Below, piece by piece: positions 1 to 42,132 of a stretch of DNA of 42,132 nt. Every line of letters begins with the position of its first letter. Positions within the stretch are counted from its first letter, which is position 1. This stretch comes from Candidatus Pullibacteroides excrementavium (GTDB lineage Bacteria; Bacteroidota; Bacteroidia; Bacteroidales; P3): NCBI GenBank assembly GCA_017694335.1, contig JADIMZ010000013.1, positions 1-42,132 of the forward strand, written 5' to 3'. A program made the translations under genes and the position numbers. The notes under the pieces were generated by a model that saw nothing but the letters and a program-made list of their open reading frames with translations, ran no database searches and was not told the DNA's origin.

Positions 1-3
1 CAA

Positions 4-741
4 CTACCGAACCACAAGCTTGCGAGTTACCACTGCCTTACCGTTTTCTTCAACACTGTAGAAGTAAACACCGGCATTCAAAGCTTCCAGATTCATGCTC
101 AATTCGGTTTCGCCTTTTACAGCCACCGACTCTACCACACGGCCGTTCATATCGCGCAGCACCACCTTCGAACCAGCCTTTACATTAGCCAGCATGAAGT
201 GAACTTCGCCCATGGTCGGGTTGGGATAAGCGGAAATGGCTACACGATCCAATTTTTCGCTTGCAGTCCCTGTCGAATCACCAGCCAACGGTACAAATGT
301 AAGCGTACAATTCAAACTGTAACCCTTGTTATCCGTATAAGTAATCGCTATCGGAAACGACTCATAATCGCCAGATAGCACTGTATAATCATATGCATCA
401 CTCTCAGGCGTAGATTCTCCGGAAGCTAAAGATATTTCTTTTCCATCAAAGCCCATCACACACGAACCCATTGTACAATCAGAAAACAAAGCCCCCTCAG
501 GCAATTCTCTCGACGGAGTCAGCGTAGAAGTTATTGTCAAATCTGCATCTGTTTTATTGGTTAATTGCATATGCGCCTGCATAAATAAAGTCATCGGATC
601 ATTGGGATCCACAACTTGTTCCACATTTACTGTAGCACCATCCGACACTTCCTGCCCATTGATGACTACTGTAAAATTTTGTGCCATGACCATGCTTGCT
701 CCAAGCATGACCATAACTGTGCTAACAAAAAACTTTTTCAT
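4..741 (-). CDS. T9SS type A C-terminal sorting domain-containing secreted protein
   Basis: 245 aa, N-terminal signal peptide (MKKFFVSTVMVMLGASMVMAQ), C-terminal YPNPTMGEV...GVYFYSVEENGKAVVTRKLVVR typical of T9SS CTD. Confidence 0.85.
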   Translation of the reverse strand: MKKFFVSTVMVMLGASMVMAQNFTVVINGQEVSDGATVNVEQVVDPNDPMTLFMQAHMQLTNKTDADLTITSTLTPSRELPEGALFSDCTMGSCVMGFDGKEISLASGESTPESDAYDYTVLSGDYESFPIAITYTDNKGYSLNCTLTFVPLAGDSTGTASEKLDRVAISAYPNPTMGEVHFMLANVKAGSKVVLRDMNGRVVESVAVKGETELSMNLEALNAGVYFYSVEENGKAVVTRKLVVR

Positions 742-807
742 TGTCGTAATTTTTAAATTTAACTTTCAAATATCTAAGCTAAGCGTGAAACAACACCCAG
801 CACAAAT

Positions 808-1632
808 CTATTCATCTCCTAAATGGACAATTTCCACTTGGATTACCTCCCGGCTTGCCGCATTCACCACGGCTGCGACCACCGAGAGCTTATTCGCCCG
901 CCACGCAGGATTCACCGTCCCGCTAAGGGAAGTGCTGAATGTCGTGCCGCGAGTCGGAGCTTCCGATGCCACCTGACTTCCCCATTCAGGCCCTAGAACA
1001 GCACGCAAGACATGGTTATGAACATATCCTCTGTCAAATCCAGAGCCTGTAAGTTGCGTCGCCACAATACTATCCTCCAGAATCATGGTAATCAGATTAA
1101 CGGCTCCGTCCGCCTCATAATTCTCCACAAAACTGCCTTCCACACTAACCGCTATCGTGGAATCCGTAGACATATTGGCTGTCAGCGATAAATCCACATA
1201 ATTGATTCCCCCGCTAATCACTTCCGCTATCGCTCCGCCCCATTCTTGATATCCTATCACTTCCTGACGATTTACCATCCCGTTAGGAAACTGCTCAATC
1301 GCAAATTCAGTAGCCCAAGTCTGCGCCACCGAAGACCGCAGGTCGCGGTTCGGATCCCACGGCTGGGTCAAGCCAGTAGGCTGCATCGGATAAACCCCCA
1401 CCACAATGATATTATCGCCGTAAAATTCCTGCAAGCGTTCAATCTCCGCCGCAGCCGTCGGACAGTTCACACAACGAACCCCGGTATAGTCTTCCAAAAG
1501 AACTTTACGCTCGCTCGAAATGGGGCCAGTATAATCCGTCTTGTAATCGTCCTTCTCCACCGTGTCGCAAGCAGCCGCCAGCAAGCCGAAACCTGCCAGC
1601 ATTACAGCTCCGATATATCTCAAATTCTTCAT
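808..1632 (-). CDS. Omp28-related outer membrane lipoprotein (thioredoxin-like fold)
   Basis: 274 aa; lipoprotein-type signal (LLAAAC), LLEDYTGVRCVNCPTAAAEI motif. Confidence 0.8.
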   Translation of the reverse strand: MKNLRYIGAVMLAGFGLLAAACDTVEKDDYKTDYTGPISSERKVLLEDYTGVRCVNCPTAAAEIERLQEFYGDNIIVVGVYPMQPTGLTQPWDPNRDLRSSVAQTWATEFAIEQFPNGMVNRQEVIGYQEWGGAIAEVISGGINYVDLSLTANMSTDSTIAVSVEGSFVENYEADGAVNLITMILEDSIVATQLTGSGFDRGYVHNHVLRAVLGPEWGSQVASEAPTRGTTFSTSLSGTVNPAWRANKLSVVAAVVNAASREVIQVEIVHLGDE

Positions 1633-1650
1633 AATCTATACCTCCTGTTT

Positions 1651-3369
1651 TTAGAATGAGGAACTCAAAGTCAACATAACCCCGTTCGATGCCGGCACTT
1701 CGCGGCAAACCCCGCCCGAGCACATGATACCTTGCCGAATCTTTCCGTAAGACAACGAAATACGGGTGGCATCGTGGATATAACCGGCCGACACGTAATA
1801 ATAGTGGAAACGGCGATCCTTGTCATCGTTGCCCACATTCCACTGGTCGGATACCGAAACGAACCAAGAAGGAGCGAAGGTGTATTCCAAGGTACCCATC
1901 AGCCAATCCTGGTCAATCTGCTTGGTATGCAGGTACTGCAATTCCAAGCGCAAGGCATGTTTCTTCAGGAACATATAAGTAAAGTCGCCCACCGCGATAT
2001 GCGCGTAAGCCCTCGGCTCGCCATGGCCTTCCACCACTTCCTGATTATAAAGCTCGAACATGTACATCAAAGTCATCTTGAAGTTCTTGTTGAACTTGTG
2101 GCCGATTTCCAAATTCGCATCGATGAAATAAATCTCGTCCTTGTCCATGTGGAAAGGCTTCACATCGTAGCCCCAAGTACCCTGCGCCGGGGTCGTGCCG
2201 CCTTCTTCCGCGCTGGTTATATTGGTATGTTCCGGAGCAAAAGCCACCGAAGCGTTCAACTTCAAGTCCGTGCCGTACTTGCCGCCCAGAAACGTCCCGC
2301 GCTTGATCTTGTATTGGATATCCGCTTGGAAAGCCACTTCCCCCTGCGTCTGGCAAGCGTATGGATAAAGCGAAGCCAAACTGTAAGTGTGCTGACGGGT
2401 CAAAGCCGGCATATAGTTAATCATGCCGTAATTGCCCAACTCGGCGCGGTCGCCACGGAAGCCCATGTTATCCACGCTCTTGGCCTGCAACAAGATACCG
2501 AAACCGCGCATGGAGTAGCCGGCGTTCAACAAGATGGCCTGCCCCGGACGGTAGATATAGCCGTTTTCCGCCGAGGGGTCGTTGGCCTTGTAGACATATT
2601 CACCGCCTACTGTGAAGCCGCCGCTCTCCACATTCAAACGAGCCGCCGCCGACCCTACGTTTTCCGGCAGGTTCAACTGATAAGGCGTCAAACCGTTTTC
2701 GGTATTTTCAATCACCAATTTGGTTCCAGCCTCCTGGTATTTTGAAACAAAACTACCGCCCAATGTAATCCGCGTGCCCCAGCTCTGCATCGGCTTGATA
2801 AAGTCGTTGAAAGCCAAGTCCAAGTCCACCCCGCGAATCAAACCTACATGATCCCAGAAGTGACGCTGCGTCCCGATGATACCCTTGATCGTGATACCGT
2901 TCACCGGACGGATGATGGCACGTACCCCGCTAATCGCGTTGTCGATACCCAAGTTCCAATCCTGGTAAGCCCGCAGAATCATCCCCGAACCGAACTGTTC
3001 ATAGAACGAACCCGCGGTCACATCGATGATGTCGCCGCTGAAACGGGCAAAATAATAAGGCACGCCCCAGCCGTCCAGACGGGCATCGTAACCGAGCATC
3101 GGTTTGAAATAGCCTTCAAAACGGGCACCCACCGAAAACTTGCCGTTGGTATACTGCAAATAGGCAAAACTGTTGCTACGCAGCTTTTCCGGCACTTCAG
3201 GCACCCCGATCAGGGAATCCTTGAAATACATCTGGGCATCAATCTGGATATTCCCCGAAAGGGTTCCCCGCCCTAACATTTCCTCGAACTTGCTTTCCTG
3301 GGCATGGCCAGCAAACGGGCAAGCCAAAGCAGCCACCAATCCAGCAAACGCTAATCTTTTTAATTTCAT
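1651..3369 (-). CDS. DUF6029-like outer membrane/beta-barrel protein
   Basis: 572 aa with signal peptide, repeated aromatic beta-strand pattern; position next to Omp28 and TlpA genes; family name from memory. Confidence 0.6.
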   Translation of the reverse strand: MKLKRLAFAGLVAALACPFAGHAQESKFEEMLGRGTLSGNIQIDAQMYFKDSLIGVPEVPEKLRSNSFAYLQYTNGKFSVGARFEGYFKPMLGYDARLDGWGVPYYFARFSGDIIDVTAGSFYEQFGSGMILRAYQDWNLGIDNAISGVRAIIRPVNGITIKGIIGTQRHFWDHVGLIRGVDLDLAFNDFIKPMQSWGTRITLGGSFVSKYQEAGTKLVIENTENGLTPYQLNLPENVGSAAARLNVESGGFTVGGEYVYKANDPSAENGYIYRPGQAILLNAGYSMRGFGILLQAKSVDNMGFRGDRAELGNYGMINYMPALTRQHTYSLASLYPYACQTQGEVAFQADIQYKIKRGTFLGGKYGTDLKLNASVAFAPEHTNITSAEEGGTTPAQGTWGYDVKPFHMDKDEIYFIDANLEIGHKFNKNFKMTLMYMFELYNQEVVEGHGEPRAYAHIAVGDFTYMFLKKHALRLELQYLHTKQIDQDWLMGTLEYTFAPSWFVSVSDQWNVGNDDKDRRFHYYYVSAGYIHDATRISLSYGKIRQGIMCSGGVCREVPASNGVMLTLSSSF

Positions 3370-3550
3370 GCGGATAGCATTTTCTTAAAACACGGCTCAA
3401 TCCAGCCGGCATGTTTCCTTTATTATATGACAAACCGGAGGCAACCGGCAACAAACCGCCTGCCTCCATCTTCCCCTATTCAGAAAGCGTCTTCAACGAA
3501 TCGCGTTTAGCCTTGCGATCCTTGGCTCTCCAAATGGCATTATAGAGAGT

Positions 3551-4057
3551 TCACTGCTTTTCGATAGGTTCGCCGGCATTGAGCTTGCGAACCACTTCAA
3601 TCAGCTCTTCCTCGCTGCCGTCAGAATAACCGTTGTGCTGGAAAACCACGTTGCCATTCCCATCCACTACAAATACGTGCGGAGGGTTCACCACGTTCAT
3701 GGCACGCTTGAAATCGCCGTTCACATCCAACAGCACATCGAAATCCCAAGCCTGGGCGTTGGCCATCGTCTTTACACGGGAAGAAGAACGGGAATCGTCA
3801 ATAGATACGGCGTACATTTTCACACCGGTTTCATCCTGCCAGTCGATATACACATCGTTGATGGCGCTCATTTCTTTCAAGCAAGGCTTGCACCAAGTAG
3901 CCCAGAAATTGATAATCATAGGCTTGCCATCGTTCGACAAATCGGCGGTATTAATCTGTTTGCCACTCAAATCGGTTACCGTAACCGAAGGCAATTGCTG
4001 AGCAAAAGCAAAGCAGGCACTCATCATCAAGGTTGCCAACAAAACAATCTTTTTCAT
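3551..4057 (-). CDS. TlpA family thioredoxin-like protein
   Basis: 168 aa, signal peptide, FWATWCKPCLKEM active site, PPHVFVVDGNGNVV cis-Pro motif. Confidence 0.9.
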   Translation of the reverse strand: MKKIVLLATLMMSACFAFAQQLPSVTVTDLSGKQINTADLSNDGKPMIINFWATWCKPCLKEMSAINDVYIDWQDETGVKMYAVSIDDSRSSSRVKTMANAQAWDFDVLLDVNGDFKRAMNVVNPPHVFVVDGNGNVVFQHNGYSDGSEEELIEVVRKLNAGEPIEKQ

Positions 4058-4411
4058 GTATTCAAGTTTTTTAGTTTCTACTCAATCCGCCCCGTCTTTC
4101 TCCACGTTTCAGCCCATCCCCGACGAGGATTCCTCCCTATCGCTCGAATCAAAAACGACTCTCCTTTACGAAAGACGAGGAAACTCCACGCTGCAAACTT
4201 ACAAATTTTTAGCAAAACAAGAAGCCGCAAATCTTTATGACAAGCAGAATCGCTGTCTAGAACCGGATAGCCGCATTCTCGGATTGAATAAGCTGCCTCA
4301 TCGTATCAAGGTTTCAAGCCAGAATCGGATTGGCCGTATCCCCGAAATCCTCACGAACATTCCTCTCAAACCATCATTCCCGCCGATAACCGGTTTTAGC
4401 CCGCCAAAAGC

Positions 4412-5545
4412 TTATCTTATTTTGCAGACATTCAAAAAGGCCGGCTTCAGACCCTCCCTCAGCTCGTATTCCTTTTCCGGGGTCAGCATCAGGGAATCTC
4501 TCAAGTCCGATTCCCGGATGGTATAAATCATCGCCGTGCAACCGGAATAATTCTCCTTCAAAACCTTGCCCAATTCGCTATAGAAAGAAGTAGCCGAAAA
4601 TTCCACCCCTCGCACCATCACCGGCATCGGCACGCAAAGCGTCAGGTTTGACAAGTCATCCAAGCCTTCCGGGCGTTTCCCACGCATGAAATCCGTCAGC
4701 GACAGATTCACATCCTGATGCATCCGGATCTTTTTCAAGAATTCTTCCGTCGTTCCCACAATCATCGGGTCGCTGTCCGATGCCCAGACCGTCCCTTCGG
4801 GGTCATGGATGGCATCGATGGCTTCCGCCTTGACCTCTTTCCACAATTTAGGATCGAAATCGTTCCAATATTCGAACGAGAAACCTTTGCGGTAATAGCC
4901 GGCGGGCATATTCATCGCCTGCATGGCCGCCTCCAACGCCACAATGCCGTTGCCGCAGAAAGGCACGTACAAATCCGTGTCGGGATTCCAGCCGCCCAAC
5001 TTCAACAGGCCCGATGCCAGCACTTCGTTGAATGCCTCCGAAGCCGGCTTGCGGTATCCCCTGTGATTGAGCGCCATGCCCGAAGCATCCAGCAAAATTT
5101 CGCAATGGTTCTTTCTGACAAAAACCTCGACCCGGATTGTATAATATTCGCTATCCACCGAGGGCTTCTGCCCTAAAACTCGGCGGAAACGGTCCAAAAT
5201 GGCAATCTTGGCATAATGGGAAGCAAAACGGGACTGAGAGAAAACCGATTCCAAAGAGGAGGAATCGACCGTGAACACAGCATCTACCGGGAAAATCTTT
5301 TCCCACGGCATCTCGTAAACCCTGTCATAGAGTTCTTCTTCCTTGCTTATCTCAAACTCATTGAGAATCTTTGAAATTCGCAAGGCCGTCCGGCAAAGGT
5401 AATTGGCTTTATAAAGGACTTCCTGGCTGCAATCGAACAGAACGGCCCGCTTGGAAAGAGTCACATCGGTAGCACCCAAGTCTACAAGTTCTTGGGAAAG
5501 GGTTTCTTCCAACCCTTGGTAGGTTTTGGCAATGTATTTTGGCAT
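4412..5545 (-). CDS. THUMP domain class I SAM-dependent RNA methyltransferase (RlmL-like)
   Basis: Start taken at internal Met (MPKYIAKTYQGLEETLSQEL); DPFCGNG-like motif VPFCGNGIVALEAA. Confidence 0.85.
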   Translation of the reverse strand: MPKYIAKTYQGLEETLSQELVDLGATDVTLSKRAVLFDCSQEVLYKANYLCRTALRISKILNEFEISKEEELYDRVYEMPWEKIFPVDAVFTVDSSSLESVFSQSRFASHYAKIAILDRFRRVLGQKPSVDSEYYTIRVEVFVRKNHCEILLDASGMALNHRGYRKPASEAFNEVLASGLLKLGGWNPDTDLYVPFCGNGIVALEAAMQAMNMPAGYYRKGFSFEYWNDFDPKLWKEVKAEAIDAIHDPEGTVWASDSDPMIVGTTEEFLKKIRMHQDVNLSLTDFMRGKRPEGLDDLSNLTLCVPMPVMVRGVEFSATSFYSELGKVLKENYSGCTAMIYTIRESDLRDSLMLTPEKEYELREGLKPAFLNVCKIR

Positions 5546-5748
5546 TCTCAGCTTTATCGCGCAAGGAGAAAACAAACCGAAACAACGCACAAGCCCTGTC
5601 CAGCGCACTTCCTCCTTGAATTCTTATCAAAGAACAATACCGGAGGCGAACCCAAAGCCACAGATTGTACGCCGCATCACCCTCTCCCACTGCACATTAC
5701 ACCGCACAACCCCGCCAATCATCTCCCTCCGAGCACCGCAAAAGTATA

Positions 5749-6050
5749 TAAAATATAGTGAAAGTCGAGAGCAGAGCCGGAATCTCGGCATAGCGAAAGC
5801 ATTATTGGAGCGGAAAGCCAAGCTTGCTTGAGCTTGCCAATCCAATAATGCTTTCAGCAATGCCAAACGAAGTTTGGCGCTATGCCGAGACGCATCCTAT
5901 ATTGTCAACTCCGTTGACAAATATTCGTCAAAGAACACAAGCTCGCTTTGCCTCTGCATTCGGCTTGCACTGCCTTTGTCGAACCGCATCCTATATCGTC
6001 AACTCCGTTGACAAATACCTCTCCCGAAAACCAAGCTCGCTTTTTACGCC
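5749..6050. repeat. Composite interspersed repeat: nested palindrome, second repeat relative and a 33-bp direct repeat
   Basis: tctcggcatagcg (5783-5795)/cgctatgccgaga (5878-5890) and gaaagcattattgga (5795-5809)/tccaataatgctttc (5841-5855) inverted repeats; cgcatcctatatYgtcaactccgttgacaaata at 5891-5923 and 5985-6017. Confidence 0.8.
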
Positions 6051-6060
6051 CCATCGAGCC

Positions 6061-6468
6061 CTACAGCCCGTTGCAATAGAACTTATTCTTCAACGCCTTT
6101 TCCATAAACGGCTCCTTCTGAACCAAGAACCTCTCATGACGGGCACTACCGATAGGCGTAAGGTCGTCCCGCGTCTCGATTTCGAACACGAACTTGCGGC
6201 CTTCCACCGCCACCAACGTCGCCTTGCAATGCACGTACATCCCAATCAAGGTCGCTTTGGTATGCTTCACATCCATTGCGATACCCACCGTGGTCTCGCC
6301 CTCGTCCATATAAGGTTCCAGCAATTTGCAGCAAGTCTCTTCCATGAACGCCACCATGGCCGGCGTGGCATAGACCTCCAGCGAACCGGACTTATGGGTC
6401 GTAGCCAAATCCTCTTCCCAAACCACGGTCACATCTTCCCGAGTCAATCCTGTTTCAATCGGTTTCAT
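6061..6468 (-). CDS. Thioesterase family (hotdog-fold, FlK-like) protein
   Basis: 135 aa, ATPAMVAFMEETC and HTKATLIGM motifs. Confidence 0.8.
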   Translation of the reverse strand: MKPIETGLTREDVTVVWEEDLATTHKSGSLEVYATPAMVAFMEETCCKLLEPYMDEGETTVGIAMDVKHTKATLIGMYVHCKATLVAVEGRKFVFEIETRDDLTPIGSARHERFLVQKEPFMEKALKNKFYCNGL

Positions 6469-6684
6469 AACATCTTGCTTTTAATGATTTAAACTTCCAT
6501 ACAAAAACCGGCAAATCCGCCAGCCTCCAATTTGCTAAGATAGCACAAATTTCAGTGCTTGCAGGATTCTTCCCAACATACAGAAAGAGGAAGCGCGGTT
6601 TTCCACACTTCCTCTTCCTATCACCTCTCATCAAGAGGATCTTATCACACGCCGCGTCGCAAACAGAGTCTGCAATAAACGCCG

Positions 6685-6732
6685 CGCCTCGGCAAAGTTC
6701 AAGCAAGCTTGGCTCTGCACACGGCTCGCGGT
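6685..6732 (+). repeat. Divergent copy of interspersed repeat (copy D)
   Basis: cctcggcaaagttcaagcaagcttggctctgcacacggctcgc aligns with ctcggcataatcaaagcaagctttgcttctgctctcgactttcgc of copy B. Confidence 0.6.
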
Positions 6733-7923
6733 TTATTTCAACACGCCGAGTTCCTTGCCAATCTTGGTAAAGGCAGCCACGCACTTGTCGAGGTGGGCCT
6801 TTTCGTGGGCAGCCGAAACCTGAACACGGATACGAGCCTGCCCCTTAGGCACAACCGGGTAATAGAAACCGGTAACGTAGATGCCTTCTTCCTGCAATTT
6901 GGCAGCGAACTTCTGCGAAAGCGGAGCATCGTACAGCATCACGGCGCAGATAGCCGATTGCGTAGGCTTGATGTCGAAGCCGGCTTCCTTCATCTTGCCG
7001 ACGAAGTATTCGGTATTGGAATGCAGCTTGTCTTGCAAATCGTTGCTTTCGCTGATCATGTTGAACATTTCGATAGCGGCAGCAGCTACCATCGGAGGAA
7101 TGGAGTTGGAGAACAGGTACGGACGCGAACGCTGACGCAGCATGTCGATGATTTCCTTGCGACCGGTGGTGAATCCGCCCACAGCTCCGCCGAAAGCCTT
7201 GCCCAAGGTACCGGTCAGGATGTCCACCTTGCCACGGCAGTTGAACTGTTCGGTAACACCGCGACCCGTCTTGCCTACAACACCGGCCGAGTGGCTTTCG
7301 TCCACCATAACCAAGGCATCGTATTTTTCAGCCAAAGGCAGAATCTTGTCCAGAGGAGCCACATTGCCGTCCATCGAGAACACACCATCGGTAACGATGA
7401 TGCGGAAACGCTGGGCCTGAGCTTCTTTCAAGCAGTTTTCCAGTTCGGTCATGTCGCCGTTGGAATAGCGGTAACGTTTAGCCTTGCAAAGACGAACCCC
7501 ATCGATAATCGAAGCGTGGTTCAAGGCATCGGAAATGATAGCGTCCTGATCGGTGAAAAGAGGTTCGAACACACCGCCGTTGGCATCGAAGCAAGCCGCA
7601 TACAGGATAGCGTCTTCCGTCCCGAAGAATTCGGCAATCTTGCGTTCCAATTCCTTGTGCAGGTCCTGGGTACCGCAGATGAAACGGACCGAACTCATGC
7701 CATAGCCTCTTTCGTCCATGGCTTTCTTGGCGGCAGCAATCAGACGCGGGCTGTTGGCCAAGCCCAAGTAGTTGTTGGCGCAGAAGTTCAGAACTTCCTG
7801 ACCGCCGTTCACTTTGATGTCCGCGCTTTGAGGGGTGATGATCACACGTTCGTCTTTGTAAAGACCGGCATCACGAATCCCTTTGAGTTCCTCTTGCAGG
7901 AATTGTTGAAATTTTCCGTACAT
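6733..7923 (-). CDS. kbl: Glycine C-acetyltransferase (2-amino-3-ketobutyrate CoA ligase)
   Basis: 396 aa; FCANNYLGLANSPRL, VMVDESHSAGVVGKTGRGVTE, GTLGKAFGGAVGGFTTG motifs. Confidence 0.95.
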   Translation of the reverse strand: MYGKFQQFLQEELKGIRDAGLYKDERVIITPQSADIKVNGGQEVLNFCANNYLGLANSPRLIAAAKKAMDERGYGMSSVRFICGTQDLHKELERKIAEFFGTEDAILYAACFDANGGVFEPLFTDQDAIISDALNHASIIDGVRLCKAKRYRYSNGDMTELENCLKEAQAQRFRIIVTDGVFSMDGNVAPLDKILPLAEKYDALVMVDESHSAGVVGKTGRGVTEQFNCRGKVDILTGTLGKAFGGAVGGFTTGRKEIIDMLRQRSRPYLFSNSIPPMVAAAAIEMFNMISESNDLQDKLHSNTEYFVGKMKEAGFDIKPTQSAICAVMLYDAPLSQKFAAKLQEEGIYVTGFYYPVVPKGQARIRVQVSAAHEKAHLDKCVAAFTKIGKELGVLK

Positions 7924-7960
7924 GGTATTTTGGTTTTAAATCGTTAGCTTCTACGAGCGC

Positions 7961-8046
7961 GCAAAGATAGCGAAAGTCGAGCGCAGAAGCAAAGCTTGCT
8001 TTGATTATGCCGAGACCAAGCTATCTTCGGCGACAGCCAAAGATAC
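7961..8046 (-). repeat. Promoter-bearing interspersed repeat copy A
   Basis: gcaaagatagcgaaagtcgagcgcagaagcaaagcttgctttgattatgccgagaccaagctatcttcggcg is almost identical to the reverse complement of 34747-34818. Confidence 0.85.
7962..7993 (-). promoter_or_regulatory. Predicted primary sigma (sigma-ABfr type) promoter for kbl
   Basis: TTTG (7993-7990) N20 TATCTTTG (7969-7962) on - strand, ~39 nt upstream of kbl ATG. Confidence 0.65.
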
Positions 8047-8094
8047 GAAAAAAGCCCCAACCCTGTCTTTCTTTTTTATTACAGGATTGAGGCT
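8047..8094 (-). terminator. Rho-independent terminator downstream of OMP gene
   Basis: - strand AGCCTCAATCCTGT..ACAGGGTTGGGGCT (14-bp stem with GU pairs) followed by TTTTTT. Confidence 0.8.
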
Positions 8095-8159
8095 CCGGCC
8101 GAAACCGAAACTTTTTCAGGTGTTCCAGTGCCCGGTTTCAAGCAACAGTCTCCTTAGAA

Positions 8160-8750
8160 TTAGAACTTGAAGTTGACACCGAGGTTGACCCAAGCCTGTT
8201 CCCAAGCACCAAGGTCGAATTCCAGGTTGGCGCCAATCGCATCAGTGAAGTTGTAAGAGGTACCCAGAATGAAAGCACCGGAGAAATAACCGCGTGAGCC
8301 GCTACCATGAGCATGAGACGAAGAACCTTCTCCCGACACTTTCGCTGTGCTGCTGGCTATATCGACACCGCCGCCCAATGCAACACCGGCATATACTTCC
8401 CACTGAGGAACCACCACATTCAAACGATAAGTGGTACGCACTTGAAAATCGAGGAAATTTTCACTCCAGCTATACTTTTCTGTAACTCCGCCGTAAGTAT
8501 ACCGATCAGTATTGCCTCTCCACATATAGCCGACCCGGCCTCCAATCGTGAAAGTACCTTTCCATACACGGGCCAACGCATAATCATAGGTCACATTGGC
8601 ACCTACAATATGGGACAGACCCAGTTTCACACCCAGTATCGAAGAACCAGGTGCAACACCATCGTAAACACCGCCAGCCTTAGCCGGTTGAACCATGGCC
8701 ATACAGCCAACTGCAATGGCCGTAACCAATGCGATAATCACTTTTTTCAT
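8160..8750 (-). CDS. Outer membrane beta-barrel protein
   Basis: Start at internal MKKVIIALVTAIAVGCMAM signal peptide; beta-barrel-like alternation, C-terminal ..LGVNFKF. Confidence 0.75.
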   Translation of the reverse strand: MKKVIIALVTAIAVGCMAMVQPAKAGGVYDGVAPGSSILGVKLGLSHIVGANVTYDYALARVWKGTFTIGGRVGYMWRGNTDRYTYGGVTEKYSWSENFLDFQVRTTYRLNVVVPQWEVYAGVALGGGVDIASSTAKVSGEGSSSHAHGSGSRGYFSGAFILGTSYNFTDAIGANLEFDLGAWEQAWVNLGVNFKF

Positions 8751-8849
8751 GTTGTTGTGTTTTATGGCAATGAGCCAAAACGGACAACCGGCTTCGCCAC
8801 CTGTCCGCCCTGACACACCACCTAATTAATTTCATTTAAACCGCCTCGC

Positions 8850-10241
8850 CTATTCCTTGGCACAAGCTTCTTCCACTTCGGCCACCGTCTTGGGAATCGG
8901 CTGCCCCAGCACCTTGCAGCCCTTCTCGGTAATCAACACATCGTCCTCGATGCGGATACCGCCGAAATCCTTGTAGGCTTCCACCTTGTCGTAATCGATA
9001 TACTGAGTAAACTTATCCTTGCTCCGCCACATGTCGATCAATGCCGGAATGAAATAGATGCCCGGTTCCACCGTCAGCACGAAGCCCGACTGCAACCTAC
9101 GTCCCAGACGCAGATAAGACAGGCCGAATTGGTCGGAACGCTTGATTTCGTCATCATAGCCGAACAGGTTCTCGCCCATGTTTTCCATATCATGGACATC
9201 CAAGCCCATCATGTGACCCAAGCCGTGCGGCATGAACATGGCGTGAGCTCCTTCCATCACCGCCTGCTCGATATCGCCCTTCATTAGGCCGAGATCCTTC
9301 AAGCCCTGCGCAATCACCTTGCAAGCCGCAATATGGTAATCACGGTAAGGCAGACCCGGCTTCAAGGTCTCAATCGTGGTCATGTTGGCCTTCAGGACAA
9401 TCTCGTAAATCTCCTTCTGACGGGCATTGAACTTGCCGCCCACCGGGGTGGAACGGGTAATGTCCGAACAGTAGTTGCTATGGGCTTCAGCCCCCACGTC
9501 GGCCACCATCATGCGGCCTTCCTTGAGCGGATTGCTATGGTCATGGTTATGCAACGTCTGCCCGTTGATCGACACAATCGGAGGGAAGGACATCCCGCCG
9601 TGGTGACGCAAGGCAATGCCTTCCATCGCACCGGCAACCTGGTATTCGTAAGCCCCCGGTTTGCACATCTTCATCGCGGTAGTATGCATCTTGTAGGCAA
9701 TATCCATCGCGATTTCGATTTCGGCCAGTTCTTCCTTGCCCTTGATGGAACGCTGGTCGGAAATAGCCTTGATCAGTTCCACCGACTGGCTGTCTTTCAG
9801 CTTGGCTACCGGTATCGAAAGCCATTCGCTCATCTTCTGGGCAATCTGCATATTGTACGGCGCCACGAAATGCACCCGCCGACGGCTCAAAGCCGCCTTA
9901 TGCAACAGATTGCGCAATTCCTCTACCGGAGCGGTATCCGCGATGCCCACTTCGGCCGCCATGTCGGCCACCGAAGGCAGATGCCCCATCCAGATGATGT
10001 CGTCCATCGTCAGGTCGTCGGCATAGAGATAATCCTTGTCAGCATCCAAATCGATTACCCCGTACATGTCCGGCTTCTGCAAACCGAAGAAATACAGGAA
10101 ATTGCTATCCTGCCTGAACGGATAAGTATTGCCAGCGTAATTGCAAGGCACTTCGGGATTGCCCGGAAAGAAAACCAGCCCGCCCTTCAAGCTCTGCCTC
10201 AACTTGGCACGACGAGCGGCATAAATCTTTTTATCAAACAT
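8850..10241 (-). CDS. Aminopeptidase P family metallopeptidase (Xaa-Pro aminopeptidase)
   Basis: 463 aa; VADVGAEAHSNYCSDITRS, HGLGHMMGLDVHD, TVEPGIYF motifs. Confidence 0.95.
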   Translation of the reverse strand: MFDKKIYAARRAKLRQSLKGGLVFFPGNPEVPCNYAGNTYPFRQDSNFLYFFGLQKPDMYGVIDLDADKDYLYADDLTMDDIIWMGHLPSVADMAAEVGIADTAPVEELRNLLHKAALSRRRVHFVAPYNMQIAQKMSEWLSIPVAKLKDSQSVELIKAISDQRSIKGKEELAEIEIAMDIAYKMHTTAMKMCKPGAYEYQVAGAMEGIALRHHGGMSFPPIVSINGQTLHNHDHSNPLKEGRMMVADVGAEAHSNYCSDITRSTPVGGKFNARQKEIYEIVLKANMTTIETLKPGLPYRDYHIAACKVIAQGLKDLGLMKGDIEQAVMEGAHAMFMPHGLGHMMGLDVHDMENMGENLFGYDDEIKRSDQFGLSYLRLGRRLQSGFVLTVEPGIYFIPALIDMWRSKDKFTQYIDYDKVEAYKDFGGIRIEDDVLITEKGCKVLGQPIPKTVAEVEEACAKE

Positions 10242-10396
10242 AATCTGCTATTAATAGGATTGCAAAAACAAGCTCTTACCCTCGCAAACATCTTAATCGC
10301 AAGATAATGCAAGGGCACGAAACCTGTTTTCACTGAACTTGTCTGGCACAAAGATACGAAATTTTCCTGCCGGTTCATATCAAAAACCGACGAAAC

Positions 10397-12847
10397 CTAT
10401 CCGAGCCCGCCAATAAGGCTGCCTGCCTGATACACGATAAACGACACAATCCAAGCCACTGCCGTAGTATAGAAAGCCATGAAAATAGCCCATTTCCAGC
10501 TACCGCTCTCCCGCGCCACGGTAGAAAAGACCCCGATACAAGGGAAATAGAGCAGAACGAACATCAAAAAGGACAGAGCGGTTACCGCAGTAAACGAGCT
10601 TGCCGGATCCATGATCATGCTCATGGTGCTAACTACCACTTCCTTAGCCGAAATACCCGCCAACAGGCAGACTCCCATCTCCCAGTTCATGCCCAACGGC
10701 CGTATCACCGGTTCGATAAAACGCCCGATCCGGCTCAGATAGGATTGTTCCAGATGCTCTTTATCCAGTTGCGCCTGCATTTCAGCGGTCACTTCCACGC
10801 CCGCCGGAGCTTCAGGCCCTACCGGGAAATAACCCAACGCCCAAACTATAATCGAAGCAAGCAAGATGATACCCCCGATTTTCTTCAAATACTGCTTGCC
10901 TCGAACCCAAAGGCTGCGCCCCACCGAACGCCAGGTCGGCCAGCGGTAAGGCGGCATTTCCATCACAAAAGGGCTGTCGAAAGCTTTCAGAATCGTATGC
11001 CGGAACAACAAGGCCGACAAAATCGACACCAGAATCCCGAACAGGTAAAGCAAGAATATCACCGTACCGGCATGTTTCGGGAAAAACAGGCCCACCAACA
11101 GCACATAAACCGGAAGACGAGCGCTGCAAGACATAAAGGGGATAATCAGCATCGTAATCAACCGGTCCTTCCGGCTCTCAATCGTCCGGGTAGCCATGAT
11201 GGCCGGCACATTGCAGCCGAAACCGATAATCATCGGGATGAACGACTTGCCGTGCAAGCCTATCGTATGCATCAATTTGTCCATGATGAATGCCACCCTC
11301 GCCATATAGCCGGTGGATTCCATAATAGAAACGAAGAAAAACAGAATCAATATATTAGGAAGAAACACAAGCACACCGCCAGCTCCCTGTACGACCCCGT
11401 CCACTAAAACCGCCCGGAAGATATTGTCGGGCAGAACGCTATTGAGCCAACCTGCCAGCCAAGCCACTCCGGCATCGATCCAGTCCATCGGATACTGCCC
11501 TACGGTAAATGTGGCCTGGAACATGATCCATAAGAAAGCCAAAAAGATAGGGAAACCCCAAATCCGATGGGTCAGAATCCTGTCCAGCCGTTCCGTCATC
11601 CGTCGGCGGGAAGAGGCCACAACCGCGCCTCCCTCTTCTTTGAGGCCGGAATCCGCATCATGAGCCTCTTTCCTGACCGAATCCGCCCTAGATGCAGGCT
11701 TGTAGGCTTCGCGCAAAGCTCCCCGCACAAAAGCGTAACGGTAATCGGCGAACACTTGGTCCACGTCCTCTCCAAAAAGTTTCTGCAAGCGCACACCTTC
11801 GGTTCCAGCCATGGATTTCAAATCTTCCAGATTTTCCAGGATATGGGCCTTTTCAATCCATTCGGTGTCGCCTTCCAGCAACTTGATGGCCAAATAACGG
11901 GAAGAATAAATCTGATCGTACCAAGGGTCTTTCCATATCTCCTCTTGCAGCAACCTCAAACTGTTCTCCACTTCCTCAGCATATGGAATATGCACATGGC
12001 GGACCGTCGTGTCCCGATCCTCATTGACTTCGATAATTTTATCGAGCAAGGCATCAACCCCCTTCTTGGTCCGCCCCACCGTCGGCACAATGGGCATCCC
12101 TATCAGCACGCCAAGACGAGCCATATCCAAAACCGCTCCGGAAGCCTGCAACTCATCGTACATGTTCAGCGCCATGACACCTCGGTAGTCCATGTCAATC
12201 AACTGCGTGGTCATATACAGGTTCCGTTCCAAATTGGAAGCATCCACCACATTGACCAAGACATCGGGCTTGTGTTCCAGCAGGTAGGCCATCACCAATT
12301 TTTCTTCCGGAGAATAGGGCGACAAGGAATAAGTGCCCGGCAGGTCGGTCAGACGAATCTGATGGCCTTTGTATGCGAACTCTACCGTCTTGGTATCGAC
12401 AGTGACCCCGCTATAATTGCCCACATGCTCGAAAGCCCCCGAAAGCGCGTTATACAACGAAGTCTTTCCGGTATTGGGGTTGCCCACCATGCAGACTTCG
12501 ATAACCGAATGGCTGTCAATCGCTTTTTCCAAAGGTTCCGCCTGCGGGTCCTGACGCGGATCAAGGCAAGCCACCTGCCCGGTCTTCAACTCGGTATACT
12601 TCAAAGCCTCTTCGGGTGTACACACCAAAACCTCCACTTGCCCGGCTTCAGCCCGACGCAAGGATATCTCGCTATCCAAAACTCGGAATTCCACGGGGTC
12701 TTTCAAAGGGGCCGACCTCAGTACGGTGACCATTTGCCCGCGGACAAACCCCATCTCGATAATTCTATGACGGAATGCCCCGCGTCCTTTCACCTTCAGA
12801 ATCATGGCCTGCTGGCCTTCTTTCAAATCGTTCAACGTCATAATCAA
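10397..12847 (-). CDS. feoB: Ferrous iron transporter B with fused N-terminal FeoA domain
   Basis: 816 aa; FeoA-like N-terminus, GNPNTGKTSLYN G1, LTDLPGTYSL G3, membrane gate domains. Confidence 0.95.
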   Translation of the reverse strand: MIMTLNDLKEGQQAMILKVKGRGAFRHRIIEMGFVRGQMVTVLRSAPLKDPVEFRVLDSEISLRRAEAGQVEVLVCTPEEALKYTELKTGQVACLDPRQDPQAEPLEKAIDSHSVIEVCMVGNPNTGKTSLYNALSGAFEHVGNYSGVTVDTKTVEFAYKGHQIRLTDLPGTYSLSPYSPEEKLVMAYLLEHKPDVLVNVVDASNLERNLYMTTQLIDMDYRGVMALNMYDELQASGAVLDMARLGVLIGMPIVPTVGRTKKGVDALLDKIIEVNEDRDTTVRHVHIPYAEEVENSLRLLQEEIWKDPWYDQIYSSRYLAIKLLEGDTEWIEKAHILENLEDLKSMAGTEGVRLQKLFGEDVDQVFADYRYAFVRGALREAYKPASRADSVRKEAHDADSGLKEEGGAVVASSRRRMTERLDRILTHRIWGFPIFLAFLWIMFQATFTVGQYPMDWIDAGVAWLAGWLNSVLPDNIFRAVLVDGVVQGAGGVLVFLPNILILFFFVSIMESTGYMARVAFIMDKLMHTIGLHGKSFIPMIIGFGCNVPAIMATRTIESRKDRLITMLIIPFMSCSARLPVYVLLVGLFFPKHAGTVIFLLYLFGILVSILSALLFRHTILKAFDSPFVMEMPPYRWPTWRSVGRSLWVRGKQYLKKIGGIILLASIIVWALGYFPVGPEAPAGVEVTAEMQAQLDKEHLEQSYLSRIGRFIEPVIRPLGMNWEMGVCLLAGISAKEVVVSTMSMIMDPASSFTAVTALSFLMFVLLYFPCIGVFSTVARESGSWKWAIFMAFYTTAVAWIVSFIVYQAGSLIGGLG

Positions 12848-12914
12848 TCCTTTCTCAATAAATCTTCCTCTCCGGAAAATCCGGGCGAAAATAAATCATC
12901 CGCCACTGGAATGC

Positions 12915-12934
12915 AATACCTACATCTAGGTATT
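12915..12934. promoter_or_regulatory. Perfect inverted repeat upstream of feoB, candidate operator
   Basis: AATACCTA-CATC-TAGGTATT, 8-bp perfect arms, 68-87 nt upstream of feoB start. Confidence 0.45.
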
Positions 12935-12957
12935 TTAAGTCCGGAACGGACCGACAA

Positions 12958-12990
12958 AAAAACGCCGCAAACCGAAGCTTGCAGCGTTTC
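12958..12990 (-). terminator. Terminator hairpin downstream of DUF4270 gene
   Basis: - strand AACGCTGCAAG..TTTGCGGCGTT followed by T-run. Confidence 0.65.
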
Positions 12991-13023
12991 CCTTTTCCGT
13001 CCATGGAACTCCCGCACATCCCA

Positions 13024-14439
13024 TCAATTCACGGAATCATTGATAACGGTATAAATCACCTCCAGCCGCATATAATTCTTTTCTGCCCGAGGCCCATAGA
13101 GGACCACGCGCGTCGGCTCTTCGTAACGATCCTCCGAGATGGGCGCAACATCCACATAACCAAGAAAATTAGTCCGGTTTGCCGTATCAAGGGTAGTCAG
13201 ATAGACCAGCTTCTGGTAATAACGGGTCACATTGAGACGATATTCCCCGGCATCCTCATCGTAATAGCCTCCCGGATTAGACGCATCGGGCAAATCGGAT
13301 TCCATCGCCTTGCCATAATAGAGGAATCCCTGCAACTGCGCCGGATATCCTATATCGGATTCTTTCCCTTTGTCCACATTCTTCAACACGAGCACCGCTT
13401 GGTTAATCACTACCTTGTCCCCGTCTATTTCGGTGGGGAAATCGGGAATCCGGAACCGCACCCGGCTTCCCCCGGATCCTTCTATATACAGGCGCTGGCC
13501 TCCATCGGCCGTATCCCCCGGATTCTCCATCTGGTTCTTATACAATGGATCCATAGAACGGGACCGGTCCCTTATCACCTGAGTGAACCGCATGGGGCCT
13601 AATATGAAATCCTGATAGGAGGTGCCATTTTCATCCCCGTCGAAGTATACCGTAATCATGGCTCCTTCGGCATAGAGGTTCGACACCAGGAAAGCGATGC
13701 TCTCGTTCTCGCTATTGCAAGGATCCACTTTTAAATACAAGCCTTTGAAATACTTGGGCAAAGAGGAAATATCTTCTTGCTCCGTAGCACTCATCGACTG
13801 GACGCAATTCAGCAACTTGGTTCCAAAACTATTATCCAAACGAACCCTCAAATCCGGAATTACCGTGGTCGCTACCCCGTCAACCGTATCGGTCACCGTA
13901 TCGTAAGGCTTCGGATAAACCGTAATGGGGCCGCTAAGTGCCACCGGATTATACTTTACTTGATAATTGGACGAATACGCGCTATCCGCGCCAACCCCGT
14001 CCACCAAATCCTCTGTCACTTCGTACAGAGAAAAAGTCATCGAACGGCCGTCCATCCGCTTATGCTTGGGATAAAAACCCGGATAAGGCAAGTTCAGAAC
14101 CACCGAATCCACCCTGAAATCCGGCCCGAGGTCTCCTGCATGGTACGCCGTGTCCGTAGTACGCTGGGTCAGCAGCTGGACCACCAGATTATAAGTGGCC
14201 CCGCCAAAAACCGGACTGTATGTGGCCCCCAGCAGGACATCGCTTCCGTTCTGCAGTATCAAAGAGTCGTCGGAAACACTGAACGCTTCTATGCGAAAAG
14301 CAGTATCATACTTAGCCTCCAGAAGGCTGTCATCATGCATCCCGTTTCCCAAGATGGAATCCGGGTCTGTCTTGCACGCTATCGACATAACCAGAATTGC
14401 CGAGAGAATAGCCCACAAGCCTTTTTTGGAAAAATTCAT
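13024..14439 (-). CDS. DUF4270 family lipoprotein
   Basis: 471 aa; lipobox-like MSIACKTDPDSILG N-terminus; adjacent to short glycogen/starch synthase as commonly seen in Bacteroidetes. Confidence 0.75.
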   Translation of the reverse strand: MNFSKKGLWAILSAILVMSIACKTDPDSILGNGMHDDSLLEAKYDTAFRIEAFSVSDDSLILQNGSDVLLGATYSPVFGGATYNLVVQLLTQRTTDTAYHAGDLGPDFRVDSVVLNLPYPGFYPKHKRMDGRSMTFSLYEVTEDLVDGVGADSAYSSNYQVKYNPVALSGPITVYPKPYDTVTDTVDGVATTVIPDLRVRLDNSFGTKLLNCVQSMSATEQEDISSLPKYFKGLYLKVDPCNSENESIAFLVSNLYAEGAMITVYFDGDENGTSYQDFILGPMRFTQVIRDRSRSMDPLYKNQMENPGDTADGGQRLYIEGSGGSRVRFRIPDFPTEIDGDKVVINQAVLVLKNVDKGKESDIGYPAQLQGFLYYGKAMESDLPDASNPGGYYDEDAGEYRLNVTRYYQKLVYLTTLDTANRTNFLGYVDVAPISEDRYEEPTRVVLYGPRAEKNYMRLEVIYTVINDSVN

Positions 14440-14447
14440 GGATCAAA

Positions 14448-15269
14448 CTATTTCTTTTTCTTCAGAAACTTTGCGTAAAAAGCGTTGACACTTTCCACAT
14501 AGCCTTCATCGCCGGGATATTCCAGAACCGGTTTTTTCGTGCTTCCGACCAATTCCCCCAGCCAGGAATCGGAGCCCGCCCCGGCATCCCCGTAAATAAG
14601 CCCGTCGGAAAAATCTATCGCCATGCGTGTCAAATCCCGAAAGGAAAAATGCCCGTACGGATTGATATCCCGGTTGGAGACATTATCGAACGCCAGTTTT
14701 TTAGGAAATTCGGGAGGGAACTCCCCTTCGAAGCCTTCCGGATACAGGGTCGTAATAATCTTCGTATGGGAAAACAGCGGGCTGTCCTTATATATCCTTT
14801 TCACATACAACGGCAGCAACGAAGAGAACCAGCCGCTGCAATGGATTATATCCGGAGCCCAGGCCAGTTTCTTGACGGTTTCCAGCACGCCTCGGGCAAA
14901 GAATATGCATTTCTCGTCATTATCGGGATAAAAAACACCCTCCTTATCGTAGAACATATTCTTTTTATAAAAGAATTCCTCATTATCAATAAAGTAAATC
15001 TGCATCCTCGCGGACTGGATCGATGCCACCTTAATAATCAAAGGATGATCGGTATCATTGATAATCAAGTTAATGCCAGAAAGTCGAATCACTTCATGCA
15101 ACTGGTTCCGCCGCTCGTTGATGACGCCGTATCGAGGCATGAAGGTACGGATCTCATTCCCCTGCTCTTGAATCCCTTGCGGAAGGAAACGTCCCACTTT
15201 CGACATCGGGGTCTCTTCCGTATAAGGGAAAATCTCCTGGTTGACAAATAATATCTTCGGCTTATCCAT
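14448..15269 (-). CDS. Short glycogen/starch synthase-like protein (GT5 N-terminal catalytic domain)
   Basis: Start at MDKPKILFVNQEIFPYTEETPMSKVGRFLPQGIQEQG. Confidence 0.8.
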   Translation of the reverse strand: MDKPKILFVNQEIFPYTEETPMSKVGRFLPQGIQEQGNEIRTFMPRYGVINERRNQLHEVIRLSGINLIINDTDHPLIIKVASIQSARMQIYFIDNEEFFYKKNMFYDKEGVFYPDNDEKCIFFARGVLETVKKLAWAPDIIHCSGWFSSLLPLYVKRIYKDSPLFSHTKIITTLYPEGFEGEFPPEFPKKLAFDNVSNRDINPYGHFSFRDLTRMAIDFSDGLIYGDAGAGSDSWLGELVGSTKKPVLEYPGDEGYVESVNAFYAKFLKKKK

Positions 15270-15405
15270 TACAATTAGGTTTTTCTGCCTTCGGGAAACA
15301 CAACTTGAGCCTAATGCACGCATTATGCCAAGAAACCATTTCAAGGACAGACTCTTGCATGACTCATGCCCGGGAAAAACGAACATGACACAACACAAGG
15401 TTTTG

Positions 15406-15413
15406 CAAAGTTA
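15406..15413 (-). promoter_or_regulatory. Predicted -7 box of glgA-like gene
   Basis: TAACTTTG (TAnnTTTG) on - strand. Confidence 0.35.
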
Positions 15414-15544
15414 CAAAAAAATCGCCACTCCATCAAGACTCCCTTCCAAAGCCATAGCATGTCAATTTTTTGACTATCAATTTATTTTTTGCAATTCACT
15501 CAAAAGTATTCATAGGAATACATTGTCTTCCTGCGAAAAAATTG

Positions 15545-15552
15545 TATTTTTG
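15545..15552 (+). promoter_or_regulatory. Predicted -7 box of candidate ncRNA
   Basis: TATTTTTG with ATTG at 15522-15525 (19-nt spacer) as -33-like element. Confidence 0.45.
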
Positions 15553-15557
15553 TTGTT

Positions 15558-15772
15558 TTGCATGGAGGTTGGAAACGCTTCCATCGGCCCTGCGGTGGGC
15601 TGTATCCGCGTTTTACGCCTCGAAGTCCTCTTCCCCAATGGGAAAATCGCCCGATGGAGGGAAGAGGCAGAATGGAATTCCTTCCAAGAATCCCGTTTCC
15701 TTGTCAGGAAAGGTTTGTTATCGGGAAAGCAGCACAAAACAGGAAACGTTTTAGGAATCCATCCTCCCCGCT
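15558..15772 (+). ncRNA. Candidate structured non-coding RNA, 6S RNA-like architecture
   Basis: GGAGGTTGG (15565-15573 region) pairs with CCATCCTCC (near 15758-15767); AAACGcTTCC pairs with GGAAaCGTTT; apical stem CCTCTTCCC (15627-15635)/GGGAAGAGG (15659-15667); own promoter; no convincing ORF. Confidence 0.4.
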
Positions 15773-15789
15773 TTGTTTAATATACTAAG

Positions 15790-17577
15790 ATGAATAAATT
15801 ATGGGTTTCCAAAGAAACAGAAGGAGACATACCAAAGAACCTACATCCTAATCCGCATATTGCCAAACTGTTATATCAGCGAGGCATTACAAGCCCGGAA
15901 ATGGCCGAACGCTTCTTTCATCCTCAAATCGAGCATCTTCACGATCCGTTCCTGATGAAGGACATGGACAAAGCGGTCGCCCGGTTGAAGAAAGCGGTCA
16001 ACGACGGTGAAAGGATATGTGTTTACGGGGATTATGATGTGGATGGAATCACTGCAGTTGCCTTGTTCTACCTTTTTTTGGAAAAAATCGTGGCCAATCC
16101 CGAAAGCCTGGGATTCTTCGTCCCGGACCGATACCTGGACGGGTACGGCCTTTCCAAACGGGGTGTCGATTACGCCTATGACAACAATGTGTCTTTGATG
16201 GTGGTCTTGGACTGCGGCATCAAAGCCAATGAGGAAGTGTTGTATGCCAAGGAAAAGGGCATCGATGTCATTGTCTGCGACCACCACTTGGCCGAAGGCG
16301 AAATTCCGCAAGCGTATGCGGTCTTGGATCCCAAGAGGGAAGACTGCCCTTATCCCTGCAAAGACCTATCCGGTTGCGGCGTCGGATTCAAACTGGTAAC
16401 AGCTTACTGCCTGGAATACGGCTTGAACCTCCGCCAATACGCCTATCCTCTATTGGACTTAGCTGCCATGAGCGTAGCCTCGGATATCGTCCCCATCCTG
16501 GGCGAGAACAGAGTGCTTTCCTATTTTGGACTGATGCTGCTCAACACGCATCCCCGCCCCGGGGTCCAAGCCTTGTTCGAACTGGCGAACATCAAACCGT
16601 TCCATACCGAAAACGCAAGCCGGACAGCTCCTCCTGCCAGAGGATGCACCCAACCCCGTTTCTTTACCCGAGAACTGACCACTAACGACCTGGTTTTCTC
16701 CTTAGGGCCCCGGCTCAATGCTGCCGGCCGCGTGCAGGACGGAAAGAACGCAGTCCGGTTGCTGCTTTGCAAGGACGAACGTTCAGCCCGGGAAATTGCC
16801 AAACTGATCGATGTGAACAACCGGGAAAGGAAAAACTTGGATCACCTGGCTACAGAAGAAGCATTGGAGCAAATCAAGCAGGACCCGGAAGCCGAAACCA
16901 AATCCTCCACCATCGTATTCAAGGAGTCCTGGAACCAAGGCATCATCGGCATCGTGGCTTCCCGATTGATTGAAACTTATTACCGGCCTACCATTGTGTT
17001 CACCACCACGGCAAATGCCGATAAAAACACCCTGGTCGGATCGGCTCGCTCCGTCAAGAACTTCAACATCTACGATGCTATCACCGCATGTTCCGAATTG
17101 CTGGAGCACTATGGCGGACACAAATACGCAGCAGGATTGACCATCAAGGCCGAGAACCTGCAAGCATTCATGTCCAAGTTCGAAAAAGTGGTCAAGGAGA
17201 CGCTCCAAGGTGAAGAACCGGCCCAGGAAATCGAAATCGACGATGAGCTGTTATTCGAAGAAATCACCCCTGAGCTAGTATCTGCCGTAAAGGAATTCGC
17301 ACCTTTCGGCCCCTTGAACCCGAACCCGATCTTCATCAGCACGCATATCAAAGACAATGGAAGCCGCCGGCTAAAGAACAACCATCTCAAGTTGTCCCTT
17401 TTCCAAACGAACTCCCGCTCTTATCCTATCAATGGCATTGCATTCCAGCAAGGGGATGCTTACGAGAAGATAAAGGAAGGGCATTCGTTCGATATTTGCT
17501 ACCATCTGGAGGAAAACACTTTCAATGGCATAACCAATATCCAGCTCAACGTCCAAGACATTAAAACGAATTTCTGA
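15790..17577 (+). CDS. recJ: Single-stranded-DNA-specific exonuclease RecJ
   Basis: 595 aa; ICVYGDYDVDGITAVALFYLF, VIVCDHHL, GPRLNAAGRV motifs. Confidence 0.95.
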   Translation: MNKLWVSKETEGDIPKNLHPNPHIAKLLYQRGITSPEMAERFFHPQIEHLHDPFLMKDMDKAVARLKKAVNDGERICVYGDYDVDGITAVALFYLFLEKIVANPESLGFFVPDRYLDGYGLSKRGVDYAYDNNVSLMVVLDCGIKANEEVLYAKEKGIDVIVCDHHLAEGEIPQAYAVLDPKREDCPYPCKDLSGCGVGFKLVTAYCLEYGLNLRQYAYPLLDLAAMSVASDIVPILGENRVLSYFGLMLLNTHPRPGVQALFELANIKPFHTENASRTAPPARGCTQPRFFTRELTTNDLVFSLGPRLNAAGRVQDGKNAVRLLLCKDERSAREIAKLIDVNNRERKNLDHLATEEALEQIKQDPEAETKSSTIVFKESWNQGIIGIVASRLIETYYRPTIVFTTTANADKNTLVGSARSVKNFNIYDAITACSELLEHYGGHKYAAGLTIKAENLQAFMSKFEKVVKETLQGEEPAQEIEIDDELLFEEITPELVSAVKEFAPFGPLNPNPIFISTHIKDNGSRRLKNNHLKLSLFQTNSRSYPINGIAFQQGDAYEKIKEGHSFDICYHLEENTFNGITNIQLNVQDIKTNF

Positions 17578-17687
17578 CAGGCATCTGCGGCGTTACGCGC
17601 GGGATTCGAAAATGCTCACGTACGTTAGTACGCTCCGCTTTTCTCACCCGTGCGTGCCTTGCAGCTGACTGCCAGAAATTCGTTTTA
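17562..17687. repeat. 126-bp quasi-palindrome between convergent recJ and riboflavin kinase genes
   Basis: TAAAACGAATTTCTG at left end, exact reverse complement CAGAAATTCGTTTTA at right end; interior CTGC..ACGC.CGGG..GAAAA..CGTAC also symmetric. Confidence 0.85.
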
Positions 17688-17747
17688 TTCCGTTCTCAAA
17701 AATATCCAATCCCGCCACACGACCCCGCGACGCCTCGCAGCCGTTCC

Positions 17748-18317
17748 TTATAAGTCCGTCTTGACACTTAAAACACGTTGCGCGGCGGATTTGTCGGCTG
17801 CCAGCTGGGCCTTGAGGGCTTCGAGAGAGGCGAATTTCCGCTCGCTGCGAATCCGGGAGACCAGTTCCACACGCAATCGGAGGCCATACAAATCGCCGGA
17901 AAAGCCGAAAAGGTGGGCTTCAATGCTGACCTCCGCGGACCGGCTCACCGTAGGACGGGTCCCCACGTTCAACATGGCATCGTAAACAGGCTTCCCCGAT
18001 TCTAGCGACCGGCCATCCTTGGCCGAAACCGATACCTCCTCTGTTCCCGTCGGCAAGACCCGAACCCGGCAAGCAAAGACACCGGCCGGCAAAACCGTGT
18101 CAGTCCGAATGTTCGCCGTCGGGAAACCTATTGTCCGCCCAAGCTGGTTGCCTTTGACCACCACGCCCTCGAAAACAAGCCCATGGCCATCGCAGCTATC
18201 CCGACCCTCTTCCGAAACATTCGACTCCCTGAGTCCGGTACCATCCTCTTTCATGGAAACCACCGGTTCATCCAAGACATCCAAACCGGCATCGACCCAA
18301 ACACCTTCCCTTAACAT
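17748..18317 (-). CDS. Riboflavin kinase domain protein (no FAD synthetase domain)
   Basis: 189 aa; GRTIGFPTANI, AMLNVGTRPTV, EAHLFGFSGDLYG, IRSERKFASLEALKAQLAAD. Confidence 0.85.
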   Translation of the reverse strand: MLREGVWVDAGLDVLDEPVVSMKEDGTGLRESNVSEEGRDSCDGHGLVFEGVVVKGNQLGRTIGFPTANIRTDTVLPAGVFACRVRVLPTGTEEVSVSAKDGRSLESGKPVYDAMLNVGTRPTVSRSAEVSIEAHLFGFSGDLYGLRLRVELVSRIRSERKFASLEALKAQLAADKSAAQRVLSVKTDL

Positions 18318-19768
18318 ATCTCCAAACGGATTGTATTGAGGCTTTCCCCACGCTGATGGAACGGGATATGGCTCAGATAGACCACGCGCGAACCATGATG
18401 GAGCCGGCCTTCGCGCAACAGCACCTCGTTGGCGTATGCCGCTGCCTGCGCCGTCCTCTCCATGGGTTCAATCGGGAAGACACAAGCGCTCCAAGTGAAA
18501 CCCAACTGGCTTTTCAGCAAAGGATTGATCGTAAAGACAAAAATCTTGCAGTTGGGGCGGTACGAAGCTACGCTCATCACCTCGTTCTTGTTCTCGGCAA
18601 AAAGCACTATCGCTTCGGCCTGGGCGCTGTCGGCCATCTGCACGGCACTGTAGCTGACCACCTCCTTGGTAAAGTCCGAATCTTCCGGATTGGGAGTTTT
18701 ACATGGCCGGTAACAGAACCCCTTGCGTTCGGTAAAACGGATAATGCTTTCCATGGCCTTGACGCTTTCCACCGGGTATTCCCCTACGGCGGTTTCCCCG
18801 CTCAGCATCACGGCATCCGCTCCATCCAAGACAGCATTGGCCACATCGTTGGCCTCGGCCCGAGTCGGCGCAAAATTGTGAATCATGCTCTCCAGCATCT
18901 GGGTGGCCACCACTACCGGCTTGCCTTTAGCCACAGCGCGGCGGATGACTTCTTTCTGGATGATAGGCACTTGCTCGAAAGAAACTTCCACACCCAAGTC
19001 GCCCCGGGCCACCATGATGCCATCCGAGCAATCCAGCACCTGGTCTATATTGCCGAGCACTTCCGGCTTCTCGATCTTGGCGAGGATGGACACCTGGCCT
19101 TCCTTGCCTTGCTGCTTGACCAAAGCCCGCAGCTCTTTCATGTCCTGGGGCTTGCGGACAAACGAAAGCCCGATCCAGTCCACGCCCTGCTCCATCGCGA
19201 AAATGGCATCCCGATGGTCTTTTTCGGTCAAACTGGGCAGGCTGACGTATGTCTGGGGCAGGTTCACCCCCTTGCGGCTGTAAAGCGGGCCTCCATTGAC
19301 CACCTCGGTTTCCACCCTGTCCGCATTGTTGGTCCCGGTCACTTTCAAGCGAATCTTCCCGTCGTCAATCAGGATTTCTTCCCCCTCGTTGACCACCTTG
19401 GGCAAATCGTAATAACCGATACTAGCTCCCTGGGTCGTGCCCGTCATCGGTTCGGTACTCAGGAAAAACGGGGCGCCCGCTTCCAGCACCGTGCCTTCTT
19501 CCACCTGGCCAATCCGGATTTTCGGTCCCTGCAAGTCGGCCAAAATGGAAATATTGAGGTTCAGCTTCCCGGCTATCTCCCGGATCATCCGGATCGAACC
19601 GGCATGCAAATCGTAATCCCCATGGGAAAAATTAAGGCGGAACACATCCACCCCGGCTTTCATCATCGCCGTCAACGTCTCTTCATTGCGGCAGGCTGGG
19701 CCGATGGTCGCCACCACCTTGGCCTGGGAATATTGCCGCTCTTTTTCCAAATTCTTCAAATAAGACAT
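18311..19768 (-). CDS. pyk: Pyruvate kinase
   Basis: Start at MSYLKNLEKERQYSQAKVVATIGPACRN; GVDVFRLNFSHG, MVARGDLGVE, TQMLESM motifs. Confidence 0.95.
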   Translation of the reverse strand: MSYLKNLEKERQYSQAKVVATIGPACRNEETLTAMMKAGVDVFRLNFSHGDYDLHAGSIRMIREIAGKLNLNISILADLQGPKIRIGQVEEGTVLEAGAPFFLSTEPMTGTTQGASIGYYDLPKVVNEGEEILIDDGKIRLKVTGTNNADRVETEVVNGGPLYSRKGVNLPQTYVSLPSLTEKDHRDAIFAMEQGVDWIGLSFVRKPQDMKELRALVKQQGKEGQVSILAKIEKPEVLGNIDQVLDCSDGIMVARGDLGVEVSFEQVPIIQKEVIRRAVAKGKPVVVATQMLESMIHNFAPTRAEANDVANAVLDGADAVMLSGETAVGEYPVESVKAMESIIRFTERKGFCYRPCKTPNPEDSDFTKEVVSYSAVQMADSAQAEAIVLFAENKNEVMSVASYRPNCKIFVFTINPLLKSQLGFTWSACVFPIEPMERTAQAAAYANEVLLREGRLHHGSRVVYLSHIPFHQRGESLNTIRLEIC

Positions 19769-19859
19769 CTTTGTTGTATTTGTATCTGTTTCCAAAGCTC
19801 TCCTCAAACGGTATAAAAGTTTCGCCCTGAGCGAGGGGCCCAGGGCGAAGCATTCTTTA

Positions 19860-20438
19860 TCAGAACTCGAATCCAATCTTAAGCCCGATCAGATTCGTCT
19901 TCAAATGCAGCCTATCTATACTCCCCGTCATATTCGCAACATCATAGCCGAGAGAATACAGTTCGTAACGCACTGCAAAATTCATTCCGAATTTTTCCGT
20001 GAAGCGGGTGGCGATGCCGAATTCCGGCCTCAACAGAAAGCCTCCCGACATGTCATAGTTGTAATCCAACTTGGTTCCCAAGTTCACACCAAACATCAAA
20101 TCCACCTTCTTTGCCACCGGAGCATAACCTCGCAAGTCCACGTACAAAGGCACTAACACCCCTTCGTCCTCAAAATTGGCAGATGCACCGCCTCCCACGC
20201 CAGCAAAGAAATACCGATTGAACCGGACACCATTGACCCATTCAAGATTCAGATAGCTGATCTCATCCTCGATGCCATAAGCATAACTAAGGTCTATTTC
20301 CGTCTGATAACGGAGTTTTTTCACCGGCTTTTCGGATTTCTCCTTGACCTGGGATGCATCGGGAGAAACCGGGGATTCCTGAGCCTGCAGCGCCAATACG
20401 GCAAACAGGGTCAACACCAACAAGCAAAACTTTTTCAT
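19860..20438 (-). CDS. Outer membrane beta-barrel protein
   Basis: 192 aa, signal peptide MKKFCLLVLTLFAVLALQAQ, barrel-like strands, C-terminal GLKIGFEF. Confidence 0.7.
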   Translation of the reverse strand: MKKFCLLVLTLFAVLALQAQESPVSPDASQVKEKSEKPVKKLRYQTEIDLSYAYGIEDEISYLNLEWVNGVRFNRYFFAGVGGGASANFEDEGVLVPLYVDLRGYAPVAKKVDLMFGVNLGTKLDYNYDMSGGFLLRPEFGIATRFTEKFGMNFAVRYELYSLGYDVANMTGSIDRLHLKTNLIGLKIGFEF

Positions 20439-20464
20439 AGTTCTGTTTTTTTTAGTTAAACCGT

Positions 20465-22276
20465 TTAATTGAACTCAAGGATATACGGCAGCCGGGCCCA
20501 GACCTGAGGACCTTCGGCCGAGAGGATACTCTCCAAACCGGACATCGCTTCCAGACCGGCCGGGCCGAAATACTTGGCGATATGCGAACGGGCCGAACGG
20601 GCTTCCATTTCGGAGAACATCTCCAAGAGTTGCGTGGTCAAGTCCTTGGCCTTGGGATATTCCTCCACCTTGTAATTGTCCAAACCAGCCATTTCCGCTG
20701 CCGAAGCAATGGCATCGTCCAAACCGCCCAATTCGTCCACAAGCCCGATTTCAAGCGCATTGGTCCCGCTCCATACACGTCCCTGCCCAATCTCGTCCAC
20801 TTCCTCGAAGCTCATGTCCCGGCCTTCCGCCACCTTGCCCACAAAACCGGCATAGATTTCCTCGATGCTCTGCTGCATCACCGCCTCTTCATACGAAGTC
20901 ATCGGACGCGCCAGCGAACTGAAGGCCGTGGAGTTCTTGTTGGTCCCCACATGGTCGAAAGTGAAACCCAATTTGTCGGTCAGCAAGCCCTCGGCACTGG
21001 GAATCGTCCCGAAAACCCCGATGCTTCCGGTCAACGTATTAGGCTGAGCGATAATCTTGTCGGCCAGACAAGAGATATAGTAACCGCCGCTGGCCGCGTA
21101 ATTGCCGTAAGAAGCCACCACCGGCATCTTGCCCTTGGCGTTCAGCATTTCCTGATAGATGATATCGGCGGTAAGCACCGCGCCGCCGGGAGAGTTGACC
21201 CGCAACACCAAGGCTTTCACATCCTTGTCTTTCAAAATCTTCTTGATCTGCGATGCCAGATCGGTCCCGATCGAAGTGGAGGAACCCTCGCCCACGACAA
21301 TATTGCCTTCGGCATACAGGACGGCTATCTTATCCTTGGTCTTGAGCGTCTTGAGGCTTTCTTCCGTCTTCACGTTAGCCACGTAATCCGAAAACTTGAC
21401 AAAATGGGATGCATTGTCGACCGTGTCGGACAAACCTAGACGGGAGAGCAGGAATTTCCCTTCCACATAGCTCTGCGCCACCAAAGCATCCACCAGCCCC
21501 GAACGGAGGCTTCCGCTGGCCGTGAAGCCCAACAGGCTGTCGGCAATCTCGTTGATTCTTGCCGGGCTCAAATGACGGGCTTCGCTCACATCGGCCACGA
21601 CTTCCTTCCACATCGAGTTGAACATCACCGAATACTGCTTGCGGTTGGCTTCGCTCATATCCGTCCTGAAATAGGGTTCCACCGCGCTCTTGAACTGCCC
21701 GTGACGGATCACTTGCATCTCGATGCCCACTTTCTCGAAGAACTTGGTGTAGAACATAATCTGGGCGGACAAACCCTGGAAAGTAATCGCGCCCTGCGGT
21801 TGCAGGAACACGGAATCGGCCGCCGATGCCAGATGATAGGCGCTCTGGGTGTAGCCGTCGGCAAAGGCATAGACGAACTTGCCCGACTCCTTGAAATCAG
21901 TCAATGCCTCGCGCAGTTCCTGCGTGGTGGCAAAGCCGATGCCGGCACCATCGTAATGCAAATAAATACCCTTAATCCGGTCATCGTCCTTGGCGGCACG
22001 GATGCCTTTGACATAATCGTTCAGACCCATCGCCGAAGAGAAATCGGTCGGGTTCATGAAATCGAAATTGTCGAAATTGGACTCCTGCGTCTTGTCGGCA
22101 ATCGTCTTGTCGAGGTCGATCCGCAAGATGGAATTGTCCTTGACAGGCTTCGTAGTGGAAGAACCGCTGGAAGCGAACATGGCGCCGATCGTGCCAATCG
22201 TCACAAAGAACATGATCAGGGAAACGATAAGCATCCCGATGACCGTAGCAAGAAGGTACTTGAAAAAGGATTTCAT
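20465..22276 (-). CDS. sppA: Signal peptide peptidase SppA (67K type)
   Basis: Start at MKSFFKYLLATVIGML; VLRVNSPGGAVLTADIIYQEM, YAASGGYYIS, NTLTGSIGVFG motifs. Confidence 0.93.
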   Translation of the reverse strand: MKSFFKYLLATVIGMLIVSLIMFFVTIGTIGAMFASSGSSTTKPVKDNSILRIDLDKTIADKTQESNFDNFDFMNPTDFSSAMGLNDYVKGIRAAKDDDRIKGIYLHYDGAGIGFATTQELREALTDFKESGKFVYAFADGYTQSAYHLASAADSVFLQPQGAITFQGLSAQIMFYTKFFEKVGIEMQVIRHGQFKSAVEPYFRTDMSEANRKQYSVMFNSMWKEVVADVSEARHLSPARINEIADSLLGFTASGSLRSGLVDALVAQSYVEGKFLLSRLGLSDTVDNASHFVKFSDYVANVKTEESLKTLKTKDKIAVLYAEGNIVVGEGSSTSIGTDLASQIKKILKDKDVKALVLRVNSPGGAVLTADIIYQEMLNAKGKMPVVASYGNYAASGGYYISCLADKIIAQPNTLTGSIGVFGTIPSAEGLLTDKLGFTFDHVGTNKNSTAFSSLARPMTSYEEAVMQQSIEEIYAGFVGKVAEGRDMSFEEVDEIGQGRVWSGTNALEIGLVDELGGLDDAIASAAEMAGLDNYKVEEYPKAKDLTTQLLEMFSEMEARSARSHIAKYFGPAGLEAMSGLESILSAEGPQVWARLPYILEFN

Positions 22277-22512
22277 ATTTTCAGGTTTTAATGAACAGTT
22301 CAACTGCCCGGACAAAGACCGATACGGCCAAGGCCATGAGCCGGAATCGCCCCCGACTTTGAAGCCTCCCTCAAACAGCCCCTGCGCGAGCCTCGCGAAA
22401 ATACGACAAATCCGGCATCCGACCAAAGGCAAAGCAAGACAGAAACGTTAAATTTTCCTAAAGCTGGAGAACGCCGCCCCGGGAACAGCCTCGCAAGATT
22501 CCGCTCGCGGAC

Positions 22513-22548
22513 CCGGAGGGAACATCCCGGGCTGGAACGCCCCTCCGG
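22513..22548. repeat. Inverted repeat 3' of folK-dNK gene
   Basis: CCGGAGGG / CCCTCCGG arms, no T-tract. Confidence 0.5.
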
Positions 22549-22575
22549 AACAGCTTGACGCAAGGAAGAATCCCT

Positions 22576-23844
22576 TTAACCCAGCCGGCGGGCGGCGGCT
22601 TGAATCCGGGAAAGCACCTCCCTGTAATCGGCTTCGTTGTGGATGAAATCCATATCCGTCACGTCAATCCACAAACTCCGGGCCGGATCCAGCGTCTTCA
22701 TGTACTCCCGGTAGCCATTCTCTATCGTCTTGAGGTAAGCCGGATCCATATTGGCTTCGTACGAACGGCCTCTTTGCCGGATATTGCGCATCAAACGATC
22801 CACATCGCTATGGATATAGACATAGAGGTCAGGCTTGGGTATCGTGGTCAGAATGATGTCGTAGAGCCGCTTGAAAAGGCGGTATTCGTCTTCCTGCAAG
22901 GTATTCTGGGCAAAAATCAGGCTTTTGCTGATGGAAAAATCGCTGACGAGGAAAGGGCTGAACAGTTCCTGCACGAAGTCTTCCTTGGCCTGGCGGTAGC
23001 GTTCGGCTAAGAACGTCAGTTCCAGTGGGAAAGCAAAGCGTTCCTTGTCGGCGTAGAACTTGGGCAGGAACACGTTTTCTTCAAAGCTCTCCACGACCCA
23101 TTTGGCACCGAACTGCGTGGCGATTCTGCGCGACAAGGAGGTCTTCCCGGCCCCGATATTGCCTTCGATAGCCAAGAATCGCATATTCTCGGGCCAGAAC
23201 GCGGCGGAAATCCCGCAACTTCCCGTGGGTACACATTCTGCCAAAGTCGAACCGGCCTCCCTCCCATCCGGGAAAGGCTTTTCCGCCACATCCGAATAGA
23301 TTTCCTGTTCCGGCATCGGGCAAGCATGTATCTCGGAAGAATCGTCCGGGCATTTGGCCAATAACTCGGCCACGCTCACGCCAAACACCGGATGAAGGAA
23401 AGCGGGAACAAGCTCGGCCAAAGGCACCAAGACAAAGGCGCGTTGCTGCATCAAAGGATGAGGCAGGCTCAGGTTCCGGCTCCGGATCACGAAATCCTCG
23501 TAAAACAGGATATCTATATCTATCGTCCGGGAGGCGTATTGCTTAGAGGCTGCCGCCGTTTTTTCGGGTGCGGTTGCCGTTTGCGGGCGAACCCGCCCCA
23601 GTTCGATTTCTATCTGCAAGAGCTGCTGCAAGAGCGCATAGGGGTCGAGCGTGGTCTGCAACTCCAGTACCTGGTTATAAAAAAGCTCCTTGGCCTCGAA
23701 GCCCCAGGAAGGCGAGGTATAAAGCCGCGAAGCCCGGCTGATACGGCCGCTCCGCAAGGCAATCTTTTCGCGGGCCGCCTTGAATGTCTGCACGCAATCG
23801 CCCAGATTGCCGCCCAACAACAAATATGCTGTATATGTTTCCAT
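22576..23844 (-). CDS. folK: Bifunctional HPPK (FolK) - deoxynucleoside kinase fusion
   Basis: N-terminal LLLGGNLGDCVQTF...RTIDIDILFYEDFVI..LPHPLMQQRAFVLVPL (HPPK); C-terminal FLAIEGNIGAGKTSLSRRIA..RNIRQRGRSYE (dNK); single ORF. Confidence 0.9.
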   Translation of the reverse strand: METYTAYLLLGGNLGDCVQTFKAAREKIALRSGRISRASRLYTSPSWGFEAKELFYNQVLELQTTLDPYALLQQLLQIEIELGRVRPQTATAPEKTAAASKQYASRTIDIDILFYEDFVIRSRNLSLPHPLMQQRAFVLVPLAELVPAFLHPVFGVSVAELLAKCPDDSSEIHACPMPEQEIYSDVAEKPFPDGREAGSTLAECVPTGSCGISAAFWPENMRFLAIEGNIGAGKTSLSRRIATQFGAKWVVESFEENVFLPKFYADKERFAFPLELTFLAERYRQAKEDFVQELFSPFLVSDFSISKSLIFAQNTLQEDEYRLFKRLYDIILTTIPKPDLYVYIHSDVDRLMRNIRQRGRSYEANMDPAYLKTIENGYREYMKTLDPARSLWIDVTDMDFIHNEADYREVLSRIQAAARRLG

Positions 23845-23954
23845 AAGCAAAGTTTTCCATTGGGAAGATACGAGGCGAATCAACCATCCTCGAATTTCAA
23901 CCTTTTTTTTACAGAAAATCCCAACACTTACACATCTAACTAAAAATCAACGCA

Positions 23955-23998
23955 AACGACCGAAAAACGACCGAAAAACGACCGAAAAACGACCGAAA
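23955..23998. repeat. Short tandem repeat, 11-bp unit, 4 copies
   Basis: aaacgaccgaaaaacgaccgaaaaacgaccgaaaaacgaccgaaa, abutting stop codon of the AlbA_2 gene. Confidence 0.95.
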
Positions 23999-25687
23999 TC
24001 AAGATTTCAAATCCAATTCACCCTTATCCGTTATCATCCAAACTTTACCCGTTACTGATTTTGAAATCAATCCGTCATGAGCCAGCTCTACCAACAGACG
24101 ACCAATGTAACGCAATTTTTCATCCCGACTACTTCCTAAAGGCAAACTATGCTGCAAAGCATCAAAAGCATCCATCCTCTTAAATCCCATTTTCCCCGCA
24201 TTATGAGCTAACTGCAAAGCAAGCTTCTTCAATGCATCTTTTGCCAACCCTTGCTCTTTGGTGTAATGCCCCACTTGCCGAGTCAATTTAGCCACTGTCA
24301 ATGAAATCATATAATGCGGATGTCGGCCTTCTATCAATCCTTTTCCTCTAAGGTGTTTGGCAGCTTCTTTTGTAATTGGACGATGCTTTTGCACTGCATC
24401 CAGCCAGATGCATTCTTTCAAAGACAAAGAGGCTTCACGCTTCAGCAAAGATGTGTATTTTTCATCAATCATCTTGCCATAAATTGTCACCCCGACTGTC
24501 CGTTTTTCGTTATCAATCTCATAGTCGGGCATAGGGAAAAAGCGGCTTCTTTGCTCCGTATATATCTTTTTAATCCCTCTCCCCACCGTATCTATCATGT
24601 TGAAATTGAACATTCCTCTACACAAACATTCATTACGGTAATGCAATTGAGGGCCTTTATGCTCTAATGCTTTTTCGATAGTACCAGGAATAAAAGACCC
24701 ACCATTGCCATAGTACAACCAATCCGGCCCTTCAACAAAAACTATCCGTTGCTGCAATGTATAATCCTGATGCGCAATACAGTTATGCAAAGCCTCGCGA
24801 ATCGTATAATCATCATATTGCTTCATCGTATCGGGAAAGAGCGTTCCGCCAGGAAGCTCACGCATCGTCATATTCCGGATTTTACCCAATACTTTATCCA
24901 CTGTCAAAATAAAAGGTATTGTGAAATGTTCATAATCAACCACAATTTCATTTTCATCTTGCAAGGTCCATGTAATCCGCGCTACAGCAGGATGTATCTT
25001 TTGCAATGCAAGCGGTTTGCCTAAAAGAAGTATGGCAGCCCTGGTCAAACGGCCGTCTCTCATCATCAGGCTATGGCTAAGAAATTCTTCCGGGGTCCAA
25101 CTATCAATTTCCTCTCCCGGAATGTGCGAGGCATGCACTTTCTTAAACATCACCCTCGCCGTTGCTAAAGCCAATTCGTCTAAGTCTTCCAAAGTTGCGC
25201 AATCCACTAACTGAGCAGTCCAATCCGGTATAGGTGACTGCCTCCGTATCGCATCTTGTTTGGCTTGATTCAACGGCTTTAAGCTATCCCCATCCCGGCC
25301 ATAGGGAATGCCTTTCCAACACATGACCATATTCCTTGGAGATGCCGGTACCTGAAACAACAAGACCCGCTTCCCTTCTACTTCAACAGGTATGATTTCC
25401 CGAAAAATCAAATTATCCGTAGTGTGCTGAGACATATCCTGTTTTAGCTTATTAAGAGCCATTTCTCCATCTTTAAACGAAGTCCCTGTGATTTCATGGC
25501 CTTTTTCTCGAACGCCAAAGACAATCCATCCAAAATCCCTTTCCCGCAAATTAGCCTCATTGCTCAAAGCAGAAAAATATTTACCTAATTCATCTATATC
25601 AAAGCCTGTTTCTGCCTTTTTAAACTCAACTATTTCGTTTTCGGCATGTCGCCACAAACGATAAAAGACCTCTACCGGATTATCCAT
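23999..25687 (-). CDS. AlbA_2 (schlafen-like) domain putative ATP-binding/transcriptional regulator
   Basis: ENEIVEFKKAETGFDIDELGKYFSALSNEANLRERDFGWIVFGV and YTIREALHNCIAHQDY; start at MDNPVEVFYRLW. Confidence 0.85.
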   Translation of the reverse strand: MDNPVEVFYRLWRHAENEIVEFKKAETGFDIDELGKYFSALSNEANLRERDFGWIVFGVREKGHEITGTSFKDGEMALNKLKQDMSQHTTDNLIFREIIPVEVEGKRVLLFQVPASPRNMVMCWKGIPYGRDGDSLKPLNQAKQDAIRRQSPIPDWTAQLVDCATLEDLDELALATARVMFKKVHASHIPGEEIDSWTPEEFLSHSLMMRDGRLTRAAILLLGKPLALQKIHPAVARITWTLQDENEIVVDYEHFTIPFILTVDKVLGKIRNMTMRELPGGTLFPDTMKQYDDYTIREALHNCIAHQDYTLQQRIVFVEGPDWLYYGNGGSFIPGTIEKALEHKGPQLHYRNECLCRGMFNFNMIDTVGRGIKKIYTEQRSRFFPMPDYEIDNEKRTVGVTIYGKMIDEKYTSLLKREASLSLKECIWLDAVQKHRPITKEAAKHLRGKGLIEGRHPHYMISLTVAKLTRQVGHYTKEQGLAKDALKKLALQLAHNAGKMGFKRMDAFDALQHSLPLGSSRDEKLRYIGRLLVELAHDGLISKSVTGKVWMITDKGELDLKS

Positions 25688-26003
25688 AACGATTTGCCTT
25701 TCTTCCTGTAATATGCAATCCTTTCCCACAGAACACCCTCTCTCACCACATTTGCAAATTTAAGGAAAACCGAACATTCTCCCCTATAAAATCTCACAAG
25801 CCCCATTCCAAACACAATCGACAAGGCTTCGAAAACAACGCATCTGCATCATTTTATCCCAAATCGGTCATCAGACTTGGGATTATATGCGAAATGAGGC
25901 AGATTATGGCAAGATGAGGCAGATTCCATGTTTCAAAAGATTCGCGGACGAAAATTCGGGACAAGCCTTCCAAAAGGACGGAGCAAACGCCCCAAGGGAA
26001 ATG

Positions 26004-26822
26004 TCAGCGGGCGGATGGGCAGAGGATGGCGGAATCGAGCCAGGCCGAGGATTGCGGGCCGCAGTTGAAAAGCAGGTCGAGAATGCTCAGATGCGCCGGG
26101 TTGGCATCGCAAGGGAATGTCTGCAAATAGGAATCGAACCGGAAATAGGGAGGCTTCTGCGGGTCGAAATCCAGGGGAGGGATATAGCCGGCAGCCTCAG
26201 ACATGACCTGCGCCGGTTTCGAATCTTTCCCCGCCGCCGGAAAACTTTCATCATAAAAAACGGGACGGCCATCGGCATCCATATCGAAAGGCAAGGGGGC
26301 CACTTCCATCGGGTTCGCCTCCATCGGCACGTCCGCGAGACTGTTCCACACCGGCATCGACCGAGCCTCTTCCATAGGAACCTGTCGAACCGGAAGATGC
26401 AGCTTGGCCAGCACGAAATCGAGCAGACGCTGGTTGAAATCGGCCAAAAGCAAGCCGTCCTTGGCTTCGGCTTCGGCCTGGCGGTATAGGGCTTCCAGTT
26501 CGTCCTGGTAATACAAAAGATAGGGAGACTTGTTGTAAGCCGTGCGGATGCCGCGCCAATGCTCGCGGGCCCAATGCCGCTTAGGGTCGAGCAAGACTTC
26601 CGAAACCGGCGTATGATTGCCTTTGGGTCGGACGCAAGGCAGGGAAAGCGGCAACACGCCCTGGGATGTCACAAGGCAGGTACGGTTGCGGAACGTCTGC
26701 TTGGGATAGGTCTCGTCCGTATCAATACAGAAACTGCCCGCCTTTAAAATAGCGGCGAAATAATCCAAAGGCGGCAGATAAGCCGTGCATACGCGCAAAA
26801 TTCCCTGATTTTCCATCGTCAT
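26004..26822 (-). CDS. WbqC family protein
   Basis: 272 aa; AYLPPLDYFAAILKA, KQTFRNRTCL, HWRGIRTAYNKSPYL. Confidence 0.85.
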   Translation of the reverse strand: MTMENQGILRVCTAYLPPLDYFAAILKAGSFCIDTDETYPKQTFRNRTCLVTSQGVLPLSLPCVRPKGNHTPVSEVLLDPKRHWAREHWRGIRTAYNKSPYLLYYQDELEALYRQAEAEAKDGLLLADFNQRLLDFVLAKLHLPVRQVPMEEARSMPVWNSLADVPMEANPMEVAPLPFDMDADGRPVFYDESFPAAGKDSKPAQVMSEAAGYIPPLDFDPQKPPYFRFDSYLQTFPCDANPAHLSILDLLFNCGPQSSAWLDSAILCPSAR

Positions 26823-29401
26823 AACTTTACAATCTTGAACCCCGGCGAACCGTCCGTCCCGCCATTTGAGGCCTGGAACCGCCCGATATAAATCCCCGGC
26901 ATCATATCCTGCAACTCAATATACTGTTTTCCGGCTCCCACATGACAGCGGCGAACCAAGCGGCCTCCAGCATCGAACAAGCTGAAAACACCGGGACAAG
27001 GGATTTCCAGATAAAAACCGGAATACACCGGATTGGGATAGAGCCTGATATCCAACTTGGGCGAGGGCGGCGCGGAGGCGGCGTCCTCCCAGATGCTTAG
27101 CGCGTCGGAAGTGAAATACTGCAAGCCGCCGCATTGATTGCCCACAATTAATTCCGGCAGACCGTCGCCCGTAAAATCGTACAGCAGAGGAGCGGCATGA
27201 ATCCCCACATCCAGCTTCCGGGACACCGCCTCCGCGCCGCCCTCGCCCAAGCCGCTGCACGCCACTTTGCCCAAATAGGTGAAAGTTCCGTCCAGATTGC
27301 CCCGGATGCCCGAATAGAGGAAGACCTCCCCGTTCTCGCTGCCGCAAGCCAGATAAATCTCCCCGTCCTCCGCCTGGAAGAAAGAGGGCCGGGCGTAACC
27401 GAAATTGGAGAAGCTGCGGTCAATCACGTCCACGCCCCCCAGACTGTCGGTCTGCTTGACAAAGACCGGGATACCGTCCGCCCCCGCCCCTTGGTTCTCG
27501 AAATAAGTCAAACTGCCTTTCGTCAGACGCTGAGGCCGGGTCTGCCACACATGCTGGCGTTCGCCCGCAATCAAATCCGGCAAGCCGTCCTGGTTCAAAT
27601 CGAAAAAGACCGGCGTAGAAAAACGGTTCAAGGTCACGTCCAAGAAATTGGAATCCAAAAGAACCGCCCGACCCAAGGATTTCCCCATGCCGGCATCCTG
27701 TATCCTGAAAAGCCAGAGACGTCCGTCTTCCATGCCCAGCACCATCTCGTCCTGCCCGTCCCCATCCAAATCACTAAAGCAAGGATACAAAGCCCTCAAT
27801 CCCCATTCGGAAAGCCCAAGAAAATCATCCGAAACCAATTCAAAAGCTGGCTGGCTCGCCGTGCCGACATTCCGCAACATGGCCAACGAAGAAACCATCA
27901 CCGTGTTCCAATCGCCCAATTCGTAATAAGCCCCCGTTTTCCGGCCATAATTGCCCACCACCAAATCAGTCAGCCCGTCGTGGTCGTAATCGTAAGCCAC
28001 CGGATAAGCCCCCGCCCCGAAATCCAGCATCCTGTCTTGCAGGAAATCCTTCTGCAACAGGCGGCTCCAAGCCGGTCCGAAACCCGTCTCGGCATAACGC
28101 CAGACGCTTTGCGAGCCTTCGGCATTGAAAGGGTCTGTCTCGTAAGGAGACAACAGGTAGCATAGCGTATCTTGGTAATATATCGTGGAAATGACCGGAA
28201 AATTGTACAACTGAACCGGCTCGCTCAAAGGGAACACCGTATCATAAGCCGCAATATGCGCTTCTTCCGGCGTACCTCCGTTCTGCAAATAATACAGCCC
28301 CGGATAACCCACATCGCCCAGAACTATATCGTACAGACCGCTCTGCGGATTCTTCAGGCCGAATATCGTCGAGCCGGCATGCTTGGCCTCGTTTTTGGCA
28401 TCGCAGGCCATCGCTCCGGCTTCTTTCCCGGCTTCTTCGATACCGATTCCGACCTCATCGACCCCACCTTCTTGTCCATCCTTGCCCGAACCCGGAACGC
28501 CACCAAGAATAGATACAGCCTCCCCCAAACTAGAATCCAACATCCTAGGCATTTCCATCCTGGCCACTCTCCGGCTTTCATTGCGGCTGCTGCAACTGTC
28601 TAAGAAAATCTGGTTCGACTCCTCGCTTTCCACAAAACAGCCCCAGCTCCAATCGGCCACCTCCAAGCAGAAGGTATCCGCCCGTCCCAGATTCTCCATC
28701 GCGAAATTCCGGTAAAACAGCAGGAAGTCGCCCGAGGAAGGCACCCAGAAGTTCAAGATGTCCCAATCCCCGTCCCCGTCTATGTCGGCAATGACCGGGA
28801 AATCCTCGTTGGTGCAATAAACCGGGGTCGGACTCCCGAACATCAAGGCAGGAAGCCCATCCGTGACCAAGGTGAAAGCCAAATGATACCCATCCTCGTC
28901 GGCATAGGACTCGTTGCGGTAAAGCCGGATTCCCGAAATGCCGTTGAAGGTGAAGATATCTTTTAGCCCATCCTGGTTGTAATCGAGCGTCTGCACCCAG
29001 TACGACAAAGCCGGCAGTTGGTTTTCCAAGCCCGGCATCGCCTCCCAGGCAGAAGAGAAGCATCGTACCCGCGAACCGATACGGTCAAAGAGGATATAAT
29101 CGTCCGTGCCGTCCCCGTCCAAGTCGATAGCCGCCGTATGGACGGCATTCAAGCCTCCGAACCAAGCGTTCTCCAAAACACGCCCGTCTTGCCAACGAAC
29201 CACCGGTTCCGAATCCGATTTCCGGAATGCAAAAGGCAGGTTCACAAGACTATCCTCGGGAAAAATCGCATTCTGCCCCCAAGCAGGAAGCAGGGGAAAA
29301 AGCCCGATTAAGGCCAAAACACAGCCCAAACAAGCCTGCAAACGCAAGAAAAAACGAAAAAGCGGTTTGACAGAAGCCAGACTTTCCTGATTCACCTTCA
29401 T
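26819..29401 (-). CDS. FG-GAP/VCBS repeat protein with T9SS type A sorting domain
   Basis: Repeated DxDGDGxxD motifs (DLDGDGTDD, DIDGDGDWD, DLDGDGQDE), C-terminal LYPNPVYSGFYLEI..MPGIYIGRFQAS. Confidence 0.9.
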   Translation of the reverse strand: MKVNQESLASVKPLFRFFLRLQACLGCVLALIGLFPLLPAWGQNAIFPEDSLVNLPFAFRKSDSEPVVRWQDGRVLENAWFGGLNAVHTAAIDLDGDGTDDYILFDRIGSRVRCFSSAWEAMPGLENQLPALSYWVQTLDYNQDGLKDIFTFNGISGIRLYRNESYADEDGYHLAFTLVTDGLPALMFGSPTPVYCTNEDFPVIADIDGDGDWDILNFWVPSSGDFLLFYRNFAMENLGRADTFCLEVADWSWGCFVESEESNQIFLDSCSSRNESRRVARMEMPRMLDSSLGEAVSILGGVPGSGKDGQEGGVDEVGIGIEEAGKEAGAMACDAKNEAKHAGSTIFGLKNPQSGLYDIVLGDVGYPGLYYLQNGGTPEEAHIAAYDTVFPLSEPVQLYNFPVISTIYYQDTLCYLLSPYETDPFNAEGSQSVWRYAETGFGPAWSRLLQKDFLQDRMLDFGAGAYPVAYDYDHDGLTDLVVGNYGRKTGAYYELGDWNTVMVSSLAMLRNVGTASQPAFELVSDDFLGLSEWGLRALYPCFSDLDGDGQDEMVLGMEDGRLWLFRIQDAGMGKSLGRAVLLDSNFLDVTLNRFSTPVFFDLNQDGLPDLIAGERQHVWQTRPQRLTKGSLTYFENQGAGADGIPVFVKQTDSLGGVDVIDRSFSNFGYARPSFFQAEDGEIYLACGSENGEVFLYSGIRGNLDGTFTYLGKVACSGLGEGGAEAVSRKLDVGIHAAPLLYDFTGDGLPELIVGNQCGGLQYFTSDALSIWEDAASAPPSPKLDIRLYPNPVYSGFYLEIPCPGVFSLFDAGGRLVRRCHVGAGKQYIELQDMMPGIYIGRFQASNGGTDGSPGFKIVKL

Positions 29402-29513
29402 CGGTTCGGGTTTATAAAATTGAAACAAGACACAAAACACAGCGGCGCGCTGAAACGCGATGGGTTCATCCCCCACAACCCAAACTGCCTCTAACCGCAA
29501 AACACAATTCGTT

Positions 29514-29563
29514 ACGGAACGGATTCAACGCAATCCAGTCCAACTCAATCCAATCCGTTCCGT
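29514..29563. repeat. Inverted repeat, 12-bp perfect arms
   Basis: ACGGAACGGATT (29514-29525) / AATCCGTTCCGT (29552-29563), 26-nt loop. Confidence 0.85.
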
Positions 29564-29571
29564 TCCAAGAA

Positions 29572-31002
29572 TCAGCGGTCAAAAAGCAGACGCTCGCCCC
29601 GATAATCGGGCATCAGGACTTCACCCTTGTCATAGACCAAATGGCCATTGACAAAGGTGGAAAGCACCTTGCCGTGCAGCACCTGGCCTTCGAGCGCGCT
29701 CCAGCCGCATTTGTAATCGATATTGCTTTTGTCCACCTGCCAGGCTTGCCCCGGATCCACCACCGCGAGGTCGGCAGCATAACCCGGCCGCAAAAATCCC
29801 CGCCCGGCAATCTGGAACAGACGCGCCGGCCTATGGCACATGGCTTCAACTACTTCCGTCAAAGAAAATACGCCTTGATGAACCAATTCCAGCATCATCG
29901 GCAGGCTGTGGCCGACCCAAGGCGAACCCGATGGGCATTCAAAATAGGGCTTCTGCTTCTCTTCGTAGGTATGGGGCGCATGATCGGTAGCCACGACCAA
30001 TTGGCCGCTCTTGACGGCCCGGCGCAAAGCCTCCCGGTCCTCTGCCGTCTTGATAGCCGGATTGCACTTCATCCTCCAGCCGTATTTCCCGTAGTCCTGA
30101 TCCGAAAACCAGAGGTAATGCACGCAAATCTCGCCCGAAATGCCGTCATCGCCCAGCAGTTCCAGTTCCTTGGCTGTGGAAAGATGCAGGATATGCAGCT
30201 TGGCGCCATGCTTGCGAGCCAAAGCCGCCGCCTTGCTCGAAGACTGGTAGCAGGCTTCCGCGCTCCTGACCAAGGGATGTATCGAAAAAGGAGCCTCCTC
30301 CCCGTATCGAGCCTTGAAATCGGCTGTGTTCTGCCGTATCACGCTCTCTTCCTCGCAATGCGCCGCCACTATCGTAGGGGCGTTGGCAAACAATGCCTCC
30401 AAATAGGCCGGATTCTGCACCAGCATATTGCCGGTGGACGAACCGAGAAAGACCTTGATGCCGCAGACATCGCGGGGATCGGTCTTGAGTACTTCCTCCA
30501 AGTTGTCCTCGCTGCATCCCATATAAAAGGAATAGTTGATGCGGCTGTCTTCGGCTCCCATCCGGTATTTCTGCGCCAAAAGTTCCTGGGTCAGCGTCTG
30601 GGGCTTGGTGTTGGGCATATCCATGAACGAAGTGACCCCGCCTTTGAGCGCGGCCAAGGACTCGGAAGCGATATCGCCCTTATGGGTCAGTCCGGGCTGC
30701 CGGAAATGCACTTGGTCGTCGATGATGCCGGGCAGCACATAAGCCCCTTTCAAGTCGATTTCCAGATAAGATCCCGGAAAGGTTTCTGCCTGAGCCGTCG
30801 AATCCATTCCGGCAACAGCATCCGATGCCCGTTCGGCACCTTCAGCCGTTCCTCTTCCTGATGCGCAGATGCCAACGGACTCATCCTCTCCCGCTGCCGT
30901 TTCCCAGCAAACCGACTCTATCTTCCCGTCCTTGATCCGGATTTCCCCTTTCCGGCATCGGCCTTCGTTGACCAAGACCGCGTTCTTCAACAGATAATTC
31001 AT
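29572..31002 (-). CDS. Dihydroorotase (class I amidohydrolase)
   Basis: 476 aa; PGIIDDQVHFRQPGLTHKGD, FMDMPNTKP, HILHLST, VATDHAPHT. Confidence 0.9.
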   Translation of the reverse strand: MNYLLKNAVLVNEGRCRKGEIRIKDGKIESVCWETAAGEDESVGICASGRGTAEGAERASDAVAGMDSTAQAETFPGSYLEIDLKGAYVLPGIIDDQVHFRQPGLTHKGDIASESLAALKGGVTSFMDMPNTKPQTLTQELLAQKYRMGAEDSRINYSFYMGCSEDNLEEVLKTDPRDVCGIKVFLGSSTGNMLVQNPAYLEALFANAPTIVAAHCEEESVIRQNTADFKARYGEEAPFSIHPLVRSAEACYQSSSKAAALARKHGAKLHILHLSTAKELELLGDDGISGEICVHYLWFSDQDYGKYGWRMKCNPAIKTAEDREALRRAVKSGQLVVATDHAPHTYEEKQKPYFECPSGSPWVGHSLPMMLELVHQGVFSLTEVVEAMCHRPARLFQIAGRGFLRPGYAADLAVVDPGQAWQVDKSNIDYKCGWSALEGQVLHGKVLSTFVNGHLVYDKGEVLMPDYRGERLLFDR

Positions 31003-31057
31003 GGTTTTCGCATTTTATCAGGCGATTCCGAACCAAGCCAAACAGGCCGGAACCGAA

Positions 31058-32341
31058 TCAGCACCCGAACAATTCCTTGAACAAAGGTACTAAATCGGTC
31101 TTTTCCCAAGCAAAGAAATCCACTTTCTTGAAGTAATGCTCCTGCTTTCCGATTTTCTTGACCTTGGTGGTATCGTCCTGATAGAACACCTCAACTTCTT
31201 CAGTGTAGGGCTTGCGGCCGAAATGCCCGTAGGAAGCCGTCGGGCCGAATATCGGGTTGCGAAGCCCGAAACGCTTCACAATCGCATAAGGCCGCAAATC
31301 TACGTTCTTGCGCAGAATCTCGGCAATCTTGCCATCGGATATCTTCAAGTGCGAAGTGCCGCAGGTATTCACATACAGGCCCACCGGTTCGGCCACCCCG
31401 ATGGCGTAGGCCACCTGCACCATCGCCTCGTCGCAGACCCCGGCCGCCACCAAGTTCTTGGCGATATGCCGCATCGCGTAAGCCGCCGAACGGTCCACCT
31501 TCGAGGAGTCCTTGCCCGAGAAAGCCCCGCCGCCATGCCCGGATCGGCCGCCATAGGTATCCACGATAATCTTGCGGCCCGTCAAGCCGGTATCCCCGTG
31601 CGGCCCGCCAATGACGAACTTGCCCGTCGGATTCACCAAAAGACGGAACTTCTTGTCGAACAACGCCCGGATATCCGGCGTCATCTTATCCAATACCGCC
31701 GGCAAAAGGATATTGCGCACGTCTTCGGTAATCGTCTCCCGCATTTCCTTTTCCGAAGCAAAATCATCGTGCTGGCAGGAGAGAACCAAGGTATCGATGC
31801 CTTCCGGTTTCCCCTCATCCGAATAGCGAATCGTCACCTGGCTCTTGGCATCGGGCCGGAGATACGTCATCTGCTTGCCTTCGTGACGGATGCGATCCAG
31901 CTCCTTCAAAATGGAATGCGCTAAATAAATCGGGAGCGGCATGTACTCCTCGGTATCCCTGCAGGCATAACCGAACATCATGCCTTGGTCGCCCGCGCCC
32001 TGGTCTTCTTCCTTTTTACGCTCCACCCCTTGGTTGATGTCGGGCGACTGGCTGTGAATAGTCGAAATCACCCCGCAGGAATTGCCTTCGAAACGGTATT
32101 CCCCTTTGGTATAGCCAATTTTAATAATCGTGTTCCGCGCCACGTTCTGCACATCCACATAACCATGGGTCTTGACTTCCCCGGCGCACACCACCAAACC
32201 CGTCGTCACCAAGGTTTCGCAAGCCACTTTCGCCTGTGGGTCCTGACGCAGAAACTCGTCGAGCAAGGCGTCCGAAATCATATCGGCCACTTTGTCGGGA
32301 TGCCCGGCCGATACGGACTCTGAAGTAAATAAATAAGACAT
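31058..32341 (-). CDS. metK: S-adenosylmethionine synthetase
   Basis: 427 aa; [47 protein letters not shown]. Confidence 0.97.
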
Positions 32342-32761
32342 ATTCCTTGTTTTTCCGGAACCCGTCTACATTGTCAAACAGATTCCAAGTTGTTCTTTGG
32401 CCAAATGCCGGGATTGCATCGAAGCGGTTCGCGGATTTGCACGAAACGAATAGCCCCTGCAAGCCCGAAAGTCTGGAAGATTCGGAAGATGCCTGAAATC
32501 AAAAGAAAAAGCACAAGATACAACGACAAGGATTCTACGAATTCCGGATTATCATGTAAGATGAACCAAAAGCCACAGATTGCCAATCGCTCCGGCCTCT
32601 GTACGTCCGCTTCAGGTTCCGGTATCCCGTATCGTGCATTTTAGCTTTTTTTCGTGTGGTAGCAAGCAGCCAAATCCTTCCACATGCGTTGCAACAAGAA
32701 TCTTTTTCCCGCAACGCGGATGCAAAATTAATAAAAATTTTCGCTTTTTATAAAAAAGTAG

Positions 32762-32769
32762 TATCTTTG
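32762..32769 (+). promoter_or_regulatory. Predicted -7 box for tRNA-Pro/tRNA-Thr operon
   Basis: TATCTTTG ~97 nt upstream of tRNA-Pro. Confidence 0.5.
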
Positions 32770-32865
32770 CCGTCCAAAATAAAATCGGCTGTTGTCTCAT
32801 GCAGAACCGCAAGCTCTGAATGACAGGCCGATACAAAGGCCGAGGATAACAAAATCCAAAGCAAT

Positions 32866-32938
32866 CGGGATGTAGCGCAGTTGGTAGCGTGCAACGTTCG
32901 GGACGTTGAGGTCGCAAGTTCGAATCTTGTCATCCCGA
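32866..32938 (+). tRNA. tRNA-Pro (anticodon CGG)
   Basis: CGGGATG acceptor / CATCCCG, anticodon stem-loop CAACG-TTCGGGA-CGTTG, GTTCGAATC T-loop. Confidence 0.93.
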
Positions 32939-32978
32939 CAAAGGGGCTTTCCCATCAGGAAGATGTCCCCCTTGTCAA

Positions 32979-33050
32979 GCCTCGTTAGCTCAGCGGTAGA
33001 GCAGCTCACTCGTAATGAGCAGGTCGAGAGTTCAAATCTCTTGCGAGGCT
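32979..33050 (+). tRNA. tRNA-Thr (anticodon CGT)
   Basis: GCCTCGT acceptor / GCGAGGC, anticodon stem-loop GCTCA-CTCGTAA-TGAGC, GTTCAAATC T-loop. Confidence 0.93.
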
Positions 33051-33056
33051 CTTTTC

Positions 33057-33085
33057 AAAAGCGTGTCCATTCGGCACGCTTTTTT
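33057..33085 (+). terminator. Terminator of tRNA operon
   Basis: AAAAGCGTG-tccattcgg-CACGCTTTTTT. Confidence 0.8.
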
Positions 33086-33153
33086 CGTATCCCCCTGCCC
33101 AATTCTGTTGGGTTTGCTTCTTGGAGGAATTGGGACTTGCCGGGCAGAAACAC

Positions 33154-33182
33154 AAAAAGCCGCGCCCATTTCTAGACGCGGC
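33154..33182 (-). terminator. Terminator downstream of secG
   Basis: - strand GCCGCG..CGCGGC followed by TTTTT. Confidence 0.75.
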
Positions 33183-33204
33183 CTCCTATGAAAACAAAAA
33201 TCTT

Positions 33205-33561
33205 TTACTCGGCAACCGGTTCCTGAGCCGGTACAGTAGCCGTATTGCCGGAAACCGGCAACTGAGTGGGCAGAACCATATTCTGGTCTACCGACAGCTC
33301 TGTCTTCGGGGCACCCGTGCTATCTTGCGGCTTCGGAATCACGTAGGCAGCCACCAAACTCAACACCAACAAGACAATGGAGAGCGTCCAAGTCCCCTTT
33401 TCCAAGAAATCGGCCGTCTTACGAACGCCCATCACTTGATTCCCTTGTCCTCCAAAAGTGGAGGAAAGTCCGCCTCCTTTGGGGTTTTGAATCAACACAA
33501 TCAGTCCTAAAAGCACGCAGACAATCAGGATCAACACCGAGATAAAAATGTAGAAACCCAT
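33205..33561 (-). CDS. secG: Preprotein translocase subunit SecG
   Basis: 118 aa; LIVLIQNPKGGGLSSTFGGQGNQVMGVRKTADFLEKGTW. Confidence 0.92.
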   Translation of the reverse strand: MGFYIFISVLILIVCVLLGLIVLIQNPKGGGLSSTFGGQGNQVMGVRKTADFLEKGTWTLSIVLLVLSLVAAYVIPKPQDSTGAPKTELSVDQNMVLPTQLPVSGNTATVPAQEPVAE

Positions 33562-33573
33562 TTTAACTTATTA

Positions 33574-34698
33574 TTATTTAATGGAATAATCCTTTCTCAC
33601 CTTACGAATGAGTTCGGCAAAGTAACTACTTTTTTCGGGAAATTTCAAACGCAACTGTTCATAAACTGCAATCGCCTTCTCCGGGGTATTGCTTTTAAGG
33701 TACATCTCGGCCAATGTTTCCGTGCCGAAACTAAAGTCTTCCACCGAACTCCCTCCCTGATCGGGATCGAAAGAACTGTAATCAAAATTCTCATCAATCC
33801 GAATCGGATGCTCGCCCCCTCCCTGCAAAAAACGGTCTATCAATTCGCCTGAGGACAAATGGGGTTTATTCGTTTGGGAATTAGAGATACGCTGGACTGC
33901 ATCCATCAACGGATGCCCTACCGCCGGACCCGGCTTTTGGACGGGGCTTTTCTGCCGAACCGGTTCTTCCTGCCGCATCGAATCCCTATCCGAACCCACC
34001 GAAGGCCTTTCGCCTGGAAATGCACGGCCTGGCAAAGACGATACGGACGCCGCCTCGGACAGGCTCCTGCTCAAAGTCTCGTCAGAAGATGCCTTTTTCC
34101 CATTCGATGCCCGCCCTTTATGCAGCATAGCCCGAACCTGTTCCACATCGATATGCCTAGGTGCATCCGTTGAGGCAGATTGTTCCTCTACAACAGGGAC
34201 AAAACCGACCCTCTGGAGCTGCTGTTCCCTTTTCTGTTCAACATCCGATGCCGATTCCTGAATCTTCCGATTATGCAACTCTGGCTGTACAGGGGGCACC
34301 GGAGATTGACTATTCTTCTTTTCTGTTTTCAAAACAGGCCTCGCCAAAGGTCTGGCTGCCTGCTTTCGGCGATTCTCAGCCCAAGGCATGCGTTCCTCCT
34401 TCTTTGGCAAAGAGGATGTAGCCCGAATCTGGGAATCCGGCTCTACCGACAGACGCTCCGTGTTCCCTATATTCTCCACCTGTAGCTTGAGACGGTTCCG
34501 ATCCGGCAACGAAATGGCCACCAAGGATAATAATGACCGATATGTTTCATCATCGCCCAGCTTCTTGAGATTGAGCAAGAACATGAGCTGAGCATACTGG
34601 CAATAGGGATAACGGCTCACGACTTCCTTGTATTCCAGAAGACTATCCTGGTCCAGTTGGTCCAACCTGTCAGTGTATAAAGAAAATTTCTTGCCCAT
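33574..34698 (-). CDS. TPR-containing Bacteroidales protein with long disordered middle region
   Basis: Start at MGKKFSLYTDRLDQLDQ; C-terminal TLAEMYLKSNTPEKAIAVYEQLRLKFPEKSSYFAELI. Confidence 0.7.
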   Translation of the reverse strand: MGKKFSLYTDRLDQLDQDSLLEYKEVVSRYPYCQYAQLMFLLNLKKLGDDETYRSLLSLVAISLPDRNRLKLQVENIGNTERLSVEPDSQIRATSSLPKKEERMPWAENRRKQAARPLARPVLKTEKKNSQSPVPPVQPELHNRKIQESASDVEQKREQQLQRVGFVPVVEEQSASTDAPRHIDVEQVRAMLHKGRASNGKKASSDETLSRSLSEAASVSSLPGRAFPGERPSVGSDRDSMRQEEPVRQKSPVQKPGPAVGHPLMDAVQRISNSQTNKPHLSSGELIDRFLQGGGEHPIRIDENFDYSSFDPDQGGSSVEDFSFGTETLAEMYLKSNTPEKAIAVYEQLRLKFPEKSSYFAELIRKVRKDYSIK

Positions 34699-34739
34699 GA
34701 TTTTGCAAAAGTAGAAAAAACCATGTAATTCGATAAGGG

Positions 34740-34818
34740 TTGGCTGCGCCGAAGATAGCTTGGTCTCGGCATAATCAAAGCAAGCTTTGCTTCTGCTCTC
34801 GACTTTCGCTATCTTTGC
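34740..34818 (+). repeat. Promoter-bearing interspersed repeat copy B
   Basis: Reverse complement is nearly identical to 7961-8034. Confidence 0.85.
34786..34817 (+). promoter_or_regulatory. Predicted sigma-ABfr type promoter upstream of aminotransferase gene
   Basis: TTTG (34786-34789) N20 TATCTTTG (34810-34817). Confidence 0.6.
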
Positions 34819-35010
34819 GGTCGGGAAAATCCGGCCAATCCGCGACTGTCCGAAAAACAACCGGATTCCTGCATTATCAACCCGGACGCATCCGGAGAGC
34901 AGACATCTACTGCCTGCCGAAGGGATGGGTATCCAACCAAACGATAGCCCCACCCGTCATCCAGCCAGCCTTGTCCCGGCTTTCAGGGTCGTCCTAAAAA
35001 CCAAGAAAAC

Positions 35011-36213
35011 ATGTCAGTATTAGCAAAGCGCGTATTGGAAATGGCTCCCTCTGCCACCTTGGGCATGAGCCAACGGAGCCGCGAAATGCAAGAACGAGGC
35101 ATCGATGTAATCAGCCTCAGCGTCGGCGAACCCGACTTCAACACGCCGGAAGTCATCAAACAGGCCGGTATCGACGCCATCAACAACAACTTCACCCACT
35201 ATCCTCCCGTGCCGGGTTACATGGATCTGCGCAAGGCCATCTGCGCCAAGCTGACCCGCGACAACAAGCTCACTTATTCACCTAACCAGATTATCGTTTC
35301 CAACGGGGGCAAGCACGCCATCATCAATGTGCTCCTGGCCATGATCAACCCGGGCGACGAAGTAATCATTCCCGCTCCCTGCTGGGTTTCCTATCCTGAA
35401 ATGGTGAAATTCGTGGAAGGCACGCCTATCCTGGTTCACGCCGGCATCGAAGACGACTTCAAGATTACGCCCGAAAAGCTGGAAGCCGCCATCACGCCCA
35501 AGACGAAATTATTGATTTTCAACAGCCCGAGCAACCCTACCGGCATGGTTTACAGCCGCGAGGAACTCAAAGCCATTGCCGATGTGCTGGCCAAGCATCC
35601 CGATGTATATGTCCTTTCGGACGAAATCTACGAATACATCGTATTTGAAAGCAAGTTCGAAAGCCTGGCGCAGTTTGAAGAAATCAAGGCTCGCGTGATT
35701 ATCATGAACGGGGTTTCCAAGGGCTATGCCATGACCGGCTGGCGTATCGGTTACATCGCCGCTCCGGCCGAAATCGCATCGGCCTGCAACAAGATTCAAG
35801 GCCAGATGACCTCTGCGGCTTCTTCCATCGCCCAGAAGGCTGCGGTAGCCGCATTGATGCAGGATCCGACCAAATCGGAAGACCTCAAGAACATGGTGGC
35901 CACTTTCCGCAAACGCCGCGACATGATGATCGAGAAGCTGCGCGAAATCCCCGGCTTCAAAGTCAATGTTCCCACCGGCGCGTTCTACATCTTCCCCAAC
36001 ATCGAAGGCCTGATTGGCAAGAAGTTCAACGGCAAGGAAATCACCTGCGGCGACGACTTGGCCAACTTCCTCCTCGATGAAGGCCATGTGGCTCTGGTAG
36101 GCGGAGATTCTTTCGGCGACCCGCACAGCATCCGCATCTCTTACGCTACCAGCGAAGACAAGCTGATGGAAAGCGCCCGCCGCATCAAGGAAGCGGTGGC
36201 CAAGCTGCAATAA
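35011..36213 (+). CDS. Pyridoxal phosphate-dependent aspartate aminotransferase
   Basis: 400 aa; NSPSNPTGMVYSREEL, VLSDEIYEYIVFE, NGVSKGYAMTGWRIGY. Confidence 0.95.
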   Translation: MSVLAKRVLEMAPSATLGMSQRSREMQERGIDVISLSVGEPDFNTPEVIKQAGIDAINNNFTHYPPVPGYMDLRKAICAKLTRDNKLTYSPNQIIVSNGGKHAIINVLLAMINPGDEVIIPAPCWVSYPEMVKFVEGTPILVHAGIEDDFKITPEKLEAAITPKTKLLIFNSPSNPTGMVYSREELKAIADVLAKHPDVYVLSDEIYEYIVFESKFESLAQFEEIKARVIIMNGVSKGYAMTGWRIGYIAAPAEIASACNKIQGQMTSAASSIAQKAAVAALMQDPTKSEDLKNMVATFRKRRDMMIEKLREIPGFKVNVPTGAFYIFPNIEGLIGKKFNGKEITCGDDLANFLLDEGHVALVGGDSFGDPHSIRISYATSEDKLMESARRIKEAVAKLQ

Positions 36214-36231
36214 GGAATCCTATTCAACCAG

Positions 36232-36267
36232 AAAGGCGGTGCCGGCTGAACCCGACACCGCCTTTTT
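36232..36267 (+). terminator. Terminator of aspartate aminotransferase gene
   Basis: AAAGGCGGTG..CACCGCCTTTTT. Confidence 0.8.
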
Positions 36268-36324
36268 CGTTAGCCCGCACACGATATCGCCTCATAAAAC
36301 GGCATCGTCTGAAAAGAGCGGTAC

Positions 36325-36807
36325 CTATCGTCCATGGCAATGCGGGCAAAGGCCTTTGAGCATGAAGTTCACGCTCTCCATCTCGAATCCTTCCGGCAAT
36401 GCAATGGCCGGAATCCGCGAGGGAAGGCAATACGTGCGATGGCATCGGGTGCAGTAGAAATGGACATGCATATCGTTGACCGAACAACCATCCGGATTCC
36501 GGCAAAGCTCGTATTTGAGTACCCCGTTGCCATCCTCGAACGCATGGACCACATGATGTTCCAAAAACAGGCTCAAGGAACGGAACAAAGTCGATTTGTC
36601 CACAGTTCCGAGACTTGCTTCCAGCTCGGAAAGAGAAACAGGGTCTTGCTGCTCGCTCAATGCTTTCAGGACCAGCAAACGGATAGCTGTCGGCTTGACC
36701 CCCTTCTTTTCCAAAAGTTCTTCGATCCACAACATAGCATCTTCATTTATCCGATTTCCACGCAATTCAAAATCCAAGCAGTTCCCCTCGGCATCGTATT
36801 CCCTCAA
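36325..36807 (-). CDS. Fur family transcriptional regulator
   Basis: 160 aa; VKPTAIRLLVLKAL, DKSTLFRSLSLF, HVHFYCTRCHRTYCL and CPHCH zinc site. Confidence 0.88.
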   Translation of the reverse strand: MREYDAEGNCLDFELRGNRINEDAMLWIEELLEKKGVKPTAIRLLVLKALSEQQDPVSLSELEASLGTVDKSTLFRSLSLFLEHHVVHAFEDGNGVLKYELCRNPDGCSVNDMHVHFYCTRCHRTYCLPSRIPAIALPEGFEMESVNFMLKGLCPHCHGR

Positions 36808-36826
36808 ATCGAAAAAACGCTAAAAA

Positions 36827-38725
36827 TCATTTTTTCCTAAGCCAAACCCCGCGCACCGAGTTCAAAACCGCCAGCAAAGCCACGCCGGAATCGGCAAAGA
36901 CCGCCATCCAAAGCGAAGCCACGCCCAACACACCCAGCACCATCACCAGAATCTTAATCCCGAATGCCAGAATTACGTTCTCCCAAACCGTCCGCCGGGT
37001 ATTGCGGGCAATCCGGAACACAAGCGGCAAGGACGAAAGCCGGTCGGTCTGCAAGACCACATCCGCCGTCTCTATGGCCGCATCGCTGCCCATCGCCCCC
37101 ATCGCGATACCCAAAGAACTGGATGCCAGAACCGGGGAATCGTTGATGCCGTCCCCCACAAAAGCCACATTATGACCTTCCTGCTTGAACTTCTGCAAAT
37201 ATACCACCTTATCCTGAGGTAGCAAGCCGCCATAAGCCCGTTCCACGCCCACCTGCGAAGCCAAAGCCTCCGCCACCTGGGGATGGTCGCCCGAAAGCAC
37301 CGCCAATGGATTGACACCCAATCCTCTTAATTCCTGCATGGCCGAAGCCGCATCCTCCTTGGGCAAATCGGCCAGCTCGACCCAGCCGGAAAAAACACCG
37401 TCTATCCCGCAAAACACCACTGTCCGCGCCGAAAGACCGGGCAAATCCGGCATTTCTATCCCGCATTCCTTCAGCCAAGCCGCCGAACCAGCCACTACCT
37501 GACGGAAAGCAGGCTGGCCGGTATCGAATTCCGCCAAAATCCCACCGCCCGCCTTTTCTTCAATCCTCTCCGGCTGAAACAAAACGGCCGAATGCTTCTT
37601 GGCATATTCCACCACCGCTTGCGCCAAAGGATGCCGGCTGGTATTCTCGGCCGAAGCCAAAGCCGACAGCAGACGGCCTTCGCCCTCGGATTGCATCGAG
37701 GTAAGCGCACAGACCCGGAAGCGTCCCTGGGTCAAAGTCCCGGTCTTGTCGAACACGATGGAATCGACCTTGTAAGCCGCATCCAAGCCATTGCCTCCCT
37801 TGAACAGGATTCCCCGACGGGAAGCCATGCCGATGCCGGCGAAATAGGTCAACGGGATGCTGACTACCAAGGCGCAAGGACAGGAAATGACAAGGAACAC
37901 CAAGGCCCGGTAAAGCCAAACGGAAAAATCGTAATGGTAATTGGCAACCAACGAAAACAAAGCCGGAACCGCCATCACCAAAACCGCCAATCCCATCACG
38001 ACCGGCGTATAAATCCGGGCGATACGGCGCAAGAAAAGTTCGGTGGGCGCTTTGCGCTTGGAAGCTTCCTCCACCATCTTAGCCATTTTGGCCAAAGCGC
38101 TCATATTATACGGGCGCAATACCTTCAATCGAATCGCATGATCCAACACAAGGCAGCCTGCCGGCACTTCCTCGCCTTGACGGATGTAACGAGGCAGGCT
38201 CTCCCCGGTCAAAGCCGCCGTATCCAACGAAGCCGCCTCGTCCAGCAAGGCCCCGTCCAGACACACTTTTTCGCCTACCGCCACGCTCAGAATCTCGCCC
38301 GGTTGCACTTCTTCCGGCTTGGCCTCCAGCGTCTGACTGTCCCGAACCACCCGCACCCTGTCCGGATGCATCGCCAGCAAATCCCGGATATTGCGACGGG
38401 AACGCTCCACCGCCTTGTCTTGCAGTTGCTCCCCGATGGCGTAAAACAGCATGACTGCTACCGCTTCCGGGTACTCACCTATGCAGAAAGCCCCTATGGA
38501 AGCGATAATCATCAAACTGAATTCATTGAAGAAATCCTTTTGCGCAAAAGCCTTGGCTGCATCCTTGAAAACCGGCCAGGCAACCGGCAGGTAGGCCAGG
38601 ACATACCATACCACCGGAATCCAGGCCGCCTGTTGAAAGGCTAACCAATAACGGTTCATGACCCAGCCCGCACCCAGCAGGACAAAGGACAAGATTTTCG
38701 GCAACCAGTCTTGCAAATTTTTCAT
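36827..38725 (-). CDS. Heavy metal (Zn/Cd/Pb-type) translocating P-type ATPase, no N-terminal HMA domain
   Basis: Start at MKNLQDWLPKILSF; SCPCALVVSIPL, VFDKTGTLTQG, AFVGDGINDSPVLA. Confidence 0.93.
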   Translation of the reverse strand: MKNLQDWLPKILSFVLLGAGWVMNRYWLAFQQAAWIPVVWYVLAYLPVAWPVFKDAAKAFAQKDFFNEFSLMIIASIGAFCIGEYPEAVAVMLFYAIGEQLQDKAVERSRRNIRDLLAMHPDRVRVVRDSQTLEAKPEEVQPGEILSVAVGEKVCLDGALLDEAASLDTAALTGESLPRYIRQGEEVPAGCLVLDHAIRLKVLRPYNMSALAKMAKMVEEASKRKAPTELFLRRIARIYTPVVMGLAVLVMAVPALFSLVANYHYDFSVWLYRALVFLVISCPCALVVSIPLTYFAGIGMASRRGILFKGGNGLDAAYKVDSIVFDKTGTLTQGRFRVCALTSMQSEGEGRLLSALASAENTSRHPLAQAVVEYAKKHSAVLFQPERIEEKAGGGILAEFDTGQPAFRQVVAGSAAWLKECGIEMPDLPGLSARTVVFCGIDGVFSGWVELADLPKEDAASAMQELRGLGVNPLAVLSGDHPQVAEALASQVGVERAYGGLLPQDKVVYLQKFKQEGHNVAFVGDGINDSPVLASSSLGIAMGAMGSDAAIETADVVLQTDRLSSLPLVFRIARNTRRTVWENVILAFGIKILVMVLGVLGVASLWMAVFADSGVALLAVLNSVRGVWLRKK

Positions 38726-38780
38726 GACATGCATCTTGAAATCAGGTGCAAGTTTAAGAAGAACCCGCTGCAAGCCGGTT

Positions 38781-38821
38781 GCAATATCCGAAAGCGGTAT
38801 CCGAAACAAGAATATCCAAAA
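38781..38821. promoter_or_regulatory. Tandem degenerate repeat upstream of Zn-ATPase/Fur operon, candidate operator
   Basis: GCAATATCCGAAA|GCGGTATCCGAAA|CAAGAATATCCAAAA; 56-96 nt upstream of the ATPase start. Confidence 0.4.
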
Positions 38822-38913
38822 GACGAAATCCGTATCAGCAGGCTACAGACTGTAATGCCCTCCCCCCTGATTCGAGAACGATTCCAAGCCTTTGCACCGG
38901 ACTGCACAGGCAT

Positions 38914-38952
38914 AAAAAAAGGTTGCAGCAAACGTAAACTGCAACCTCCTCT
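38914..38952 (-). terminator. Terminator of tRNA-Met
   Basis: GGTTGCAG (38921-38928)/CTGCAACC (38939-38946) with T-run on - strand. Confidence 0.8.
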
Positions 38953-38961
38953 TTTTCAACG

Positions 38962-39035
38962 TGGCCCCACTTGGGCTCGAACCAAGGACCAAATGATTAT
39001 GAGTCACCTACTCTAACCGACTGAGCTATGGGGCC
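38962..39035 (-). tRNA. tRNA-Met (anticodon CAT, elongator type)
   Basis: GGCCCCATAGCTCAGTCGG..CTCATAA loop..GGTTCGAGCC..TGGGGCCA. Confidence 0.88.
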
Positions 39036-39215
39036 TGTTCCGGATGGCTCATTCACAGGGAACGAACTTCCAAAAACGGTGCAAATGTATAACTTTGCCT
39101 TTGAATAAACAAACCCCAGGTAGATGAAAAGCCGCTTGGAGACTGAATCCAAGCCTTTTCTTTGCCGGATTCGGACACGAAGCCGCTATCCCAAGGGCAT
39201 CAAAAACCGAGCATC

Positions 39216-39887
39216 ATGCAAACAGACAGCATCAACACCATCATCCTCGACTTAGGACAAGTGATCGTCCCCGTGGATCAGAACCGAACCCTAAGGGGAC
39301 TTTCCTGCTTTGTGGATCCGAGCCGCATGCAAGCCTCCGCCTTGCACCCTTTCTTCGGTACCATCGCCCGATACGAAAACGGAGAGATAAGCAACGAGGA
39401 ATTCCTGGCTGCGCTGAGCCTGTTCCTCCATCAACTCAACCCGAGCCTGCCTGCGGCTTATCCCAGTTGGCAAACATTAATCGACATCTGGAACGCCATG
39501 ATACCTGAATTGCCTGCCCGGAATCTGACCCTGCTCAAAAAGATACGGCAGCATTACAAACTTTACCTGCTAAGCAATACCAATGGCCTGCACGTAGAAT
39601 ACTTAGACCATCTCCTCCCGCAAGGCTCAGCCGGTTTCGCTTCCTATTTCGACCAGATTTTCTGTTCCTACACCCTCAAGATGCACAAACCCGACCCGGC
39701 GATTTACCGATACGTCTGCAACTCCATCGGCCAAAAACCGGAGAACTGCCTCTTTGTAGACGACCGTGCCGAAAACACCGAAGCCGCCCGCAGCACCGGC
39801 CTGAACGCCATCCATCTCACCGACTTCAACCTCGGCAAGCTGTTCGAGGAAGACGGCCGGCTCGCTCCCGACGCACCTATCATTTAA
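39216..39887 (+). CDS. HAD family hydrolase
   Basis: Start at MQTDSINTIILDLGQVIVPVD; YLLSNTNGLH, HKPDPAIYRYV, LFVDDRAENTEAAR. Confidence 0.88.
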   Translation: MQTDSINTIILDLGQVIVPVDQNRTLRGLSCFVDPSRMQASALHPFFGTIARYENGEISNEEFLAALSLFLHQLNPSLPAAYPSWQTLIDIWNAMIPELPARNLTLLKKIRQHYKLYLLSNTNGLHVEYLDHLLPQGSAGFASYFDQIFCSYTLKMHKPDPAIYRYVCNSIGQKPENCLFVDDRAENTEAARSTGLNAIHLTDFNLGKLFEEDGRLAPDAPII

Positions 39888-39926
39888 ATAAAGAATCTTT
39901 GGAGCGTACGCCTAGCCCGAGAACAA

Positions 39927-41360
39927 TCATTTATGAAGAATCTCCCTGGCCAAGGAGTTCACGGCATCAACGTCAATGGGTTCCAGAATAATTTGTTCCG
40001 GTTCCAAGTCCAGCAGAAACTGCATGTAGTTGGGGAGTGTCAGCAACTGTCCCTGCCGACCGACATTGAAGTCGCCAAACTTGATGACATGCTTCACGTG
40101 GTATTTGTCGGGATGCTTCAAGACGGTCTGCACGCTCTTCGCCTGCGCGGTCTTGGCTTTCACTTCAAGTGGAACGCACTCTCCTTTCATCCGAACCAAG
40201 AAGTCCAACTCAAGCCCGGAGTCCTTCAGAAAATAGTATAAGCTTTGTTGTTTTTTGTGAAGCGTGTCCGCCATCAAATTCTCGAAAATCGCGCCTTTGA
40301 ATCCGCCCAAGTTCCCCTGCAGGATGTCTGCTCTGATTCCAGGTCCCAGCATCTCAATCAAGAGGCCAATATCTGCCGTATAGACCTTGAACACGTTGTC
40401 CTTAGCGTTGCCTTCCATCGGGAGGCCGGTAATGTCCGTATTGTAGCATCGACAAATGATTCCAGCATCTTCCAACCACTGGAGAGAACCAAGATAAGTT
40501 TCACCTCGCCCGCCGGATTTAACCTTGTTGTACTGGAATTTCTTGTTCTCTTTGGCTAGCTGCTTGGGAATTGAGTTGAAGCATTCCCGGATATGAGGTT
40601 TGTCTTTGTCCGGAGCATATTTAACCATATCATCGCGGTATTCCTTCAGGATACCCTTGTACTCCTCGCTTACGGCATTCATATTATTTGTAGCCAAAAA
40701 AGCGTTGATAGGAGCAGGGAGTCCGCCTATAGCGACATAGAGGTTCAAGTAGTTTCTCATCGCCACATGAATCCCTTCCGGAACTGGCGTTTCCTCCGTA
40801 TAGAACTTCCGGAGCACCTCGATGACATCCGGATTCATTCCGTTCGCCCAAAGAAATTCTTCGAAGTCCAGTGGATACATTTCAATGATATCCTCGCTGC
40901 CAACCGGAACGGAGTTGATGCCAAAATCTTTCGCCTGTGTTAGTTTGCGACGCCGTTTCTTCAGTTCATCGCCATAACCTTGAATGCCCAGCAGGGAACC
41001 TGTGGCAATCACGTCAAAACGACCGTCTTCTTTGAAAAACTTGAGCGAAGTCCTGGCCTCCGGACAATCTTGGATTTCATCAAAGATGAAGCAAGTCTCT
41101 CCAGGAATAAACTTGACTCCTTGAATCTGCGCAGACAAGTTGAGCAATATGTTATCAACATCCTTTGATCCAACAAAGGCATTAATCCTCTCCGGCTCCT
41201 TGATGAAATTCATATAGACGACATTCTTGTAGTTCTCGGCAGCGAAGTGCTTAGCAATGAATGTCTTTCCACATTGGCGGATGCCCATGATCACCAAAGG
41301 CTTGTGTCCTGGCCTGTTTTTCCACGTAATGAGAGCATCTTCAATCTTCCTTTTCAGCAT
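39927..41360 (-). CDS. AAA ATPase with DUF4143 domain
   Basis: PLVIMGIRQCGKTFIAKHFA Walker A, CFIFDEIQDCPEARTSLKFF Walker B, C-terminal FLVRMKGECVPLEVKAKTAQAKSV; start at Met 9 because a TATTTTTG box overlaps the upstream ATG. Confidence 0.9.
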   Translation of the reverse strand: MLKRKIEDALITWKNRPGHKPLVIMGIRQCGKTFIAKHFAAENYKNVVYMNFIKEPERINAFVGSKDVDNILLNLSAQIQGVKFIPGETCFIFDEIQDCPEARTSLKFFKEDGRFDVIATGSLLGIQGYGDELKKRRRKLTQAKDFGINSVPVGSEDIIEMYPLDFEEFLWANGMNPDVIEVLRKFYTEETPVPEGIHVAMRNYLNLYVAIGGLPAPINAFLATNNMNAVSEEYKGILKEYRDDMVKYAPDKDKPHIRECFNSIPKQLAKENKKFQYNKVKSGGRGETYLGSLQWLEDAGIICRCYNTDITGLPMEGNAKDNVFKVYTADIGLLIEMLGPGIRADILQGNLGGFKGAIFENLMADTLHKKQQSLYYFLKDSGLELDFLVRMKGECVPLEVKAKTAQAKSVQTVLKHPDKYHVKHVIKFGDFNVGRQGQLLTLPNYMQFLLDLEPEQIILEPIDVDAVNSLAREILHK

Positions 41361-41381
41361 AATCCGATTCGTTAAGCGAAA

Positions 41382-41389
41382 CAAAAATA
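41382..41389 (-). promoter_or_regulatory. Predicted -7 box for AAA/DUF4143 gene
   Basis: TATTTTTG on - strand, 22 nt upstream of chosen ATG. Confidence 0.45.
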
Positions 41390-41392
41390 CAC

Positions 41393-41475
41393 TTTTTCCA
41401 ACGAGTTTTCATGCCTTCACCGCATTTTTTCCAACGAGTTTTCATGCCTTCACCGTATTTTTTCCAACGAGTTCC
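41393..41475. repeat. Three 33-bp-period direct repeats upstream of AAA/DUF4143 gene
   Basis: ttttttccaacgagttttcatgccttcaccgYa; ccaacgag at 41398, 41431, 41464. Confidence 0.95.
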
Positions 41476-41488
41476 GCCCTCAGCCTAT

Positions 41489-41525
41489 AAAAAAAGCCGG
41501 ATCTCCTCGTGGAAACCCGGCTTTT
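41489..41525 (-). terminator. Terminator downstream of rplY
   Basis: - strand AAAGCCGGG..CCGGCTTTTTTT. Confidence 0.8.
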
Positions 41526-41544
41526 CATAGTAATAAACAAGACT

Positions 41545-42123
41545 TTATTCAGCAGGAGCCGCTGCGGCAGCAGCCTGTGCGTTACGTGTGGACTTAACCA
41601 AAACAACGGCCGCTGTCATGTCTTCCATAATCTGGTATTTGTCGCTGCAGAGGTCTTTCACCTTCACTTCCTGAGCGATATCCAAATTGGTTACATCTAC
41701 CGTGATGTTTTCCGGCATGTTGGCAGGCAAAGCACGCAGACGCAGACGGCGCATACGTTTTACCAATTTACCCCCTTTGAGCACACCGGCCGCATTACCG
41801 GTTGTCAACAAAGGCACCGCCATGCGGATAGGACGGTCGTCGCGCAGTTCCAGGAAATCCACATGCAACAGGGCATCGGTAACCTTGTGGAACTGGGAAT
41901 CCTGAGGAACAGCCTTGATTTTCTTTCCGTCGATATCCAAGTCCACAAAGCAAACTTCAGGCTTGTTGAACAATTGGATCAGATCCTTTTCAGCAGCCGT
42001 GAACATGATTTGTTCTTCGCCGCCGTAAACCACACAAGGAATCCGGCCTTGCAGACGGAGGTCTCTTGCATCTTTTTTCCCTACGTTCTGACGTGCAGAA
42101 CCGCTAATAGATACAGTTTTCAT
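41545..42123 (-). CDS. rplY: 50S ribosomal protein L25/general stress protein Ctc
   Basis: 192 aa; MKTVSISGSARQNVGKKDARDLRLQGRIPCVVYGG, LLHVDFLEL, LPANMPENITVDVTNLDI. Confidence 0.95.
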   Translation of the reverse strand: MKTVSISGSARQNVGKKDARDLRLQGRIPCVVYGGEEQIMFTAAEKDLIQLFNKPEVCFVDLDIDGKKIKAVPQDSQFHKVTDALLHVDFLELRDDRPIRMAVPLLTTGNAAGVLKGGKLVKRMRRLRLRALPANMPENITVDVTNLDIAQEVKVKDLCSDKYQIMEDMTAAVVLVKSTRNAQAAAAAAPAE

Positions 42124-42132
42124 TGATTGAAT

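Follow-up and report, generated by a model that had tools for sequence, protein, structure and literature searches.

The dispersal of nearly identical promoter sequences to positions upstream of unrelated genes was reportedly described by Matus-Garcia et al. in 2012 as 'promoter propagation in prokaryotes'. That study is cited in PMC9208149 and PMC4596501, and the term mobile promoter is in use. Among defined elements, the Correia repeat enclosed elements (CREE) of Neisseria insert at TA sites, also disrupt genes, and carry a promoter that is partly completed by flanking DNA (PMC2649163). The BrickBuilt MITE of Porphyromonas gingivalis displayed promoter activity in E. coli reporter tests and was proposed to be a mobile promoter (PMC4596501). 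Promoters of Bacteroides follow the sigma-ABfr consensus, with TAnnTTTG at -7 and TTTG near -33 (PMC7366714). The repeat described here carries these same boxes, its predicted promoter being the end of a repeated element, and is represented in the window (the whole stretch of 42,132 nt analysed) by two near-identical copies, A and B. With a probability of roughly 0.7, copy A belongs as a single unit to a dispersed hairpin family that propagates promoters and is inserted one-way behind existing -7 boxes.

Copies A and B and the kbl upstream region

Copy A (7960-8032, minus strand) and copy B (34747-34819, plus strand) share 73 nt at 99% identity on opposite strands, and the family to which they belong goes far beyond chance, which confirms the recurrent repeat of the original prediction. 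Copy A is a single hairpin unit of 68 nt (7962..8029, minus strand; covariance hit of 81.4 bits) with the outer arms CGAAGATAG and CTATCTTTG. Read toward kbl the full unit is CGAAGATAGCTTGGTCTCGGCATAATCAAAGCAAGCTTTGCTTCTGCGCTCGACTTTCGCTATCTTTG, that is, CGAAGATAG...GC-TTTG-N20-TATCTTTG. The TTTG-N20-TATCTTTG arrangement had been predicted for its kbl-facing end, where the -33 box TTTG (7993-7990), assigned from sequence and conservation, lies 20 nt 5' of the -7 box TATCTTTG (7969-7962). The latter forms the 3' end of the unit. It is separated by 38 nt from the ATG of the downstream gene at position 7923, and copy A is thus aimed at this gene from close by, as had been claimed. The gene itself (6733..7923, minus strand) was correctly named as kbl, encoding glycine C-acetyltransferase (TIGR01822, 688 bits, cutoff 493). 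The extent originally given to the element (7961-8046) holds only in part: the unit is present there, but the unit proper covers no more than about 68 nt. The remainder consists of the linker GCTGTCGC (8030..8037, minus strand) and, beside it, a second TATCTTTG (8038..8045, minus strand), which the original prediction had left out and which proves to be pivotal. This upstream box is presumed to be the -7 box of the original kbl promoter, and it is also found in the relative G002 (L231/L208).

The unit of copy B (34750..34817, plus strand) has its -33 TTTG at 34786-34789 and its -7 TATCTTTG at 34810-34817, and is preceded by the linker GCTGCGC (34743..34749, plus strand) with a degenerate box, ATAAGGGTTG, just 5' of it. 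The gene downstream of it encodes an aminotransferase (35011..36213, plus strand; best NCBIfam model aspartate transaminase, with a score below the cutoff of that model) and starts at a distance of 193 nt. Only copy A is near its ATG. Also in the window are a partial or decayed unit with the end TGCCTTTG (5929..5978, plus strand; nhmmer 30.9 bits) and a weak fragment of a unit 3' end, TATATTTT (5751..5779, minus strand; nhmmer 18.8 bits, E = 5e-4). A two-copy tandem direct repeat of 33 bp with 97% identity occupies 41390-41455.

Anatomy, distribution and orientation of the family

Units are about 65-80 nt long and have MITE-type features, being short, non-coding, dispersed, site-polymorphic and equipped with terminal inverted repeats. 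Their outer arms are complementary to each other and paired at 7-8 of 8 positions in 103 of 108 units; in the inner stem the sequence is variable and pairing is kept. Both sides were changed in 13 of 16 pairs, with 96% of the cells paired. None of 500 shuffles reached this covariation, and shifting the partner abolished the signal. Such compensatory change may reflect selection on structure or be a trace of template-switch repair of palindromes.

The family comprises subfamilies in which the left arm varies in step with the end box (GAAGGCAG/CTGCCTTTC, GATAAA/TTTATTTT). Those ending in TGCCTTTC, TTTATTTT or GGGGCTTT are devoid of a promoter-like end and often aimed at gene 3' ends. Non-promoter subfamilies may have a role at such positions, for example as terminators; one instance is a divergent unit (6679..6738, plus strand; nhmmer 39.4 bits) that ends in TTTATTTC, lies at the 3' end of kbl and occurs at the same place in G001 (C5:88181-88248). 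The TGCCTTTC/TGCTGTTC-ended subfamily (L046 7654-7721, L079 2237-2293, L090 6672-6737, L169 7912-7975), often directed toward gene 3' ends, is embedded in a longer conserved repeat with GCGTACTTTTG-TTGCTGCTCCGCAG upstream and GTGA...CGCAACGAAGCAGAT downstream. Another dispersed repeat, about 220 nt long, has the inverted ends AGAAGCTGTTTAAAATTT and AAATTTAAACAGCTTCT (L006 1364-1710, L145 about 5988, L108 about 8089, L190, L192, L233, L175, L221 and L193). Four hairpin units lie inside it at one internal site, where other copies of the same repeat are without a unit; it could be the carrier of some units, not of most.

The genome of copy A is a draft of 165 contigs that is 84% complete. A genome-wide collection of copies, proposed along with the original prediction, yielded 65 places by BLAST and about 90 matches to a covariance model built on 30 units; iterated nhmmer found 105 places in the 1.74 Mb searched, about two thirds of the genome. 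All 13 genomes of the genus contain the family, with 8-147 covariance-model matches each, and so do 20 of 149 genomes from the order, which are spread across many families and several of which have at least 30 units. DNA-pattern matches were found in Muribaculaceae MAGs, Candidatus Aphodosoma, Bacteroidales MAGs and the isolate Bacteroides ndongoniae (L204), a cultured species in which direct testing is therefore possible. The distribution is patchy, some lineages being high-copy and most being without units. Several units are located at or near the contig ends of draft genomes (L004, L005, L009, L014, L232); the family is therefore likely to interrupt short-read assembly and to be undercounted.

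Neither the plasmid and phage collections searched nor viral contigs contained a match to the family, and spread on plasmids or phages was rejected on these grounds. Likewise, the repeats were rejected as a known RNA family because Rfam at curated cut-offs matched only tRNAs and a SAM-II element, with a single chance-level match near the repeats under permissive filters. The SAM-II riboswitch (32631-32689, minus strand; RF01726, 49.5 bits, cutoff 44) lies upstream of the ORF at 31058-32341 (minus strand).

Orientation and box conservation had been named as checks on the promoter interpretation, and both came out in its favour. The last unit of an array ends in the -7 box TAnnTTTG in 113 of 149 cases. 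Relative to genes called with a home-made dicodon caller, last units of this type were 7 times co-directional, 16 times divergent and never anti-directional or convergent in their own genome; in other genomes 28 were co-directional and 1 anti-directional (p = 1e-7, the copies of the family being phylogenetically non-independent), 33 divergent, none convergent and 1 within a called gene. Thus, 35 of 36 face a gene start in same-direction gene pairs. An earlier count per array, covering all scores, gave 13 co-directional cases and 1 anti-directional, the latter a weak 18-bit match called inside a gene. Units of the own genome with other ends (5 co-directional, 9 anti-directional, 3 divergent, 2 convergent) have no gene-start bias. 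The median distance from the box to the called start, which is approximate, is 77 nt. Purifying selection could have contributed to the orientation bias.

With the units masked, the ordinary promoter motif of the genome is TTG-N20-TA[TC][CT]TTTGC (266 sense versus 117 antisense occurrences). A TTG precedes the box by 19-21 nt in 71 of 89 last units as compared with 68 of 266 ordinary TAnnTTTG sites, and the spacing of the latter peaks at 19-20, the same as in the units. Within the copies of the own genome the -33 TT(G) holds 1.3-2.0 bits, neighbouring stem positions mostly 0.1-1.0, so that the -33 TTG forms a conserved island in a variable hairpin. Conservation of the -7 box is partly due to class selection; that of the -33 box is free of it. 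These data support the interpretation of the copy A family as a promoter repeat, and the units are predicted from their sequence to be promoter-active.

The junction with the upstream box and variation among relatives

First units are located directly behind another TAnnTTTG in 6 of 11 cases in the own genome and in 28 of 40 elsewhere (34 of 51), against a background of 3.9% of comparable windows. The linker between this box and the first unit is 0-16 nt long and lineage-specific. Together with the box and the left arm it frequently forms a palindrome (TTTG-AGTGCTCCGCACT-CGAA), and in some lineages it is a single base. The upstream boxes are diverse (TATC, TACC, TAAC, TATA, TATT) while the unit end is nearly always TATC, which argues that the unit brings its own box. 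They resemble ordinary promoters in having a TTG at 19-21 in 8 of 34 cases, a proportion equal to that of generic sites. A C follows the last box in 56 of 113 cases, as in 171 of 266 ordinary promoters, but inner boxes in only 1 of 42 (p = 4e-9). Taking together the box directly 5' of the units and the C after the last one, insertion seems to have occurred just 3' of a working -7 box and in one orientation. The most economical account is that the TAnnTTTG^C of an ordinary promoter was opened at the position marked ^ and received the linker and unit there. Duplication of the whole -7 box as target was rejected because the upstream boxes are unlike the end box of the unit. TTTG flanks the unit on both sides and fits a 4-bp duplication, though it may be the unit's own, and the rest of the box is not duplicated. 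Decay of upstream boxes after insertion is not claimed, inner boxes being mostly intact (37 of 42 are TATCTTTG).

The kbl site is occupied by one unit in the own genome and in G002 and by three in G011 (BLAST places, with the box found). G008 was rejected as an empty site since it contains one diverged unit. Empty sites were defined by contiguous BLAST alignments (81-83%) together with absent model matches. The kbl site of G010 is without a unit, and its joined flanks align straight across the junction. In G001 the complete match list holds no covariance-model match upstream of kbl, and the gap is filled by other sequence. At site L021, which has two units in the own genome, the flanks of G001 align through with no model match. 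Unit numbers per genome at other sites are 1, 1 and 2 (L060), 3 and 2 (L052), 1, 1 and 4 (L055), and 1, 1 and 2 (copy B); among relatives the number of units at a given site thus ranges from 0 to 4. The extra unit of G001 at L060 is of a different hairpin subtype, and simple tandem duplication was rejected as the origin of every array on this ground. Deletion may have occurred in some relatives, but the patchiness and the differing unit numbers and subtypes make it unlikely as a general account. The dispersed, portable promoter module of the original prediction is therefore supported by orientation, boxes and presence or absence at the kbl site, with 'portable' resting on two observations, site polymorphism and patchy distribution; it does not extend to the subfamilies devoid of a promoter-like end.

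Taking into account these data we propose that the 3' arm of the unit doubles as a Bacteroidota -7 box, and that the stem contributes the -33 box, a TTG located in its 3' half about 20 nt ahead of the -7 box, so that every such unit would end in a complete promoter of the sigma-ABfr type. Insertion would take place immediately downstream of an existing promoter's -7 box (TAnnTTTG^C), with the unit in a single orientation and with a short linker. The old box would be left upstream and the new -33/-7 pair would meet the old start region, whereby the position of the promoter is kept and its sequence becomes that of the unit. As the unit ends in the kind of box behind which it inserts, head-to-tail addition would be possible and could give rise to arrays of 1-4 units. 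At kbl, such an insertion would have placed transcription under the predicted unit-derived promoter that now seems to drive it.

Alternative explanations and relation to known elements

This proposal builds on sequence anatomy, orientation, box conservation, covariation and site polymorphism as directly observed; we infer promoter activity, the gain of units by insertion, and a placement due to targeting and not to differential survival. Units might instead land anywhere, with boxes surviving only where they face genes. The more frequent anti-directional placement of other-ended copies (9 against 5 co-directional and 2 convergent in the own genome) is in line with such selection, but many of these copies belong to the subfamilies whose left arm has changed in step and are not decayed versions of TATCTTTG. 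Since the second TAnnTTTG directly upstream is left unexplained as well, we regard random insertion followed by selection as unlikely. Still less probable is an ordinary MITE, that is, a non-autonomous remnant of a cut-and-paste insertion sequence that ends in short inverted repeats, duplicates a 4-bp TTTG target, lands at random and is kept where harmless or useful. The outer arms would then be the inverted repeats, the TTTG on both sides is compatible with the duplication, and site polymorphism is accounted for. However, next to the upstream TTTG there is no fixed terminus but a linker that differs between lineages, the whole TAnnTTTG extends beyond the flanking TTTG far above background, and no promoter-ended unit lies between convergent genes.

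The hairpins are imperfect, numerous and strictly oriented with respect to the strand, and they lie flush behind a fixed tetranucleotide, all of which recalls IS200/IS605 and REP biology. Under such a model a Y1 (HUH) transposase (TnpA-REP or IS200/IS605-like) would move the hairpins by cutting single-stranded DNA after a short recognised tetranucleotide, here TTTG. Moreover, TnpA-REP subclass 2.6 of Bacteroidetes is flanked by atypical hairpins that recur at other places in the genome (PMC6006769). PF01797 is the profile with which the known REP and IS200 enzymes, this subclass among them, were gathered (PMC6006769). In the 13 genomes of the genus, 10 of which are at least 90% complete with low contamination, it nevertheless gave no match to a Y1 transposase; among eight carriers from other families it matched in two and not in six. 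A RAYT/IS200 mobiliser was rejected on this basis. In addition, the GTAG/CGTC tag at the foot of a 20-40-nt palindrome is absent from the units, which are 65-80 nt long and have CGAAGATAG/CTATCTTTG as their foot, and a REP/REPIN-type origin appears very unlikely. We consider it equally improbable that the hairpin itself is functional as a regulatory RNA or DNA structure, for example an attenuator or RNase III site, with the promoter-like end following from its location. The strong compensatory change would be expected for such a structure, and downstream hairpins in arrays would be transcribed from the upstream promoter. Yet template-switch repair of quasi-palindromes could equally yield covariation, the hairpin of a single-copy site lies upstream of its own presumed start and hence outside that transcript, the -33 TTG is more conserved than pairing would require, and Rfam is without a match at curated cut-offs.

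A bolder version of the proposed insertion behind -7 boxes is tentative, and we hold it to be doubtful. It assumes a mobile element that targets the -7 box itself and inserts one-way behind the boxes of working promoters, possibly in DNA opened by RNA polymerase and with pairing between left arm and box. By restoring its own promoter the element would spread cheaply through essential promoters and replace host promoter sequence genome-wide. If the proposal is true, many gene promoters in these gut bacteria derive from one spreading repeat, unrelated genes share promoter sequence, and promoter strength is adjustable by gain or loss of units. For a mobile element, the position just behind a -7 box would be an uncommon target, and one that would explain how repeats of high copy number remain harmless.

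In open-access text we found no publication on this family or on any element inserted behind -7 boxes. With REP/REPINs and their RAYT (PMC3733652, PMC6006769) the units have in common that they are dispersed intergenic palindromes of high copy number, single or clustered; they differ in being longer, in having a predicted promoter aboard, in the absence of the GTAG/CGTC foot and in residing in a genus of which 13 genomes gave no match to a Y1 transposase. Mobile promoters as treated by Matus-Garcia et al. (2012) are reportedly a statistical class, whereas the units are a single defined family marked by its hairpin anatomy, its insertion point and its arrays. Like BrickBuilt (PMC4596501) they are intergenic, MITE-like, linked to a promoter (a predicted one in their case) and found in Bacteroidales. 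BrickBuilt, however, is bidirectional and has 23-nt tandem repeats enclosed by a leader and a tail, whereas the units are hairpins of 65-80 nt that have one directional promoter end and no array of 23-nt direct repeats. CREE (PMC2649163) resemble them as short, non-coding inverted repeats present in many copies upstream of genes, with a promoter at the end and polymorphism between strains. They belong to a different phylum, no similarity is claimed, and the CREE hallmarks (TA target duplication, neisserial inverted repeats) are absent from the units, the junction of which is TTTG^C. In contrast to CREE, the units possess their own -33 and -7 boxes, nearly always face gene starts and are located behind an existing -7 box. 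What is new here is this anatomy, with units directly behind another -7 box and a short, often palindromic linker between them.
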